A stretch of DNA of 59,416 bases, taken from IMG/VR virus record IMGVR_UViG_3300043470_000794, positions 1 to 59,416 of that record; one strand, written 5' to 3'. Below, one piece after another: positions 1 through 59,416 of this stretch (positions are counted from its first letter, which is position 1; every line of letters begins with the position of its first letter). This stretch comes from a virus. The notes below the pieces were generated by a model that saw only the letters and a list, made by a program, of their open reading frames with translations, searched no databases and was not told where the DNA came from. Made by a program: the position numbers and the translations under genes.

Positions 1-31
1 CCTAGACTAATTATACCTCAATAAATGATGA

Positions 32-57
32 AAGGGTCGCAGTTTCCTGCGACCCTT
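32..57 (-). terminator. terminator after the capsid gene
   Basis: An 11-bp perfect stem (AAGGGTCGCAG with CTGCGACCCTT) closes a 4-base loop just beyond the stop of the leftward capsid gene. It is GC-rich against an AT-rich background. The U-tract on the minus strand is weak, so stop efficiency is uncertain. Confidence 0.75.
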
Positions 58-71
58 CCAACGGTTATAGA

Positions 72-1124
72 TTAAGCTGTACGCACTGCATATGCAATAG
101 CGGACTTCTCTTCTAGAGCTACACCCATACGGACGTATACTGTGTACTCTACGGTATCCTTCTTAGGCTTGAACTCACGGTGAACCGTGACATCACGCTG
201 GAAGCCCCAAATACGGTTGCTTGGCAATGTCAAGTCAACGAAGTTATCTGGGTACAAAGGTACTTCAAGTACTGGCAATCCAAAGATCATGTATTGTGCT
301 CCTGCTGGACCACCGATCTGTGGAAGAACGCCATCAATTACACGGGTTGCAACCTGCTCAGGTACTGAACCAACACTGCGAAGTGCTGAGATCAATTCCT
401 GAAGATGCTTGCTATTCATGTAGAACTTTAGGTCCTGACGGCGAGCCTTGAACTTACGAGGTAGTGCATTGTACACTGCTTCGATAGCTTCAAGAGACAG
501 AGTTGCAACAGATCCATCACCTGAATCTGGAGTTGCCTCCCAGATGCTTGTCATAGTTGCAGCAGCTGCTGCAGCTTCGTGAGCACCTGTGTAAGATGTG
601 TCTAGAGTCTGACGAATGAAACCTGCCAATGTGTTATTGTAGGTACCATCGCCTGATGTTGCTGGACGACCATTGATAGCAATGTCCTCAAGATCGTTAC
701 CGAACTGAGTTGCCATCAATCTTACAATGTGATCTTCAAGTTGCTGACCTTCAATGTTGTCCTCAAGGGATTCTGTCGAAAGTTCGTAATCTAGACGGAA
801 CTTAGTTGTTGTAAGTTCGATCTTTGTAAATGCTGGAGCTGCGTTGGATCCTGTCTGCTCTGCCTGAGTTGCCTTAGCAACCAAACGTGAACCTACACGA
901 ACCTTGTCTACTTCCATTGTGTTAGCTCTCATAACTACTCTACGACCATCATTGGCGAGAACCATCTCGTCAAAAATATAGTCGATAAATTGGCGGGATT
1001 GTTCTGGATTTAGAACACCACCTGCGTCACCTGAGTTACCTTCGGCAGTCATATTGCCTGGGGATTCCAATGGAGATAGAACTGTACCGCTAGCTGCAGC
1101 CTTTTCTAAAATATTGTCGCTCAT
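72..1124 (-). CDS. major capsid protein (HK97-like)
   Basis: The 350-residue product is the likely head shell subunit. It follows portal and prohead protease in the order expected of HK97-type phages, and its length and the absence of a signal or membrane segment fit. The N-terminal 60 residues are Ser/Gly/Ala-rich and may be a delta-like segment removed by the protease. Residues 100-160 form an acidic helical stretch (STESLEDNIEGQQLEDHIV) like the E-loop/spine region of capsid proteins. The C-terminal part (EFKPKKDTVEYTVYVRMGVA) resembles the end of HK97-fold subunits. A strong hairpin follows the stop. The call rests on context and general similarity; a structure prediction would settle it. 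Confidence 0.8.
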   Translation of the reverse strand: MSDNILEKAAASGTVLSPLESPGNMTAEGNSGDAGGVLNPEQSRQFIDYIFDEMVLANDGRRVVMRANTMEVDKVRVGSRLVAKATQAEQTGSNAAPAFTKIELTTTKFRLDYELSTESLEDNIEGQQLEDHIVRLMATQFGNDLEDIAINGRPATSGDGTYNNTLAGFIRQTLDTSYTGAHEAAAAAATMTSIWEATPDSGDGSVATLSLEAIEAVYNALPRKFKARRQDLKFYMNSKHLQELISALRSVGSVPEQVATRVIDGVLPQIGGPAGAQYMIFGLPVLEVPLYPDNFVDLTLPSNRIWGFQRDVTVHREFKPKKDTVEYTVYVRMGVALEEKSAIAYAVRTA

Positions 1125-1149
1125 ATTATTTTTTCACCCACTTTTCCTT

Positions 1150-2904
1150 TTAAATTATTTCTGCGGTGCCGAGGAAGCGTCCGCCCCAAGTTGATTGGGT
1201 TTTAGTGATTGTCTTATCTGATGATTCACCAAGTTCACCAGACTTCTTTACTGCAGTATCTGCCTCTACAGACTCTACTCTTCCTGAGAGAGTTGAGAGT
1301 ACTTCTGAGATTCCTGCAAGAGCTTTATTAACCTCTGCGTATCCGCTTTCAACTTCTGCAATCTTGTCACCAAGAGCCTTTGTTACTTCTGCCACTGTTC
1401 CAGCTACTGCTGTTACAGACTCAACATTTGTTACTGTGCTCTTTGCAACGATTTCCTCTACAAAAGTCTTAACTTCGTTAAGGGCTTTCTCCAAGTCAGA
1501 TGCCTCACCATTTTCGGTGGAAGCGTCTGCCTCTGCTACATCTTCTGATGCAGCTTCTTCGACTGTTTCGATAGCTTCTTCTTCAGTTGTTTCTTCTACT
1601 ACATCGGACTTTTCAACTGCTTCTACAGATTCTTCTGCTTCAACTGCTTCAACTTCTTCAATAACTTCATCAACAACTACTTCTTCTACTACATCTGTAG
1701 TAGTTTCAATGTTTTCAGCCACTTCAACACCTCCTTCGTTGTTTTGGTTGGCAACTGACTGAGTATCAGTCTCAATTGCCTTATTTACTACCTCATTGGA
1801 TAGTAAAACTTTTGTTGGAATACCGAAAACTTTCTTCACCTTTGTGCTCCATGCTCTCAAGGTATTCATTCTATGTCCCACTCTAATATCTGTTGGTTTC
1901 CAAGAACCGTTAGACTCCTGATAAACTGTAATTGCTACAGCAGGATTTTCAGGAGTAGCGGTGATTGTTACGCTTGAATTAGGCACAACAACTTTACCAC
2001 TAGTTACTATTCTTGTAATTTTACCACGAGCTGTTCCTCCAGATGAACCCCATTGTACAAAATCGCCAACATTAAATTTTCTTTTATTTAGGTCATCCTC
2101 ATCAGCGTCAGTTTGAATGTCTGACATCTCTTCATTTTGCTCTGGATACTTGTTTGGAGTATCTTCATTTGTTACAACATTTGCTGCTTTTACCATTGCA
2201 AAAACTGCCTTAGCTGTTGAAGAATCATCTACCTCGTCAACCCAGCCAATGGTGTTTAAATCGCAATTGCAATTTGCACACTTGTGAGTTTCTTCGGATC
2301 CAGTATAGGCTAGATTATCTGCCTCACACCAAAATACATTTTGGATATTTGACTTATTAAAAATTCCATCAGCAACATTGCCATGATCTGTTTTTTGAAT
2401 AGAAAAAATATTTGCTAGTTGATTTGCTGGGGAATCAACTAGTGATAATTCTACTAGATCATAGTCTTTAATTATTCTAACTGTTTTTTGTGATTCTGCA
2501 TCAAGTACTGGTTCTGAGTCTTTTACATTTCCGCCAACTGAAAATCCAGTAAGCGTACCATCTAGGACCATTTCCCAAATATTATCTGCACCCTTTGAAA
2601 TATAAGCATCAACGTACACACCACTATATTGCTTGTTTGTTTCCATATCAAAAAAGGTTTCTGTTCTAAAGTTTACAACTTTTCCTGCTGGAATTGGCTG
2701 GTGCATTAATCGCACATTTCCTCTAAAGCTTTCAAATGCTTTACGAGATGCTTCGGATGTAATCCTGTCTCCTTGACGATCAACATTGTCAAGTGTTGCA
2801 AACCCAGATACGATTCTCTTTTCTACGTCTACCTTTGAGATAGGCATGGTCAATGTGATTTGTTGACCATTGGTAGTAAGAGAAGCTTTTTGTAAATCTA
2901 CCAT
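1150..2904 (-). CDS. prohead protease (S78-like) fused to TUDOR domain and acidic tail
   Basis: This 584-residue protein has three parts. Residues about 20-165 look like an HK97-type prohead serine protease: an HQP segment after RLM, then LTGFSVGG with the putative nucleophile Ser, then DLVELSLVDSPAN. Residues about 275-355 (NVGDFVQWGSSGG, ARGKITRI, SWKPTDIRVGHR) resemble the Hva1-TUDOR/DUF2945 fold. The rest is a very acidic Glu/Val-rich segment followed by a helical region near residue 490-560, which could act as the scaffold. A four-cysteine segment near residues 192-215 (C-E-A-D then CANCNC) could bind metal. Family S78 proteins mature the capsid; the fused modules are unusual. It lies between portal and capsid genes. 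Confidence 0.8.
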   Translation of the reverse strand: MVDLQKASLTTNGQQITLTMPISKVDVEKRIVSGFATLDNVDRQGDRITSEASRKAFESFRGNVRLMHQPIPAGKVVNFRTETFFDMETNKQYSGVYVDAYISKGADNIWEMVLDGTLTGFSVGGNVKDSEPVLDAESQKTVRIIKDYDLVELSLVDSPANQLANIFSIQKTDHGNVADGIFNKSNIQNVFWCEADNLAYTGSEETHKCANCNCDLNTIGWVDEVDDSSTAKAVFAMVKAANVVTNEDTPNKYPEQNEEMSDIQTDADEDDLNKRKFNVGDFVQWGSSGGTARGKITRIVTSGKVVVPNSSVTITATPENPAVAITVYQESNGSWKPTDIRVGHRMNTLRAWSTKVKKVFGIPTKVLLSNEVVNKAIETDTQSVANQNNEGGVEVAENIETTTDVVEEVVVDEVIEEVEAVEAEESVEAVEKSDVVEETTEEEAIETVEEAASEDVAEADASTENGEASDLEKALNEVKTFVEEIVAKSTVTNVESVTAVAGTVAEVTKALGDKIAEVESGYAEVNKALAGISEVLSTLSGRVESVEADTAVKKSGELGESSDKTITKTQSTWGGRFLGTAEII

Positions 2905-2944
2905 AGCATTTCAATTATATAACACTTTTCTTATTATAGTGTTA

Positions 2945-4507
2945 TTATTGCTGTTGTCTTCCGTCACCCTGAGTAGCTCTTGATCCAGTTCCAGTATCTG
3001 CAGCATTTGCATCTCTTTGTTGATCCCTCAACCTATTTCCAGAAGCCTGTGTTCTTTGTTCTGCTGCTTGTTGTGGCTTAAGAACAACTGGTGTGTCTCC
3101 ATCAGGAAGTTGCGACATTCCAAGTCTAGCTCTTACTTCGTTAGGCATAATAACCTGCATTCTAAGGTATCTTTCATCAATTTTTGACTGAGTGTCTTCG
3201 TCTGTAAGGGTAAGCTCGTTAAACTTTAGCTTAAACATATCTGTTTTTTCTGCAACAAGCCTATTAATGGATTTTCCAAGAGCATCTTGTTCTGGACGAC
3301 AAACCTGTTCTTTAAAGGTTTTATCTGCTTCACGAGCGTTAGCAAGAGAAATGTTTTCCATGCTTCCAATCTTTGAAATTGGAACCCTATGAGCCATTAA
3401 AATTTCGTGAATATTAGACTTTCTATAATTATTAAAGGAAGAGTCTTGAATTCCATTTTCAATTGCCTCCATTTTAACTTCGACTTTATTTCCATTTCCA
3501 TCATCTGCAGGAAGGGGAACAACAACTGTTCTATGGTTTTGTCCACGAAGATTATTAGAAAAGAAGTCAAATAGCTTCTGCTCAGCGTCTCTTGAAAGCT
3601 TCGCTCCCTTAATCCAAAAAACATATCTTGGAACAGCTTTATTTTCAAAGTATTCAAGGTTAAACTTGGAAGCAAACTCATTACCAGCCATAGCATTTTT
3701 TGCTGCAACAATTGCAGGAATTCCATAATAAGTGTTTGTTGGAGTATAGGTTTTAAGGTGAATAATTTCATTTGGACGAGGATCGTCACCAATTGGATTA
3801 GACTGACTTACGTCTTGAAAATTTCTAAAAAATACTGCTTTTCCATTTACTATCTGAACAAATCCATCACGAAGACGGCGAACACGAATAGTAGAAGCTG
3901 GGATGTGACCAATATATCCAATTTCACCAGTTGTGGTTCTACCAATTTCAAGATATCCGTTACCAGTTGATTCCTTATCAATAAGGGCTTTCATTAAAGT
4001 TGCAGTAAAAGTATCTTCGTCATTTCTTGACTCTAGCCACTCAATTGTAGATTCTCTTGCTCTATCAATTTTTTTTCTTGCACGACTTAATCTTTCTGGA
4101 TCATTAATGTCTTCAAGTGCTTGCATTACACTAAGTGATGGGTCTAGAGAATATCCAAGACCAACAACGTTTGAAACTTTTGCATTAATTGCAGCAAAGT
4201 TTGCTGCAGAAACTTCATATATTCTGGAAAGAGAATTCATGTTGTATGGAGCTTCAACGACATCAAAGATTCCGTATCCATACTTATCTGGAACTATTTG
4301 CTTTGAAGAAGATCCATCTCCAGTAAGGCTGTTGTTATCTGCCTTTTCAATCTTTCTTTTGGCAGCTCTTCTAAAATTATGGCTTAATCCAGATAGCTTC
4401 ATTACCTCATCAGCAGGTTGGTTAAAATCATCTTTAGAGGTTGTAAAGTCATTTTCTGCTTTTTTTACAGAAAGCATACTGACATCAGAGCCGTTAATTT
4501 CTTGCAT
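2945..4507 (-). CDS. portal protein
   Basis: The 520-residue product matches HK97/PBSX-type portal proteins, which form the dodecameric DNA channel at the capsid vertex and dock the terminase. Typical segments are visible: an N-terminal YEVSAANFAAINAKVSN region, a central IIHLKTYTPTNTYYGIPAI block, LMAHRVPISKIG, and a C-terminal RMQVIMPNEVRARLG-MSQLPDGD block. The C-terminal 45 residues are Gln/Arg-rich and low in complexity. The start overlaps the preceding small gene by 14 nt, which suggests translational coupling. Protease and capsid genes follow in the same direction. Confidence 0.88.
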   Translation of the reverse strand: MQEINGSDVSMLSVKKAENDFTTSKDDFNQPADEVMKLSGLSHNFRRAAKRKIEKADNNSLTGDGSSSKQIVPDKYGYGIFDVVEAPYNMNSLSRIYEVSAANFAAINAKVSNVVGLGYSLDPSLSVMQALEDINDPERLSRARKKIDRARESTIEWLESRNDEDTFTATLMKALIDKESTGNGYLEIGRTTTGEIGYIGHIPASTIRVRRLRDGFVQIVNGKAVFFRNFQDVSQSNPIGDDPRPNEIIHLKTYTPTNTYYGIPAIVAAKNAMAGNEFASKFNLEYFENKAVPRYVFWIKGAKLSRDAEQKLFDFFSNNLRGQNHRTVVVPLPADDGNGNKVEVKMEAIENGIQDSSFNNYRKSNIHEILMAHRVPISKIGSMENISLANAREADKTFKEQVCRPEQDALGKSINRLVAEKTDMFKLKFNELTLTDEDTQSKIDERYLRMQVIMPNEVRARLGMSQLPDGDTPVVLKPQQAAEQRTQASGNRLRDQQRDANAADTGTGSRATQGDGRQQQ

Positions 4508-4826
4508 TTTGAATTACCTCTCTCCAGTTTTCTGTATCTCCATAAGGAGTCAAACCTTCAGCCATTCTTTCGTGATCTTCTCTTGACTGATCATCGGATA
4601 CTCTTCCAACTCCAGGCATAAACTTTGCTTCACCTTCTGGTTTGCCCCAATAAGCAGCTGCGTCAGCTAGGGATTTCATTTTTGAAATATCATATTTTCT
4701 AGAAGGAACGTTTAGTGTATTACCACTATCATCCATAAATGGTTCGCCATTTGGCAATATCCAGACATAGATTCCATATTCTGCTTTGCTTTCTACAGCA
4801 TTTACTTTATTTTTTGTATTTGACAT
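4494..4826 (-). CDS. conserved-type hypothetical protein before portal
   Basis: A 110-residue soluble protein with no recognised domain. It has an N-terminal segment with a YGIYVWILPNGEPF strand and a charged C-terminal half (SREDHERMAEGLTPYGD). Its 3' end overlaps the portal start by 14 nt, so a head-assembly role is possible but unproven. Confidence 0.7.
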   Translation of the reverse strand: MSNTKNKVNAVESKAEYGIYVWILPNGEPFMDDSGNTLNVPSRKYDISKMKSLADAAAYWGKPEGEAKFMPGVGRVSDDQSREDHERMAEGLTPYGDTENWREVIQNARN

Positions 4827-4866
4827 ACCACCATGATACCATTTTTATAATAATTAAGCAAAGTAT

Positions 4867-7800
4867 CTAATAGTATCTAACTCTTGCTTCAATGTTTGCA
4901 GTATCTGAGTTATATGCAACATATTTTTTCTGTGTAATAATCTGACCAAATGATTGATTTGAAGAAACGGTAGATTTTAAATAATAAGTGCTTCTGTTTT
5001 GCCAACCTTCTTTTACAAAAACTACGGTTCCATCAGAAAGTGCAGTTTGCTTGGTAAGAACAAAATGTAGTTGGCTTGGGGCACCAGAATATACTACACT
5101 TGACACTTGATATATTCCATTTTGACTAGGGGTAGTTTGATTTTTTAAAAGAATATAGTCGTTTAAAACCATCTCTACCTGATCTAATTTCAATAAGTCT
5201 CTGTTGCCAAAATAGTTAAGTCTCCAGTTATTTCCTGAAACATATGTAATTGCGACATTTGTGGTTGAAGACAATCTTGGACAAAGAGATCTAGATAAGA
5301 AAGATGTTTGATTTCCAAGTTTTTGATAAATGTGCGTTCCGTCAGATGTCTCTGTGTCATTTAAAACAAAATTCATATAAGATGAACTTTGACCAACTGG
5401 AACTCTTTCTGCAATAGTTCCAAAGTAGGACTCATAAAAATAATTTATTCTTGAAGGAGCAAGGTCAGTGAGAATTACTGATATGTTATCTGCAACCCAA
5501 GACGCACCAGCATACCCCATAAACAAGTTGCTATTATATGCAATTCCAGCTGTAAATTTTATACAGAAATGATTCCAGTTGCTAAAGTTATAGGTTGCAC
5601 TGCTACTATATCTTTCTCCATTTATATATAGCTGAACGCCAGTTGGCTCTGGAGTGCCTAATGTTATGGTGTGTGAAGGTGAGGTTTCGGCTGTTCTCAA
5701 AAGCTCTACCTGACTTGCTGTTCCAGAAACATGTCTTGCAGTAAACATTACTTCATAAATTTTAGGAGTTAGGTCAGTTACGGTTAATACATCACATGGT
5801 ATTTTTATGTAAGGATTTACAGAAGATACTGTAGATCCGTTTGGCAAAACAAAGCTTGCATTACTCCAAGCACCACCAACGGGAACTCCAGTAAAAAAAG
5901 ACCTATGCAAGTCTGTTGTTTGTTCTACTTCTGGGAGAAGTAAAAATGGATGATTCACGCTATTACTATATCCAGAAAAATATTTAATATTTGATCCAGG
6001 AGAACTATCATTTACTTCTACATAGTTTTTTGAAGACTCTACTCCAACTGGATATGTATAAATTCTAAAATGATCAATATGACCAGGTGTATTATTTGCA
6101 TCAGTTGAATAAAGAGTTCCAGAAACTAAGTACTGAAGTTCTTGTGCTTTTACTGTACTCGTTATACCATATGGAATTCTTAATAAATTAATATCCTTGT
6201 TAGTCTCAATGGCTGTTACTACATTATCTACTATTTTATTTAACGTATAGGTAATTTCTGAACAGTTAGATCCAATATCAACCTTCGGAGCAAGTTTTAT
6301 GTCTCCAACAGTTTTATCAAACGCCTCCATTCCAACTAATTCAAGTAGGCTTAGTGTTAGGTTAAATGTTCCTTTTGTAGCAATAGAAATTTTTCTAGTT
6401 TCTGGGTTAACATAAAGTTGATACAAGTTAGGTACTTTTTTAGTTGGATATGAAGCCCAGTTTGCTGTAACAGAAGTTGAGTCATATATATCAACTTGTT
6501 CTAAACCGCCATCAAATCTTCCAGTTTGCTCTTTTTCTATATTTGTTGGTGAAGTTTTTCCAAAAAATATTGGATATGTGCCAAATCTTATGTATGAGTT
6601 TTGAATTGGAAAAATATTACAATCTGTAATTGTTCCAGTAGAACCGTTTCCAAGAGAATCGTTAACCCTAATGGAAACATCTTTTCCATTTTTAGCAAGA
6701 GAAACAAAAAAGTCACTGGAAGAAGATCCTATTTCTTGCGTAAGCAAAGTGGTCTCTGATCCATTTTCTTCTTTATATTTTACGGTTACAGTTTTATTTA
6801 CAATTAAGACGCTAATGTATTTTGTATTTAAAGATTTTGATCCTATATACATAAGTTGCTGTTCTTCTGTTGTAGAGTGACCAGAAAGCAATTTAAACTT
6901 AGCTTCAATTTTTTTTGTTTCACCTAAAGTTATTGATTCATGGTCTGCTACTTCTAAATAAGTGTATCCATTACTAGGAAAAACCACATATCCAGAAGAA
7001 GATATCATATTTTCTTCTTGTAGTTGTGAATCATCTGACGAAAGAACTAAAGATTGATTATTAAAATTAAGTGTAGATAGCCCATCATTGTTTGACAACG
7101 TATTATAGTCTAAATAGTTTATTTGTTTTATTGGTGCTGTAAGTTGAAGATTTGTTTCATAGCTTACACCACCAGCACTCTTTATTAAATATTTTGGTAC
7201 ATCATATCCCAAACCATAGACGTAGTGTCTTTTTGCTACTGAGGAGCCTAATGCCTGTGCATAAATAGCAACAGTGTCGTAAGATATATTATCAAAATAC
7301 GGTGAGGAGCTATTCATTCTATCTGGAAAAAGGAAATCTATTGTTCTTGTTTGTGCTGCTCCAAATATTTCTTCAGTTATTGTTGTTTTTGATCCAGCAA
7401 CACCATTAACAAACAATTGAATTGAACCAGCATCATAAACAACTAAAACATGAAGGGGAGTATTCCATTCTCTGACGTGGACAGAAGACTCAAAAACTTT
7501 AAATCCAGAATCCCCTATCTTGAAAACTAAATAGTCTAAATCTCTAACATAAAGACCAGACAAGGAGTTTCCAGAAACCCCAACAATTTTAGACTCACCT
7601 AATCTTGATGTTGGTCCAGAAGAAAGAGATTTTGTAGGAATTGAAAGATTCATCCAAAACTCTAAAGAATAAAAGTTTCCTCTAGTTGATGAAGAAAATT
7701 TTCCCAAAGATGGTATACTAAAAATTTTATTATTTGATGAATAATTTTCAGTATAAGATCCATTATTTTGAATACAAGCTATTCCACCATATGTAATTGG

Positions 7801-7947
7801 TACGGCTGATCTTGAAAAAGTAAAAGCTGTTCCATTGTACGCAGAATCACTTACAAATGGATCTGACTTTACAGTAGTTCCTGTGTTCATGTTTAGATCC
7901 CAGAACACCTCTGGGGAATCTTTTAATATAAGAGCAGAATATGACAT
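4867..7947 (-). CDS. large structural protein with LamG/concanavalin-like domains
   Basis: The 1026-residue protein appears to be a virion surface or tail protein. Residues about 85-240 carry a LamG/concanavalin-A-like pattern (YSLEFWMNL, then LHVLVVYDAGSIQLFVNG, then DNISYDTVAIY), and related beta-sandwich patterns recur around residues 340-480 and 740-830 (VQLYINGERYSS, WNHFCIKFTAG). Such folds commonly bind sugars. The C-terminus has a strand-rich segment (LLKNQTTPSQNGIYQVSS) resembling fibre-tip repeats. It starts 16 nt after the nrdJ stop and may share its transcript. No transmembrane segment is seen. Confidence 0.72.
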   Translation of the reverse strand: MSYSALILKDSPEVFWDLNMNTGTTVKSDPFVSDSAYNGTAFTFSRSAVPITYGGIACIQNNGSYTENYSSNNKIFSIPSLGKFSSSTRGNFYSLEFWMNLSIPTKSLSSGPTSRLGESKIVGVSGNSLSGLYVRDLDYLVFKIGDSGFKVFESSVHVREWNTPLHVLVVYDAGSIQLFVNGVAGSKTTITEEIFGAAQTRTIDFLFPDRMNSSSPYFDNISYDTVAIYAQALGSSVAKRHYVYGLGYDVPKYLIKSAGGVSYETNLQLTAPIKQINYLDYNTLSNNDGLSTLNFNNQSLVLSSDDSQLQEENMISSSGYVVFPSNGYTYLEVADHESITLGETKKIEAKFKLLSGHSTTEEQQLMYIGSKSLNTKYISVLIVNKTVTVKYKEENGSETTLLTQEIGSSSSDFFVSLAKNGKDVSIRVNDSLGNGSTGTITDCNIFPIQNSYIRFGTYPIFFGKTSPTNIEKEQTGRFDGGLEQVDIYDSTSVTANWASYPTKKVPNLYQLYVNPETRKISIATKGTFNLTLSLLELVGMEAFDKTVGDIKLAPKVDIGSNCSEITYTLNKIVDNVVTAIETNKDINLLRIPYGITSTVKAQELQYLVSGTLYSTDANNTPGHIDHFRIYTYPVGVESSKNYVEVNDSSPGSNIKYFSGYSNSVNHPFLLLPEVEQTTDLHRSFFTGVPVGGAWSNASFVLPNGSTVSSVNPYIKIPCDVLTVTDLTPKIYEVMFTARHVSGTASQVELLRTAETSPSHTITLGTPEPTGVQLYINGERYSSSATYNFSNWNHFCIKFTAGIAYNSNLFMGYAGASWVADNISVILTDLAPSRINYFYESYFGTIAERVPVGQSSSYMNFVLNDTETSDGTHIYQKLGNQTSFLSRSLCPRLSSTTNVAITYVSGNNWRLNYFGNRDLLKLDQVEMVLNDYILLKNQTTPSQNGIYQVSSVVYSGAPSQLHFVLTKQTALSDGTVVFVKEGWQNRSTYYLKSTVSSNQSFGQIITQKKYVAYNSDTANIEARVRYY

Positions 7948-7963
7948 AAGAACCTCTTATACA

Positions 7964-9907
7964 TTATACAGGTTTAGCGGTACCAAAATCACTTATATCA
8001 CAAGCACCTGCAACACAAGCAAGATCCTGAACACTTGTAGTTCCATCAAATGTTTCATAAATCTCTAGCCATTTCCAATCAAGATCTGATGGGGTTTCTG
8101 AAACAAGAACATTATATTCTTCTTTTGATATTTCTTGATATGGAGCTTGTTGATAGGTATGCTCTGAATAAGGCAAGAATGAAACTCCTGACATCTCATC
8201 AATATGATCGTAGACCCAAGCACCAACTGCCATCCATTCATTTTCCTTTACAGAAATAGTAATAGAAGGCTTATGCTCTGCCCAGTGACGCTGATAAGCT
8301 AACCAAATATCTAAATGTTCAATTGCGGTTAGATTCTCACGAAGCGTTGCACCTTCTGGTGCAGCAATTGGAAAAGTGAAAACCATTGTATCGTTTGGCT
8401 TCATTACATCTGGTTCATGCTTAATACCCATGTCAACAAGAAATGCTGTAATTGGATCTTTCATGTCTCCACGAATAGTACGAGCATATTGCTGTGAGTG
8501 CCAAGGATGCATACCAGACGAAGAATTAACTAACTGAGAAACGGTTCCTGAAGGCTTGACACAAGTAATTGCTGCTGCTTGATTAATTCCAATTTCCTTT
8601 GCCCATTTTTCATTTACCTTTACCGAATGCTCACGCAAAGCATCTAGCCACTCTGCTAATTTGTCCATACCTTCAGAACCGTTAAGAACTCTATGAGAAA
8701 GCTGACCAGTTAAAGAAACACCAAGTAATCTTTCTTCTTCAGAATTCTTTTGCCAAATTTTACGAAGGTACTTAAATCTAGTAAATGTTGATTGTACTGT
8801 TCCAAGAATAGTTGCAATTTCAACTTTTGCTTTTAGATCTTCCAAGGTATCTGTATCACGAACGACTACTTCTGTTAGGTTACAAAATTGATATGGACGC
8901 AAAATAATTTCTGAACATGGATTGGTTCCAAAATCTACTGTAGAGTCTCTACGACCATTTTTTGCTGCAACTCTTTGTGCTGCTTCACGACTAAAGATTC
9001 CACGCTCTCCAGACTTTGAGTCATATAGGGCTTTCCATTCATCCATAAACACTTCCATTGTTGGACGAGTGCTATATACCGCTGAGTTGTTTGCAAGAGC
9101 TCTTTGACCTGAGTACTCCCACCAAGAGCCAGACTTTGCTGCTGCCATATTTCTATCTTCAAGATCTGATAGTGAGATCATTGCTGAACGGCGGACACCA
9201 CCAACAACTACAACTTCTGCAATCTTACACATGATGTCGTGTGCTTCTAGTGGAGTTAACTTTCTACCTGCTGCACTCTTAATAAGAGCAACAGAAAACT
9301 TAAATAATCTATCTAGTGGATCTGGACCAGAAGCACGACCACCAAATGTTTTTAGACGAGCACCTGCAGGACGAACCTGTGACATATCCCATGTTGGAAC
9401 TTGACCTTGCCAAAGTAATGCAAGAAGTTCTTTTAAGGATCTAGCCCAACCAGCCTTAGAGTCTTCTACAACGATTACAGAACTGGTGGTCTCAAAGTGT
9501 TCTGAAACTTCTGGAAGCTGATTTACATATCTTGACTCAACAGAATAACCAACACCAGTTCCACACATAAGGATATACATTGCTTCATCAAAAGATCGTA
9601 GACTATCTACTGGCATGTAAGCACAATTGTAGATGCAGGTATTATCACGTTCTAAGGCAGGTCCTGCCGTCATAAAGGCTCTCATTGATGGCATAACATC
9701 AGTTTTTAAAATAGCCTCTGAGATTTGATTCTTTATCTTATCAGACATCTTATAATTACTGTGTCTATCTAGAGCATCAAAGATATAGTCTGAATAGCGA
9801 GCAACTGTTTCGTCCCAGTTTTCTCTTCTATTTTCTTGTTCCATCCACCTCGCATAACGTGTTTTATGAATTACTTGCTGATATGCGGTAGGCAATGAAA
9901 CTGACAT
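7964..9907 (-). CDS. nrdJ: adenosylcobalamin-dependent class II ribonucleotide reductase
   Basis: This 647-residue enzyme would reduce ribonucleotides to deoxyribonucleotides with adenosylcobalamin and without oxygen. Family hallmarks are visible: the TNPCSEIILRPYQFCNL active-site segment, MCGTGVGYSVE near residue 115, VKPSGTVSQL, and a C-terminal cysteine pair spaced C-x4-C (CVAGAC) like the redox pair of monomeric class II enzymes. It is somewhat short compared with the roughly 740-residue Lactobacillus enzyme. A good promoter and a 5' hairpin lie just upstream. A thioredoxin gene at 49.3-49.6 kb could regenerate it. The host must supply or scavenge B12. Confidence 0.93.
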   Translation of the reverse strand: MSVSLPTAYQQVIHKTRYARWMEQENRRENWDETVARYSDYIFDALDRHSNYKMSDKIKNQISEAILKTDVMPSMRAFMTAGPALERDNTCIYNCAYMPVDSLRSFDEAMYILMCGTGVGYSVESRYVNQLPEVSEHFETTSSVIVVEDSKAGWARSLKELLALLWQGQVPTWDMSQVRPAGARLKTFGGRASGPDPLDRLFKFSVALIKSAAGRKLTPLEAHDIMCKIAEVVVVGGVRRSAMISLSDLEDRNMAAAKSGSWWEYSGQRALANNSAVYSTRPTMEVFMDEWKALYDSKSGERGIFSREAAQRVAAKNGRRDSTVDFGTNPCSEIILRPYQFCNLTEVVVRDTDTLEDLKAKVEIATILGTVQSTFTRFKYLRKIWQKNSEEERLLGVSLTGQLSHRVLNGSEGMDKLAEWLDALREHSVKVNEKWAKEIGINQAAAITCVKPSGTVSQLVNSSSGMHPWHSQQYARTIRGDMKDPITAFLVDMGIKHEPDVMKPNDTMVFTFPIAAPEGATLRENLTAIEHLDIWLAYQRHWAEHKPSITISVKENEWMAVGAWVYDHIDEMSGVSFLPYSEHTYQQAPYQEISKEEYNVLVSETPSDLDWKWLEIYETFDGTTSVQDLACVAGACDISDFGTAKPV

Positions 9908-9934
9908 TTTTACTCCAAAATTTTATAAGATTAT

Positions 9935-9950
9935 CCTCCTGAATGGGAGG
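9935..9950 (-). promoter_or_regulatory. 5' hairpin in the nrdJ leader
   Basis: CCTCC and GGAGG form a 5-bp stem with a 6-base loop. By the promoter position the transcript would begin about two bases before it, so it is a 5'-terminal hairpin and may stabilise the mRNA. It is too small to be a cobalamin riboswitch. Confidence 0.5.
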
Positions 9951-9958
9951 TAGATACT

Positions 9959-9987
9959 ATTGTACCTGACGTATCGTTAATGGTCAA
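9959..9987 (-). promoter_or_regulatory. promoter for nrdJ
   Basis: On the minus strand a TTGACC -35 box (9982-9987) and a TACAAT -10 box (9959-9964) are separated by exactly 17 nt. This is a good match to a housekeeping-sigma promoter and lies about 50 nt before the nrdJ start. Confidence 0.72.
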
Positions 9988-10006
9988 CTCAGGGTAGAAT
10001 TGTTAG

Positions 10007-10234
10007 ATGATAACAATACAAGAAGCTCATAAATATTTACAACTAGCAAATTTAGGAATGGCTAAGCAAATACTTTGCCCATTAGATAACGAACACTTAC
10101 CAATGGTGTCTTGGATGAATGAAGAAGATGAAGTTTACTTTTTATGTATAGCTTGTAACACTAAACTTACTCCTGGAGACTTTTTAGAAAAGAAAATAAA
10201 ACTTGTAATTCAAAACTTTACACAATCGTTATAA
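10007..10234 (+). CDS. small Cys-containing protein, probably leaderless mRNA
   Basis: A 75-residue rightward gene lying alone between leftward genes. Two cysteine elements, one in ILCPLDNEHLP and one CIAC, suggest a small metal-binding knuckle; the rest is helical and charged. A TAGAAT -10-like box at 9995-10000 ends 6 nt before the ATG, so the transcript may start at the A of the start codon. No ribosome-binding site is seen. Function unknown. Confidence 0.65.
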   Translation: MITIQEAHKYLQLANLGMAKQILCPLDNEHLPMVSWMNEEDEVYFLCIACNTKLTPGDFLEKKIKLVIQNFTQSL

Positions 10235-10301
10235 TTGTGTTTTTCAATAAATACGGTGTTTTGATTTTGCATAGAGAAAAAGTTTTGATATAATTCTTAC
10301 T

Positions 10302-10315
10302 GGGGGGTAGGGGGG
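10302..10315 (+). other. paired G6 tracts
   Basis: Two runs of six G separated by TA sit in the 118-nt gap between convergent genes, next to a TATAAT box (10289-10294) with a TTTGCA element 16 nt upstream. The tracts could form a quadruplex or be a transcription pause site. No gene is seen downstream on the plus strand, so an antisense or small RNA is possible. Confidence 0.4.
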
Positions 10316-10352
10316 AGAGGTTAGCAAATATCCTAAATATAAAAAATATAGG

Positions 10353-10685
10353 TTAAGCGGTAACATCTCCAGTAACTAATATAGGTCCCTGCAGAATAGT
10401 AGATATAACATTAGAGTTAGTCATTTCAATATCATAAACATACTTTTTACCTGCAACTAAATTAACAGACTGTGTAGCAGGAAGAGTAACTAATACTACT
10501 CCTTGGGAAGCATTTTCTATAGTAAAAGTAAACGATGCAACTACATCAGATTTTCCACGCTCTTTAATTTCTCCAGCAAAGTTATGACTAGTAACATTGT
10601 ATCTGACTAATCCGTCTGCTAGAGTCATTCTAAAAGCAAATGTATCTCCACGATATACTTTGAACGATTTAAATCCTGGTAACAT
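10353..10685 (-). CDS. BppU-like N-terminal domain baseplate/fibre protein
   Basis: A 110-residue beta-rich protein (FKVYRGDTFAFRMTL near the N-terminus, GKKYVYDIEMTN near residue 80) that resembles the Ig-like N-terminal domain of BppU-type baseplate proteins, which anchors receptor-binding proteins. The start overlaps the stop of the preceding fibre gene by one base, so the two are probably coupled. Similarity is general. Confidence 0.6.
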   Translation of the reverse strand: MLPGFKSFKVYRGDTFAFRMTLADGLVRYNVTSHNFAGEIKERGKSDVVASFTFTIENASQGVVLVTLPATQSVNLVAGKKYVYDIEMTNSNVISTILQGPILVTGDVTA

Positions 10686-12196
10686 TAACCTGTCACCACT
10701 ACTCGATAATCCCCTGATGTTGGTGCAGTATTGAAGTATACGGTTACTGTATCTACTGTGGCATACTCAACAGCAGTTTCAACCTGAGCATAAGGTGAAG
10801 CAGTTTCATAAACTTGAACGGTGACATCTCTTGTATTTAAGTTGTGTGTAATTGTGTATGAAGTAGCTGATCCACTTATAGCAGTAGCATACTTTCTGGC
10901 AATTGAATGCTCTACTGCTGCATCTGCAGTATCTTTAGGACTTGATACAGTCCAAAGATTTGATGTTTCATTCCACAAAATTGAAGCATTTGTGTACGAT
11001 CCACGCTCAACTTCAAGACCTGCATTCAAAGAAGGAGTTCCAGTTACAGTTGAATTAAGTAAGAACAAGTTATCTTCAACATTAATTGTTGAAGTTGAAA
11101 CTGAATTAATTGAACCAGTAACGTCAAGGTCTCCAGTTATTGTAAGGGTTCCGCCAATTGTTACATCATTTGGAAGACCAATCGTTACGGATCCAGAGTA
11201 TGGACCTACTCCAGTAGCGTTTAATTCAATTTCGTTGGCTGTTCCAGTAATGCTTGTTACGCCAGAGTTGGTAAAAGTGATTGTGTCTGTAGTTGCATCT
11301 GTTGTTACGGCTATTCCACTACCAACAACTGTTAAAGTATCAGCATTGGTATCTGCAGCTATGCTTGTTTGACCAGAAACTGCAATTGTCTTAAATATAT
11401 TTTGTGAAGAACCTTTATCCGTGTTTGTAAAGGCTAGAGTTCCAGCCCCAGTTGAGTTATCTGTATATGCTACAGAAATTCCATCGTGAGTAGCTGCAGT
11501 AATCATTGTAGAAGCGGTGTCTTCCACATACTCTTGAATTCCAGTTAGCGTTGAAGTTGTGTGATTATGTGAATCATCTGCTACTGCCGTTGTAATTTCT
11601 ACGTTACCAAGATTTGTTACGGTATTAGTACCTGAAACATCACCAGAAAGGGTAATTGAAAAATCTGCTACGTCAAAGTCAAGTGTATTATCGTCATCTT
11701 GGTAAGTTACAGAAATTCCATTTTCAGTGTTTGATGTTACCATTGCACCAATAGTGTCTGCTACCGCTTCGCTAAAATCTGAAATTTTTCCAGATGTAAT
11801 ATCTGGAATGTCTGTTGCTACAAGTGATCTAAATGTTGGAATAGCTGCTGTTGAACCAGTTCCTGGACCAGCAAGAACAGTGTTAACTGCTGCCGTATTC
11901 CATTCAAAGGCTAGAGTTCCAGTTGCACTCGCAGGAGAACCTGATACTGTAAATAAGTCTGGGGCATCAAGGGAAATAGAAACGGTTGGGGCATCATCTG
12001 TATAAGCAAGTGTCTTCCAAGCAGTACCGTTGTATACCTTTAGGTGGTTAGCTGAGGAATCACCAGCTGTCCAGTAGATTACTCTACCTGTTGTTCCTGT
12101 TGGATTAGTTGAAAAATCTTCAAAGATAAATCTTCTTGCCTTGTTAAGTCCAAGGTCTAAATCGACTGTAAATAGTCTAGATGCCATGTTGTTCAA
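10685..12196 (-). CDS. tail fibre protein
   Basis: The 503-residue product is Ser/Thr/Ala/Gly-rich and beta-repetitive, like phage fibres. It holds a [17 protein letters not shown] ... [11 protein letters not shown] ... [18 protein letters not shown] module (about residues 350-415) that recurs in the fibre at 46.8-49.0 kb. The C-terminal 75 residues ([19 protein letters not shown]) form a separate beta domain that is also seen in the next gene downstream (WTINHNLGFFPNVTIL). It lies in a leftward fibre cluster with a glycosyltransferase. Confidence 0.8.
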
Positions 12197-12217
12197 TTCC
12201 CTATTTTAAATTTACAA

Positions 12218-12706
12218 CTAGGTTAGGTATGCAGTACCGCTCATAGATGTATTCATAATAATTCTAACAGAACTTGTGTTCAAATATCGAATATCTGCCT
12301 CAATAATTCTGGGTGGAGTGTCATTATCTAATATTGTCACATTTGGGAAAAACCCAAGGTTGTGATTAATAGTCCAGTCATTTGATACCTCAGTTTGAGT
12401 ATGAACATATCTAACATGATTTACTGGATTAGCGTTAATATCTGGATAATCTATGGTTACATGTCCAGTTTTACCATTTACTGACTGAACCATAGCAGTA
12501 GTTTCAACGTTTGAAACTTGTACGGCTAAGTCTGGTGCATTATCTGTAAGGGTAACTGAAGTAATAGAATCGGTGGTATCAATAGTTACCACATCTACAT
12601 CTTGGACAGTATTAACGGATACAGAATTAATTTCTTCTACTGGAGAAACTGTTATGGTATCAAGTATTTCAACTTCTGTAATTGTAATAGTATCTGGAAT
12701 AGCCAT
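12218..12706 (-). CDS. tail/baseplate-associated protein
   Basis: A 162-residue protein. The first 75 residues are Val/Thr/Ile/Asp repeats, probably a beta-prism or helix. Then comes VQSVNGKTGHVTI, a motif common in phage fibre proteins, and a C-terminal domain with NDWTINHNLGFFPNV shared with the 503-residue fibre. It ends 21 nt before the fibre start, which suggests co-transcription. A virion adhesin role is inferred. Confidence 0.65.
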   Translation of the reverse strand: MAIPDTITITEVEILDTITVSPVEEINSVSVNTVQDVDVVTIDTTDSITSVTLTDNAPDLAVQVSNVETTAMVQSVNGKTGHVTIDYPDINANPVNHVRYVHTQTEVSNDWTINHNLGFFPNVTILDNDTPPRIIEADIRYLNTSSVRIIMNTSMSGTAYLT

Positions 12707-12713
12707 ACTTTGA

Positions 12714-13661
12714 TTATAGCATTAATCGTGACTCAACATTATCAAAATGTTCAGTAACTACACGATTCCAATCATATTTTTCATGTACTTTTGGAGCTAG
12801 TTCAAACTGTTTGGTTGCCAGGCTTTCATAATTAGATACAACATATTCAATCATTCCTACAAAGTCCCAATACAGTGGCTTATACATTTTTCCAGGATGC
12901 CATTTTTGCCATGGGCTTTTAACTAAGTCCGATCCAATGCCAAGACCAAGATTAAATTCTTTATAATCACACCATTCCTCTGTACTTATTACTGGCATAC
13001 CAGTAGCCATTGCTTGAAGTGGAATTAGTCCAAATCCTTCTCCCCAAGATGGGTAAAGAAGAATGTGATGCTCATGCATTAATGTGATTAGATTAGAATA
13101 CGTCATGTCTCTGGCTATTACAGTTATGTTGGGCTCTCCTGGATCAAAATCTGCACCCTCATATGTTTTAACTGTTAGGTGATAATCCATATTGCCCTTG
13201 TAAAGCTCTAGGAACGCCTTAGTGACATCTGGCAGGTTTTTTCGTAGTGCAGGGTAGCCAATGTGCAGAAACTTTACAGGACCCTCTAGTGACCTTTTCT
13301 TAGGAACAAACCTTTCGTCTACTCCATGTGGAAATACAAATATTTCTCTGTCAAAGTAGTTTTCAAAAACATCTTTTGTAAATTTGTTTGGAACCCATAA
13401 CTCATCACATTTTGAGTTGATTATGTCTTTCCATCCTTCTTGCAATTCTGTAGATTCCCATGCAACGTATCCAACTTTTACGGAGTTGGTATCTTCTGAA
13501 AATTTGTAAAAATTTGGATGGGTAAAATTAAACTCTAAGTCAGCACCTCTATCGATATAGATCTTGTGCTTTGTTTCATTTATGGTCTTTAATAAACGCA
13601 TAGTAACGTAACCATGCCCAGTCTGTGGAGCACCACAGCCATTGCTAAAGCTAATTCTCAT
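12714..13661 (-). CDS. GT4-type glycosyltransferase
   Basis: A 315-residue cytosolic enzyme of the GT-B/GT4 type, which moves a sugar from a nucleotide donor to an acceptor. The C-terminal half has the family pattern: FLHIGYPALRKN, then ITVIARDMTYSNLITLMHEH, then LLYPSWGEGFGLIPLQAMATG with the E-x7-E-like donor site, then PVISTE. The N-terminal domain (NGCGAPQTGHGYVT) is short. It may glycosylate fibres, DNA or host surface sugars; the sequence does not say which. Confidence 0.82.
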   Translation of the reverse strand: MRISFSNGCGAPQTGHGYVTMRLLKTINETKHKIYIDRGADLEFNFTHPNFYKFSEDTNSVKVGYVAWESTELQEGWKDIINSKCDELWVPNKFTKDVFENYFDREIFVFPHGVDERFVPKKRSLEGPVKFLHIGYPALRKNLPDVTKAFLELYKGNMDYHLTVKTYEGADFDPGEPNITVIARDMTYSNLITLMHEHHILLYPSWGEGFGLIPLQAMATGMPVISTEEWCDYKEFNLGLGIGSDLVKSPWQKWHPGKMYKPLYWDFVGMIEYVVSNYESLATKQFELAPKVHEKYDWNRVVTEHFDNVESRLML

Positions 13662-13665
13662 TTTT

Positions 13666-13965
13666 CTACTTTTGTTCTAGTTTGTCTAAACGCTGTTCAA
13701 TACGGGCAACTGCATCTTTAATAGATGTTCCGTGGTTTGGTCTCATTTCAAAGGATATGCAAGCAATTTCTTCTTCCATAAACCTTAATCTTTCTTGTAG
13801 TCCAGGACGACCTTCAAATCCTGGTCTTTCTTCTTCGCCAAAGTAATCGTCTAGGAAGTGTATAAATCTTTTTGTTAGCTTTGAGGCTTTGTAAACCCCA
13901 ACACCAATAACTCCAATTGCTGTAACTGTAGCAGCTAACATCATTAGGAATTCATTGGCACTCAT
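13666..13965 (-). CDS. small membrane protein with C-terminal coiled coil
   Basis: 99 residues: a transmembrane segment at about residues 8-27 (MLAATVTAIGVIGVGVYKA), then a charged region, then a predicted coiled coil (IKDAVARIEQRLDKLEQK). The arrangement resembles actinophage membrane proteins annotated as DUF2746, which often sit near holin genes. A holin-like gene lies 25 nt upstream. Confidence 0.65.
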   Translation of the reverse strand: MSANEFLMMLAATVTAIGVIGVGVYKASKLTKRFIHFLDDYFGEEERPGFEGRPGLQERLRFMEEEIACISFEMRPNHGTSIKDAVARIEQRLDKLEQK

Positions 13966-13990
13966 ATTTAGTTATACACTCCCACAAGAA

Positions 13991-14290
13991 CTACTTTGAA
14001 GTAGTCTTCTTTGCTGTGGATTTCTTGGCAGGTACCTTTTTGGTAGCCTTCTTCACTGCTGCAACAACTTCTGCTGCAACCTGATCAGGGGAAGATTTGC
14101 CACTGATTTTACCAAATGCAATATCATTCTTATTAAAGTAGCGAATAGCAACTGGTGCTACTGCTGCAATAAGTGCATTTAGATATAGATACGGATCTGT
14201 TACACCTGCAAGATACAGGGCTACAGCAGCTCCGAGGAAAGAACGAGCATATGATTGCAAAATTGCAATGTTAGCTGGCGTTAGTTTCAT
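13991..14290 (-). CDS. putative holin (r1t-like) with Lys-rich tail
   Basis: 99 residues with two likely membrane segments (about 14-32 and 35-52), in a pattern like r1t-type holins of actinophages, followed by a Lys/Ala-rich cytoplasmic tail (KKATKKVPAKKSTAKKTTSK). Holins permeabilise the membrane at lysis. The tail resembles histone-like C-termini and might bind nucleic acid instead. Lysin genes are far away (50-53 kb). Confidence 0.55.
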   Translation of the reverse strand: MKLTPANIAILQSYARSFLGAAVALYLAGVTDPYLYLNALIAAVAPVAIRYFNKNDIAFGKISGKSSPDQVAAEVVAAVKKATKKVPAKKSTAKKTTSK

Positions 14291-14477
14291 TTTTTCTCCA
14301 ATTATTTTCGGCGTTATCGTGTGATAAACGGTAATTTATATTATACACTATTTCGGTTCGAAAAATCAAAATTTAAAAATTGAAAATTCGGCGGACGAGA
14401 ACAACCCCATACCCATAATGCTAAAATATACTAATATAACATGCAAGCATAGTATAAAAGTAGACAAAGCATATCCC

Positions 14478-14502
14478 CGTATGATATACTTTTATATTCG
14501 GA
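14478..14502 (+). promoter_or_regulatory. promoter before the 78-residue rightward gene
   Basis: A TATACT -10 box with a TG one base upstream (extended -10) has a TAGACA-like -35 about 18 nt before it. The downstream leader carries AAAGGA ahead of ATG 14515. Confidence 0.6.
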
Positions 14503-14514
14503 CAAAGGAACAAT

Positions 14515-14751
14515 ATGAGTGAAATTGAAGATGCATTAGAGGATCAAGAAATTAAGTCAATGAATGATAACTTAGGAACTATCCTATATATCATGTTAGG
14601 TCGTATTTACGATCAATTGACATTAATTGCTGATGCTCAAGGCAAAGGTGAAGATATGATGAAGCTTATGGAACTTCATCGTCAAGGACATTTAATGTCT
14701 CCAATTCCCACCCTCGCTTTACCAGATACTGAAAATTCTGAAGAAGAATAA
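14515..14751 (+). CDS. small acidic helical protein, unknown
   Basis: A 78-residue acidic, mostly helical protein (LGTILYIMLGRIYDQL is amphipathic). It is a single-gene rightward unit with its own promoter, an AAAGGA ribosome site and a shared bidirectional terminator, so it is likely real. No family was recognised. Confidence 0.72.
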   Translation: MSEIEDALEDQEIKSMNDNLGTILYIMLGRIYDQLTLIADAQGKGEDMMKLMELHRQGHLMSPIPTLALPDTENSEEE

Positions 14752-14758
14752 AAAAAGA

Positions 14759-14790
14759 AGCCCTAGATTTCTCTAGGGCTCTTTCTTTGT
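14759..14790. terminator. bidirectional terminator
   Basis: AGCCCTAGA and TCTAGGGCT form a 9-bp stem with a 4-base loop, followed by a T-rich run on the plus strand and preceded by an A run that serves the minus strand. It separates two convergent genes. Confidence 0.85.
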
Positions 14791-14794
14791 GACA

Positions 14795-15229
14795 TTACTT
14801 TCGTTTTCTACCTTCTTCGAAATTTGTAATTTCAATTGTTTTAGGCTTTTTGTGTTCGGGAATGTTTTTCACGACACAAACATATAGAATACCATCTGTA
14901 ATATCAGCACATTCTACTTCCATGTGCTCAGCTAGGGAGAATGTTCTTGTGAACTTACGCCCTGCAATTCCTTTGTGGATGTATTCATCATTTGTCTCTG
15001 GAAGTTCTCCAGTTACTGTCAAACAGCAATCCTCTTCAGTAAGAGTTAGATTTGACTTGTTATATCCAGCTACTGCCAATTCAATGACAAATTTATCATC
15101 ACCGATTTTTCTAACGTTGTATGGAGGAAAGCTAGTTGCATTTGTTTTTGCTAGAGTTTCTAGCTTTGGAAAAAAGCTTTCCCATCCGATCATATATGGG
15201 TCAGTAGCCCACGTTGTTGTATATTTCAT
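14795..15229 (-). CDS. Hsp20/IbpA-like small heat shock protein
   Basis: The 144-residue product is a clear alpha-crystallin-domain chaperone that holds unfolded proteins. It has FPPYNVRKIGDDKFVIELAVAGYN, CLTVTGELPE, YIHKGIAGRKFTRTFSLAEH and a C-terminal strand with KPKTIEI, in the same order as IbpA. It has its own promoter, whose -35 lies inside a 16-bp palindrome, and a leader of about 50 nt with AAAGGAG before the ATG. Confidence 0.92.
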   Translation of the reverse strand: MKYTTTWATDPYMIGWESFFPKLETLAKTNATSFPPYNVRKIGDDKFVIELAVAGYNKSNLTLTEEDCCLTVTGELPETNDEYIHKGIAGRKFTRTFSLAEHMEVECADITDGILYVCVVKNIPEHKKPKTIEITNFEEGRKRK

Positions 15230-15285
15230 GTTTTGCTCCTTTTAAGCGAGTTAAATTCACATCCCATAAGGCAATGTGTATAGAT

Positions 15286-15315
15286 ATTATACCAAATGAA
15301 TAGTTGAATATTCAA
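15286..15315 (-). promoter_or_regulatory. promoter of the Hsp20 gene
   Basis: On the minus strand, TTGAAT (15310-15315) and TATAAT (15286-15291) are 18 nt apart. The -35 box lies within the palindrome at 15302-15317, so occupation of that site would block or modulate this promoter. Confidence 0.68.
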
Positions 15316-15317
15316 CT
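15302..15317. promoter_or_regulatory. 16-bp perfect palindrome, operator candidate
   Basis: AGTTGAATATTCAACT is its own reverse complement. It overlaps the hsp20 -35 box and lies 20 nt upstream of a divergent small Cys-rich gene. A dimeric regulator is the simplest explanation. Confidence 0.65.
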
Positions 15318-15337
15318 GTTATTATACTGTTATCTAA

Positions 15338-15472
15338 ATGTTACCAAATTGTTATATATATACCCATAAATGTGAATATAATTTTAAATTTGATCAAAAT
15401 CCTTATTGCAAAGCTTTTGCAGGTCTAATTTCACAAAAATGTGAATGTGATTTTAATATGTATGATGCATAA
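15338..15472 (+). CDS. small Cys-rich protein
   Basis: A 44-residue open frame with five cysteines (one near the N-terminus, then KCEYN, YC and KCEC) that could bind zinc. It is divergent from hsp20, with a TATACT box about 8 nt before its start and no clear ribosome site, so a leaderless mRNA is possible. It is short, hence uncertain. Confidence 0.45.
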   Translation: MLPNCYIYTHKCEYNFKFDQNPYCKAFAGLISQKCECDFNMYDA

Positions 15473-15509
15473 ATTACAGAAAGCTTTTGATTTTATGTAG
15501 TGAGCCCAT

Positions 15510-15547
15510 AGCATAATGCGGTTATTTGAAACAAGCATAATGCGGTT
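15510..15547 (+). repeat. 14-bp direct repeat
   Basis: AGCATAATGCGGTT occurs twice (15510-15523 and 15534-15547), start to start 24 nt, in the gap between two small genes. The spacing of just over two helical turns fits a protein-binding site or a short iteron. Confidence 0.6.
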
Positions 15548-15573
15548 CTAGAAATAAAAAAGAAAGAGATGCC

Positions 15574-15639
15574 CTACCCTAAAGAGGATAGGACACCTGC
15601 AAGAAATAATCCAATGATGATGAATAAAACTATTTCCAT
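15574..15639 (-). CDS. 21-residue membrane peptide
   Basis: A very small frame that starts next to the stop of the preceding gene (TAAATG) and encodes an almost entirely hydrophobic single-span peptide. Coupling and composition support it; its length makes it tentative. Confidence 0.4.
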   Translation of the reverse strand: MEIVLFIIIGLFLAGVLSSLG

Positions 15640-15828
15640 TTACCCCTCAATCATTTCGATAACTACTGCACCAGTAGCACACACTGCACCAATAAAGGCA
15701 GTGGCAATCATAACATTGCCAGTCATACCATTTAAACCAATGACTAGTAGTTGTAGTTCAAGTAGTAGTGCAGGTAATGAAAATACCGCAATGCCTAGCA
15801 ATACATCACGCAAGTGAAATAGAAACAT
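15640..15828 (-). CDS. small two-span membrane protein
   Basis: 62 residues with two hydrophobic segments (about residues 8-30 and 36-57). The ATG at 15828 lies 4 nt after the stop of the upstream zinc-knuckle gene and is preferred to upstream non-ATG starts. Unknown function. Confidence 0.6.
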   Translation of the reverse strand: MFLFHLRDVLLGIAVFSLPALLLELQLLVIGLNGMTGNVMIATAFIGAVCATGAVVIEMIEG

Positions 15829-15832
15829 AGTC

Positions 15833-15943
15833 TTAGTCCTCACACATAATGCAGATAGCGGATTCAATTTCAAACGGTGCTAACTTGTCACCGCACACTA
15901 GGCAAGATGCCTTGGTGATTTGCTCTAATGCTAATTCATTCAT
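15833..15943 (-). CDS. small zinc-knuckle protein
   Basis: 36 residues carrying two CxxC pairs (CLVC and CIMC), a typical small zinc ribbon. It is first in a three-gene leftward operon with two membrane peptides. No family name can be given. Confidence 0.6.
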   Translation of the reverse strand: MNELALEQITKASCLVCGDKLAPFEIESAICIMCED

Positions 15944-16048
15944 TTGATTTAGCCTTTCTTGTTGTTATCTAATACTATGATTCAATCACACACCACTGAC
16001 AATTTCAAGCCAGAAACACCTAATTTAGGTAAACATTTGGTAAACTTT

Positions 16049-16080
16049 TTATCCACACCTGTGGACAATCCTGTGGATAA
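16049..16080. other. cluster of three DnaA boxes
   Basis: TTATCCACA (16049-16057, plus), TTGTCCACA (16060-16068, minus) and TTATCCACA (16072-16080, minus) lie within 32 bp. The first and third are perfect E. coli-type boxes, the second the actinobacterial form. The site is near the point where leftward and rightward transcription diverge, so it is a candidate replication origin or DnaA-regulated site. Confidence 0.75.
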
Positions 16081-16102
16081 CCTCCCGCCCCAAATTTTTG
16101 GG

Positions 16103-16111
16103 TTTGTCAAG
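16103..16111 (+). promoter_or_regulatory. TTTGTCAAG site, cassette 1
   Basis: First copy of a TTTGTCAAG element that follows a CCGCCCC stretch. It is 9 nt upstream of a perfect TGTGA-N6-TCACA box and about 60 nt upstream of a promoter element. Confidence 0.6.
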
Positions 16112-16120
16112 TTAAGATCG

Positions 16121-16136
16121 TGTGATTAAGGTCACA
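16121..16136. promoter_or_regulatory. CRP/GlxR-type palindrome, cassette 1
   Basis: TGTGATTAAGGTCACA matches the TGTGA-N6-TCACA consensus bound by CRP-family regulators such as mycobacterial Crp and GlxR. It lies about 28 nt upstream of the promoter element for the first rightward gene. Confidence 0.65.
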
Positions 16137-16163
16137 GAAAATGCTCACCAAAAATGACCAAAA

Positions 16164-16186
16164 TTGTCAGACCCCTATGCTAGGCT
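16164..16186 (+). promoter_or_regulatory. repeated promoter element 1
   Basis: TTGTCA, 11 nt, then TAGGCT with TG one base upstream (extended -10). The intervening GACCCCTATGC is nearly invariant among copies. It precedes the gene at 16216. Confidence 0.8.
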
Positions 16187-16215
16187 GTAAGCATAGATAA
16201 AGAAAGGGGTTCAAA

Positions 16216-16347
16216 ATGAACTTACTAAATGAAACAGAATTCATCTGTTGCTTTTGTGAAAGCGAAATGGATTCAGAGCAGGTGTTCTGCTGTGATACCT
16301 ATAAAGGTAAAATGACCGTTCAAGAGTTTAACGAATTCTACGGATAA
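16216..16347 (+). CDS. small Cys-rich protein
   Basis: A 43-residue product with five cysteines (CCFC and later CC) and acidic residues, perhaps a zinc knuckle. GAAAGGGG lies before the ATG and promoter element 1 is about 30 nt upstream. First gene of the rightward module. Confidence 0.6.
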   Translation: MNLLNETEFICCFCESEMDSEQVFCCDTYKGKMTVQEFNEFYG

Positions 16348-16350
16348 AAA

Positions 16351-16373
16351 CTGTCAGACCTCTCTGATAGTAT
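16351..16373 (+). promoter_or_regulatory. repeated promoter element 2
   Basis: CTGTCA, 11 nt, TAGTAT with TG upstream. It precedes the gene at 16407. Confidence 0.78.
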
Positions 16374-16406
16374 CAACTTAACAAACAAAAGAAAGGTAGT
16401 CACCAA

Positions 16407-16592
16407 ATGACTTACACTGTAACAAATAAGAGAGATAACATCTCCAATGAATACATCTCTATTCATTCCGCCTTGCAAATGGTTGCAAGTTGCTATGACG
16501 GTGCAGGAATTACCTGCGAGGTTGTCAATAACGAAACAGGCGAACAGGTAGAACTGTATCGCAATCCCCTAACAGGTTGGAGAGTGGCTTAA
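16407..16592 (+). CDS. small hypothetical protein
   Basis: 61 residues, soluble, beginning MTYTVTNKRDNIS. It has GAAAGG upstream and promoter element 2. Its stop is followed directly by the next start. Unknown. Confidence 0.65.
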   Translation: MTYTVTNKRDNISNEYISIHSALQMVASCYDGAGITCEVVNNETGEQVELYRNPLTGWRVA

Positions 16593-16742
16593 ATGGCTTA
16601 CACTAAAATAAAGAATGCACGACTCTTACTAGATGCCGTCAATGGCTTAGAGTTGATGCTAAAGCACGACCCAGAAAATCAGAGAATGATTAACTACTAC
16701 AATACCCAAATCCAAATCTTGACTAGGCGTGTCTACAAATAA
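16593..16742 (+). CDS. small helical protein
   Basis: 49 residues, basic and helical (ARLLLDAVNGLELMLKHD). The ATG abuts the upstream stop (TAAATG), which suggests coupling. Unknown. Confidence 0.6.
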   Translation: MAYTKIKNARLLLDAVNGLELMLKHDPENQRMINYYNTQIQILTRRVYK

Positions 16743-16744
16743 AA

Positions 16745-16767
16745 TTGTCAGACCCCTATGATAAAGT
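16745..16767 (+). promoter_or_regulatory. repeated promoter element 3
   Basis: TTGTCA, 11 nt, TAAAGT with TG upstream. It precedes the gene at 16799. Confidence 0.8.
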
Positions 16768-16798
16768 GAAACTAACAAACAAACGAAAGGTTGCCACA

Positions 16799-17014
16799 AT
16801 GACAACACTAAACACTAAAGATTACATCAAAGCCCACGATGCATTGGGTTGGATTCAATACCCAAACTCCTATGACAATCGCCTAGCGTATCTATCACTA
16901 GCAACGATTTTAGAAATCTGCATCAACAAGAAAATGGGTATCAACCAAATTCAAGAAATGCTAGATGAAATGACCAAAGGCGAACAAGCCGTACTAGAAA
17001 GTTTGATGAAATAA
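16799..17014 (+). CDS. hypothetical protein
   Basis: 71 residues from the ATG preceded by GAAAGG; an upstream in-frame TTG extension would overlap promoter element 3 and is rejected. The product is helical and ends TKGEQAVLESLMK. The next start overlaps its stop (TAATG). Confidence 0.68.
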   Translation: MTTLNTKDYIKAHDALGWIQYPNSYDNRLAYLSLATILEICINKKMGINQIQEMLDEMTKGEQAVLESLMK

Positions 17015-17181
17015 TGATGACAAGAAAAGACTATGTAGCCGTTGCAGAAATTCTAAACGCTTACCACCTAGACATTGAAACACAAACGTTTGAGGATTTG
17101 CTTTCAGACTTTCAAACATTTTTCAAAAGAGATAATTCAAACTTCGACCTAACACGATTCAGAGATGCGGTAATCAAATAA
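17014..17181 (+). CDS. hypothetical protein (MTRKDYVA type)
   Basis: 55 residues with an N-terminal MMTRKDYVAVAEIL, similar in style to short proteins found in many actinophages. TAATG overlaps join it to both neighbours. Function unknown. Confidence 0.65.
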   Translation: MMTRKDYVAVAEILNAYHLDIETQTFEDLLSDFQTFFKRDNSNFDLTRFRDAVIK

Positions 17182-17333
17182 TGAAATTCGTACACAATAA
17201 AATTGACGGAACTTTCGTAATTGGAATTAGTTTCTCAAATTACTACAGTAAAAAACTAGGTAGAAAAAATACCTCGTTAATTTTTGATCTTGGTTCTCAT
17301 TCGTTTGCATTTGTGTTGAGAGGTGAATACTAA
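17181..17333 (+). CDS. small beta-rich protein
   Basis: 50 residues, coupled to the previous gene by one-base overlap. No domain recognised. Confidence 0.55.
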   Translation: MKFVHNKIDGTFVIGISFSNYYSKKLGRKNTSLIFDLGSHSFAFVLRGEY

Positions 17334-17414
17334 ATGAATAGTTTTTATTCTTGGGTTTTAATTTTATCCCTTGCAGGTTTAGTTTATTTGCTTGTAGATA
17401 AATTTACAGACTAA
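17334..17414 (+). CDS. 26-residue membrane peptide
   Basis: One hydrophobic span (residues about 6-20) with a charged end. Its ATG abuts the upstream stop. Tentative because of size. Confidence 0.42.
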   Translation: MNSFYSWVLILSLAGLVYLLVDKFTD

Positions 17415-17427
17415 AAAAAACAAAAGC

Positions 17428-17463
17428 TTCTGGGCGTGTCGTTTGACATTCCCAGAAATTTTT
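17428..17463 (+). terminator. terminator
   Basis: TTCTGGG pairs with CCCAGAA, and inside it TGTC pairs with GACA; five Ts follow. It closes the 16.8-17.4 kb transcription unit. Confidence 0.75.
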
Positions 17464-17473
17464 GCCCGCCCCG

Positions 17474-17536
17474 TTTTCCACAGGTTATCCACAGCTGTTA
17501 AGAACTTGTGTATAAGTCACTGAAATCTGTGGATTA
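17474..17536. other. second DnaA-box cluster
   Basis: TTTTCCACA (17474-17482), TTATCCACA (17485-17493) and TGTGGATTA (17528-17536, minus-strand TAATCCACA) lie in an intergenic gap. One box is perfect, two differ by one base from TTATCCACA. Confidence 0.6.
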
Positions 17537-17581
17537 TTGTTTACCTATTGTTCATCTTAGACACGCCTCTAGATACCAAAA

Positions 17582-17604
17582 ATGTCAGACCCCTATGCTA
17601 AAGT
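17582..17604 (+). promoter_or_regulatory. repeated promoter element 4
   Basis: ATGTCA, 11 nt, TAAAGT with TG upstream. It drives a leader of about 90 nt before ATG 17702. Confidence 0.78.
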
Positions 17605-17620
17605 GAAACTATAAATAAAT

Positions 17621-17680
17621 AGTTAAGTATGAGCCTAGCAAATAATCCTACCTACGGTGAGCCTAGCAAATAAGACTTAA
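17621..17680 (+). promoter_or_regulatory. structured leader with 16-bp direct repeats
   Basis: TGAGCCTAGCAAATAA occurs at 17630-17645 and 17658-17673. The pair is enclosed by GTTAAGT and ACTTAAC, which can form a stem. This is the longest leader in the rightward module and may regulate the downstream genes. Confidence 0.5.
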
Positions 17681-17701
17681 CACTAACGAAAGGAATACAA
17701 A

Positions 17702-17887
17702 ATGTATTCACTAGAAGTAGCAAGTCTTCTGATTGGTCAGAAGTACCGTTCAAGCCGTGGATTCTGCGGTGAAATAGTCATGGCTGAAAAGCGTGAAGAC
17801 ATGATGAGCGATAACGCTTATCTAATCTATGTCCGTCAAGACGGATTCCCTTACTACTGGTATTCAACTGTTGAGGTGGTTGCATAA
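17702..17887 (+). CDS. small hypothetical protein
   Basis: 61 residues, a compact beta-rich product (KYRSSRGFCGEIVMAE, YYWYSTVEVV). GAAAGGA lies before the ATG. Its stop overlaps the next start (TAATG), coupling it to the IF2-N gene. Confidence 0.65.
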   Translation: MYSLEVASLLIGQKYRSSRGFCGEIVMAEKREDMMSDNAYLIYVRQDGFPYYWYSTVEVVA

Positions 17888-18078
17888 TGAGAGTCTATGA
17901 AATTGCTAAAGAATTAAACATTCCGTCAAAAGATGTCAGAATGTATTTAGAATACATTGGGCAACCCGTCAAGAGTGCATCGTCAAGCGTTGAAGATGTA
18001 TTTGGTGAAATTGTTATCAAAAGGATAAACAAGACCTACGAGGAATTTGTGCCTTGTTGGTCATTCCCACCATTCTAA
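17887..18078 (+). CDS. free-standing IF2 N-terminal domain protein
   Basis: 63 residues. The first 45 match the IF2-N module (RVYEIAKELNIPSKDVRMYL, then VKSASSSVEDV), closely following the start of actinobacterial initiation factor 2, which reads RVHELAKELGVTSKEV and KSASSTVE. In the full factor this small helical domain precedes the GTPase and contributes to ribosome or RNA contacts. Here nothing but a short tail follows. It could imitate or titrate the host factor, or bind RNA. It is coupled to the upstream gene and followed by DnaA boxes. Confidence 0.75.
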   Translation: MRVYEIAKELNIPSKDVRMYLEYIGQPVKSASSSVEDVFGEIVIKRINKTYEEFVPCWSFPPF

Positions 18079-18082
18079 GCGG

Positions 18083-18114
18083 TTATCCACAGGTTATCCC
18101 AAGCCTGTGGACGA
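18083..18114. other. third DnaA-box group
   Basis: A perfect TTATCCACA at 18083-18091, a partial TTATCCCAA at 18094-18102, and TGTGGACGA (minus-strand TCGTCCACA) at 18106-18114. It sits in the same position relative to a CCGCCCC/TTTGTCAAG cassette as the first cluster. Confidence 0.55.
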
Positions 18115-18136
18115 CACGCCGCCCCTTTTTCCTAGC

Positions 18137-18145
18137 TTTGTCAAG
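18137..18145 (+). promoter_or_regulatory. TTTGTCAAG site, cassette 2
   Basis: The site is followed by TTACGA, 50 nt upstream of promoter element 5. Confidence 0.55.
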
Positions 18146-18186
18146 TTACGACACTATTAAAAACAACACCAAAAAATTCACTAAAA

Positions 18187-18209
18187 TTGTCAGACCCCTA
18201 TGCTATGCT
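18187..18209 (+). promoter_or_regulatory. repeated promoter element 5
   Basis: TTGTCA, 11 nt, TATGCT with TG upstream. It precedes ATG 18240 by about 30 nt. Confidence 0.8.
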
Positions 18210-18239
18210 GAAGGCATACCTACTACGAAAGGAACATTC

Positions 18240-18479
18240 ATGTTCACTTTGCATAACCCAATGAAAGTTATGAACGAACGCTATGTCGTTACATCACACC
18301 CCTGCCCTACTTGCAGTGAAGAAAAAACAGTATCTATTTCTTCTGACCAATTATTTGCATACCGCCAAGGTGGATTAGCCCAAACAGTATTGTCTGACTA
18401 TGATGCAGATGTTCGTGAGCGTTTCATTACAGGTATCTGTGGTGTTTGTTGGGATTCAATGTTTGGAGATGATGTGTAA
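18240..18479 (+). CDS. zinc-finger-like protein of actinophage type
   Basis: 79 residues from an ATG preceded by GAAAGGA. CPTC near residue 23 and CGVC near residue 69 form a likely zinc site. FAYRQGG and RERFITGICG resemble short proteins common in actinophages. It overlaps the next gene by one base. Longer frames upstream cross promoter element 5 and are rejected. Confidence 0.75.
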   Translation: MFTLHNPMKVMNERYVVTSHPCPTCSEEKTVSISSDQLFAYRQGGLAQTVLSDYDADVRERFITGICGVCWDSMFGDDV

Positions 18480-19201
18480 TGACTAAGTTAAAGCGTTCAA
18501 AAGATCGTAAGGTTGCTAACCTTGTTACGCCTAATGGCAAACAAGCCTCTATTGCTAACACGTTTGGATTACCTGCAGGTAAAGCATTCTCTTGCCCTGG
18601 TGCTACATCGGTATGCGAGAAGATATGCTATGCAGGTAAACTTGAAAAAGTATTCAAGGGTACTCGTGAGAACTTATTGCACAATTGGAATTTGCTTAAG
18701 GATGCATCGCAAGATGAGATGTATCTATTAGTTTCAGAAATGATTGCAGAATTCAATGCTGATTGCGAAAGACGTGATGCAGAAAAGTTGTTCCGTATCC
18801 ATTGGGACGGTGACTTCTTTAATGAAGATTACACACTAGCATGGAAACGTGTAATTGCTGACTACCCCGAAATTAAATTCTGGGCTTATACTCGTGTGTC
18901 AGAGTCTGCATTAATTCTAAAAGACATTGAAAACCTATCTCTATACTTCTCAACCGATTCAGAGAATGTAGAAACTGGTAAGACGTTAGCAAAAGATGAA
19001 GGCATAAAGTTAGCGTACCTATCTCAGACATTTGCAATTGGTAAAGCAGAACTAAAAGAAATTATTGGTAAGTCTGGTGTGCCATGCCCTGAGAATAATA
19101 AAAAGATACCGCTAATTTCTACTAACGGCAGTGCTTGTGTATCGTGTGGGCAATGCGTATTTGCCAGGAATAACATTGTATTCAGTGCAAGTAAGTCATA
19201 A
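18479..19201 (+). CDS. gp88-family protein (as in mycobacteriophage L5 gp88)
   Basis: 240 residues. The N-terminal part has the family pattern NLVTPNGKQASIANTFGLPA followed by SCPGATSVCEKICYAGK, and the C-terminus has a CVSCGQC cluster. Middle segments include FRIHWDGDFFN, FWAYTRVSE and YFSTDSENV. The cysteine clusters suggest metal or an Fe-S cluster. The family is widespread in actinophages and plasmids, but its biochemical role is not established. It is coupled to the zinc-finger-like gene and ends at a terminator. Confidence 0.82.
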   Translation: MTKLKRSKDRKVANLVTPNGKQASIANTFGLPAGKAFSCPGATSVCEKICYAGKLEKVFKGTRENLLHNWNLLKDASQDEMYLLVSEMIAEFNADCERRDAEKLFRIHWDGDFFNEDYTLAWKRVIADYPEIKFWAYTRVSESALILKDIENLSLYFSTDSENVETGKTLAKDEGIKLAYLSQTFAIGKAELKEIIGKSGVPCPENNKKIPLISTNGSACVSCGQCVFARNNIVFSASKS

Positions 19202-19203
19202 AG

Positions 19204-19212
19204 CTTGACAAA
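19204..19212 (-). promoter_or_regulatory. inverted TTTGTCAAG site
   Basis: CTTGACAAA, the reverse complement of the repeated element, lies at the start of a terminator region; the direct copy is 43 nt further on. Confidence 0.5.
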
Positions 19213-19240
19213 GCCACCGAAAGGTGGTCGGGCACTTTTT
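19213..19240 (+). terminator. terminator after gp88-family gene
   Basis: CCACC-GAAA-GGTGG forms a stable tetraloop hairpin, followed at a short distance by a five-T run. Confidence 0.65.
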
Positions 19241-19246
19241 CCTGTG

Positions 19247-19255
19247 TTTGTCAAG
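19247..19255 (+). promoter_or_regulatory. TTTGTCAAG site, cassette 3
   Basis: Direct copy followed by TTAAGA, 38 nt upstream of promoter element 6. Confidence 0.55.
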
Positions 19256-19293
19256 TTAAGAAAATTAAGAGAAAGTCACTGAAAACACTGAAA

Positions 19294-19316
19294 TTGTCAG
19301 ACCCTTGTGGTAGGTT
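19294..19316 (+). promoter_or_regulatory. repeated promoter element 6
   Basis: TTGTCA, 11 nt, TAGGTT with TG upstream. The -10 box ends 6 nt before ATG 19323, so the transcript is probably leaderless. Confidence 0.8.
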
Positions 19317-19322
19317 ATACCT

Positions 19323-19457
19323 ATGATGAAATTTACTACAACCCCAGAACAACTTCGAGCAAGGCTTGAGTTGCGTAGGAGTAATGCAGCAGTAAAGCAT
19401 CGTAACAAAAAGAAATACACACGAAAGACAAAACACAAAAACCTACAGGGAGAATAA
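19323..19457 (+). CDS. small basic protein, leaderless
   Basis: 44 residues, very Lys/Arg-rich in the second half (HRNKKKYTRKTKHKN), consistent with nucleic-acid binding. ATG at 19323 or 19326. No ribosome site; the -10 box position suggests a leaderless mRNA. Confidence 0.6.
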   Translation: MMKFTTTPEQLRARLELRRSNAAVKHRNKKKYTRKTKHKNLQGE

Positions 19458-19458
19458 A

Positions 19459-19743
19459 ATGGGACTTAACTTTGCAACAGAGTTATCCACTATGGATACT
19501 ATGCCAATTGAAGCACAGATCAACACACACTTACAATACAATTTCTATCCACCTGTACCATCCTCAATGGTACAGCCTTGCGTTGAAGCAATTGATGCTT
19601 ATCTAGAAGAAGACTTTGATCGCCAAATTGAAATGCCACAAGGAGTATCTTATCGTGGCAGTGACTATGCACCTGCACACGCTATTGTTGAGCAACATCG
19701 CTTGGGACCTTGGTGTGAGCCAATTGATTGGGATGAGGAATAA
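19459..19743 (+). CDS. hypothetical protein
   Basis: 94 residues, acidic, soluble, with VQPCVEAIDAYLEEDFD. AGGGAG precedes the ATG and it lies 1 nt after the upstream stop. Unknown. Confidence 0.68.
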   Translation: MGLNFATELSTMDTMPIEAQINTHLQYNFYPPVPSSMVQPCVEAIDAYLEEDFDRQIEMPQGVSYRGSDYAPAHAIVEQHRLGPWCEPIDWDEE

Positions 19744-19744
19744 A

Positions 19745-19767
19745 ATGTCAGACCCTTGTGCTAAGAT
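19745..19767 (+). promoter_or_regulatory. repeated promoter element 7
   Basis: ATGTCA, 11 nt, TAAGAT with TG upstream. It precedes ATG 19793. Confidence 0.8.
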
Positions 19768-19792
19768 AAATCTAACCTACTAAGGAGAACGA

Positions 19793-19909
19793 ATGAGTGA
19801 ACTACTAATAAACCTATTTGAGGGTGTAATAGATGAAAAGGCGATTGAGAAATTGTCTACCGAAGAATTAGAAGCAATTAACAAAATGCTAACGGAAGCA
19901 GGTTACTAA
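19793..19909 (+). CDS. small acidic helical protein
   Basis: 38 residues, two short acidic helices. AAGGAGA lies before the ATG. Unknown. Confidence 0.58.
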   Translation: MSELLINLFEGVIDEKAIEKLSTEELEAINKMLTEAGY

Positions 19910-19910
19910 A

Positions 19911-20249
19911 ATGGGTGCAAGAATTAATTTTGTATTTGATGATGGTACAGATAGTCTAGTTAATCTTTATTCCCATTGGGGTGAGTCTGATTGGGAAAAT
20001 GATTTAATAGGTGCATTAGTACACGCACAGAAACGCAAGGGTGACTATTCATACTTTACCCGTATGGTTATCTCACACTTAATTAAAGACTATGTATTAG
20101 ATGAAACTGGTTTTGGTATCTATGCAATTAGCCGTTCAGAAATTGGTAACAATTTTGATAAGACAGTTGTATTAGATTTAGTAAATAACACATTGACAGA
20201 TTTAGATAATGATAGTACAGTTGAATTGTATGGAAAGGTATTTGCATAA
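19911..20249 (+). CDS. hypothetical actinophage-type protein
   Basis: 112 residues beginning MGARINFVFDDGTDSLVNLYSHWG; proteins with this kind of start are common in actinophages. Acidic, no membrane segment. TAATG overlap with the next gene. Function unknown. Confidence 0.7.
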   Translation: MGARINFVFDDGTDSLVNLYSHWGESDWENDLIGALVHAQKRKGDYSYFTRMVISHLIKDYVLDETGFGIYAISRSEIGNNFDKTVVLDLVNNTLTDLDNDSTVELYGKVFA

Positions 20250-20398
20250 TGAGTCAAATGAAAGATTTATACGGTATTTTAACAGAGTGGTATCCAGATG
20301 GAAACTACACAGAAGAACAATTGTGGGAAGCAATTGCAGAATCACAAGGTATGGACTATGCAGAAATTGCAGACGGAGATTTAGCAGAATGGCTCTAG
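20249..20398 (+). CDS. small acidic protein
   Basis: 49 residues, Trp- and Glu-rich, joined to both neighbours by overlaps (TAATG; the end overlaps the next start by 10 nt). Unknown. Confidence 0.6.
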   Translation: MSQMKDLYGILTEWYPDGNYTEEQLWEAIAESQGMDYAEIADGDLAEWL

Positions 20399-20496
20399 CA
20401 CTAGCATTTACCGCAGGAATATTTGCAGGTATCATAATCGTAGGAATTGTTCTAAACCTAACCATACTAAAACAAGATGATTGGTACAAGAGATGA
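20389..20496 (+). CDS. 35-residue membrane peptide
   Basis: A single hydrophobic span (about residues 3-25) followed by KQDDWYKR. It overlaps the previous gene by 10 nt and the next by 4 nt (ATGA). Confidence 0.55.
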   Translation: MALALAFTAGIFAGIIIVGIVLNLTILKQDDWYKR

Positions 20497-20615
20497 AACT
20501 ATTTAATCGTAAGCAAGAAATGTCAGACCCATACGCTATACTAGACAAGTTGATGTCAGAAATGGCATCAAATAAAACATACATTGAATACCTGCGCCTA
20601 AGAGAAAGTGTATAG
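20493..20615 (+). CDS. small protein containing an embedded promoter-like element
   Basis: 40 residues. Codons 10-17 are formed by a copy of the repeated promoter element (translated MSDPYAIL). It begins by ATGA overlap. Function unknown. Confidence 0.5.
   Translation: MKLFNRKQEMSDPYAILDKLMSEMASNKTYIEYLRLRESV
20520..20542 (+). promoter_or_regulatory. repeated promoter element 8 (inside a gene)
   Basis: ATGTCA, 11 nt, TATACT. The extended TG is CG here, and the element lies within a small reading frame. Confidence 0.55.
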
Positions 20616-20747
20616 TTGGAAATCTTTTTATTTATTGTAATTGTGTTATTCTTATTTGGAGTCTTATCTGCCAATGGTATTGGTGAGGGAGACCCAAAAC
20701 ATACTCACGAAGACAAGGGAGAAAATTTTGATGATTACAGACTATAA
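20616..20747 (+). CDS. 43-residue membrane protein, TTG start
   Basis: One hydrophobic span (residues 3-18) then a His/Asp/Glu-rich tail. A TTG immediately after the upstream stop is the only suitable start. It overlaps the next gene by 17 nt. Confidence 0.45.
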   Translation: MEIFLFIVIVLFLFGVLSANGIGEGDPKHTHEDKGENFDDYRL

Positions 20748-20946
20748 AGAAATAGATAGACTGGTTGGAATGACAATTGAGCCTGGCGATATGGTAAAGC
20801 TTCCCAACAATGATATTGTTACCATTACTCGCACAGAGCCAACGCAAGATGGATATGATTTATTCTTCTTAGATTTATTTGAAGATGATGAGTTGTGCTA
20901 TTCTCTATCCGATGATGATTGTGTATCACTTCTTCAGTTTGACTGA
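20731..20946 (+). CDS. hypothetical protein
   Basis: 71 residues from an ATG preceded by GGGAGAA. It is rich in acidic residues and beta-like (GMTIEPGDMVKLPNNDIVTI looks like a small barrel). An upstream in-frame extension has no ribosome site. Unknown. Confidence 0.65.
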   Translation: MITDYKEIDRLVGMTIEPGDMVKLPNNDIVTITRTEPTQDGYDLFFLDLFEDDELCYSLSDDDCVSLLQFD

Positions 20947-20972
20947 GGAAGTGCCCGCCCCAATTTTAAAGC

Positions 20973-20981
20973 TTTGTCAAG
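20973..20981 (+). promoter_or_regulatory. TTTGTCAAG site, cassette 4
   Basis: Preceded by GCCCGCCCC and followed by TTACGAA and then a perfect CRP-type box. Confidence 0.6.
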
Positions 20982-20990
20982 TCTTACGAA

Positions 20991-21006
20991 TGTGATTAGG
21001 ATCACA
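20991..21006. promoter_or_regulatory. CRP/GlxR-type palindrome, cassette 4
   Basis: TGTGATTAGGATCACA is a full TGTGA-N6-TCACA match, 28 nt upstream of promoter element 9. Confidence 0.65.
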
Positions 21007-21033
21007 CTGAAATTATCACGGAAACCTAATAAA

Positions 21034-21056
21034 TTGTCAGACCCGTATGCTAAGAT
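21034..21056 (+). promoter_or_regulatory. repeated promoter element 9
   Basis: TTGTCA, 11 nt, TAAGAT with TG upstream. It precedes ATG 21091. Confidence 0.82.
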
Positions 21057-21090
21057 GTTACCATAACAACAACAAAGAAAAGAGAAGCAA

Positions 21091-21246
21091 ATGGATAAAA
21101 TCCAAACACCAACTGTTGGCTCACAGTTCACAACTGCTAAGTCAGGCGTAACTGGCACAGTTCAGGAAATCATCAAGAATCAGAATGGTACTTTGCGTAT
21201 CAAACTTGATGTAAACGGTCAAGACCGTTGGACTACTGTTAAGTAG
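21091..21246 (+). CDS. small beta-rich protein
   Basis: 51 residues (VGSQFTTAKSGVTGTVQEII, then LRIKLDVNGQDRW) that look like a small five-stranded barrel. It is a single-gene unit with its own promoter and terminator. Unknown. Confidence 0.68.
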   Translation: MDKIQTPTVGSQFTTAKSGVTGTVQEIIKNQNGTLRIKLDVNGQDRWTTVK

Positions 21247-21258
21247 TTAAATAAGTTT

Positions 21259-21291
21259 AGGTGGGGTGTTCCTTACCCTTGCACCCCACCT
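21259..21291 (+). terminator. terminator
   Basis: AGGTGGGGTG pairs perfectly with CACCCCACCT over a 13-base loop. Only a short TT follows, so it may be a weak or processed end. Confidence 0.65.
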
Positions 21292-21296
21292 TAAAA

Positions 21297-21319
21297 CTGT
21301 CAGACCTCTCTGCTAAGAT
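21297..21319 (+). promoter_or_regulatory. repeated promoter element 10
   Basis: CTGTCA, 11 nt, TAAGAT with TG upstream. It precedes ATG 21350. Confidence 0.8.
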
Positions 21320-21349
21320 AAACTTACCTACAAAAGAAAGAAGAAAACT

Positions 21350-21826
21350 ATGGGACTAGATATGTACCTTCGTGCAAGCGAATACGTTTACCGTCACAAC
21401 TTTAATCGTCAAACTGATGAAGACACGATTAACCCAATCTTTAATGAGATTGTTAAGAATCTTGAATTAGAAGATGTAATTGACAGTTCTGGCTTTGCTG
21501 GAATTACTGTTGATGTACCAATGGGCTACTGGCGTAAGTCAAATATGATTCATCATTGGTTTGTAAATAACTTAGCAGATGGTGTTGATGAATGTCAGCC
21601 AATCATTGTTCGTAGAGAAGATTTAGAGCAGTTGAAAGAAACCTGCATTGAAGTAATTGCTAATCCAGAATCAGCAGAAGAATTATTACCAACAGGTAGT
21701 GGATTCTTCTTTGGCTCTACTGACTATGATGAATATTACTTTGGAGATTTGAATGATACTTTAGGCATTATCACTAGATGCCTTGAAAGTAAATTCGACT
21801 ATTTTGAGTATCAAGCCTCTTGGTAG
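21350..21826 (+). CDS. MGLDMYL-type conserved phage/bacterial protein
   Basis: 158 residues starting MGLDMYLRASEYVYRHNF, the signature start of a conserved family in phages and bacteria. It has the usual MGYWRKSNMIHHWFV region and the C-terminal FFFGSTDYDEYYF region. The function of the family is not known to me. It has its own promoter and is followed by a tRNA-Asp. Confidence 0.78.
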   Translation: MGLDMYLRASEYVYRHNFNRQTDEDTINPIFNEIVKNLELEDVIDSSGFAGITVDVPMGYWRKSNMIHHWFVNNLADGVDECQPIIVRREDLEQLKETCIEVIANPESAEELLPTGSGFFFGSTDYDEYYFGDLNDTLGIITRCLESKFDYFEYQASW

Positions 21827-21921
21827 TAGGTTACATCCGAAACCAAAACCTGCCACAGCCACGCAGGTAAAATAAAGGGGACAGTCCTAAGCACCATACT
21901 CAGACTATAAACTGCTTACCT

Positions 21922-21995
21922 GGTCTGTTAGCTCAATTGGTTAGAGCACTACCCTGTCACGGTAGAGGTTGTGGGTTCAAGTCCCATACAGATCG
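21922..21995 (+). tRNA. tRNA-Asp (GTC)
   Basis: A complete cloverleaf: acceptor GGTCTGT/ACAGATC, D-arm GCTC/GAGC, anticodon stem CTACC/GGTAG around CTGTCAC (anticodon GTC), T-arm with GGTTCAAGTCC. Discriminator G; CCA is not encoded. Confidence 0.93.
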
Positions 21996-22023
21996 CAAAA
22001 AGGTGCCCGCCCAATTTTCAAGA

Positions 22024-22032
22024 TTTGTCAAG
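22024..22032 (+). promoter_or_regulatory. TTTGTCAAG site, cassette 5
   Basis: Follows GCCCGCCC and is upstream of a GTCACGGG half-site and promoter element 11. Confidence 0.55.
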
Positions 22033-22072
22033 CTTTAAGACATTACTACAAGGTCACGGGAATCACTGAAAA

Positions 22073-22095
22073 ATGTCACACCTCTGTGGTATGAT
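22073..22095 (+). promoter_or_regulatory. repeated promoter element 11
   Basis: ATGTCA, 11 nt (ACACC variant core), TATGAT with TG upstream. It precedes ATG 22126. Confidence 0.78.
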
Positions 22096-22125
22096 TTCAT
22101 CATAACCTACTAGAAAGAAGTTAAA

Positions 22126-22893
22126 ATGCCAAACTGGGTATTCAATTCACTTGTTGTATCAGGTGAGCAATCAGAATTAGATAAGATGGTTGAGCAATTA
22201 AATCAACCGTTCACTATGCACCATCCTGTTCATAAATTTGTTGATGGCAAATACACACAGGTTGCTGACTTTGAAGAATACAATAATCCTGTCTTTGCTT
22301 TTTGGAACATTGTAAAACCAACAGACCTTAAATCATACTATGAAAAAGAAGTCTTTACTAAGAAGCAACTTGATGGTGAAGAATTTATGGCAGAGTTTGT
22401 TCGCTCTATGAGAGAAGACCAAGACTGGTATCACTGGAACTGCCGTAACTGGGGAACTAAGTGGGACGTAGCAGTGTCTAATGACAATGAGTATCCTAAC
22501 ACTATTAAAACAGTTAATGATGATGGTTCTATCTTGTACCAGTTTGAAACCGCTTGGTCTCCTGTTGGTGAGGCTCTACTAAAACTATCAGAACAGTACC
22601 CAACTCTTGAGTTTGACTATGAGTATGAGGAAGAGCAAGGATGGGGTGGTAGTTGCACATTCTTGGGTGGAGAAGAGACTCGCTCTGATGAGTATGACAT
22701 TCCAATGTCTCACGCTGACTACAAGGATAGAGATAAAGAATGTATCTGTGAGTACGGAGACCCTGAAAACGGGTATGAAGATTGCCCTGTGGATACCACT
22801 AAATTCAAGTGGGATTCAGAACTAGAGGAATGGGTAGAATTGTCAGACCTCTCTGATACACTAGTTTCAACAAACAACCTACAAGGAGAATAA
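22126..22893 (+). CDS. Api92-like protein with ferredoxin-like domain (DUF1281 type)
   Basis: 255 residues starting MPNWVFNSLVVSGEQSEL, the typical start of Api92/DUF1281-like phage proteins with a ferredoxin-like fold. Middle segments (WYHWNCRNWGTKWDV and FETAWSPVGEALLKLSEQYP) also match that family. The C-terminal 60 residues are acidic with a C-x1-C pair (CICE) and one more Cys. Molecular role unknown. Promoter element 12 lies inside its 3' end. Confidence 0.8.
   Translation: MPNWVFNSLVVSGEQSELDKMVEQLNQPFTMHHPVHKFVDGKYTQVADFEEYNNPVFAFWNIVKPTDLKSYYEKEVFTKKQLDGEEFMAEFVRSMREDQDWYHWNCRNWGTKWDVAVSNDNEYPNTIKTVNDDGSILYQFETAWSPVGEALLKLSEQYPTLEFDYEYEEEQGWGGSCTFLGGEETRSDEYDIPMSHADYKDRDKECICEYGDPENGYEDCPVDTTKFKWDSELEEWVELSDLSDTLVSTNNLQGE
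22840..22862 (+). promoter_or_regulatory. repeated promoter element 12 (inside a 3' end)
   Basis: TTGTCA, 11 nt, TACACT with TG upstream, within the last codons of the upstream gene. It would serve the GTG-start gene at 22896. Confidence 0.72.
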
Positions 22894-22895
22894 AC

Positions 22896-23405
22896 GTGGA
22901 ATTCACAACAAGTGAGCCAACATTCGGAATACCAGCAACTATAACACCAATGACAGACCAAGTGGCAGTAACACCAGCGTATGACCCAAAGGCAACTATC
23001 TTAGTACGCAAGGGCTACTACTATGGCACACCTTCAGATTCAAAGTTTGAAGTAGAAAATGCAGACGACATTTCCAGAACTTACTGGAGGTTAGATGCAC
23101 TACAAGAAACTAACAACCGTAACTCACGAGCACAAGACAAGTTAAAAGATTACCTTGTTGAAAACTTTGATGAGATTGGTGAAGAACACGCAACTGAAAT
23201 TGCAAACATCTTTAGCATTGACTTGTCAAAGGAAGTTGAAGTTGAGTTCAATGTAACAATCAAGGCAACAGTTTCTATTCCAGTTAATGAAGATGTGTCT
23301 GACTTAAGTGTCTATGATTTTGACATTGAGATTTCTTCAAATGAATCTAAGTATGAGATTCAAGAGTTTGATGCAGACATTGATTCAATAGACGAAAAAT
23401 ACTAG
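22896..23405 (+). CDS. hypothetical acidic protein
   Basis: 169 residues with a GTG start preceded by AAGGAG. Residues 60-105 form a helical segment and 105-165 an acidic, beta-rich end (VEVEFNVTIKATVSIP). No family recognised. Confidence 0.7.
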   Translation: MEFTTSEPTFGIPATITPMTDQVAVTPAYDPKATILVRKGYYYGTPSDSKFEVENADDISRTYWRLDALQETNNRNSRAQDKLKDYLVENFDEIGEEHATEIANIFSIDLSKEVEVEFNVTIKATVSIPVNEDVSDLSVYDFDIEISSNESKYEIQEFDADIDSIDEKY

Positions 23406-23476
23406 GTTTCCTAGTAGGTAGGAAGTGCTGGACACCACACTAAACTGTCCACCACCTAATAGAAAAGAGAAATAAA

Positions 23477-23638
23477 ATGGCAAAGAAGCTATTTATCGCA
23501 GAAGAAAAGTGGAACACACGTTTTGGTAAGAGCCAGCGTGTAGTTGTGCGAGATGCTAACGGACACTTTGTTGATAACGTGTCTAAGCGTCAGATGAAAA
23601 ACAATGAACGTGAACTACCCTATGTGGCTGTTCGCTAA
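23477..23638 (+). CDS. small basic protein
   Basis: 53 residues with basic, beta-like features (FGKSQRVVVRDANGHFVDNVSKRQ). It is followed by a strong terminator. A hairpin (TGGACA/TGTCCA, about 23432-23454) in its leader may affect expression. Unknown. Confidence 0.65.
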   Translation: MAKKLFIAEEKWNTRFGKSQRVVVRDANGHFVDNVSKRQMKNNERELPYVAVR

Positions 23639-23654
23639 TTAAATAAATAGATTT

Positions 23655-23683
23655 ACCCTCTGTCTTCCCTGCAGAGGGTTTTT
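23655..23683 (+). terminator. terminator
   Basis: ACCCTCTG pairs with CAGAGGGT over a 9-base loop, followed by TTTTT. Confidence 0.85.
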
Positions 23684-23708
23684 CTATGCCCCGCCCCATT
23701 TTTATAGA

Positions 23709-23717
23709 TTTGTCAAG
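23709..23717 (+). promoter_or_regulatory. TTTGTCAAG site, cassette 6
   Basis: Follows CCCCGCCCC. A half CRP-type box (TGTGATCT) lies just downstream, and promoter element 13 is 51 nt further on. Confidence 0.55.
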
Positions 23718-23768
23718 CTTTTATGATGTGATCTAAATAACACTGAAATCATGGGGTATCTAATAAAA

Positions 23769-23791
23769 TTGTCAGACCTATGGTGTATAGT
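23769..23791 (+). promoter_or_regulatory. repeated promoter element 13
   Basis: TTGTCA, 11 nt (core diverged), TATAGT. It precedes GTG 23828. Confidence 0.75.
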
Positions 23792-23827
23792 AAGACTATT
23801 AAACAAACTACCTCTAAGGAGAAAAAC

Positions 23828-24817
23828 GTGGCTGATGCAGTCGAAATTATTAACGGTGTAGGTTCTATGTATTCATTTCGTGAACCAGCGTGGCATGGTC
23901 TAGGAACTGTTGTTACAGAAGAACACACAACAAGTGAAGTTATGGACATAGCACACTTATCAAATTGGAATGTTCGTCTTGAAGATGTTCAACTACCTGA
24001 AGATTACACTTCAAGCAAGTCTAACTTCATGGTTGTTCGTGACCACCCAGAAGACGGACACCCAGATGTTCTAGCAGTTGTTGGTGAACGTTACCAGACT
24101 TTGCAGAATGAAGAACTATTTGCTTTTGCAGATAATCTTCTTGACGGTGCTCGTTGGGAAACAGCAGGTTCTCTAAAGAATGGTCGTGTTGTCTTTGGTT
24201 CTCTTGCTCTTGAGCGTGAGACCGTACTAGACCCAAATGGCGTTGCAGATGTTGTTAAGTCATACTTGCTTGTGAATACATCACATGACGGTTCACTTGC
24301 TGTTCGTGCATCGGTAACACCTGTTCGTGTTGTGTGTGCAAATACTCTTGACATGGCTCTTAGAGGTGTTAAGCAGTCTTTCAAGATGCGTCACACTTCA
24401 ACACTTGAGGGTCGTATCTTGGTTGCTCGTGAAGCATTAGGTCTTGCCAATACTTACATGGACGAGTTTGACAAAATGGCTCAAGAACTTATTGAAAAGG
24501 AAATCACTAAGGAAACTTTCAATAAGATTGTTGCAACCGCTTATCCAATGCCAAGCAAAGATACCAAGGGTGCTATGACCAAGTGGGAAAACAAAATTGA
24601 ATTGCTAGATGAAATCTTTGTTTCAGATACTAACTCAATGATTAACAATACCGCTTGGGGTGCTTTCAATACTTTGACAGAACGCCTTGATTGGTATCGC
24701 TCCGCTCGTGGTGGTAACAATGAGGGAATCCTTGCAAGTGCATCGGGCTTTGACCCAGTTATTACAGCAGAGAAAAACAAACTGCTATCCATTGTGAAAG
24801 AAATTGCTTTCGCATAA
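23828..24817 (+). CDS. DUF932 phage/plasmid-like protein
   Basis: 329 residues from a GTG preceded by AAGGAG. It has the family start VGSMYSFREPAWHGLGTVV, then VVGERYQTLQNEELFAFAD, SLALERETVLDP, YLLVNTSHDGSLAVRASVTPVRVVCANTLDMAL and the FKMRHTST segment. DUF932 proteins are common on phages and plasmids; their role is unsettled, with DNA-related functions proposed. A 16-codon upstream extension overlaps the promoter and is rejected. Confidence 0.88.
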   Translation: MADAVEIINGVGSMYSFREPAWHGLGTVVTEEHTTSEVMDIAHLSNWNVRLEDVQLPEDYTSSKSNFMVVRDHPEDGHPDVLAVVGERYQTLQNEELFAFADNLLDGARWETAGSLKNGRVVFGSLALERETVLDPNGVADVVKSYLLVNTSHDGSLAVRASVTPVRVVCANTLDMALRGVKQSFKMRHTSTLEGRILVAREALGLANTYMDEFDKMAQELIEKEITKETFNKIVATAYPMPSKDTKGAMTKWENKIELLDEIFVSDTNSMINNTAWGAFNTLTERLDWYRSARGGNNEGILASASGFDPVITAEKNKLLSIVKEIAFA

Positions 24818-24855
24818 ATCAAAATTCCTGAGCATGAATTAAAACTGCTCACCCA

Positions 24856-24864
24856 CTTGACAAA
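24856..24864 (-). promoter_or_regulatory. inverted TTTGTCAAG site, cassette 7
   Basis: CTTGACAAA followed by the reverse complement of the GC-rich block (GTGGGCGGGC). The whole upstream cassette segment is flipped relative to the others. Confidence 0.55.
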
Positions 24865-24958
24865 GCTTGAAAATTGTGGGCGGGCATTCTTAATAAGATA
24901 GATAGTCTCTTTACGACATTAAGTGCAAAATCACGGAAATCACGAAACCTGGTGTAAA

Positions 24959-24981
24959 TTGTCACACCCTTGTGGTAGGAT
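24959..24981 (+). promoter_or_regulatory. repeated promoter element 14
   Basis: TTGTCA, 11 nt, TAGGAT with TG upstream. It drives the operon of small genes from 25011. Confidence 0.8.
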
Positions 24982-25010
24982 ACACAGTATCAACCTACAA
25001 AAGGACAAAC

Positions 25011-25181
25011 ATGATTGACACAAATGACGAACTCTTAAATGAGTTAGCATACCACTTTGTTGATTTGCATAATGTTGGTGGTATTGAATTAGAACAATGG
25101 GATACCGCCTATCAATTCGTAAAGCATTTTTACAACACAGAAGAAGTAGTAGAGATTAGAATAGGAAGCAAAAAAGTATGA
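25011..25181 (+). CDS. small acidic protein
   Basis: 56 residues from the ATG preceded by AAAGGAC. Acidic and helical. Overlaps the next gene by 4 nt. Unknown. First gene of a tightly overlapping operon. Confidence 0.65.
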   Translation: MIDTNDELLNELAYHFVDLHNVGGIELEQWDTAYQFVKHFYNTEEVVEIRIGSKKV

Positions 25182-25435
25182 CATACCTTGTAGCAACAAC
25201 AGAAGTTATCTATGATGAGCAAGACTTAATTAAGATGATGTTAGATACAGGTGAGTATGGTATTCATGGACACCCTATTTCACATGAGGCTATGATTGAA
25301 TTTGTTAAAGATCAAGAGTGGCAGATTGAGCACCACCTTTTCCTTGATAAGTTTGATGTACCTGCACAGATTAGCATTAAAGATGAGGACGGCACAGACC
25401 TATTCTTTGCCAAGAACAAGTTGGAGATAAAGTAA
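25178..25435 (+). CDS. hypothetical protein
   Basis: 85 residues starting MTYLVATTEVIYDEQDL. Alpha/beta and acidic, joined by ATGA to the upstream gene and by TAATG to the next. Unknown. Confidence 0.65.
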   Translation: MTYLVATTEVIYDEQDLIKMMLDTGEYGIHGHPISHEAMIEFVKDQEWQIEHHLFLDKFDVPAQISIKDEDGTDLFFAKNKLEIK

Positions 25436-25617
25436 TGTATAACTACAATGTAGAGTTTGTATTAGAGGCTATGGTTATGATCACAAGTGTTTCTTTTGAT
25501 GAGCCAGATTTACCTGATGATTTTATTATTCAAGAAGCAAGGAATAACATAATGAGTTATTACAAGATTGACCCAGAAGTCTTGCACCTACAAGACGTGA
25601 TAGTACACGAGGTATAG
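25435..25617 (+). CDS. hypothetical protein
   Basis: 60 residues, N-terminal beta strand pair and acidic helix. One-base overlap with the upstream gene. Unknown. Confidence 0.62.
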   Translation: MYNYNVEFVLEAMVMITSVSFDEPDLPDDFIIQEARNNIMSYYKIDPEVLHLQDVIVHEV

Positions 25618-25619
25618 TA

Positions 25620-25862
25620 ATGAAACTAAGAGGAATCTTTGAGGGAACGTTTGAATCAGTATGGAGTATGGACGTACCTGATCAACTATGGAATTTGTAT
25701 TTATTGCATAACCCTGATTTTGATGAGAATGATCGTGACGACATTCAAGAGATGTGGGACCATTTTAAGAGTCTTGGTTGCTATGATGAGATTGACGACA
25801 CCGTAGACACAGATGTAATTATGACAGGTATAGAAACTTATGGAGTAGAGGTAGAAGTATGA
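25620..25862 (+). CDS. hypothetical acidic protein
   Basis: 80 residues with strongly acidic middle (DFDENDRDDIQEMWDHF). Overlaps the next gene by 4 nt. Unknown. Confidence 0.65.
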   Translation: MKLRGIFEGTFESVWSMDVPDQLWNLYLLHNPDFDENDRDDIQEMWDHFKSLGCYDEIDDTVDTDVIMTGIETYGVEVEV

Positions 25863-26083
25863 GTAAGCAATATCATTGGGTAGTTGTATATGATGAACAT
25901 TGGGGAGCCTTTATGGTTGATGCCGAATCAGAGTTTGATCGTGACAAGATTATGTATGATAAAGAAACAGGACGTTGGGAGTGGCTGGACCCTGAATCAG
26001 AAGAAGAAGCTGAATATTACAGGCTAGAAGAAATCCTGGCTTATAACCTAACAAGACTTGACTTAACCGCAGAAAGGGTATAG
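25859..26083 (+). CDS. hypothetical protein
   Basis: 74 residues; starts MSKQYHWVVVYDEHWGAFMV, a strand-turn-strand pattern, then an acidic helix. Unknown. Confidence 0.65.
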   Translation: MSKQYHWVVVYDEHWGAFMVDAESEFDRDKIMYDKETGRWEWLDPESEEEAEYYRLEEILAYNLTRLDLTAERV

Positions 26084-26092
26084 GATACGCAT

Positions 26093-26527
26093 ATGAAAAC
26101 ATTAGAAGGCGTAACAGTAGAATACACACAGACAATCCCTACAAGTAAGCAAATGCCAGAGTTTTATGTGTGGCAAGAGGGTGCAGAGTCTTATGCAACT
26201 ATCACATACTTGGACCGTTTGGTTGAAGTAGAGCGTTGTGGTGAAATGCACTTGACATTACCAGAACTAGTTAATGGTGAACTATCTGATGAGGGTGCAA
26301 CCATTGTTAGATATTCAGACGACTTAGAGGCAGAGGGTATCAATGATGATATTCAGTTGCTGCAGTTTATTAAAACTATTAGTAATAGTGGATTTGAAAT
26401 CTATCGTATGAATCCTTGGTGGGAACTATTTGCACACAATGAAGATATGGGTGGAATCTATGACACATTCTATGAAGCAATTGATGCTGGTATTGACTAC
26501 ATCACAGACGATAGCAATTGGGAGTAG
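26093..26527 (+). CDS. hypothetical protein
   Basis: 144 residues, acidic, alpha/beta, with the C-terminal pattern GFEIYRMNPWWELFAHNED. AGGATACG precedes the ATG. Unknown, likely part of the same operon. Confidence 0.68.
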   Translation: MKTLEGVTVEYTQTIPTSKQMPEFYVWQEGAESYATITYLDRLVEVERCGEMHLTLPELVNGELSDEGATIVRYSDDLEAEGINDDIQLLQFIKTISNSGFEIYRMNPWWELFAHNEDMGGIYDTFYEAIDAGIDYITDDSNWE

Positions 26528-26529
26528 AG

Positions 26530-26712
26530 ATGCAAGAAGAGATTAATAAGTTTATTAGACATACCATTGAAAACTTAGAGGGTGCCCTGGAAAAACAAGA
26601 CGACAAGTTAACTTGGGCAGTACTAACTAACTTATCAGACGTGTTGGACACCTACATAGAGCCATTAGAATTGTCAGTCCTATGTGCTACACTAGGAGGT
26701 TCAGGAGATTAA
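26530..26712 (+). CDS. small helical protein
   Basis: 60 residues from the ATG; the TTG extension upstream lacks a ribosome site. Helical and acidic. Promoter element 15 lies inside its 3' end. Confidence 0.6.
   Translation: MQEEINKFIRHTIENLEGALEKQDDKLTWAVLTNLSDVLDTYIEPLELSVLCATLGGSGD
26671..26693 (+). promoter_or_regulatory. repeated promoter element 15 (inside a 3' end)
   Basis: TTGTCA, 11 nt, TACACT with TG upstream, within the 3' end of the previous gene. AGGAGGT follows and serves ATG 26713. Confidence 0.68.
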
Positions 26713-26919
26713 ATGGCAGAAAAACATGATGCAGAGAAAATGGCTAAAGTGTTTGCAGATACCAGATTAAACGAGGTTGAGTTAGCAAATCACACAGCCC
26801 ATACATTCAATGACCAGATGAACGACAAGATGATACGGTGGTTCAAATTCCACCATTACACAAAGAACGGATTCAAAGATGATTTCCCAGAAGCCCTTGA
26901 CAAGTACGACCAAATCTGA
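26713..26919 (+). CDS. hypothetical protein
   Basis: 68 residues, helical, with HTAHTFNDQM. It lies 0 nt after the upstream stop. Its 3' end contains a canonical promoter for the next gene. Confidence 0.62.
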   Translation: MAEKHDAEKMAKVFADTRLNEVELANHTAHTFNDQMNDKMIRWFKFHHYTKNGFKDDFPEALDKYDQI

Positions 26920-26925
26920 TAAAGT
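26897..26925 (+). promoter_or_regulatory. canonical sigma-70-type promoter
   Basis: TTGACA, exactly 17 nt, TAAAGT with TG one base upstream. The -10 box ends 7 nt before ATG 26933, so a leaderless transcript is likely. It differs from the repeated element, which has only 11 nt between boxes. Confidence 0.8.
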
Positions 26926-26932
26926 AGATACT

Positions 26933-27127
26933 ATGGATAAAGAAATTATTAACTATGTAGCAAGTGCTTATGTAAATGGAATGGCTAAGGATACAGACTT
27001 TTGGGATAAGTATTACCTTGGTGGTATCTATGCTTTGGGTGCATCTCTCGAACACATACAAATAAATCAAAAAGGTGAGCAGTGGGTTATGGAAGTTTAT
27101 GATGCCCTTACACCAGCACAGGCTTGA
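26933..27127 (+). CDS. hypothetical protein, probably leaderless
   Basis: 64 residues from the ATG that coincides with the expected transcription start. Helical. Longer upstream frames overlap the promoter and previous gene. Unknown. Confidence 0.65.
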   Translation: MDKEIINYVASAYVNGMAKDTDFWDKYYLGGIYALGASLEHIQINQKGEQWVMEVYDALTPAQA

Positions 27128-27182
27128 CATTTGTCAGGCTTTGTGCCCGACATAGTTTAGATGAATATAGACATTACGAACA

Positions 27183-27198
27183 TGTGATAAAAATCACA
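27183..27198. promoter_or_regulatory. CRP/GlxR-type palindrome
   Basis: TGTGATAAAAATCACA is a full TGTGA-N6-TCACA match, 20 nt before the next start. The upstream CTTGACATTTGTCAG looks like a diverged TTTGTCAAG cassette, and TTACGA precedes the box. Confidence 0.6.
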
Positions 27199-27218
27199 GG
27201 AAATTTGAGGAAAATAAA

Positions 27219-27449
27219 TTGACAAAATCATATGAAGATGGTATTCTTGACTGTCTCAAGATTATGAATAACTATAAGCTATCAGGTATATATGATATCC
27301 CTATTAGATATATAGAAGAAGCTATTAATAAGCTTCTACCTGCCGAGCTTAAATTGGATAAAAATGACATTACGATGGAACCAAAAAAATCACTGGAAAA
27401 TCCAGAATATCTAGATGAGCTCACATATATGAGTAAGCTATCTCAATAA
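27219..27449 (+). CDS. hypothetical protein, TTG start
   Basis: 76 residues with TTG start preceded by GAGGAAA. Helical and acidic. It overlaps the next gene by one base. Unknown. Confidence 0.6.
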   Translation: MTKSYEDGILDCLKIMNNYKLSGIYDIPIRYIEEAINKLLPAELKLDKNDITMEPKKSLENPEYLDELTYMSKLSQ

Positions 27450-27589
27450 TGTTTAATAAACTTATCTGTCTTTTATTTGGACATATCGAGGGTGGTAGAG
27501 CATCATGTCCATATACCCTATATACCTATATAGTATGTAAGAGATGTAATGAAACATACAGTTCATACCCCACAATTATAGCTGATTAA
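27449..27589 (+). CDS. small Cys-rich protein
   Basis: 46 residues with four cysteines, including CKRC, fitting a zinc knuckle. TAATG overlap supports it. Confidence 0.52.
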   Translation: MFNKLICLLFGHIEGGRASCPYTLYTYIVCKRCNETYSSYPTIIAD

Positions 27590-27915
27590 ATTATGTGTAG
27601 AAAACATATAAGAATTAATAACTTTTATGCAGTTTTTATGCATTATCTTGTAGTTTATGCACAAAATATACATGTTTTATCTGATTATTTTAGCACATAT
27701 ATTGGAGATATCCTACAAAAAACATTACGAACGAATCAAAAAAATCACGGGAAAGTCTATTGTTTAAAGGAGATATCATAAGATAGATAGAACACCATGT
27801 AGATATGCTACAAGTATTACGATTATGTAACAATACTCATTAATACTCAATAAAATTAGAATATATATACAGCAAGTGTTTAAACTATCTAGCATCAGTG
27901 TATTTGTGTATAAAT

Positions 27916-27932
27916 GTTGCATATTATGCAAC
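27916..27932. promoter_or_regulatory. 17-nt palindrome
   Basis: GTTGCATA, one T, TATGCAAC: perfect 8-bp arms. It is about 60 nt upstream of the next -35 box and may be an operator. Confidence 0.5.
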
Positions 27933-27993
27933 TGTATGAATATATGCAAAGGGGGCGTAAAAGCCTAATATAGTGTGTATTGTGTGTTTATCT

Positions 27994-28022
27994 TTGACAT
28001 TCTGATTGTTTTCTGATATCAT
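27994..28022 (+). promoter_or_regulatory. canonical promoter for the 47-residue secreted peptide
   Basis: TTGACA, 17 nt, TATCAT with TG upstream. The -10 box ends 6 nt before GTG 28029, so the mRNA is probably leaderless. Confidence 0.75.
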
Positions 28023-28028
28023 TGTCAA

Positions 28029-28172
28029 GTGAAGAAGTATCTCTTGTCTATTATCATATATGTGTTGATAGCTTATATAATGTTATGGGCATCTGTAGCT
28101 ACATCTTCTCCTACCCCCGAAAAATTATTACCTAACAAATGCGTTTTTGAATATGGATGTGTAAATACATGA
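28029..28172 (+). CDS. small membrane or secreted peptide
   Basis: 47 residues: KK, then a hydrophobic stretch (residues 5-22), then a short tail with two cysteines. It could be a signal anchor or a small lipoprotein-like peptide, but no lipobox is seen. It overlaps the next gene by 4 nt. Confidence 0.55.
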   Translation: MKKYLLSIIIYVLIAYIMLWASVATSSPTPEKLLPNKCVFEYGCVNT

Positions 28173-28330
28173 TTGTAGATAAAGTAAAAGAACTAATGGT
28201 CAAAGAGTTAGAATCTGATCCTAACCTTACTGAAAAGGAATATGAGCAATTGTTTGTTCATCATTACCTATCCCTTCTTGATACCCTTAAGGTTCCCTCC
28301 TTTAATAGCAAAGGTAAGAATCGTGTTTAA
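28169..28330 (+). CDS. small helical protein
   Basis: 53 residues, acidic and helical (KVKELMVKELESDPNLTEKE). ATGA overlap upstream; its end overlaps the next GTG start. Unknown. Confidence 0.58.
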   Translation: MIVDKVKELMVKELESDPNLTEKEYEQLFVHHYLSLLDTLKVPSFNSKGKNRV

Positions 28331-28460
28331 TCTTCTTCCTGCCATTTCTAAATATATCCATAGACCATGGTGTGCTTCATTGTTGGGACAACCAGAATCT
28401 ACACCAGAATGTGATTGTTCTTCCTCTCGCCGCCGAACCGCCGAAATTAAGGTAAATTAA
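28323..28460 (+). CDS. small Cys-containing protein, GTG start
   Basis: 45 residues with CDC and an Arg-rich end (SSSRRRTAEIKVN). The GTG is preceded by AGGTAAG. The upstream extension of this frame overlaps the previous gene and is not used. Confidence 0.5.
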   Translation: MFNLLPAISKYIHRPWCASLLGQPESTPECDCSSSRRRTAEIKVN

Positions 28461-28640
28461 ATGGATGTAGCATATATGTTAGAGATTGTTAAAGCAGGTA
28501 TTGCCTCTATCGAGAGCAACCTTGTGCGTGAGCTTACCGTTCCAGAAAAGCGTGAGATCCTTGTAGGAGCTGTTAACAAATGGAACGAAGCCAACCCTGA
28601 AGAACTTATTGTAATACCTGCCATCTATTTGGAGGACTAG
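28461..28640 (+). CDS. hypothetical protein
   Basis: 59 residues, helical, with SIESNLVRELTVPEKREIL. TAAATG junction upstream and TAGTG overlap downstream. Unknown. Confidence 0.62.
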   Translation: MDVAYMLEIVKAGIASIESNLVRELTVPEKREILVGAVNKWNEANPEELIVIPAIYLED

Positions 28641-28759
28641 TGAACTGTAGTGACTGCAGTGTCAAGAAGCTAAATATCTGGTTTGAATCTAAGACTGATT
28701 CCAGGGTATTATGTGATAAGTGTTTCTTAAAAGACTCACCAACGAAAGTTAAAAGATAA
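28640..28759 (+). CDS. small zinc-ribbon protein
   Basis: 39 residues with CSDC and CDKC pairs, a clear zinc-ribbon pattern. GTG start overlapping the upstream TAG. Confidence 0.6.
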   Translation: MNCSDCSVKKLNIWFESKTDSRVLCDKCFLKDSPTKVKR

Positions 28760-28812
28760 TGTTTTTTGTAAGTGATAAAGCTATTAGATATGGGGTATAC
28801 AATGAAGACTAG
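28759..28812 (+). CDS. 17-residue leader frame before mgsA
   Basis: A minimal frame that begins by TAATG overlap with the previous gene and ends 8 nt inside the mgsA start. It could couple translation of the enzyme. Very short, so tentative. Confidence 0.3.
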
Positions 28813-29197
28813 ACATATAGCCCTTGTTGCTCACGATAACAAGAAACAAGACCTTTTGGAGTGGTGTAAGATTAATCATTCTACCCTTAGTAAGCATCAT
28901 CTATATGCTACTGGTAACACTGGTATCCTTTTGCAAAATGAACTTCACCTGCCAATTACTAAGTTTCTAAGTGGACCTTTAGGTGGAGACCAACAAATTG
29001 GTGCTTCCATATCTGAGGGCATAATTGACATCCTTATCTTCTTCTGGGATCCATTAGAGGCTCAACCGCATGACCCTGATGTTAAGGCTCTATTAAGATT
29101 AGCAACTCTTTGGAATGCTGGTGTGGCAGTTAATAAGGCAACTGCTGATATGATGATATCTTCCCAGATATTTGAAAAAAGGAAGGGTGAGAAGTAA
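28802..29197 (+). CDS. mgsA: methylglyoxal synthase
   Basis: 131 residues from ATG 28802 (GTG 28772 is an alternative). The enzyme converts dihydroxyacetone phosphate to methylglyoxal and phosphate. Conserved blocks are [53 protein letters not shown] and [10 protein letters not shown], in the same order as the E. coli enzyme. Visible catalytic and phosphate-site residues are His/Asp/Lys of AHDNKK, Asp of GGDQQ, and His/Asp of PHDPD. The length is close to the bacterial family norm. It overlaps the next gene by one base and lies two genes from the Ntn-hydrolase. A phage copy is unusual. Confidence 0.95.
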
Positions 29198-29448
29198 TGG
29201 CAGCATCAAGTGCATCAGATATTCCAGAGTCAAAGTCTGACTACTGTCCTTGCAATAGGTGTACTTTTGCTCGTAAGCAAGGTATACAGGAAGCAACTGA
29301 ACGTATTCGTGAGTTGCATTATGCTGTAAATGATGGTGGATGTGGAGACCCTGAATGTTGCTCTCCATCAGACTCAGTGGATTTTTGTATTGTATGTGGT
29401 GGATATGAATACCCTTGCGAAACCATTAAGGTATTAGAAGGTAAATAA
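29197..29448 (+). CDS. Cys-rich zinc-binding protein
   Basis: 83 residues with nine cysteines: CPCNRC, then CGDPECC, then CIVCGGYEYPC, probably two zinc sites. Coupled to mgsA by one-base overlap and to the next gene by TAATG. Unknown. Confidence 0.68.
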   Translation: MAASSASDIPESKSDYCPCNRCTFARKQGIQEATERIRELHYAVNDGGCGDPECCSPSDSVDFCIVCGGYEYPCETIKVLEGK

Positions 29449-29567
29449 TGAAATTTTCACACTCAGTAGCTGAAATGCTTATCCTGACATTTGTAGCCTT
29501 AAACTGCTATGTTAATGTTAGAAGATATATGTGGGATAAATCTAAAAGAAAGAGTAATAACGCATGA
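29448..29567 (+). CDS. 39-residue membrane protein
   Basis: A hydrophobic span (about residues 8-22) followed by a basic tail (RRYMWDKSKRKS), so the C-terminus is probably cytoplasmic. ATGA overlap with the Ntn-hydrolase gene, which suggests a functional or translational link. Confidence 0.58.
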   Translation: MKFSHSVAEMLILTFVALNCYVNVRRYMWDKSKRKSNNA

Positions 29568-30082
29568 CATGTATAGTGGGTATCCGATCAGATACTGGTG
29601 TATATTTAGCCTCTGAAAGAGGTTTGTCTGATGATGATGTTATTGTCTCTATGACCGCTCCTAAGATTAGACAAAATGGTATGTATATCATTGGCTATGC
29701 TGATTCCCCTGGAACTGGACAATTGCTGCACTGGATGACTCTTCCTACACCACCCAAAAAGAATGTAGAAAAGTTTATGCGTACTACATTTATTAGTTCT
29801 ATTAGAAAGCAACTAACAGAGTCTGGTGTAGACCTTAAGGAGAGTGCTCATGCATCATTTTTGGTTGGCGTATCAGATCAATTGTTTTTTATTGATACTC
29901 AAGACTGGCAAGTAACTGAGTGTGAATATATGGCTATTGGTTCTGGCTCATCTATAGCCATGGGATCTTTGTATACTACTTCTACATGGAAGTCTGCTGA
30001 AAAACGTGCCTACACCGCTGTGAGTGCTGCTATTGAGCTATCTCCAAGTTGCCAAGGTCCTATAGATATTTTGTCTATTTAG
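29564..30082 (+). CDS. proteasome/HslV-like Ntn-hydrolase
   Basis: 172 residues, about the size of HslV. After Met removal the chain begins Thr-Cys-Ile-Val-Gly. Position 17 is Glu, where HslV has Asp, and position 33 is Lys, so the Thr1/acid17/Lys33 spacing of threonine proteases is kept. The later segment YMAIGSGSSIAMGSL matches the HslV IAIGSGGPYA region. Proteasome-family enzymes assemble into barrel peptidases. No unfoldase gene (HslU, Mpa) is seen, so it could use a host partner or be a stand-alone Ntn amidohydrolase. Last gene of the rightward operon. Confidence 0.8.
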   Translation: MTCIVGIRSDTGVYLASERGLSDDDVIVSMTAPKIRQNGMYIIGYADSPGTGQLLHWMTLPTPPKKNVEKFMRTTFISSIRKQLTESGVDLKESAHASFLVGVSDQLFFIDTQDWQVTECEYMAIGSGSSIAMGSLYTTSTWKSAEKRAYTAVSAAIELSPSCQGPIDILSI

Positions 30083-30093
30083 TATATCTAACG

Positions 30094-30498
30094 CTATCCG
30101 TTATTTTTTCTCTTAGCTATTAGTACATCAAAGTCTTTTTTCTTTGTACCACCATCATAGGTCCAAGCATATCCTTCTTTAATCATAGATTCATTTACGG
30201 ATAATTTTTCACCATCTACATATAGCCAACCAAGGATACGACCATACTTTTCTGTACTATCTGGAAGCTCTGTCTTAATCACAATTACCTTAGCATCTTT
30301 AAGCCTTTTACTAAGATAGTCTTTAACCTCTAAACCAAGTGCCTTTTCTTTAAGATCTTTTGTTCTAGACTCAGGGGTATCAATTCCTGCTAATCTTACC
30401 CTCTGTGTATACGAAACATTAAAGCCAAGATCAATATCAACATCAATAGTGTCACCGTCAATCACCTTTAATACTTTTTTCACGCTATATTCATACAT
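30094..30498 (-). CDS. SNase-like (thermonuclease family) nuclease
   Basis: 134 residues with the staphylococcal nuclease fold pattern: VIDGDTIDVDID, QRVRLAGIDTPES, KYGRILGWLYVDG, and the C-terminal SMIKEGYAWTYDGG. The catalytic Arg/Glu/Arg set is visible (RLAGIDTPE and KYGR). No signal peptide is seen, so it would act in the cytoplasm on host or phage nucleic acid. Start overlaps the upstream stop by one base. Confidence 0.9.
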   Translation of the reverse strand: MYEYSVKKVLKVIDGDTIDVDIDLGFNVSYTQRVRLAGIDTPESRTKDLKEKALGLEVKDYLSKRLKDAKVIVIKTELPDSTEKYGRILGWLYVDGEKLSVNESMIKEGYAWTYDGGTKKKDFDVLIAKRKNNG

Positions 30499-31019
30499 TA
30501 TTTTAATCCACTAAATGGAGATCCATGCCAAAGACTCTTGGACATTGGCTGCTCACTGTCAGACTTAGATACTGGGACGCAGTTTGGAACCATTCTGCCA
30601 TTCTTTTCTTTCATGCCATCTTGTCTGTATCCAACCCAGCATTTCTTTTCAATGTTGTCCCATTTGTCTTCTTCTTCGTTATCAGACTTATACATGTCAT
30701 CTAAATTATCGTCTTCCATGTCATCATTGTCTGTATCTCTAGATACATCTACATAACCATCTGGGATTACCGCAAATCTACAAGCACCTTCTGGTTCTAC
30801 CTGGAAGTCTAGGATCTCACAAATGTCTCCACCTGCGTATAATGCACAGTTAGAGCACTTAACTCCAATATCAGCATTATCATTGTCTGAGGCTGGTGTG
30901 TAACCTGCCCATATACCAGATCCATCTTCATTAAACTTACCATATTGGTTTGCGATGGAGACTAATGCATCGTGCAATGCCTTTTCATCTGGGGTTAAAA
31001 GATCTTCTAAGCCATTCAT
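30498..31019 (-). CDS. hypothetical protein with PNCVP motif
   Basis: 173 residues. An N-terminal helical domain is followed by four cysteines (CSNCALYAGGDIC and a later C), a very acidic stretch (residues 100-125), and KCWVGYRQDGMKEKNGRMVPNC. The latter motif occurs in several phage head-related proteins. The exact function is unknown. Confidence 0.65.
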   Translation of the reverse strand: MNGLEDLLTPDEKALHDALVSIANQYGKFNEDGSGIWAGYTPASDNDNADIGVKCSNCALYAGGDICEILDFQVEPEGACRFAVIPDGYVDVSRDTDNDDMEDDNLDDMYKSDNEEEDKWDNIEKKCWVGYRQDGMKEKNGRMVPNCVPVSKSDSEQPMSKSLWHGSPFSGLK

Positions 31020-31040
31020 AAATAAATTATAGCATAAGAA

Positions 31041-31073
31041 AGACCAGGATAGTCGTGAGAGTTATCCTGGTCT
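31041..31073 (-). terminator. terminator
   Basis: AGACCAGGATA and TATCCTGGTCT form an 11-bp perfect stem with an 11-base loop; the minus strand continues TTCTT. It follows the leftward gene ending at 31093. Confidence 0.75.
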
Positions 31074-31092
31074 AACCTGGTTTTATTATATA

Positions 31093-31404
31093 TTATTCAG
31101 CCTTTTTATCTACTGAGCTAAATGCTGAGTTGATTTCACTGGCACTTAGCTTACCGTCATCGAGGAAGGCTCTTGCGAGCTTTTCTACGACTGTGGCAAC
31201 ACCAAGAGTACCTGCCATAATTACTGCAGTTAGAGTGTCAATTCCAACGAGGGAACCTGCACCAATGATTGAAAGTCCTGATGCTGCAAATACTGCAACA
31301 ATTCTGAAAAATATATTCCAGACATTTGTTACTGCCTTGGATCCGATTACTTCTTCTCCAGTTGCAGGATCTTTGACTGTTACGTCTACCTTATTCTTTG
31401 TCAT
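31093..31404 (-). CDS. putative holin-like membrane protein
   Basis: 103 residues, with a polar N-terminus and two hydrophobic segments (about residues 28-48 and 52-70), then a charged helical tail. The size, spans and neighbours fit a holin-type protein. It overlaps the next small membrane gene by 14 nt. Confidence 0.58.
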   Translation of the reverse strand: MTKNKVDVTVKDPATGEEVIGSKAVTNVWNIFFRIVAVFAASGLSIIGAGSLVGIDTLTAVIMAGTLGVATVVEKLARAFLDDGKLSASEINSAFSSVDKKAE

Positions 31405-31582
31405 TTTGTTCTCCTTCCCTAAATTTCATTGAAAACAACCATGCTGCTGTGCAGATTAAAACTGCCCATCCTACTACTGTTTTAGCAGACCCATCAAGGA
31501 CTGCCCATGCTATGAACATACCAAGAAGGGTGAATGTTTGGTTTAGTGTTTCACGAAACTTATCTGTTAACCATTTCTTCAT
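31391..31582 (-). CDS. small two-span membrane protein, holin-like
   Basis: 63 residues with two spans (about residues 14-30 and 35-52) and charged ends. Placed between the secreted repeat protein and another two-span protein, each coupled by overlap. A holin/antiholin pair is possible. Confidence 0.55.
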   Translation of the reverse strand: MKKWLTDKFRETLNQTFTLLGMFIAWAVLDGSAKTVVGWAVLICTAAWLFSMKFREGEQNDKE

Positions 31583-33411
31583 TATCTTATCCTCCCTGTT
31601 ATTAAATTAGTTGTTGATATTACCTGTCCAACAATAATGGACGCAACAACTACTATTTGTGATTCTTTGCGTTGTTCTGGTGTCATGTCTGCACCAACGT
31701 TAGCAAAAGCTTTTAATGCCTTACCTGGATCTGTTAAAACTGTTAGTAATAGTTCGCTGGGGTCTGAAAATATCTCTATCGCATCAGCAACCTCTGCTGT
31801 AAGGATTACACCGTTCTCCAACATAATTGGTTGATTTGGGGGCAAATCTTCGTAGTCAAGACCAGATGCTTCAAAATCCTCAAAAGATACTGCATCCATT
31901 GGACCATACTCTGTAAGCAATTCATTTAAAGCAACTGATTCCTCTAAAGTCAATCCGTCTATGATATTATTATTAGATGGAAGATCAGTGGTTTCAGGAC
32001 TTGGATCAGGAGTTGGACTCTCAGTTGAATCTGGAACTAATGGTTCTGGAGATGAAGTCTCTGGCTCAGGAGTTGGGGATGGAACTACAACAGGTTCTTC
32101 AGGCTGCAACGGAGATTCTGAGGGACTTAAAGAAGGGGTTGGACTAGGTGAAGGCGTTTCTGAAGGCTGTACAGAGGTTTCTGACGGCTGTGGGCTTGGC
32201 TCTGTTGGCTGGGGTGACGGTTCTAATGTTGGCGTTTGTGATTCTGACGGCTGTGGTTCAGGGCTGGCAGTAAGACTTGGGGTTGGACTAGGCTCTATTG
32301 GGCATACTTCATTCCAGGAAATAATAGATCCATCCCAGCAATTAATATTCGGTGGTATAGGTGGACACTGAGCATCCCAATTAACTTCTGATCCATCCCA
32401 ACACTCAATCGGTGGTGGCATTTGTGGACAGGTTTCATTCCAGGAAATAACTTCTTCATTCCAGCAAACAATATCTGGTGGGGTTGGCGTACACTCTGAT
32501 TCATAATGTACGATAGACCCATCCCAACAAGTTACTTGAGGTTCTATCGGACAGGTACCATTCCAAGGAACTGATGTTCCGTCCCAACATTGGACAGCAG
32601 GAGGCTCAGGGGGGCAAGTGCTATTCCAAGGAACCGTTGAGCTATCCCAACAAATTATGTCAGGTGGGCTGGATGGACATTCTGATTCATAGTTTGTTAT
32701 TGTTCCATCCCAACAGGTATATGTTGGTTCTGTTGGACATGTATTAGGAGCATAAACTGTGCTTCCATCCCAACATTGAGTTGGAACTAAAGGTGGCTCT
32801 GTAAAGTTTGATGGTGTTGGTGCAGGTGAAACTTCAATTGGTATTCCAGCATCGCCAACGTCAAAGGCTGCAGCCATGGTTACAACGGGCTGACCGTACT
32901 CATACCTAATTGCTCTTCTTGCATCTGGGGGAAGTGGTGTCATTGTGGTAATCTCACCATGCCAGTTGCCATTTGGGAACTTATTTACAACTAATCTCAT
33001 CTGGGTTAGAGGACCACTTGACTGTGGAAATGGTCGCACAGACCATTCTATACAAAAAGAATCATTGTTGTATCCATAAGAGGTATAAGCTCCTGGACCA
33101 AAAGAAACCCAGTCTCTACCTGCAACAGAAACAGAAGGAGTTTGAGGATAGTCATGAAACGTGCCATCTGGTTGACCAAAGGTTACAGTTGCATTAGTAC
33201 TGTAATATACCCTATCGTATTCTGTTGATCCAAGCTTTAAAGAAAACGGAAGAAGCATTTGAAAAGAACCATCATCGTCACCAGTTACAGTAGACATGTT
33301 GCAAACTAAAGGAGGGTTTGCGTATGATGCTGGGCTAATTAAGAAAATACCTAAAATACCAGCTAAACATGTTATTAAAACATAAGAAATAAGCCTTTTA
33401 AGTTTTTTCAA
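31582..33411 (-). CDS. secreted CWDG-repeat protein
   Basis: 609 residues. A clear signal peptide (about residues 1-31, ending SYA) is followed by a beta-rich domain (about 35-210, with FVPLP-type turns and GQPDGTFHDYP) and eight tandem Cys repeats of about 20 residues built on CWDG(S/T), NE/ES and CP motifs (about 215-375). A long Pro/Ser/Glu-rich linker (375-480) and a C-terminal domain with a hydrophobic stretch (VVVASIIVGQVISTT) complete it. Each repeat keeps two cysteines, probably disulphide-bonded outside the cell. It may coat or bind the host envelope; I do not recognise a family for the repeat. Confidence 0.72.
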   Translation of the reverse strand: MKKLKRLISYVLITCLAGILGIFLISPASYANPPLVCNMSTVTGDDDGSFQMLLPFSLKLGSTEYDRVYYSTNATVTFGQPDGTFHDYPQTPSVSVAGRDWVSFGPGAYTSYGYNNDSFCIEWSVRPFPQSSGPLTQMRLVVNKFPNGNWHGEITTMTPLPPDARRAIRYEYGQPVVTMAAAFDVGDAGIPIEVSPAPTPSNFTEPPLVPTQCWDGSTVYAPNTCPTEPTYTCWDGTITNYESECPSSPPDIICWDSSTVPWNSTCPPEPPAVQCWDGTSVPWNGTCPIEPQVTCWDGSIVHYESECTPTPPDIVCWNEEVISWNETCPQMPPPIECWDGSEVNWDAQCPPIPPNINCWDGSIISWNEVCPIEPSPTPSLTASPEPQPSESQTPTLEPSPQPTEPSPQPSETSVQPSETPSPSPTPSLSPSESPLQPEEPVVVPSPTPEPETSSPEPLVPDSTESPTPDPSPETTDLPSNNNIIDGLTLEESVALNELLTEYGPMDAVSFEDFEASGLDYEDLPPNQPIMLENGVILTAEVADAIEIFSDPSELLLTVLTDPGKALKAFANVGADMTPEQRKESQIVVVASIIVGQVISTTNLITGRIR

Positions 33412-33482
33412 TTCTCTTTCTCCCGTATTAGCCTATCTTGAGACTAATAGTTTAATTATAACATTGGGGAGATTTAAATTAG

Positions 33483-34511
33483 TTATACAAGAGCGTGAGG
33501 CTTACTTTCACTTACCGAGAGACTTGAAACTTCGATATACATTGATCCTTCATATAAGTCTCTAAGATTATGTTCTCCAGAGTAGGAGCATCCACTTCCA
33601 AGACCACCACGAATATCACTAAATATTTTATCTACTGGTCCCTTGTGTGCAATTTTTGTTGCAACACCTTCTGCAATAGGAACATCTTTTCCTTGGTTAG
33701 CTTCTTTACTTGCCATACCTCTAAAAATTTTATACTTTCCAGAGCCATCAATAAGTAGTCTTCCAGGTGATTCATCTGTACCAGCCAACATAGACCCAAG
33801 CATTACGGCATCAGCACCTGCAGCAAAAGCCTTAATCATATCTCCAGTATTTCTTATTCCGCCATCAGCAATTATTGTTGTATTTATACCAGACTCTTCT
33901 TTCCATTCTTTGATTTCCATAATGGATGCTAGAGTAGGAATTCCGTGACCAGAAACTAATCTAGTAGTGCATACTGAGCCACCACCAATTCCAACACGAA
34001 TAGAGTCTGCACCTGCTTCTGACAAGGCTTCAAAACCAAACTTAGTAGATACATTTCCAGCCATTAAGTGAAAACTGGTACCAAATGTATCCCTAATCTT
34101 TTTAACCGCTTCTACAGCGTAACTACTGTGTCCATTTGCGGTATCTACAAGGATCGCTGAGGCACCAGAAAGCAATAGTTTTCCAGTGTCCTCCAAGTAT
34201 GTTCTTTTTGCTCCCACAGAAGCACCAACTGCTAAGTCCTGTAAACATAAATTCTGCACTATTCTTTGTTGTTTCTTTATGTCCATAAATCTATGAATCA
34301 TTCCAAGACCACCTGCTTTTGCAATTGCAACTGCCATTTCTTCTTCACAGACAGTATCCATTGGTGCTGCAATTACAGGAAAGGTTAGGTGCGAACCTTT
34401 GCCAAAAGGCATTCTTAAATCAATTTCTGATCTACTCTGAACATTTGATGTTTGTGGAACCATTAAAATATCATCAAAGCATAGTTGTCTTTGTTGTTTG
34501 TATTTAATCAC
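33483..34511 (-). CDS. IMP dehydrogenase / GMP reductase family enzyme, no CBS domains
   Basis: 342 residues, GTG start overlapping the upstream stop by one base. The TIM barrel pattern includes [42 protein letters not shown] and [15 protein letters not shown] with the catalytic Cys, then [17 protein letters not shown] and [13 protein letters not shown]. The length (342) is that of GMP reductase or CBS-less IMPDH. IMPDH makes XMP from IMP; GMP reductase does the reverse step from GMP to IMP. I cannot decide from sequence alone. Probably a nucleotide-supply gene. Confidence 0.88.
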
Positions 34512-34696
34512 TATTCTTCTTCCAGGGTTTCGTATTGGATTCCAAGCTCATCGTATGGAATAAAGTCTTCATTCATTACAATTTCATCGTACTCTGTGCC
34601 ATTATAAAAATATCTAACACGGGATGAGTGAGCACCAAAAGAAACTAATTCAGCAGTTACATGCTCTTCAATCATCCAAACAAGACGGTGAAACAT
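34511..34696 (-). CDS. small hypothetical protein
   Basis: 61 residues, acidic C-terminus. Its ATG follows the upstream stop and its stop overlaps the GuaB-family GTG start. Unknown. Confidence 0.62.
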   Translation of the reverse strand: MFHRLVWMIEEHVTAELVSFGAHSSRVRYFYNGTEYDEIVMNEDFIPYDELGIQYETLEEE

Positions 34697-34954
34697 TTAA
34701 GATATGCTCCTTGGTGGATCGCCTTTAGCACCTTCAAAGTGGCAGGTTATACCGTATGACTCCACAGTTTTACGAAGTATCTGTAGGTATTCCATAAAAC
34801 TTAATTGCTGTCCACTAGACAAAGACATAATCTGGTTTTCATAAATTCTAAGAGAAAGATATTTGTCCATATCTACAAAGTCTACAACCAATCCTTTATA
34901 AGGTGGCTTGATTTGAGATAAAGATTTTCTCATATCATTTGTGATGTTAACCAT
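34697..34954 (-). CDS. hypothetical protein
   Basis: 85 residues, alpha/beta (YKGLVVDFVDMDKYLSLRIY). It overlaps the WhiB gene by 8 nt. Unknown. Confidence 0.62.
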   Translation of the reverse strand: MVNITNDMRKSLSQIKPPYKGLVVDFVDMDKYLSLRIYENQIMSLSSGQQLSFMEYLQILRKTVESYGITCHFEGAKGDPPRSIS

Positions 34955-35225
34955 CTACAGCCTCCAATATTTCTATCCACTTATCTTTTGTCTTATGAGC
35001 ATTCTTAGTATTGTTTACTTCACCATCAACTAAGTAAACACCACCCCATACACCCCATTCAGAGTTTGTTGTTCCATGAAAAAAGCAGTCTGAAATTACT
35101 GGACAAGTTAAACAAATTTCATCAACAGTCTTGGCAAGAACTGGATCCTCTTCATACTTATCAAAAAACAGTTCCCTATCAAATGATCTACATTTGGCTT
35201 TTACTACCCACTCTTCACTAAGCAT
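34947..35225 (-). CDS. WhiB-like transcription regulator
   Basis: 92 residues from the ATG overlapping the upstream stop (35249 is an alternative start). Four cysteines in WhiB spacing: C12, then C-L-T-C and a later C (ICLTCPVISDC), followed by the WGVWGG turn typical of Wbl proteins. These Fe-S regulators bind the main sigma factor and are almost confined to actinobacteria and their phages. It is a candidate partner for the unusual promoter elements of the rightward module. Confidence 0.85.
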   Translation of the reverse strand: MLSEEWVVKAKCRSFDRELFFDKYEEDPVLAKTVDEICLTCPVISDCFFHGTTNSEWGVWGGVYLVDGEVNNTKNAHKTKDKWIEILEAVDG

Positions 35226-35424
35226 ATTTTTTAGGAACCTTCCAGCCACTTCTATCTAACTCGTAAGTTCTGTAGAATCCCCAAGCACCATTAAGTCTAA
35301 TTCCAGCATTAGAAAACTCAGCTTTAAAATCCTTTTTGAAATCTATAATCTTCCAACCATCCCAAGATAGGTTGCTATTCTTTTCTACAATGCTATGTGC
35401 AGTATTGTAATCTACGGTAATCAT
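35218..35424 (-). CDS. small hypothetical protein
   Basis: 68 residues, aromatic and basic (LSWDGWKIIDFKKDFKAEFS). It overlaps the WhiB start. Unknown. Confidence 0.62.
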   Translation of the reverse strand: MITVDYNTAHSIVEKNSNLSWDGWKIIDFKKDFKAEFSNAGIRLNGAWGFYRTYELDRSGWKVPKKYA

Positions 35425-35443
35425 TTATATTTTCCTAATACTT

Positions 35444-35812
35444 CTAGTATCTGTAAAATGCTGCTTCAACATTGTGTTGCTCAGCCTTGCTTATAATTGG
35501 ATCAAAAAACTTATCACGATCATTTTTTGTATTGAAAGAAATAACGTAGTCTAAGTCATATGTTTCAAAATTAGATAAAACTTCTCTAAAACTAACCCTA
35601 TTAAACTTAATCTTCATTTTGTTTTGTTTAATTAAATCTTCACTTCTATTTACAAACTCAGCAGTAAAGTTATTAATCTTATGTGGACCAGCAGTAAGGA
35701 TGTCAATTCTATTATCTGCAGCCCCAACTGTACTTTGAAGTGCCACTGCCATGCCTCTCATGAAGGTGCCATAGTCTTCAAACGACTCTGTGCCATAAAC
35801 TAAAATCTTCAT
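35444..35812 (-). CDS. Rossmann-like hypothetical protein
   Basis: 122 residues with an N-terminal MKILVYGTESFEDYGTF, a beta strand/loop like SLOG or YspA-type nucleotide-binding proteins, and a second beta-alpha pattern (YDLDYVISFNTKND). No catalytic motif is certain. Confidence 0.6.
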   Translation of the reverse strand: MKILVYGTESFEDYGTFMRGMAVALQSTVGAADNRIDILTAGPHKINNFTAEFVNRSEDLIKQNKMKIKFNRVSFREVLSNFETYDLDYVISFNTKNDRDKFFDPIISKAEQHNVEAAFYRY

Positions 35813-35871
35813 AACTTTCCTTTATTTGTACGGACTTCTATTATATCAATTGTTACTGTCATTGTCAAGGT

Positions 35872-36606
35872 TTAATCGTAATTTTTTTTAGACCATTGAT
35901 TTTTTACATAGTTTCCAAAGGAGGTGAGCCTTAGCCAAGACTCCTGTTTTCGACTGTGCACATCTCCAGGATAATAATCAAATTCTGCTTTCCAGTCTTC
36001 TCTTTTAAATGGAGTAACTTTAACAATTGGTGTACCACGTTTTAATAACCCCTCAAAGCCTTCCTTTAAGTGAAAAGGTATTGGAAGAGCAGCATCATAT
36101 TTATCGGTATCTACAACCGCATCAAATGGCTTAAAGGGTAAGTCATTGTGTCCAATTGCCGAAGAGATTCTTGTAGAATATCCTGGAGGTGTTCTAATGC
36201 ACCACATGTTTATGAACTTAAACACATGCTTATTGTATCCATCTGGAGCTTTTAAGTGATTATCCCCATCAATGTTGTACTCAAGCACTTCCCTGGTTGT
36301 TTTCCAAGTAAATATTGGATTATATTCTCCATCTTCTGTTGGACGATTTGTAACCTGAACATCTGCCCATAGCGGAATAATATATCCTTCTGTTATTGAA
36401 TCTAGCAGAGACACACATTTTTTTGGAGACAAATTATTTCTAAGATTATTTAAAATAAATTTTTTCCCAGTGGGATTTTCTTCGTTTTTTATGTATGGAG
36501 GCATATCTCTCCACCATTTTGGAATATTATTTTTTGCAGGATATGGTTTATCTGCTAAATCCCAAGCCCATTCATTTACTGCAATAAATTTAATTTTTTT
36601 AGCCAT
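35872..36606 (-). CDS. unrecognised family, paralogue A
   Basis: 244 residues. It shares with two neighbours the blocks PYPAKNNIPKWWRDMPPY, GYIIPLWADV, PPGYSTRISS, AVVDTDK and FEGLLKRGTPIVKVTPFKRE. No membrane segment or signal. It starts next to paralogue B and is cotranscribed. The family is unknown to me; a structural or glycan-binding role is possible from the context of fibres. Confidence 0.7.
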   Translation of the reverse strand: MAKKIKFIAVNEWAWDLADKPYPAKNNIPKWWRDMPPYIKNEENPTGKKFILNNLRNNLSPKKCVSLLDSITEGYIIPLWADVQVTNRPTEDGEYNPIFTWKTTREVLEYNIDGDNHLKAPDGYNKHVFKFINMWCIRTPPGYSTRISSAIGHNDLPFKPFDAVVDTDKYDAALPIPFHLKEGFEGLLKRGTPIVKVTPFKREDWKAEFDYYPGDVHSRKQESWLRLTSFGNYVKNQWSKKNYD

Positions 36607-37349
36607 TACTTAAATTCCTTTTTTGTCCAAACAAATCTTTTATAGTGATTTTTTATATGTGAGTTAAATGCAACTTCTTCCATTATACTGTATTCGCCAT
36701 CCTTTAAAGAACTATATTCTGATTCCCAAGAATCTCTTTTAAATGGAATAACTTGAACCATTGGTGTACCTTTTTCAACAATTCCTTCAAAACCTTCCTT
36801 TATCCAAAATGGCGGTAAGATTGAAAGAGTTAATTTATCTGTATCTAATACTGCACCAATTGCTTTAAACGGACTATTTTCGTTTGCATAAGGATCAGTT
36901 ACTAAACAGGAATATCCTTTTGGTGTTCTAAAGTCCCAACCATTCATCCACTTAAAAACAAATGGACTATATCCATCTGGAGTTGTTAGACCAGTAACTC
37001 CATCATTTCCACCACTACCCCATCCTCCATGCATTTCAAACGGGGTTGATTTTGTTCTCCAAAACAAGTGTGGTTGATTATTTATTTGTCTTACCTCTAC
37101 ATCAGCCCACAGTGGGATAATATATCCAGTGGTAAAAGTATCATACATAGGGGTACACATTTTTGGGGTTACACTACTAGCTCCGTATCTTACCGTTAGC
37201 ATTCTTTTGCCATCTTCAACTTCATTGTATGAGGGCATTTCCTTATACCATTTTGGAAGGTAATGTTTTGCAGGATATGGTTTTGGTGCTACTTTTTCAA
37301 AATATGGAGACCTTGCAACAAACTCTATTTTTGTTTTTTTGTTAAACAT
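36606..37349 (-). CDS. unrecognised family, paralogue B
   Basis: 247 residues, with KPYPAKHYLPKWYKEMPSY, GYIIPLWADVEV, TPKGYSCLVTDP, AVLDTDK and KEGFEGIVEKGTPMVQVIPFKR. It overlaps paralogue A by one base and is nearer to A than to paralogue C. Confidence 0.7.
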   Translation of the reverse strand: MFNKKTKIEFVARSPYFEKVAPKPYPAKHYLPKWYKEMPSYNEVEDGKRMLTVRYGASSVTPKMCTPMYDTFTTGYIIPLWADVEVRQINNQPHLFWRTKSTPFEMHGGWGSGGNDGVTGLTTPDGYSPFVFKWMNGWDFRTPKGYSCLVTDPYANENSPFKAIGAVLDTDKLTLSILPPFWIKEGFEGIVEKGTPMVQVIPFKRDSWESEYSSLKDGEYSIMEEVAFNSHIKNHYKRFVWTKKEFK

Positions 37350-37350
37350 T

Positions 37351-37986
37351 CTATAACTCTAGTTCTAGTTGATCTGAAACAGCTAAATTTGTTCTTGGAT
37401 AAGGGTCTTCCCATCCAAAACCAGTAGATCGTTCATATTTTCTTAAAGTAAGTATAGCGTCTATTACTCCCAACCTATACTGATCAGAATTTCTATCTGG
37501 ATCATCAATTCTATTTCCGTATCTAATATCTAATAAGTCATAAATTGGTCTATAAATATTTCTAAAATTAAATAAAGAGTTTATAAACATGTTTGACACT
37601 GGCTCAGCAGACCCTGCCCGTTTTAATTCTGATACGGCTAACTCACAAATATACATCATCTCAGGCTCTACCATGTTGTTTACACAATAGGTAAAAGTAG
37701 AATATACTATTAATGCTCTTACCTGATCTTCTGTAAGCCCATTAATTTCTTTATTGGCTAGTAACTCTTTTGCTTTATCGTAATTTAAGTCTTTCCAAAT
37801 TGCTTCTTTTTCATGAGAAAGAACTTCATCTAAATACTTTTCTATATTTGTTTGATGAAACTTTTCGTGATCATGTATCCTATTTTCAGGATCTAAAACA
37901 TGTGTGTGCCTATAGCTAAACTTTCCAATATGCTCATGGTTTTCTGCATCTTTATGTGTATGGTCGTGTTCTGGTAAAACTGTCAT
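37351..37986 (-). CDS. hypothetical protein with His-rich N-terminus
   Basis: 211 residues. The first 45 residues hold about ten histidines (EHDHTHKDAENHEH then HTHVLD and HDHEKFH), a possible metal-binding tail like those of the nearby collar fibres. The remainder is helical. It lies between paralogues B and C with 1-nt gaps, so it probably shares their operon. Confidence 0.65.
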   Translation of the reverse strand: MTVLPEHDHTHKDAENHEHIGKFSYRHTHVLDPENRIHDHEKFHQTNIEKYLDEVLSHEKEAIWKDLNYDKAKELLANKEINGLTEDQVRALIVYSTFTYCVNNMVEPEMMYICELAVSELKRAGSAEPVSNMFINSLFNFRNIYRPIYDLLDIRYGNRIDDPDRNSDQYRLGVIDAILTLRKYERSTGFGWEDPYPRTNLAVSDQLELEL

Positions 37987-37987
37987 T

Positions 37988-38698
37988 TTAACTCCAATCC
38001 TTTAATGATCTAAAATTATCCTTATATCTATTTTGAATTTTTCTTTCTGCTTTTTTCCAAATACTATCAAACAAGCTGTTATACTTATTAATTTTAATTT
38101 TCCAAGATTCTCTTTTAAATGGAATAATTTGAATCATTGGCGTTCCAGCTGGAATCAGTCCTTCAAAATCTTTTCTTATAAAGAATGGAAAATTTACTGG
38201 TATGGGGTGCTTGTCTGTGTCTACAATTGCTGGTAAGCATTCAAAAGGTAGGTCATCTCTTAAAATTGGACTAATAAATATTGAAGAATATCCTTTTGGC
38301 GTTTTTGTTATCCAAGTATTTATGAATTTATATCCTAAAGGATAGAATTCTTTTGGAATGGTAAATTGATCATATTGATGTGCTGGATGACTCTCAATGC
38401 ATGTAAAGTTATTAATTCCCCAAGCAAAATTTAGAGATCCATCTTCATTTTTTGAAACATAAATGTCTGCTGGTGTTTTAATTATGTAGCCAGCTGAAAT
38501 TAGATCGAATATAGGCATACACGCCTTGATGGTAGTATTAAACGTTCCAACCTCTGTAGAAATAATTTTTTGTCCTCCAGAATACCTGTCTTGTTTTTTA
38601 TACCATTCTGGAATAATATTTTTTGCAGAAACTGGTTCATCAAAAATATCCTGGTACATGCTTGCTGAAGGATAAAAATTAATAATATTTTTCTTCAT
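37988..38698 (-). CDS. unrecognised family, paralogue C
   Basis: 236 residues, the most diverged copy: PVSAKNIIPEWYKKQ, GYIIKTPADIYV, TPKGYSSIFISPI, AIVDTDK and FEGLIPAGTPMIQIIPFKRE. First of the four-gene run, so the most upstream copy. Confidence 0.68.
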   Translation of the reverse strand: MKKNIINFYPSASMYQDIFDEPVSAKNIIPEWYKKQDRYSGGQKIISTEVGTFNTTIKACMPIFDLISAGYIIKTPADIYVSKNEDGSLNFAWGINNFTCIESHPAHQYDQFTIPKEFYPLGYKFINTWITKTPKGYSSIFISPILRDDLPFECLPAIVDTDKHPIPVNFPFFIRKDFEGLIPAGTPMIQIIPFKRESWKIKINKYNSLFDSIWKKAERKIQNRYKDNFRSLKDWS

Positions 38699-38712
38699 GA
38701 ATTTCTTTCTTT

Positions 38713-39489
38713 TTAGGCTTTTATAAAGTATAGCACATTCGCATAAGGAATGCCAACATCTGTAGAAACATAATTGGTTATGCTGGTTGTAGTTGCGGTT
38801 GTTAAGCTAGCTGCATGTGAATGTAGGGTAGCTGTGTTAGCTCCCATACCTAGTGATAAAGCAGAAGCAGGAGTATGGCTATGGGCAGCAGTTGAGCCTC
38901 CAGTAAGTGAGTTTGCCGAGGTAATATCTGTATTATGTGTATGGTTTCCATTTAATCCGCCACCTGATACTCCAGCTGAACCATTTTTATTAACATTTGG
39001 ACCAATTTCCCCAACTGATCCAGATTCAAAAGTATGAGTATGACTAGTATCCGTTGCATTATTTCCAACACTATTCCAAGTAACAGTATGATCATGAGTT
39101 ACGTTTTGATTATTTAAAGTAAAACTATTATTTGTTGCTGTAATGGTATGATCATGACCGATGCTTGTTACTCTTGTTCCTACAGTATTTACGTTATGAA
39201 AAGTAGCAGATGTTCCAGCTATGGCAACCTTAGAAGTTGCAAGACTTGGAACGTTAAAAGATGTAATTCCAGTTCCTCCATATAAAATACCAATTGCTGA
39301 AAACAAATTAGCATACTGAGGACTTGTAGATGCATTTAAAACTCTACCATCGCATGGTATAAGACCTATACTAAGATAAGTTGCATCAGAGTACTTTGAA
39401 AATGGTGCAGCGAGTGTAACTATTCCTCCAGTTGGAACATAGGAGTAAAGAGAAGTAGAGTCTATTTTATCTGATTCAAAGTATGCCAT
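38713..39489 (-). CDS. tail collar fibre protein 1
   Basis: 258 residues. The N-terminal collar-type segment (LIPCDGRVLNASTSPQYANL with LYGGTGITSFNVPSL) is followed by a Ser/Thr/Asn-rich part with many HxH elements (GHDHTI, THDHTV, HTHT). In T4-like short fibres such pairs bind metal ions in a trimer. It forms a set of three similar genes. Confidence 0.78.
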   Translation of the reverse strand: MAYFESDKIDSTSLYSYVPTGGIVTLAAPFSKYSDATYLSIGLIPCDGRVLNASTSPQYANLFSAIGILYGGTGITSFNVPSLATSKVAIAGTSATFHNVNTVGTRVTSIGHDHTITATNNSFTLNNQNVTHDHTVTWNSVGNNATDTSHTHTFESGSVGEIGPNVNKNGSAGVSGGGLNGNHTHNTDITSANSLTGGSTAAHSHTPASALSLGMGANTATLHSHAASLTTATTTSITNYVSTDVGIPYANVLYFIKA

Positions 39490-39499
39490 AGTAATAACC

Positions 39500-40258
39500 T
39501 TAAGTTTTTATAAGGAAATACACCTCCATACTTGGAGGATACATTCCAACAGTTGGAGTTGCAGATTCCCCTGCAGAAACAACATGAGTTGAGCTTGCAA
39601 TATTAGTTGCGTGATTGTGAGCATGATTTAAATTTGTAGCATTGTGAAAGTTAACTGTATGAGAGTGGGATAAAGAAGCTCCTAAAGTTCCTGTACTCCA
39701 GGCAGTTCCAGTTGCATGGCTATGTCCAGTTTGACCTGCATTGCCAGAAGCGTATGGACCAAGTGGACCAGCAATTCTTGTGTTCTCTGAGCCACCAGCA
39801 TTACTGGTTGTTGTAATTGGACCAGTACTAGCAGCATGATTATGGGCTGGTGATTCAGCAACAGTGGTTGAGCTGTTTGCTGCATGTGAATGTCCACCAG
39901 TATTAGCTGATGAAAAACTTGTTGCGTTTATTCCTAAAGTATGAGTATGAAAAAAGTTTGTTGGCTGTGCTACCTCTGAACTTAATGTTGAAAAAGGTAT
40001 TCTTTTTAATGGATTATTTGTAGCATTAACAACAAGTGGTGGCAATCTAAATGTTGCTCCAACTCGTGCACCATATGCTGTGCCAACAACTGAATCTAGT
40101 TCTGGATAGTCTGCAGTATTAACATATCTACCGTCACACAGTAGCCATCCACTAGCAACAGTTGAATCAGTCCTCATAATAATAGTTCCTACTGGATAGG
40201 ACTGAGTAAAGCCATCTTTATCTAGTGCTGCATCTGAGTCTATTTTTAAATTTGCCAT
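39500..40258 (-). CDS. tail collar fibre protein 2
   Basis: 252 residues. WLLCDGRYVNTADYPEL with a following VVGTAYGARVGATFRLPPL is the tail-collar pattern. The rest has HTHTLG, GGHSHA, HNHAAS and HAHNHATN pairs. Ends in VGMYPPSMEVYFLIKT, matching the C-terminus of copy 1 (VPYANVLYFIKA). Confidence 0.78.
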   Translation of the reverse strand: MANLKIDSDAALDKDGFTQSYPVGTIIMRTDSTVASGWLLCDGRYVNTADYPELDSVVGTAYGARVGATFRLPPLVVNATNNPLKRIPFSTLSSEVAQPTNFFHTHTLGINATSFSSANTGGHSHAANSSTTVAESPAHNHAASTGPITTTSNAGGSENTRIAGPLGPYASGNAGQTGHSHATGTAWSTGTLGASLSHSHTVNFHNATNLNHAHNHATNIASSTHVVSAGESATPTVGMYPPSMEVYFLIKT

Positions 40259-40265
40259 ATCTATA

Positions 40266-41114
40266 TTATACCTTTACTATATAATTCATTAGAATAAAGG
40301 GAACCTTATTGTCACCTGCTGCTGCATTTCCAGCAGGAACAGCAGTTACACCATGTGCAGTTGCATGAGTTGTAGTACTATTTGAACTTGCTAGACCAGG
40401 GGCTCCATGATTATGGTTTTCAGATGAAATTGCATTAAAGTTAACTGAGCCATTATTAGCATTATGCGAATGAGGTCTATCATTAAATTGAATTGGTCCT
40501 CCAGCACTTGTGCTGTTTGCAAGAAGGTTGCTGGATGCATTAGTTGTATTAACTGCTATTGCATTTTTAGTATGGTCATGAGAAACTCCTCCTCCTGCAG
40601 CTACACCAGTGTCTACAGCACTATGACTTCCTGTAACTCCACTTGTTGTAAAAGTATTTGTTGAGTAGGTATGAGTATGAGTCAGGCTTCCAAACAATGT
40701 ACCTATAGTCGCACTGCTAGTTGCTCCTGCAAGATATCTTCCAGTTAAATTTGGAGTGCCATTATTTCCATCACAAAGTAACCATCCAGCTGGACAAAAT
40801 CTAACGCTACCTGAAGTAATTGATTGTGTCAATGGAAAGGCAACAGTTATTGTTGTACCAGAAACTCCAGTAATATAGTTTAATCCTGTTCCTGGATTAT
40901 TTAATCCTGTTCCATATATTCCTTGACCAATAAATGCTCCAGTTGCTGATGCAACAACTATAGTGTTTGTTGCAATAGTTCCAGTAGCAGTTGTCAATGG
41001 GGTATTACCTGCAAAAGGAATAATGTCTCCAGTTTTTGGAAGCATATTTGCTCCAGAAGCTGCTATTCCAGCACTTTTAATATCTAAATTTTCTTGTAAT
41101 ACAAAATTAGCCAT
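40266..41114 (-). CDS. tail collar fibre protein 3
   Basis: 282 residues. Similar to copies 1 and 2: PAGWLLCDGNNGTPNLTGRYL, a run of HTHT and HDHT elements, and the end VPFILMNYIVKV. An extra N-terminal beta segment (about residues 30-95) is not seen in the others. Confidence 0.76.
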   Translation of the reverse strand: MANFVLQENLDIKSAGIAASGANMLPKTGDIIPFAGNTPLTTATGTIATNTIVVASATGAFIGQGIYGTGLNNPGTGLNYITGVSGTTITVAFPLTQSITSGSVRFCPAGWLLCDGNNGTPNLTGRYLAGATSSATIGTLFGSLTHTHTYSTNTFTTSGVTGSHSAVDTGVAAGGGVSHDHTKNAIAVNTTNASSNLLANSTSAGGPIQFNDRPHSHNANNGSVNFNAISSENHNHGAPGLASSNSTTTHATAHGVTAVPAGNAAAGDNKVPFILMNYIVKV

Positions 41115-41992
41115 TAAACAGATACCGCCGTTTTAACTATTTCAATGTTAGTTCCAGATGTTACTGCTACTGTTAGCACCGCATTTGGTGCAGAATAAGA
41201 TGGCGTAATTGTAACTGCTGGTGCAGTTCCTTGTGTAAGAATAGCGTATTCAGTAATGATTGGAGTAGCAGAGCCTCTTGCAAGCATCATTACTTTAGAT
41301 ACATAATTTCCAGCAGAAGTAGATGCATAAACAATAAACTCTGCAGAAGCATATGCTGTTGTATTAAATGTTGAAGTAGCAGAGGTTGTTCCAGTTGTAA
41401 CATCTGTATTAACTACTGATTTAAATGTTATGTCTCCAGCAGATGATATTACTAATCTATTTGTACCAGATGTTGCCAAATTAATAGCACCAGCATCTTC
41501 AGCAATTAAGCGTAGGTTTCCCGTACCTCTATGATTTATTGTAGTGTCTGCATTAGCACCGTTATTATTTCTAATAAACCTTGCACCATAATCTGCATAA
41601 GTTGTATCTCCTACTAGATCAATATAGGCATATCCGTTTCCAGTTCTTCCAATACCTATCTGTACAGATTGTGATTGAGTAGAAACACTAGAATCTCCAA
41701 TGTTAATAGATTGAATAAATGTTGGATTGGTATTAAATACTAACAATCCAGTTCCAGTTTCATCAGAGATGAGGGATCTAAGTTCACCAGAGGTTGTAAA
41801 GGAAACTCCAGATACTGCGTCTGCCCATTCTATTCCAGTTCCCTGCTGATTTATACTAATTACCTGATTGGGAGCTCCAAGCTGTCCATCTAATAAGATG
41901 TTATCTAAAATGCCTATATCATTGGTGGCAAGTAAAGACTCTACCGTTAAGGGTTCAGTAGAATATATGTGGTTTAATTTATTTAACCCCAT
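41114..41992 (-). CDS. tail fibre-like protein
   Basis: 292 residues, Thr/Ser/Ala-rich. The C-terminal part (STSAGNYVSKVMMLARGS then ITEYAILTQG and VLTVAVTSGTNIEIVKTAV) resembles the end of the large fibre at 46.8-49.0 kb. It overlaps collar fibre 3 by one base. Confidence 0.7.
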   Translation of the reverse strand: MGLNKLNHIYSTEPLTVESLLATNDIGILDNILLDGQLGAPNQVISINQQGTGIEWADAVSGVSFTTSGELRSLISDETGTGLLVFNTNPTFIQSINIGDSSVSTQSQSVQIGIGRTGNGYAYIDLVGDTTYADYGARFIRNNNGANADTTINHRGTGNLRLIAEDAGAINLATSGTNRLVISSAGDITFKSVVNTDVTTGTTSATSTFNTTAYASAEFIVYASTSAGNYVSKVMMLARGSATPIITEYAILTQGTAPAVTITPSYSAPNAVLTVAVTSGTNIEIVKTAVSV

Positions 41993-42005
41993 TTATTTTG
42001 CCTCC

Positions 42006-44939
42006 TTAAGCCTGTGCTTCCGTCCATGACAGTCTAGCATTTACTGATCCAGTTGTGTTATCTGCACTAAGATTTCTAACAGAAACAGTAACTATGTCTG
42101 GTCCATCTGGATAAACATTTGCTTCTGTAGTTGGAGAAGTATTAACTAAGCCACCACCCATAATGCTATTTCCAAGATCTCTAACAAGGTTTAGGTCCTG
42201 TTGTACAACAGAGGCTTCATTTGTTACTGTACTTACAAAGAATGAGAAAATTGGCTCTCCACCACTAATTGTTGTACTTGCTGCGTGGTATGAAATTTGG
42301 GATAAACTAGATCCACCAACATTTGTCCAGTTGTTACCAGTAACAGTATTTACTCTACCGTTAAGAATTAACTCAACAAGGAATAAACCAGGTCTATTTG
42401 TTACAGTCGCTGCCGATTGAGCAAGAATATCCATTTGTCTTAAAGTTAACTGCATTCTGTTGATAAGTTCTCTTTCTCCAAATAGACCTACAACTCCATT
42501 ATCTACGGATGGTGCAAGTCTTAGACTTACCAAAGCATATCTATTTGCATTTCTTGGAACAGCAACCGTAGTTGTCATACCACCCTGGAAGATGAATGAC
42601 TTGTCATCATCGTATCTGCCATCCATAATCACCGATGATCCCCAGTGACTGGTTCCTGTTGCATACTGTCTTGTGTACAGTTCAACCTTTACTGGTGCTG
42701 TAGCAGAATATGTAAACGACTGAGCTGTTCCATTTCCACCACCAGTTGCACCTGAAACTGAATTAACTACTGTGTTTGTGATAGCTCTTGTAAGACCAGT
42801 AAACGATGTAGAAGTTTTTCCTGTATAAGTTAAATACTCAATTTCTTGTGCTGTGTTTCCAGGCTTTGTAACAACAAGTGTACCAGAAGTTGGGAAGCCT
42901 ACGGTTGAGTTAACGCTCATTGATGTTGCAGAATCAGAAAGGCTTGCTGAGAGTTTTGTAGTTGCAGGGTCTGAAGATGCTTCATAACGTGCAGGTAAGT
43001 TACCAGTTCTCATATATGCTTCAGTCTTAACATTTGCATGTGTCATTCTATGACAGTAAACTACTTCTCCACGCTCATCTTTAAATCCAAATCTAATTGC
43101 TCCTGCACCATACCAGGCGTAATCAATGTAGAACATTTGCATTTTAGCAAGATCTAGAGTTACTCCTGAAGGACCAGCTCCATCCATTGTGTCAATATTC
43201 CAGTCGTCTTGCTTTACCTTAAAGTCTACAACCTTACTTACGATACCACCAGAGGTAATAGTTTGTCCACGGTATTCTGGGAAAACAAACAGTTGAGTGT
43301 TACTTGTAATTGACTGAACAACATATGTTGCTCCACGGATAACAATCTTGTCTCCTGGATTAAGTTGTTCTGCAAATCTTGTATCTATTCCTGTGATAGT
43401 TGGAGATCCACTTGTTGCAGAAATAATTCCTGAAATTTGATCTGTACTTGAGCGTCTTACAGCCCATAGATCTTGACCATCAAATTCAAAGAAAAATCCG
43501 TTTTGTTCATCAAACATACCAAGTCTTGTCTGACCACCAAACCATGAGGTTGGAGCAACTTCAATTGGGAATCCAGTCGCAGGTGTTGCAGATGGAACAG
43601 ATCCTGCTGTATATGTAAATTCTTTAGCACTAGTAATTCCAGTTACAGTGAATGTTCCATTGTATGCTGTTTGATCTGCACCAGAGACTACTACCTGTGC
43701 ACCAATTCCAAGGAAATGCTCATATCTTGTCTTAACAGTTACAGTAGTTGAAGAAGAAGATATTAAATCAACTGCCATTACAGGCTTCATCATTGATCCA
43801 GTAGAGAACTGTATACCCTTACCTGATTGATAACGGAAGTATCTGCGAGTTTGACGAACAATCTTTGCACCAGGTGCTGAAGATCCAGTTGTAAACCTAA
43901 CTCCACCATCGAATGGGCGGTGAATAGAAAGACTTCCTGGTCTTCCTGTAAGCGAGGTTGCTACTGCAGTAATTGCACCAACTGGAGCAGTTACTACATC
44001 AAAAGTAAATGTATTTGTAGTTGGAGTTGTCTTAACTTCCCACGCACCATTTGGTGGATTAGAAGTTGCTGCAGTAGTTCCAGTGACATAAATTAAATCT
44101 CCACAGCCTAGTCCATGTGCATTCGTTGTAGTACATGTTACTGTAGTACCAGAGTTGGTAAATGCTGCACCTGAAGATACAGATACAGGAATATTAGACC
44201 CTGAATAGTTAAATGCTTTATAGGCAAAAGTTTTTGTAGTATCAAGCACTGAACCGTTTGTAACATTTGCTCTAGCAAGATAGGTAAAGGTATCGTTTGG
44301 AACGGTTGTTGTTGTTACAGACGCTACTAGATACCATCCATCAGCATTTACATCTAAGGTGTCTTGAATAAAGAACTTATCTCCAACAACAAGTCCGTGT
44401 GCATTATTTGTAACAACAGTTACAACTCTTGTTGATCCTGTTCCTGCAATAGATACAAAATTTCTTGCTCCACCAGATGGCTGTGCAACTGGGGATTGAA
44501 CATCATAGTAGCAACTTGGCTTATTATTTGTTAGTGATAAAACTTCCCATTTTGTAGGCTGAGTTCCATATTCAAAATCTGTGTCAATAAGGGATTGTGG
44601 TAGCGATACACGCATTTTTCCAACAGGATCCATAAAGGACTCATCTGGCTGGAAGCTTTCTGCATATTCATCTACAGTAATTTGAAGCTTATCTGTTGAA
44701 GACATTGCAGAAGTATTAAAGTTAAGTACAAGTGTAGTTGTGGCTACGTTGCTAGAATCAATTTGTGCTGTATAGGATGTTGCTTTTAGGCTAGGATCAG
44801 AAAAGTTATAGATGACCTGATTGGTAGTGACATTAGTAATAAGAATGAGTCTTTCCCTTGGAATATGATCTGGGATAACCACTGTTCTTGTTGCTGGGTC
44901 AAATGTATAACCTGTTTCAAATAAAATCTTTCTAGCCAT
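42006..44939 (-). CDS. large structural/tail protein
   Basis: 977 residues, beta-rich. The N-terminus ends a leader then FDPATRTVVIPDHIPRERL; repeated phrases such as TVVTNNAHGLVVGDKF, TTTNAHGLGCGDLIYV and VKTRYEHFLGIGAQVVVSG mark at least three related beta repeats. A central DWNIDTMDGAGPSGVTLDL block and a long C-terminal domain follow. It is probably a virion decoration or distal tail protein. It lies in the long fibre operon. Confidence 0.7.
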   Translation of the reverse strand: MARKILFETGYTFDPATRTVVIPDHIPRERLILITNVTTNQVIYNFSDPSLKATSYTAQIDSSNVATTTLVLNFNTSAMSSTDKLQITVDEYAESFQPDESFMDPVGKMRVSLPQSLIDTDFEYGTQPTKWEVLSLTNNKPSCYYDVQSPVAQPSGGARNFVSIAGTGSTRVVTVVTNNAHGLVVGDKFFIQDTLDVNADGWYLVASVTTTTVPNDTFTYLARANVTNGSVLDTTKTFAYKAFNYSGSNIPVSVSSGAAFTNSGTTVTCTTTNAHGLGCGDLIYVTGTTAATSNPPNGAWEVKTTPTTNTFTFDVVTAPVGAITAVATSLTGRPGSLSIHRPFDGGVRFTTGSSAPGAKIVRQTRRYFRYQSGKGIQFSTGSMMKPVMAVDLISSSSTTVTVKTRYEHFLGIGAQVVVSGADQTAYNGTFTVTGITSAKEFTYTAGSVPSATPATGFPIEVAPTSWFGGQTRLGMFDEQNGFFFEFDGQDLWAVRRSSTDQISGIISATSGSPTITGIDTRFAEQLNPGDKIVIRGATYVVQSITSNTQLFVFPEYRGQTITSGGIVSKVVDFKVKQDDWNIDTMDGAGPSGVTLDLAKMQMFYIDYAWYGAGAIRFGFKDERGEVVYCHRMTHANVKTEAYMRTGNLPARYEASSDPATTKLSASLSDSATSMSVNSTVGFPTSGTLVVTKPGNTAQEIEYLTYTGKTSTSFTGLTRAITNTVVNSVSGATGGGNGTAQSFTYSATAPVKVELYTRQYATGTSHWGSSVIMDGRYDDDKSFIFQGGMTTTVAVPRNANRYALVSLRLAPSVDNGVVGLFGERELINRMQLTLRQMDILAQSAATVTNRPGLFLVELILNGRVNTVTGNNWTNVGGSSLSQISYHAASTTISGGEPIFSFFVSTVTNEASVVQQDLNLVRDLGNSIMGGGLVNTSPTTEANVYPDGPDIVTVSVRNLSADNTTGSVNARLSWTEAQA

Positions 44940-44942
44940 GTT

Positions 44943-46739
44943 TTATGCTCCTAATAATATATCCACTGCTTTGAATGGATATCCTTTCTTTCTTGTATTT
45001 ACGTTTGGACCTAGCATTAATCTAGCATCAAATGTTGATCCTGGTGGTGGAACTTCTGAATATGCAATGTATCCATCTGAATCTACCATGAAACCTTCTC
45101 TTGGTAGCATAGATTGCCAGACATATTCTGGAAAGTCCACTGTTTGTATTATACCATTAATTGTTAGTAATAGTCTAAGAGGGTTATAAATATTGACTAT
45201 TTCTCCTTCAAATTTTGGCATAAACCTATTATTAATTCCATCAAACTCGTATCTCATATCATCTAGTGGAATTATATCTGGTAAGAATGGAAGGCTTGCA
45301 AATATCAAGTCATCTACATATTGTTTACTTGCAGCATCACTATTTTCTGTTGGAGATGGCACCGTAACATGACCAGTAAATACTGGGTCATCTGTTCTAG
45401 CAATTTCAGAATCAATAAAGTCTTTATCAATTGGGGTTGCTGCCCAAGTTCCTACTGTTACATACCCAAGAGTACTAATATTTGATGGAACTCCAGAATA
45501 CTGAGAAAAAGATATGTTGTCTGTACCAACTTTTATTGCTCCAGATGGGCTGCTAGATGTTCCTCCAGCATTAACAACATAAGAATCGTTTGCCGAAGTA
45601 GTTCCTGAAGTAACAAAAATATAGTCTCCAGTTTTAATTAATCCATTTGTTGAACTATTTCCATTAAAGTCTGTAGCTCTTGTAAGAATAAATGGATCGT
45701 CTCCATCTCCAGCAAAAGTTACAACATAAATACCGTTATGTATTTTATTGGTCTGATCTTTAATCAAAACTCTTTGACCAGCTTCTACCTCTGGTCCATC
45801 AAGAATTAAAGCTCCATCAACGTTTCCAGTAAGTATTGCTCCAACACCAAGACCTCCAGAAGAGTCTGATGTTCCGTTTGTGTATGTGGCACTTAGATTT
45901 GTCTGAGAGACATAAATGACCTGAGTCTTTACGTTAATTCCAGAAGCTAAAGAGTCTACATAACCTTTTGTTGCTGCCTGAGTAGAAATAGTTGGAGTTG
46001 GAACAACTACGGTTCCATTAAATGTCGCTGGTTGATAAACTGTTACCTGACCAGTAGCACCAGAAACTGAAGATCCAATATTAATTTCTGTTATAGATCC
46101 AGAGGATCCCCCAGTTCCAATGTTTAGAGTTTTAGTATCTCCGCTTGATGTAGCATTTCCAAAAAGCGTTACTGAAGAAGCTCCCGTTGTAGTTCCACCA
46201 ATTACAAGAGATGTTGTAGCTCCTGCAAAATTTATTGTTGTAGCAACTGTATTGTATAGGTTTTGTGAGGTTGCAGTTCCTACAATTGTTGGAGCTCTTA
46301 AAGTTGTTGTGGCAGCAGCGTCATTAGAACCAATGGTTAATGTAGTTGCTGCATTTGCAAAGTTAACTGTAGTTGCAGTTGAGTTTATTAAATTAAACGT
46401 AGATGTTCCTGAAACTATTGCTGTGCTTATTGTAGGAGAGCTTGCTGTAATATAAGAATTTGTATCTATAGCCCAAGATTCAGAGCCAGTTCTTCTTAAA
46501 AACCCAACACCACTTGTAATTCCAGCAATGGCAGTTAGGTCTCCGTCAAGTGGTTGGTATGAGGACAGACTAGATGTTAGTGCAATAGTTCCACTAGCAT
46601 TTGGAAATGTAATAATTCTATCTGAAGTAGGATCTGTTATTGCAAGAGTTGTTTCAAAGGCATCTTTTGTAGCACCCTCAAATATAAGGTTGCCCTTTAA
46701 TTCAATATCGTTTTTAACAATAAAATTTTTACTAGCCAA
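44943..46739 (-). CDS. fibre/structural protein
   Basis: 598 residues. The first part has DRIITFPNASGTIALTS and ITSGVGFLRRTGSESWAID, elements seen in fibres of large phages. The middle has a Cys-free repeat with TPTISTQAATKGYVDS and VPSPTENSDAASKQYVDD (two copies of an A-x-KxYVD motif). The C-terminus is compact (MLPREGFMVDSDGYIAYSEVPP). Confidence 0.72.
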   Translation of the reverse strand: MASKNFIVKNDIELKGNLIFEGATKDAFETTLAITDPTSDRIITFPNASGTIALTSSLSSYQPLDGDLTAIAGITSGVGFLRRTGSESWAIDTNSYITASSPTISTAIVSGTSTFNLINSTATTVNFANAATTLTIGSNDAAATTTLRAPTIVGTATSQNLYNTVATTINFAGATTSLVIGGTTTGASSVTLFGNATSSGDTKTLNIGTGGSSGSITEINIGSSVSGATGQVTVYQPATFNGTVVVPTPTISTQAATKGYVDSLASGINVKTQVIYVSQTNLSATYTNGTSDSSGGLGVGAILTGNVDGALILDGPEVEAGQRVLIKDQTNKIHNGIYVVTFAGDGDDPFILTRATDFNGNSSTNGLIKTGDYIFVTSGTTSANDSYVVNAGGTSSSPSGAIKVGTDNISFSQYSGVPSNISTLGYVTVGTWAATPIDKDFIDSEIARTDDPVFTGHVTVPSPTENSDAASKQYVDDLIFASLPFLPDIIPLDDMRYEFDGINNRFMPKFEGEIVNIYNPLRLLLTINGIIQTVDFPEYVWQSMLPREGFMVDSDGYIAYSEVPPPGSTFDARLMLGPNVNTRKKGYPFKAVDILLGA

Positions 46740-46775
46740 TGAAGTTCACTGTCCCTTCAAAAGTATTATAACACA

Positions 46776-49034
46776 TTAGGTTGCCCCATTGTCTGCTGCT
46801 ATGCTTGTTGAAACAACCTTAGCAGTTACATTAATATAATCTGTTACCTGAACACTTAGTTGAACATTTGACCCAACAAAAGAGGCAGATAAGGTTGCAT
46901 CCATATCTCCCATAATTGCATACTCTGTAATATCTGCTGTTGGTTCTCCAGCAGGATATCCACCAAAAACTAGACATTTTGATGTGTAATAAGTTCCATC
47001 ATTTGTGCTTGATATCAAAACTAAACACTCTGAAGATACAAGCTCTTTTCCTGATGGTATTGGTATTGTAGCAATTACAGTTGCAGAAGATGATGTAAGG
47101 TTTGTGCTAGTGGTTTTTGTTACTGCCTCACCTATTGTTACATTTCCAGTAAATGTTGGGGAGGCTAGAGGTGCGTATGCTGAATTATCATATGACCAAG
47201 TACCTGCAGTATTTTTTAAGAATCCTGTTCCTGATCCAAGTTGCTCTATTCCAGCTATAGTTGAGCTCCAAGGCTGAACACTTACTCCAATATCATCTGT
47301 AATTACTAATGTCTTTGAAGATGGAATAGTAGTTCCATTTACACTTGTTGCAGTGGCTACTCCAATGTTTGGGGTAACAAAGACTGGTGAGTCAGGAATT
47401 CCAACCTGTATTTCTGCATTTGTTCCAGTTATAACAATTTCATTTGTTGTTCCAATTATAGAAAGAACACCAGAATTAGAGATAGCTCCTGTGGTGTCGT
47501 TATAAGACAACCCAACTCCAAGACTATTTCCAATAGCATCTTGTGCTCTTTCGTCTGTATAGTATAGCCTTGTCCCTTCTGAAATATCATCTGTGTCATA
47601 GGAAGATATTCCTAAGAATGCAGTACTTTGCTGGCTCGTGTCTGGAAAAGTTATACTTGTCTTAGAAAATGCATACGTTACATGCCCAAGATCATTTCCT
47701 GGAGAAATTTCCACATTTCCAGAACTTGCTAAGTTAAAAGAGTTCCATTCATTTTCTAATAAAATGCTTGAATTTTCTCCAGATATAGCATATGATGACA
47801 ACTGTAAACTTCCAGCAGATCTTATTATGTAAGCTTGTATGTCATTTGAAAACTTCCAACTCTGAGTTGTTTCTTCCCACAAGATTGAAGTATTTGTCTC
47901 AGTACCACGCTCTATTTCTATTCCTGCAGTTCCTGTTGGAGTGCCAGTTACGCCTGAATTTAAAACAATTATATTATCTTTAACGTTTAAATTCTGGGTA
48001 TTTATTGTTGTGGTTGTACCACTTACTGTTAAGTTTCCTGTTACAGTTAAATCTCCTGGGGCGATCATTGCACTTGGCAAACTTAATGTTATGTTTCCAG
48101 TTGTTGAGGTAACATCTATTTGGCTTCCAGTTCCTGCTACAGAGTTTGCAACCGATTCATTTACCCATTTTGAGGTGGCGGTATCCCAAACAATAGCTTG
48201 ACCATCTGTAGGCGTTCCAGTAATTACAACATTCGATAAACTATCTACTGTATGATTATGAGAGCTTGTTGCTAATCCTGCTTCTGCTGGAGTTTGATTA
48301 ATCCAAAGACTAGATGTTGTATCATAGGCAAGAACTTCATTGTCTGCAATAGTTGCTCCATAGCCAATGCCTACATTATGTATTTCTTCTAACTCAAAAC
48401 CATTTTGAACATTAACAAAAATTTCTCCAGTTGAACCATTTTTTTTAGTTACAACACCAAGGTAAACAAGATGAGCAGGACCATATGGTTTATTAGCAAG
48501 ACCATAAATTAATGCACCGTCTACGCCAAGCCATACTGGATCTCCTACTGCACCTGCAGTAGAAGTATCTAAGGTTCCAAGTTTTCCCTCCATAATAACA
48601 AAACCTTGCCCGTTTGTTGCAAGGTTTTCTGCAAGGATACCAAGAGTTTTACTAGACCCAGCTTCGGTAGCATTTGTTGATCTTCCAATTAAAACATTTG
48701 TTCCATCAGATCCAGTTACATGTACTGGCTGACCTTTGTATAATTCTCTTGTTCCATCATTTTTAACTTTAAGCTTAACAGTTTCAGTGTAGTCTGCATA
48801 GTTTTCAATCCACTCAACAGCATAATCGGTGTTGCTGGACTTGGCAAGAATTTGACCTACTGATCCACCACTTGGAAGGGCTCCAGTAGATGCTAAATCT
48901 GTCCATGCTCCATTTTTATAAAGTCTTACACCATCAGATACACTATTATAGTAGAGCTCTCCTTCGGTACCAGAGGCTGGATCGGATGCTAATGATACAA
49001 GACCTAAAGGAACGAGGAACTTTTTATTAGCCAT
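46776..49034 (-). CDS. large tail fibre protein
   Basis: 752 residues. N-terminus with GTEGELYYNSVSDGVRLYKNG, a common fibre start. Residues about 325-400 carry DLTVTGNLTVSGTTTTINTQ, NVKDNIIVLNSG and GIEIERGTETNTSILWEE, the module shared with the 503-residue fibre at 10.7 kb. Then a WSSTIAGIEQLGSGTGFLKN segment and a C-terminal beta domain. Confidence 0.8.
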   Translation of the reverse strand: MANKKFLVPLGLVSLASDPASGTEGELYYNSVSDGVRLYKNGAWTDLASTGALPSGGSVGQILAKSSNTDYAVEWIENYADYTETVKLKVKNDGTRELYKGQPVHVTGSDGTNVLIGRSTNATEAGSSKTLGILAENLATNGQGFVIMEGKLGTLDTSTAGAVGDPVWLGVDGALIYGLANKPYGPAHLVYLGVVTKKNGSTGEIFVNVQNGFELEEIHNVGIGYGATIADNEVLAYDTTSSLWINQTPAEAGLATSSHNHTVDSLSNVVITGTPTDGQAIVWDTATSKWVNESVANSVAGTGSQIDVTSTTGNITLSLPSAMIAPGDLTVTGNLTVSGTTTTINTQNLNVKDNIIVLNSGVTGTPTGTAGIEIERGTETNTSILWEETTQSWKFSNDIQAYIIRSAGSLQLSSYAISGENSSILLENEWNSFNLASSGNVEISPGNDLGHVTYAFSKTSITFPDTSQQSTAFLGISSYDTDDISEGTRLYYTDERAQDAIGNSLGVGLSYNDTTGAISNSGVLSIIGTTNEIVITGTNAEIQVGIPDSPVFVTPNIGVATATSVNGTTIPSSKTLVITDDIGVSVQPWSSTIAGIEQLGSGTGFLKNTAGTWSYDNSAYAPLASPTFTGNVTIGEAVTKTTSTNLTSSSATVIATIPIPSGKELVSSECLVLISSTNDGTYYTSKCLVFGGYPAGEPTADITEYAIMGDMDATLSASFVGSNVQLSVQVTDYINVTAKVVSTSIAADNGAT

Positions 49035-49051
49035 AATATCTATTTTACCAT

Positions 49052-49324
49052 TTAATCGTCATAGATTATATACGAAGTTTCGTTATTTTCTCTGTTATCT
49101 AGACTTTTTTGTTCCTTTATTTTTTGTCTGGCTTTTGACTCAGCATCTTTTTTTCTACTAAAGACTATACCCTTTAAACCACAACTAACCTTAGTCCACT
49201 CATTGATAGCTATTCTACGCTGCACAGAAGCCTTGTAGCCACTTTTATTTGGTAAATAGGTAATTACTGCACGATACTGATGTTCTTCCACTAGCATCTC
49301 ATTTAAGTCCTTGTTTTTAAACAT
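49052..49324 (-). CDS. hypothetical basic protein
   Basis: 90 residues, basic, alpha/beta (QYRAVITYLPNKSGYKASV). It overlaps thioredoxin by 8 nt, so coexpression is likely. It may be unrelated to the fibre genes downstream. Unknown. Confidence 0.65.
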   Translation of the reverse strand: MFKNKDLNEMLVEEHQYRAVITYLPNKSGYKASVQRRIAINEWTKVSCGLKGIVFSRKKDAESKARQKIKEQKSLDNRENNETSYIIYDD

Positions 49325-49610
49325 TATTAAATAACGCTTTCTTTAGTGCTGGTTTTGGTTTTGCACCAACAATTGTTTTTGTTTTTACTCCATCAACATA
49401 TAGCATAATTACTGGGATGCTTGTTAGATTAAAGGAACTAGAAAGTTCTTTATTTTCATCTACATTAATTTTAAGAAGCTTTACGTTCTCTTCTGCCGAA
49501 ATTTCTTCCAGTACTGGACCAATCATTTTGCATGGTCCACACCATTCAGCCCAAAAATCTACAATGGTTGTACCTTCTCTAATTAATTCATTAAACTCTT
49601 CGATATTCAT
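49317..49610 (-). CDS. trxA: thioredoxin
   Basis: 97 residues with the WAEWCGPCKMIGPVLEE active site (C-G-P-C), the cis-proline segment TSIPVIMLY and the GAKPKPAL end. It would reduce disulphides and could be the electron donor for NrdJ. AAAGGAGAAAG precedes the ATG. Confidence 0.93.
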   Translation of the reverse strand: MNIEEFNELIREGTTIVDFWAEWCGPCKMIGPVLEEISAEENVKLLKINVDENKELSSSFNLTSIPVIMLYVDGVKTKTIVGAKPKPALKKALFNNV

Positions 49611-49632
49611 ACTTTCTCCTTTTTAAATAAAC

Positions 49633-49732
49633 GGTGACAGGAAGACCTTGTGTCTACCCACACTGGCAAACGTGTCTCTCTGGACTCGTAACTGTAACTA
49701 TCAACCATCACTAAGGACGACTTCCTGCCACC
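49633..49732 (-). ncRNA. possible structured RNA beside tRNA-Thr
   Basis: Ends of a 100-nt segment form a 12-bp stem in the minus direction (GGTGGCAGGAAG with CTTCCTGTCACC, one G-U pair). Inside are small hairpins such as GTGT-GGGTAG-ACAC and ACAC-GTTTGCCA-GTGT. It lies 3 nt after tRNA-Thr and before thioredoxin. The one mismatch is a wobble only on the minus strand, supporting an RNA read leftwards. No known family is recognised. Confidence 0.45.
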
Positions 49733-49735
49733 TAG

Positions 49736-49807
49736 AGCCCCTTATCCGATTTGAACGGATGACCTACGCTTTACAAGAGCGTTGCTCTACCACTGAGCTA
49801 AAGAGGC
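49736..49807 (-). tRNA. tRNA-Thr (TGT)
   Basis: Acceptor GCCTCTT/AAGGGGC (one G-U), D-arm GCTC/GAGC, anticodon arm ACGCT/AGCGT around CTTGTAA (anticodon TGT), and a T-arm with GTTCAAAT. CCA not encoded. Confidence 0.92.
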
Positions 49808-49839
49808 ATTTACTAAATTATACTACAACATAGTATGAT

Positions 49840-50013
49840 TTAGTATTTATCATGCTCCAAACGATGGGCATCATCAATATACTTATGAATTTTTCTTAGT
49901 GCTCTTGCCTTAGAAAAACTTAAGACTAAGATAGCAAAAACAGCATTCCAAAAGAATTCTGAAATTACATGCTCTAGTCCAAACATTACTTCCATTAAGT
50001 GTTCTGTATGCAT
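49840..50013 (-). CDS. 57-residue membrane protein
   Basis: One span (about residues 17-33, EFFWNAVFAILVLSFS) and a basic, helical tail with DDAHRLEHDKY. A leftward frame in the gap between two tRNAs; ATG preceded by AAGGAAT. Unknown. Confidence 0.58.
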   Translation of the reverse strand: MHTEHLMEVMFGLEHVISEFFWNAVFAILVLSFSKARALRKIHKYIDDAHRLEHDKY

Positions 50014-50073
50014 TTTATTCCTTGTTTGTAGTTGTAGATATATATTATCATATTGTCATAAGGTTGTTAATAG

Positions 50074-50147
50074 TAGGGTGGGTCAGACTTGAACTGACGA
50101 TTACTGAATTATGAGTTCAGGGCTTTAACCAACTAAGCTACCACCCC
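50074..50147 (-). tRNA. tRNA with CAT anticodon (Met or Ile2)
   Basis: Acceptor GGGGTGG/CCACCCT with G-U at the tip, D-arm with AGTTGGTTA, anticodon arm CTGAA/TTCAG around CTCATAA (CAT), T-arm GTCAG/CTGAC with TTCAAGT. Whether the C34 is modified to lysidine (Ile2) cannot be told here. Confidence 0.88.
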
Positions 50148-50200
50148 AGATGGTGAGCAGTTTAATGTCTGTGCTCAGGACATATATCTAAACTAGTAAA

Positions 50201-50752
50201 TTAATACCAGCCCTTTTGCTTGAATGCATTCCATGCTCCACAGGGAGTCTCGTATCTATGTTTAATATACTTTAGACCCCATTTGATTTGTGTTTCTGGA
50301 TTTGTTCTCCAATCTGCCCCAGCACTTGCCATCTTACTTCCTGGCAAGGATTGTGGAATACCATAGGCACTTGAAGTTGGATTGTCAGCAGTATGCCTCC
50401 ACCCACTTTCACGATTCCATAGATTTACTAGGCAGGAGTACTGGTCTTTATCCCAAGAGTACTTTGACTCCATGTAGGATTTTGCAAAAGCTTTGTTAGC
50501 TTCTACATTTGAATCAGAGACTTTCTCTCTGTTTTTTGATCTAGAGACTTTTTCTTTAGACCTTTGATCAATGATTTCATTGATCTCTGTTGCTTTTTCA
50601 GCTATCCTTATAGAATTTTTTATTTTATTCTTATCAATAGCTTCATTTTGCGGTGCATTAGCACTGATTTGACTCTGGGTTACTGGTAGGGATGCAACAG
50701 ATGCTGCAAGAACCGCAATAACGGGAATCAAAACCAAGGTTTTGAATCGCAT
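50201..50752 (-). CDS. secreted lytic transglycosylase-like lysin
   Basis: 183 residues: a signal peptide (about residues 1-31), a charged helical linker, and a C-terminal lysozyme-like domain (SCLVNLWNRESGWRHTADN, SAYGIPQSLPGSKM, NPETQIKWGLKYIKHRY, CGAWNAFKQKGWY). The Glu of NRESGW is the likely catalytic residue. It resembles actinobacterial secreted transglycosylases that cut peptidoglycan. It could act at lysis or, less likely, at entry. Confidence 0.87.
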   Translation of the reverse strand: MRFKTLVLIPVIAVLAASVASLPVTQSQISANAPQNEAIDKNKIKNSIRIAEKATEINEIIDQRSKEKVSRSKNREKVSDSNVEANKAFAKSYMESKYSWDKDQYSCLVNLWNRESGWRHTADNPTSSAYGIPQSLPGSKMASAGADWRTNPETQIKWGLKYIKHRYETPCGAWNAFKQKGWY

Positions 50753-50789
50753 TATTCCATACTAACATGTCAAACATTGGCTTGTCAAA

Positions 50790-50918
50790 TTACTTACGTT
50801 TTGCGTATCCCGTTTTCTTTTTATTCATTGATCCAGGTGTATTGTATCCACCCCTTTGTGGAACATTATTTTTTCTAATTTCTAATGCTCTAAGTACTTT
50901 GTCGTGATGCTTACCCAA
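50790..50918 (-). CDS. small basic protein, TTG start
   Basis: 42 residues, very basic, with KKKTGYAKRK at the end. TTG preceded by AAGGAAG. Its start overlaps the stop of the upstream gene. Likely RNA or DNA binding; unproven. Confidence 0.52.
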   Translation of the reverse strand: MGKHHDKVLRALEIRKNNVPQRGGYNTPGSMNKKKTGYAKRK

Positions 50919-51051
50919 TTTGTTTTACTTCCTTCCACATATCTTTTGTTTGTTCAATTAATAACATTGCATCTAGCATTGTCATTTCTAATAGCTCTTC
51001 TTTATCTAAACCTAAATGCTCTGCATATCTTAGAATTTTCTGTATCATCAT
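50911..51051 (-). CDS. small helical protein
   Basis: 46 residues, helical (KILRYAEHLGLDKEELLEM). Overlaps both neighbours. Unknown. Confidence 0.55.
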   Translation of the reverse strand: MMIQKILRYAEHLGLDKEELLEMTMLDAMLLIEQTKDMWKEVKQIG

Positions 51052-51224
51052 TTACTTCCTAGCTCACATTTAATAAACTCAATGGCGTGTTCTAGATTGC
51101 CACCATTTTCTTTAAACCATTCTAATTTATTTAAAACACTTCTTAAGGTATTAACTCTTACAAATGCATTTACATTTTGTAGCTCACGCATTTGATCTCT
51201 GTAAAAATATTCATTATCTGACAT
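51048..51224 (-). CDS. small helical protein
   Basis: 58 residues. TAATG overlap with the upstream stop and a 4-nt overlap downstream. Unknown. Confidence 0.6.
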   Translation of the reverse strand: MSDNEYFYRDQMRELQNVNAFVRVNTLRSVLNKLEWFKENGGNLEHAIEFIKCELGSK

Positions 51225-51466
51225 TAAATTAAATCTTCTGTTAGTCGTTCAAACTGTGGAAGTGGCTCTAAGTTATCAAAAATTCCCATTTGATTGTGTG
51301 GCACAGAAAGATTGTCTTCATCTTCATAATCATCCCATACTGCCGTATACATATCTGCATAGGGGTGAGCCATTCTTGATATTTTTCCAGCAATATTCAT
51401 AGCTTTATTTGCAATCCAACGGACTACTGGACCCTTATCAACTTCATGTTCTAATTTAAAATCCAT
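51224..51466 (-). CDS. hypothetical acidic protein
   Basis: 80 residues, acidic, with YADMYTAVWDDYEDEDN. Upstream gene ends 1 nt before. Unknown. Confidence 0.65.
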   Translation of the reverse strand: MDFKLEHEVDKGPVVRWIANKAMNIAGKISRMAHPYADMYTAVWDDYEDEDNLSVPHNQMGIFDNLEPLPQFERLTEDLI

Positions 51467-51467
51467 T

Positions 51468-51665
51468 TTAATCCTTTGGTAGTGCTGTCATTGTAGCATA
51501 AAAACATTCAGCAAAGTTTGCTGCCTCGGTTGCAAAATCTTCCATATGCATTTCGGTTTCACCCAATCGGTTCTTAACATAAGCTCTTAAACCTTTTACA
51601 AAAATCTCAGTTAGCTCGTCTGTTGATTTAATAAAATAACTTTTGGCTGGTGTTTTCTTATCCAT
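51468..51665 (-). CDS. hypothetical protein
   Basis: 65 residues from the ATG at 51665 that overlaps the upstream stop (51683 is an alternative). Helical. Unknown. Confidence 0.6.
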   Translation of the reverse strand: MDKKTPAKSYFIKSTDELTEIFVKGLRAYVKNRLGETEMHMEDFATEAANFAECFYATMTALPKD

Positions 51666-51933
51666 AGTATTCATCACATTCATACATAACTATTGGTGTT
51701 AGTTCGCCCATCCAAGCACCTACACAATTATAAGATATATATTCTTCAGCTTCCTGCACATCCATACCGTCACGATCAATTAGTACTTGTAGCATCTTTT
51801 CAAAAGAATATGTTGCTAGGGTTGGCTGACCACATCTTCTAGAAAAACCAATAAAGGCTTCTTCAAATCCATCCATAGTCATTATTTGTTCATCCATATA
51901 ATGAATTATATTTTCTAGTTCTGTCTTATTCAT
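51658..51933 (-). CDS. hypothetical phage-type protein
   Basis: 91 residues with Cys at RRCGQPT and NCVGAWMG. It overlaps both neighbours (one base upstream). Similar short proteins seem common in actinophages. Unknown role. Confidence 0.65.
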   Translation of the reverse strand: MNKTELENIIHYMDEQIMTMDGFEEAFIGFSRRCGQPTLATYSFEKMLQVLIDRDGMDVQEAEEYISYNCVGAWMGELTPIVMYECDEYYG

Positions 51934-52121
51934 TATTGTTCCTCATAGTCTTTAACATCAAATACCATATCTCTAGTAACTATCTTTGCCTTATTATATT
52001 TTAAGGTGTCAAACATTGTTTTAAACATTTTTTTGTCAGCATTGTTATTAACTATAACAATACATGGGTCCTGACTTTTTGCTATGTGTTGAGCAAACCT
52101 ATATGCTTTTCCTGGTCCCAT
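51933..52121 (-). CDS. hypothetical protein
   Basis: 62 residues from the ATG at 52121, which has GGAGG six bases upstream and shares a base with the upstream stop; ATG 52127 has no spacing from that GGAGG. Beta-alpha pattern (CIVIVNNNADKKMFKTMF). Unknown. Confidence 0.62.
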   Translation of the reverse strand: MGPGKAYRFAQHIAKSQDPCIVIVNNNADKKMFKTMFDTLKYNKAKIVTRDMVFDVKDYEEQ

Positions 52122-52273
52122 TACCATCCTCCAAGGCAGTTATTTGAGTGTGTGTGTATCCAGAAGTTACCTTCCATATGTTTTTTAGTTGGAGCATATA
52201 GCTCAGTTTTACAAGCACCACAAACGTGTGACCATTCTTCTGTAAAAAAATCGTACTGAAATCCTTTATCCAT
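52121..52273 (-). CDS. small zinc-finger-like protein
   Basis: 50 residues with CGAC and a later HTHSNNC, fitting a small zinc site. First gene of the overlapping run down to 50790. ATG preceded by GAGGATTTTA. Confidence 0.6.
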   Translation of the reverse strand: MDKGFQYDFFTEEWSHVCGACKTELYAPTKKHMEGNFWIHTHSNNCLGGW

Positions 52274-52359
52274 TAAAATCCTCATTAGAGATTATTAAAA
52301 CAAATCATTTATTTATATACTGTATATGTTATCACAAATTCAAACGAATGTCAACATCT

Positions 52360-52749
52360 TTACGGGATCCACATTTTTAATTCACGAGTAATAATTGTCA
52401 TGTCTGTTTTACCTGAATGATAAACTTCAAGACCTACTGGCTGTCCTTTATTTGCTTTAAAGAACCATGTTCCACTATGAATATTGTCTAACTTTAAATC
52501 AAGCATTCTTTGACCTGTGAAGTCTGCTTCCTTAGTTCCAATGTCTCTAGTAAAACGAACCTTAATATCGGTTGCTCCACCAAGCTCTGATACATTAATG
52601 TAAAAAGCCCAGTTTGCAATTCCTGTGGTTTTTGGAACAATAGAATCTTGTGCTCCAAAATCTAACTGCGTCCATGTCTTGGGACGAATTTTTTGCGGTG
52701 CTGGTTTTATTTTTGGATCTCCAGCTTTCCATGATACATATTCACTCAT
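52360..52749 (-). CDS. beta-domain protein beside the M23 peptidase
   Basis: 129 residues from the ATG of MSEYVSWKAG (a 12-residue longer frame is possible). Beta-rich with PKTWTQLDFGAQDSIVP and ending TRELKMWIP. It resembles the C-terminal part of the secreted protein at 53.3-53.8 kb. No signal peptide. A terminator lies just upstream. Confidence 0.65.
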   Translation of the reverse strand: MSEYVSWKAGDPKIKPAPQKIRPKTWTQLDFGAQDSIVPKTTGIANWAFYINVSELGGATDIKVRFTRDIGTKEADFTGQRMLDLKLDNIHSGTWFFKANKGQPVGLEVYHSGKTDMTIITRELKMWIP

Positions 52750-52769
52750 GCGTAACAGTATAGCAGAAA

Positions 52770-52793
52770 CCCCTGACAAAATCAAGTCAGGGG
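52770..52793 (-). terminator. terminator after M23 gene
   Basis: CCCCTGAC and GTCAGGGG form an 8-bp GC-rich stem with an 8-base loop, followed on the minus strand by TTTCTG. Confidence 0.75.
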
Positions 52794-52804
52794 CTTCAAA
52801 CTAA

Positions 52805-53194
52805 TTAAGATGCAAGAATCTTGGCAGGATCAATGTCCTTACCTGCACTCCATCTAATGTTGTCTCTCATTTCAAAGTGAAGGTGCGGACCAGAGGAGTT
52901 GCCTGTGTTACCAGACTCACCAATGTGCTGTCCCTTCTTTACTGTTGCTCCAGGCTTAACTAGAGCCTTTGAAAGGTGTGCATAGATTACCCAGCCACCT
53001 TCAACTTTCTGGACCAGTTGGGTGCCGTAGCTATTTCCCCAGGATGCGTTTTCAATCTTACCATCTGCAACTGCAATGATATCAGTTCCTGTTGGAACTG
53101 CAAAATCTACTCCTGTATGGTAGCCCTTTGACCACATCTTTCCAAGCTTCTTGTAAGGTGTTGTAACCTTACCACCTTTAATAGGTAGACCCAT
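52805..53194 (-). CDS. M23-family peptidoglycan peptidase
   Basis: 129 residues with the LytM/M23 pattern: GYHTGVDFAVPTGTDI (zinc His and Asp), GGWVIYAHLSKALV, GNTGNSSGPHLHFEM (HLH zinc pair). It is a Zn metallo-endopeptidase that cuts peptide cross-links. No signal peptide. It ends with DIDPAKILAS. Lysin or virion-associated peptidase. Flanked by two related beta-domain genes. Confidence 0.92.
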   Translation of the reverse strand: MGLPIKGGKVTTPYKKLGKMWSKGYHTGVDFAVPTGTDIIAVADGKIENASWGNSYGTQLVQKVEGGWVIYAHLSKALVKPGATVKKGQHIGESGNTGNSSGPHLHFEMRDNIRWSAGKDIDPAKILAS

Positions 53195-53255
53195 TTAGAA
53201 TCACTCTTTTCATATAAATTAGGGATTTATCCCAAACTTATTATATCATCATAAA

Positions 53256-53759
53256 CTAGTTAATAGTTGTTTCTGGAATAAAGTCCGAAAAATCTTGTGG
53301 ATAATCCCCGTTTGGAGTCCACATTTTAAATTGAGATATGTCCGTTTTATAGGTTGAGCTTCCCCCAGAAATCCTTACTTGAAGCACTACTGGGTGCTTG
53401 GTAACAATAGTCCAGCATTGTGAGGCTACAAACTTTTTGTCTGGTTTTGAGGTAAAAAAGTAAGTATTTGTTGCGGTTGCATTATTTTTTCCAGATCCAA
53501 CTCTTACCATTCTTACCTTTACATACTTTGGTTTTTTCTTACCCTTAGTATTAAGTACTACCTGATAACAAAATAAAGATCTTTTTCCATTACCCTGAAT
53601 AGAGGTTTTTCCATTAAAATTAATGGTTGTCCATTTTCCCTTTTTAATTGTTTGATTTTTTTCTGTTTTATACCTAATGGAATCTGAGGCATTTGCTGGT
53701 GCCGCTTGAGAAAAAATTAATAACACAGAAAATACTGATGCTATTAACTTTTTGTACAT
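53256..53759 (-). CDS. secreted beta-domain protein
   Basis: 167 residues: signal peptide (about residues 1-24, ending ANA), then a basic beta-rich domain (WTTINFNGKTSIQGNGKRS, PVVLQVRISGGSS) that ends TDISQFKMWTP. The final segments resemble the protein at 52360-52749, which suggests a gene duplication around the peptidase. Possible cell-wall binding. Confidence 0.7.
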   Translation of the reverse strand: MYKKLIASVFSVLLIFSQAAPANASDSIRYKTEKNQTIKKGKWTTINFNGKTSIQGNGKRSLFCYQVVLNTKGKKKPKYVKVRMVRVGSGKNNATATNTYFFTSKPDKKFVASQCWTIVTKHPVVLQVRISGGSSTYKTDISQFKMWTPNGDYPQDFSDFIPETTIN

Positions 53760-53785
53760 CTAATAAGTTTATCAGACATTTTATT

Positions 53786-54445
53786 TTAATCAAAAAGTAC
53801 AGCTAACTTATGAATATACCAATCATCCCACTTTGAAAGATCTTCCAAAATCCTTATATATCCCTTAGAAGTTAAAAGATTATAAATTTTTTCTCTATTC
53901 TCTGTATAGTTATGCTCTACAGTAATAATTTTAAATGTTCTAGAAAAGTCATATGCCGAAAGAATATCTAGTTCCGATCCTTCTGTATCTATGGATAGGT
54001 AATCTATAACATCTGGAGCATTGTATTTATCTAATAAGTCTGATAGTGATATTGTTGGAACTTCGTAGGAATATCCTTCTTTTCTTTTGTCTGCCCACAT
54101 ATCATCATATGCATATTTTTCCATAGAGGATAAGCCACTGCCAGTTTCAATAAAGGTTACAACGTCACCAGATTTATCAGTGACACAGTTAAAATCTATA
54201 TGGCATTTTCTATTGTTTATTAGTTTTTCGTGAGACACTTTAGAAGCCTCACAAACTATTCCATTCCAGTTAAAGTTTTTTTCCAGAGTATATGTATTAC
54301 TAAGAGCAATGCCATCATCAGCACCGAACTCTACAAAAAATCCAGGAGACTCTCCCAATATTGATAGTACTAGTTGGTCCTGATTGTTTTGAGAAAAGGA
54401 GCTTCCTCCATTTTTAGCTAAGTATTCGTTAAAAATATTTTCCAT
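53786..54445 (-). CDS. FkbM-type methyltransferase
   Basis: 219 residues. The FkbM pattern is clear: GFFVEFGADDGIALSNTY (SAM-binding), VCEASKVSHEKL, CVTDKSGDVVTF, IDYLSIDTEGSELDIL, FKIITVEHNY. Members methylate sugars or small molecules with SAM. With the glycosyltransferase at 13 kb it could modify glycans. It lies among tRNA genes. Confidence 0.87.
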   Translation of the reverse strand: MENIFNEYLAKNGGSSFSQNNQDQLVLSILGESPGFFVEFGADDGIALSNTYTLEKNFNWNGIVCEASKVSHEKLINNRKCHIDFNCVTDKSGDVVTFIETGSGLSSMEKYAYDDMWADKRKEGYSYEVPTISLSDLLDKYNAPDVIDYLSIDTEGSELDILSAYDFSRTFKIITVEHNYTENREKIYNLLTSKGYIRILEDLSKWDDWYIHKLAVLFD

Positions 54446-54462
54446 TTTTTCCTATCATTTTG

Positions 54463-54535
54463 TCCCCTCGGAGAGATTCGAACTCCCGACCTGTAGGGTA
54501 GAAACCTATTGCTCTATCCACTGAGCTACGAGGGG
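54463..54535 (-). tRNA. tRNA-Arg (TCT)
   Basis: Acceptor CCCCTCG/CGAGGGG, D-arm GCTC/GAGC, anticodon loop TTTCTAC (TCT) on a stem with one A-C mismatch, T-arm GGGAG/CTCTC with TTCGAAT. Discriminator A; a partial CA follows. Confidence 0.88.
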
Positions 54536-54544
54536 GAACTATTC

Positions 54545-54790
54545 TTATACGCTAGAGGCAGAGTGAGAATTTATATGATCTCTTTCATCTATAACTTCAT
54601 AAGAGAATTTAATTAACGCTTTTTCATTTGCAGCATAGTGGTGTCCACAAAAATATAATTCTCCAGATACACCCTTTACTAACACAAATGCCTGAGCACC
54701 GCATCTATCGCAGCGGTCTGCAATCTTTAACTGTCGTTCTATTTGCTCTACAGTTTCCATTACTTCCATTATACTCTCCTCATGTGTCAT
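54545..54790 (-). CDS. DUF7455-like zinc ribbon protein
   Basis: 81 residues. ADRCDRCGAQAFVLVKG and LYFCGHHY form the CxxC...CxHH pattern typical of this actinobacterial family, of unknown function. It occurs in actinobacteria and their phages. An acidic helix lies at the N-terminus. Confidence 0.8.
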   Translation of the reverse strand: MTHEESIMEVMETVEQIERQLKIADRCDRCGAQAFVLVKGVSGELYFCGHHYAANEKALIKFSYEVIDERDHINSHSASSV

Positions 54791-54843
54791 TTTATAAGAG
54801 GCAGGGAGGAGCTATCCGATTGGAGTAACTCCTCCCCACCAAG

Positions 54844-54915
54844 CTCTTCCTGATGGATTCGAACCAACAACCCTTCGATTAACAGTCGAATGCTCTGCCG
54901 TTGAGCTAAGGAAGA
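54844..54915 (-). tRNA. tRNA-Asn (GTT)
   Basis: Acceptor TCTTCCT/AGGAAGA, D-arm GCTC/GAGC, anticodon stem TTCGA/TCGAA around CTGTTAA (GTT), T-arm with TTCGAAT and one mismatch. Discriminator G. Confidence 0.92.
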
Positions 54916-54919
54916 AGAG

Positions 54920-54999
54920 TGGTAGAGATAGGAATCGAACCTACACAGCAAAGCGTTTGATTTACAGTCAAAGGGGCTCACCACCTGCCCAACTCTACC
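54920..54999 (-). tRNA. tRNA-Tyr (GTA)
   Basis: Acceptor GGTAGAG/CTCTACC, anticodon stem TTTGA/TCAAA around CTGTAAA (GTA), long variable arm and T-arm with TTCGATT, the bacterial type-II form. 80 nt. Discriminator A. Confidence 0.92.
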
Positions 55000-55022
55000 A
55001 ATTTTTAATTATAGGTATTATG

Positions 55023-55370
55023 TTACACTATAGAACTGTTTTTGTCAAGATAATCTATAGCGTTTTTTAAAATGTTTACATCATCTTTAAGTAGTCCTAG
55101 AGCAACATTACAAGCATTGCACAACCAACCTCTAAAGTATTTGCTTTCCCAATCATGATCTAAGTAATACTTATTTGATAATCTATTACATATTGGGCAT
55201 GTATAATCTTGTTCTGGATACGGATTTACTTTTTTTAAAGAAGATACTACTTTATTTTTTTCAGATGAGCAGGGCTTGCATATATCTTTATAGTGAACTT
55301 TAACTGGGGTTGTATGGTTTATTACTAACTCATCTGTATTTTTATGTTGTTTACAGATTCTGCAAATCAT
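55023..55370 (-). CDS. recombination endonuclease VII-like
   Basis: 115 residues from the ATG at 55370, which shares a base with the upstream stop; a 21-residue longer frame exists (55433). It has zinc pairs (CRIC, CKPC, CPIC, CNAC) and the Endo VII pattern LDHDWESKYFRGWLCNACNVALG-LLKDD. Endo VII resolves branched DNA before packaging, which fits the neighbourhood of the terminase. Confidence 0.88.
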   Translation of the reverse strand: MICRICKQHKNTDELVINHTTPVKVHYKDICKPCSSEKNKVVSSLKKVNPYPEQDYTCPICNRLSNKYYLDHDWESKYFRGWLCNACNVALGLLKDDVNILKNAIDYLDKNSSIV

Positions 55371-56011
55371 TACATATATTTCATTAGGCGTGAATCTGAA
55401 TAATTCATCGACTTGGACATTCTTGCTGTCCAATCTTCTGGAAGCATATCCATAAGACCTAGAGTACGAGCTCTACGAATAATATGACGCTTTGCAGCTT
55501 CATAATTTGACGCACGACCAACTGCTTGAATTGCATTAGATAGGTCTGCTCTATCTGCAATTGGAAACGAGCCATCTGGCATTGCCTGACCTCTTGCTGC
55601 CATTGCTCTGCGTTGCTTAGTAGAGTAATCTTTTTTTTCCATTGCGTCTGCCTCCGTATTATCTATTGTATCAGACTTGTTCTCTCTCTGATTTTTAATT
55701 GAGTTCCACTTTGCTCTTGACCAAGAAAAACCTGCATCCCCACCCCAAAGATCCCAAGCTACTCTTCCTGGACTTGGATATCCTTCTTCACCTGCACTAA
55801 AACCTGTTGCTTTTTTGTCTACTTCATGACGAGAAAAGAAAGAGTACATTCTTGCAACGGTACTTTCAGAAAGATTTTCCATGTTTGCTAATTGATTAGC
55901 ACGAGCTAAACCTACAGAGGTTCCTCCACGCTTTCCTTCTTTTTTCCATTTTAATGCACGTCTAGCAGCGGATGCCATGCCACTAGTTGGTTTATATGTT
56001 TTATCAGCCAT
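55370..56011 (-). CDS. head-associated hypothetical protein
   Basis: 213 residues. Parts resemble phage head-assembly proteins: GYPSPGRVAWDLWGGDAGFSW in the middle and FPIADRADLSNAIQAVGRAS with HIIRRARTLGLMDMLPEDW at the end. The N-terminus is very basic. Located between terminase large subunit and Endo VII. Role uncertain. Confidence 0.7.
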   Translation of the reverse strand: MADKTYKPTSGMASAARRALKWKKEGKRGGTSVGLARANQLANMENLSESTVARMYSFFSRHEVDKKATGFSAGEEGYPSPGRVAWDLWGGDAGFSWSRAKWNSIKNQRENKSDTIDNTEADAMEKKDYSTKQRRAMAARGQAMPDGSFPIADRADLSNAIQAVGRASNYEAAKRHIIRRARTLGLMDMLPEDWTARMSKSMNYSDSRLMKYM

Positions 56012-56018
56012 AGTTATA

Positions 56019-56390
56019 TTATAACCCGTTTGTCCTTTTTTCTATTTCAATTCTAGAAATTTCTTCCAACATTAAGATCTCCTCCTGATCAAGATCAACA
56101 TTCATATCCTTATAATTAAATGTGCTGTAAGTTGGAACTACAACCCATTCCCCCTCGTTATTCATATTCATTTCAAGCAAACCTTTTTGCCAAAGACTAA
56201 ATATTACCTCGTTTGTAGCTGATAGGTGAGCATCAAATAAATCTGGAAAATCTCTGCCCATTTTAGGGGTCATTCTATACAGTGGCTCCCCAAAAGTATC
56301 TAAACCAATTAGATCCATATATCCATTCTGTAACATAAAAATAAAAATTTCTTGGATGTCTTCGTCTTCAATTTCAAATTCATCATCCAT
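56019..56390 (-). CDS. hypothetical protein next to the terminase
   Basis: 123 residues, acidic N-terminus; middle IFSLWQKGLLEMNMNNEGEW resembles a winged-helix turn. It overlaps the terminase stop by one base. Unknown. Confidence 0.65.
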   Translation of the reverse strand: MDDEFEIEDEDIQEIFIFMLQNGYMDLIGLDTFGEPLYRMTPKMGRDFPDLFDAHLSATNEVIFSLWQKGLLEMNMNNEGEWVVVPTYSTFNYKDMNVDLDQEEILMLEEISRIEIEKRTNGL

Positions 56391-58180
56391 TAAATTATCC
56401 CCATTCCACTTAAGAAACTTAAAACATCATCTGGCATATCTTCTGGTTTTCTTCTAGGAACTTGAGTTACTTTTACATTTGCAGTTTCATCTACTGCGTT
56501 TCTAAGATCTTTCCAAGTATGAACTTCAATTTCTTTTAATCCAATTTGTTTTGATGTTCCTGAGATAGCATTATAAATTGCTCCACAAACAGCATCAGAC
56601 AAGTCCTTAGATCCCTTTCTTGGGTGATCTACTTTATCACGAATGATTCGTAGTTGCAATAGCTCATCTGTAAGAATTTTAATTGCTGGTCCAATTACTC
56701 TTTCTTCTGCAATAATCATAGCCATGTCTTCATAGTGTTTCTTTGCAACAGAAAGTGTTTCAGAGTTCATTCCTTGACCCTTAAGTTCATTCATGATGTC
56801 AAACGAGTTCCATCTATCAAAAGTTACTTTACGGATATTAAATCCTCTTGCACGAAGTTCTAAGATATAATTTTTTACATCCTTAAACTCTACTGCTTTA
56901 TCTGCAGTTGGAGTCCACCATCTGACTGCATCTACAATCACAAATGGATTCACTACATCATAATCATTAAAACTAGAAACCTTTACCCATTTATCAACGT
57001 GTGCCATAGCAACTGCACAATGGTCATGTTTTTGTGCAAGGTCAACGTGAATGAAGTATTCTTTATTTTCTTCTGGCTGGAACCACTCTGCAAATCTTCC
57101 AACCTCATCTACCGCATTTGATGGTAGTCTAAAGCACGATTCAATTTTTTCTTTTGATCTAAAGAATGCGTCTTGTGCATCTGGAGGCATACAAGCAAAT
57201 CGAGAAAGTGCATCAATTGGGTTTTTGTAGAACTGCAACTTAAAGTCTTCTATACTTCTTGTTGGATTAACTTCCCAGGTTGGACGCTTTAGTGCAAAAA
57301 CCTTTGGGTACCTGTAAGCTAAAATCTCATCCTCTTCCCATTCGATAGAGAATAAATTATCTGGATCACTATCGTCTGCCATATCATCAAGCTTAAACTT
57401 ATAGTCTCGTATGTGTACATTTTTACTAGCAATGGCTTCGCTATACTTTTGTTGAATGTAGTCATTTTTATATCTAGGGAAAGAAAGTAAAACAACCTTT
57501 CCAAAGTCTGGGAAACGAGAATCTACTGATGCACGATACATATCATATATTGCTGATCCAGTTTTTGCTTGGTCGTGACCAGTATTATTTTCTGTAGCAA
57601 ATCCTGAGATTTCATCAAGGATAACGCATAGCACGTTGTATCCTTCCCAAGATTCTCTTTCAGAGTGACCAGAGTGGCAAGTAATAGACTTATCAAACGC
57701 AATAGAGGATGCTTTTGGAGAAAACTTACCTTGGAACCAAGGAGAACCAAGGATACGTTTTTTGAAGTTTTCAAAGAATACGTTTTTAGCTTGTTCAGCG
57801 TTAATAGCAATGTTAAGGATATCAATAGCATCTCCAGATGGTTTGCCATAGTATCTTGCAGGATCTTTTAGACATAACAAAAGGTAAACCATGTATGCCA
57901 CCGCAATTGTGGACATATAGTCTTTACCAGAGCCCTTGCCAAGCTGTAAGATAACTTCGTTACAAGTTTGCTGCCATCTATTGTTTGCCTCTTCTTCTCC
58001 ATAAAGATTTACAAGAGTTGTCTTTTTATAAATTTGACTCATTGCACGAATAGATTGGTATTGGTATTGAGACAAAGGGGGAAGACCAAGGTAGTGATCA
58101 CTAACAACAAACTCTTCGATCATTACTGGTTTTTCGTCAAACTCGTCTCCAGCAAGGAGATCCATCATGTCTTCAAACAT
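56390..58180 (-). CDS. terminase large subunit
   Basis: 596 residues. The packaging ATPase/nuclease: Walker-A-like LQLGKGSGKDYMST, Walker-B LCVILDEISG, and the nuclease part with YFIHVDLAQKHDHCAVAM (first acidic), VTFDRWNS and HPRKGSKDLSDAVCGAI. The order and length fit. The start overlaps the small subunit stop by one base. Confidence 0.93.
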   Translation of the reverse strand: MFEDMMDLLAGDEFDEKPVMIEEFVVSDHYLGLPPLSQYQYQSIRAMSQIYKKTTLVNLYGEEEANNRWQQTCNEVILQLGKGSGKDYMSTIAVAYMVYLLLCLKDPARYYGKPSGDAIDILNIAINAEQAKNVFFENFKKRILGSPWFQGKFSPKASSIAFDKSITCHSGHSERESWEGYNVLCVILDEISGFATENNTGHDQAKTGSAIYDMYRASVDSRFPDFGKVVLLSFPRYKNDYIQQKYSEAIASKNVHIRDYKFKLDDMADDSDPDNLFSIEWEEDEILAYRYPKVFALKRPTWEVNPTRSIEDFKLQFYKNPIDALSRFACMPPDAQDAFFRSKEKIESCFRLPSNAVDEVGRFAEWFQPEENKEYFIHVDLAQKHDHCAVAMAHVDKWVKVSSFNDYDVVNPFVIVDAVRWWTPTADKAVEFKDVKNYILELRARGFNIRKVTFDRWNSFDIMNELKGQGMNSETLSVAKKHYEDMAMIIAEERVIGPAIKILTDELLQLRIIRDKVDHPRKGSKDLSDAVCGAIYNAISGTSKQIGLKEIEVHTWKDLRNAVDETANVKVTQVPRRKPEDMPDDVLSFLSGMGII

Positions 58181-58695
58181 TATAGTTCCTCTGCTTGACC
58201 GCTTACGTCACTTAATTTTGAAAAAACTAAAGGCTTACAATGAGTGCACTTAGAAACAACATCACGAATTATGTCAACAACAACTCTTTGCTTGTCTTCA
58301 GTTTCAATAATCTTTTCAGCCATCTCATTGTTATCTAGGACACCAGCTTTTTGCAACATGTCCATTTGTTTTTGCTGAACATCTGCAATAAGCTTTAGTG
58401 CTGCTGTTTTTTGTGGAAGCTGTCCAGTTCTATCTGCCTCTTCAACAACTGCCCAAGCTTCTTTAATAAGCATAGAATAATGTTGATCAGCACCGCTTAG
58501 GGCTTCTCTTGCTCTAATTTGAATCTGCCTATCACTATGGATTACAGATCTCCACTCATTTAAATACTCTACAACGTCTGCTCTTTTATAGCCAGTTGAA
58601 CTAGCAATTTGTGACGGGTTTGTATTGCCTTTTAGAAATTCCGCAACAACAGAATTGATTTTTTCCCATCTGTCTGCTAGTTCTATCTCTGACAT
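58180..58695 (-). CDS. terminase small subunit-like protein
   Basis: 171 residues, helix-turn-helix-like N-terminus (NPSQIASSTGYKRADVVEYLNEW) followed by a long helical region. Directly upstream of the large subunit, so a DNA-recognition subunit is likely. Similarity is by shape and context. Confidence 0.75.
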   Translation of the reverse strand: MSEIELADRWEKINSVVAEFLKGNTNPSQIASSTGYKRADVVEYLNEWRSVIHSDRQIQIRAREALSGADQHYSMLIKEAWAVVEEADRTGQLPQKTAALKLIADVQQKQMDMLQKAGVLDNNEMAEKIIETEDKQRVVVDIIRDVVSKCTHCKPLVFSKLSDVSGQAEEL

Positions 58696-58958
58696 TATTT
58701 CACAACCTTTTTCTTCTTAGGTTTAATTATACCCTTAAAGTCGTGCAAATAAAAGGATCTATACCCAGTATTGCCAATAACATCAATCCACTCCATGCCA
58801 GATTCAATGTTTTTTACATACTTTTCAAATTTAAATTCTCCACGAACATTCTTTATTTTAACTAATGTCCCTGGGACGATTAAATCTTTTCCATGGGTAT
58901 ACTCAAGCTTTACATCCCAAAGTGGATTATATTTAATCTGTGTGCGTTTTTTAGCCAT
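58695..58958 (-). CDS. hypothetical basic protein
   Basis: 87 residues, basic ends, with LIVPGTLVKIKNVRGEF like a small SH3/KOW-type barrel. It abuts the upstream gene (stop and start adjacent). Unknown. Confidence 0.65.
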   Translation of the reverse strand: MAKKRTQIKYNPLWDVKLEYTHGKDLIVPGTLVKIKNVRGEFKFEKYVKNIESGMEWIDVIGNTGYRSFYLHDFKGIIKPKKKKVVK

Positions 58959-59132
58959 TTATCTGTAGCCACCAGCGGTTGGAGCCCATACAGAAACATT
59001 ACCAAGCGTCCAGCTTCTTGTTAATACATTTCCACAGGACTCACATTGTTGATGATCTCTATCGTCTACTTTTACATTTGGCTTTTCTATAGTTTTGTCA
59101 CACTCAATACAGGTGTATTCATACGTTGGCAT
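58959..59132 (-). CDS. small FmdB-like zinc ribbon protein
   Basis: 57 residues with the start MPTYEYTCIECDKTI and a second CESC pair, the FmdB-type putative regulator pattern. Its start overlaps the DUF3310 stop by one base. Confidence 0.75.
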   Translation of the reverse strand: MPTYEYTCIECDKTIEKPNVKVDDRDHQQCESCGNVLTRSWTLGNVSVWAPTAGGYR

Positions 59133-59380
59133 TATTTTCCCTCTAACCTATTAATTTCATCATTAATATAAAATATTGCTTTTTGCAGATCTTCAATTTG
59201 TCTTTTGTCATCTTTTATACCCGCTCTCCACAAATACTTAAAAGCATTTCCAATGTTAAAGTTTCTATGACGTGTAATCTGAATACACTCAACTCCAGAG
59301 GGGTCGCTTGTATAGTGAAGGGGATGGTTTACTTGATCCACCTCAATATGAAACTTTTCTTCTTCTTTGTACTCAAACAT
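59132..59380 (-). CDS. DUF3310 protein
   Basis: 82 residues with the family pattern VNHPLHYT, GVECIQITRHRNFNIGNAFKYLWRAGIKDD and a helical end (DLQKAIFYINDEI). DUF3310 proteins are common in phages and may be involved in nucleotide metabolism; the role is unproven. GGAGAAT precedes the ATG. Confidence 0.87.
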   Translation of the reverse strand: MFEYKEEEKFHIEVDQVNHPLHYTSDPSGVECIQITRHRNFNIGNAFKYLWRAGIKDDKRQIEDLQKAIFYINDEINRLEGK

Positions 59381-59416
59381 TTAATTCTCCATATATTTCT
59401 TTTAGTCTAGGAATTG
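59373..59416 (-). CDS. partial gene, C-terminal end only
   Basis: A leftward frame from the window edge reads IPRLKEIYGELNV before a stop that overlaps the DUF3310 start by 8 nt. Too short to assign. The GGAG-containing start region of DUF3310 lies inside it. Confidence 0.5.
   Translation of the reverse strand, partial: IPRLKEIYGELNV

Follow-up and report, generated by a model that had tools for sequence, protein, structure and literature searches.

A widespread phage two-gene unit pairs an exported protein carrying swappable outer modules with a small membrane protein near lysis genes

To our knowledge, the completion of lysis by phages of actinobacteria is poorly understood, and their lysis cassettes contain multiple unexplained membrane genes. 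In diderm hosts the job of envelope disruption is done by spanins, of which the i-spanins have an N-terminal helix and an outer-membrane lipoprotein as partner. The closest precedent for the protein described here is LysZ of the corynephages, which has one transmembrane domain and is proposed to act on lipid-anchored glycans (PMC13056207). Deletion of LysZ leads to small plaques, with rescue in a lipoarabinomannan-deficient host (PMC13056207).

We analyzed a gene for an exported 609-residue protein in a viral DNA stretch of 59,416 nucleotides (IMG/VR record IMGVR_UViG_3300043470_000794, hereafter the window). Like LysZ of corynephages CL31 and Cog, the protein is predicted to be a single-transmembrane protein with its bulk outside the membrane, and it is found among the lysis genes of what is probably an actinobacterial phage. 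LysZ itself has 177 residues and an N-in/C-out topology, whereas the window protein combines a cleavable signal and a C-terminal helix with a long stalk, swappable, putatively lectin-type modules and a fixed two-helix partner. Compared with LysZ as described, its topology is type I instead of N-in/C-out, and we do not assign it to the LysZ type. The likeness to spanins (Rz/Rz1 and u-spanins) is one of analogy: a membrane-tethered, exported protein that would span the envelope and serve the final step of lysis. An earlier note on this DNA, made from the sequence alone, had proposed a spanin-like lysis complex; the link to lysis is strong from gene order, while the spanin likeness is at most this analogy. 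The anchor is C-terminal, unlike that of i-spanins, and no lipoprotein partner was found, so the protein is not classed as a spanin. As there is no lipobox Cys at the signal cleavage site and a C-terminal transmembrane helix is present, the likeness to u-spanins is confined to their C-terminal half.

The gene (31582..33411, minus strand, as are all parts of the protein given below) starts with TTG, and this start and the beginning LKK(I/L).. are shared by most close relatives. Residues 1-31 (33319..33411) form a signal peptide according to hydropathy and homologous starts, with a hydrophobic stretch at residues 7-25 (Kyte-Doolittle mean 2.59) and a cleavage site between SYA and NPP. An N-terminal all-beta domain (residues 35-193, 32833..33309) follows, which is kept among relatives, occurs in one copy per phage and contains the invariant residues Cys37 and Cys120; its AlphaFold2 model has a pLDDT of 91.5 and a pTM of 0.87. 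Eight Cys-Trp (CW) units (residues 213-371, 32299..32775) lead into a linker rich in Pro, Ser, Thr and Glu (residues 372-480, 31972..32298), where residues 375-480 comprise 33 P, 23 S, 14 T and 14 E (84 of 106 residues). The alignment of relatives (A4) delimits a C-terminal membrane-proximal domain (residues 481-585, 31657..31971), after which come a hydrophobic segment (residues 586-604, 31600..31656, hydropathy mean 2.04) and the basic tail TGRIR. This segment and tail are likely a membrane anchor by their sequence, and together with the signal peptide they indicate a type I topology by hydropathy. No LPXTG-type sortase motif precedes the helix in the window protein or in alignment A4, and a conserved domain of about 60 residues takes its place. 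The signal peptide, the long Pro/Ser linker and the eight tandem units had been described in the earlier note, and hydropathy, residue counts and unit spacing bear this out; the second hydrophobic segment had been overlooked.

The CW units start at residues 213, 233, 254, 275, 295, 316, 337 and 358, with a spacing of 20 or 21 residues, and every unit has the form C-x11-C, the second Cys lying 12 residues past the first. Cys and Trp are present in all eight, Asp in seven (the exception being unit 6, CWNEE) and Gly in six, and Pro directly follows the second Cys in seven (the exception being unit 5, CTPTP). Among 115 distinct relatives, 209 of 210 CW-type matches have the C-x11-C form, which argues that the pattern is not due to chance. 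Over these 209 units C and W never vary; the consensus is CW(D/N)GSx(V/I)PWNxTCPPxPP, a motif confined to this family among the locus sequences examined. From the spacing and the export signal, we infer that the two Cys residues of a unit may form a disulfide. AlphaFold2 models each unit as a small beta hairpin with a pLDDT of about 80; structure prediction of a repeat had been suggested in the earlier note. The same note had treated the repeats as the main feature of the protein, which does not hold: relatives carry 0-9 copies (L010 none, L013 one, L014 nine) on a constant anchor, so the repeats are an optional ornament and were ruled out as the functional core.

Searches with the whole protein gave no match in Pfam, PHROGs, NCBIfam, PADLOC, INPHARED or PDB, in agreement with the earlier statement that the family is not a recognised one; the absence of a PADLOC match means that it resembles no known anti-phage defence protein there. 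PDB yielded nothing useful by sequence profile or by fold. A nidogen or known lectin fold was considered for the N-terminal domain and rejected, as no PDB fold match reached E < 0.2 and none was found by profile. The CW repeats match no lectin, and when they were searched alone in phages, only hits with E > 0.5 came up, to tail proteins of mycobacteriophages and to Manatee Spring phages, which were judged to be chance. In the viral-model library, two proteins of uncultured phages give the best fold matches (E about 1e-10). A further fold match (E 3e-6) is a 286-residue protein of the freshwater cyanophage S-SRM01, which also gives a weak sequence match (E 2.6e-4) and is encoded beside tail fibre genes. 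A cellular origin was looked for by scanning about 85,000 species genomes twice, with profiles of the N- and C-terminal domains; these scans, which are sensitive only to conserved patterns of 8-10 residues, gave no confirmed relative. There is no mention of the protein in the freshwater actinophage literature.

Relatives are common in IMG/VR. A first set of 13 grew to at least 173 by the N-terminal domain and at least 149 by the C-terminal domain, counted over contigs that are fragments with redundancy; E-values of the tblastn locus scan are relative to the candidates. Both domains are present in every member of the first set that is not truncated by a contig end. Across the family, the signal peptide, the Pro/Ser/Thr linker, the C-terminal domain and the C-terminal transmembrane helix are constant, and the outward modules vary, including the all-beta domain of the window, PA14, SUEL lectin, Fn3, CW repeats and a probable beta-helix (L036, by eye). 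Among 25 members without the N-terminal domain, nine have PA14, three SUEL lectin and two Fn3, and in some other relatives small Cys-containing domains replace the N-terminal domain. The PA14 matches (PF07691) include L132 (E 6e-12, with one CW unit in addition), L156 (1.3e-10) and L120 (9.5e-8), and the SUEL matches (PF02140) include L152 (4.4e-8) and one within L012 (1.2e-6, just short of the curated cut-off). In L120, L132, L152, L156 and L195 these domains occupy the same outward position, and L195 has the order PA14, Fn3, CW, Fn3, four CW units, linker, C-terminal domain and helix. Comparison of L138 with L136 reveals what by sequence is a clean swap of the outer module: the leaders are 94% identical in nucleotides, the C-terminal domains 93% in amino acids and the downstream regions 96% in nucleotides, and the outer modules are unrelated (31% over a heavily gapped alignment).

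Sugar binders are known in both the PA14 and the SUEL family. The presence of these domains at the outward position makes a glycan-binding role there reasonable, and the binding of host sugars proposed in the earlier note thereby gains indirect support from related phages; the window protein itself has no Pfam match to PA14 or SUEL, and its own modules match no lectin. We also note two further variations in relatives. In L017, L009, L010, L019 and L025, additional acidic helical repeats of the form DG(x)IS(x)xE lie between the linker and the C-terminal domain; they have an EF-hand- or TerB-like look, and a BFVD fold relative (A0A6J5NEV5) is labelled TerB_like, with no TerB found by Pfam in the A1 members. 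In L248, the ORF directly before the small membrane gene described below encodes a short exported protein in which VLVVDKCPEFCP occurs twice and a Pro/Lys linker is present; this may be a further kind of Cys-repeat outer module.

The gene directly downstream encodes a 63-residue two-helix membrane protein (TM63; 31391..31582, minus strand), whose start overlaps the upstream stop (TAATG). TM63 contains two hydrophobic segments and matches none of the families searched, PHROG families included. Among 97 intact distinct relatives with enough downstream DNA, 95 have the TM63 start within -3 to +14 nt of the gene end. Used alone as a query in IMG/VR, TM63 gives at least 600 stretches, of which at least 591 are confirmed matches, and among the best 80 of these, the C-terminal domain of the exported protein is present in 75 of 79 loci examined. 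The remaining four loci have TM63 at the very start of their contig, so that all 75 loci with upstream room carry the domain. Since these nearest 80 were picked by TM63 only, the test is not circular. The exported protein and TM63 are a two-gene unit of near-obligate partners. In L198 (3551-4168), L200 (3551-4165), L201 (271-885) and L202 (3551-4168), we found N-terminally extended TM63 homologues, with extensions of about 100 residues made of repeated basic-aromatic amphipathic helices.

Next to TM63 lies a gene for a 103-residue holin-like membrane protein (holin103; 31093..31404, minus strand), so both downstream genes fit the small membrane proteins that the earlier note had placed there. 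Holin103 has a weak PHROG holin match (E 0.028) and a match to phrog_26427 (E 5e-24), the 'nuclease' label of which is probably a misannotation. The term holin-like is used for TM63 and holin103 on the basis of size and hydropathy only; they resemble actinophage two-TMD holin-like proteins such as LysF1a in size and in having two hydrophobic segments, and differ from them in having no sequence match. Holin103 is found in 78 and an M23 peptidase in 66 of the 97 relatives' loci, which places the family among lysis genes, as LysZ is. In the window, the M23 gene (52805..53194, minus strand; PF01551, E 1.3e-29) is about 19 kb away, and in many relatives it adjoins the cassette. A direct succession of holin, exported protein, TM63 and M23 is frequent among relatives; gene orders vary, with the holin first or last, and the junction of exported protein and TM63 is constant.

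The host is probably actinobacterial, as suggested by a WhiB-like gene and a terminase nearest to those of Streptomyces phages (59-60% amino acid identity), and is probably monoderm. The GC content of the window is 37%, and this low value and the lake origin of actinophage DSL-LC01 (OQ999401) would fit aquatic actinobacteria as hosts; no match to a host genome was obtained. No cultured relative was found in INPHARED for the window protein, L080 or TM63, and the only INPHARED links lead to DSL-LC01. This phage has a holin103 homologue (49%, E 5e-18) and, 2.4 kb from it, a gene for a 944-residue exported Fn3 protein, which the Fn3 stretch of L195 matches (28%, E 1e-4) and whose last 55 residues weakly match the TM63 profile (about 20 bits). 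Like the family, the 944-residue protein is exported and has Thr-rich linkers, Fn3 and a TM63-like end near a holin103 homologue; unlike the family, it has no recognisable C-terminal domain and its TM63 is fused. The TM63-like end suggests, by sequence, a natural fusion and hence that the exported protein and TM63 work together. In DSL-LC01 (L094, 8315-8548), two small membrane genes next to the holin103 homologue flank a 77-residue lipoprotein-like gene (VAIAGCGYDG), a possible lipoprotein lysis component.

Upstream of the gene there is an extended -10 promoter element, TGTTATAAT (33455..33463, minus strand; TGATATAAT in most relatives), and a leader hairpin, TATTAGTCT-CAAGAT-AGGCTAATA (33426..33449, minus strand), just 5' of the ribosome-binding site. 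A stem of at least 6 bp is present in 29 of 31 distinct family leaders, against 9.9 (maximum 15) after shuffling. The stem covaries, from GTTAGA/TCTAAC to GTCAGA/TCTGAC and also to AGCAAAC/GTTTGCT. The same arrangement of extended -10 element and hairpin at the probable transcript 5' end is found upstream of L006, L012, L025, L038, L132 and L162, and in several relatives the 3' arm of the hairpin reaches into the ribosome-binding site (TCTAACAAGGAG). The hairpin may stabilise the mRNA or tune translation.

We tentatively favour, as possible though short of probable, a role of the protein as a modular, glycan-binding and wall-spanning accessory of the phage lysis machinery. Expressed from a promoter of its own and secreted through Sec, the protein would stay in the host membrane by means of its C-terminal helix, paired with the co-translated TM63, with which it may be in contact. 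The Pro-rich stalk would cross the thin wall and bring the binding modules, in the window one all-beta domain and eight CW hairpins of the disulfide type, to the surface glycan layer, where they may bind sugars. With expression presumably late, the holin would fire, M23 and SLT enzymes would cut the peptidoglycan, and the anchored lectin-like complex would then act mechanically, pulling apart or disorganising the leftover glycan or lipoglycan layer so that virions escape. Such a LysZ-like or spanin-like role is preferred by analogy, with LysZ as the closest precedent and the layout as that of a tethered binder, and it suggests a new route out of cells without an outer membrane. In its favour are the linkage with TM63 seen in both directions, the holin103 and M23 neighbours, the variable outer modules on a constant anchor, the L138/L136 swap and the putative fusion in DSL-LC01. 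Several observations speak against it: the separate promoter and leader hairpin permit expression earlier than lysis, the M23 gene of the window is distant, and neither the fold search with the N-terminal domain nor the lectin search with the CW repeats gave a match.

The own promoter, which would permit early expression, would equally suit a displayed lectin that covers the receptor glycan, blocks superinfection and keeps progeny off cell debris, much as T5 Llp or other superinfection-exclusion proteins do. Superinfection blocking had also been put forward in the earlier note, and such masking is, with a lysis-timing sensor, a chief rival of the favoured reading; we consider it unlikely. Exported, anchored and swappable modules do fit a strain-specific receptor, and a similar predicted fold adjoins a tail fibre gene in S-SRM01, but gene order links the protein to TM63, holin and M23 and not to early genes. 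In addition, the N-terminal domain, PA14 and SUEL were each found only in this gene and not in the tail fibres of the same phage (17 phage records); this weighs mildly against simple copying of receptor modules. The S-SRM01 neighbourhood likewise bears on a role in the virion, for instance in decorating the tail or head, for which the all-beta domain could be cited, its fold relative being encoded next to tail fibres of a cyanophage; the signal peptide and C-terminal transmembrane helix of the family and the position of the window gene outside the tail module make this most improbable.

The pairing with TM63 can also be read as a control of lysis timing, in which the ectodomain senses a ligand and gates TM63, as holin or antiholin, through the C-terminal domain and helix, similar to lysis inhibition. 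A variable outside, an invariant C-terminal domain and a near-obligate two-helix partner amount to a receptor-effector layout, and the likely fusion in DSL-LC01 agrees with it; yet no signalling motif was found in the protein, and contact between the C-terminal domain and TM63 is deduced only from the order of the genes and a single weak match to a fusion, so that we regard this reading as quite unlikely. Its extension, a ligand-gated lysis switch in which an interchangeable external glycan sensor and the obligate TM63 tune lysis to the cell surroundings in phages of abundant aquatic actinobacteria, is marginally less credible still. A Pro-rich stalk with PA14, SUEL or Fn3 modules would also suit an adhesin by which infected cells or ghosts stick to particles, to one another or to grazers, aiding spread, and the Pro-rich part of one relative bears a very weak resemblance (E 0.01-0.04) to surface adhesin models. 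We find this very unlikely, as it leaves the TM63 pairing and the lysis neighbourhood unexplained.

The unit is thus widespread and unnamed, with a constant anchor presenting swappable, often lectin-type, modules, and is a testable candidate for a missing step of envelope disruption or lysis control. By their sequences, the outer modules may be a natural library of binders for the surface glycans of aquatic actinobacteria that are probably uncultured.

Other genes around the cassette were also noted. The cassette is immediately preceded by a complete IMP dehydrogenase/GMP reductase gene (33483-34511, minus strand; PF00478, E 3e-96), which takes this place in about 15 fetched loci as well, others having an exported protein of the 167-residue type instead. 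In most of the 29 fetched loci with an HslV/proteasome-type protease gene (in the window 29564-30082, plus strand; PF00227, E 2.5e-6; phrog_1040), this gene and the lysis operon are convergent. Within 35872-38698 (minus strand), directly after tail-collar-like genes, three paralogues of about 240 residues assigned to phrog_7084, a family annotated as of unknown function (35872-36606, 36606-37349 and 37988-38698) flank an unrelated 211-residue gene.
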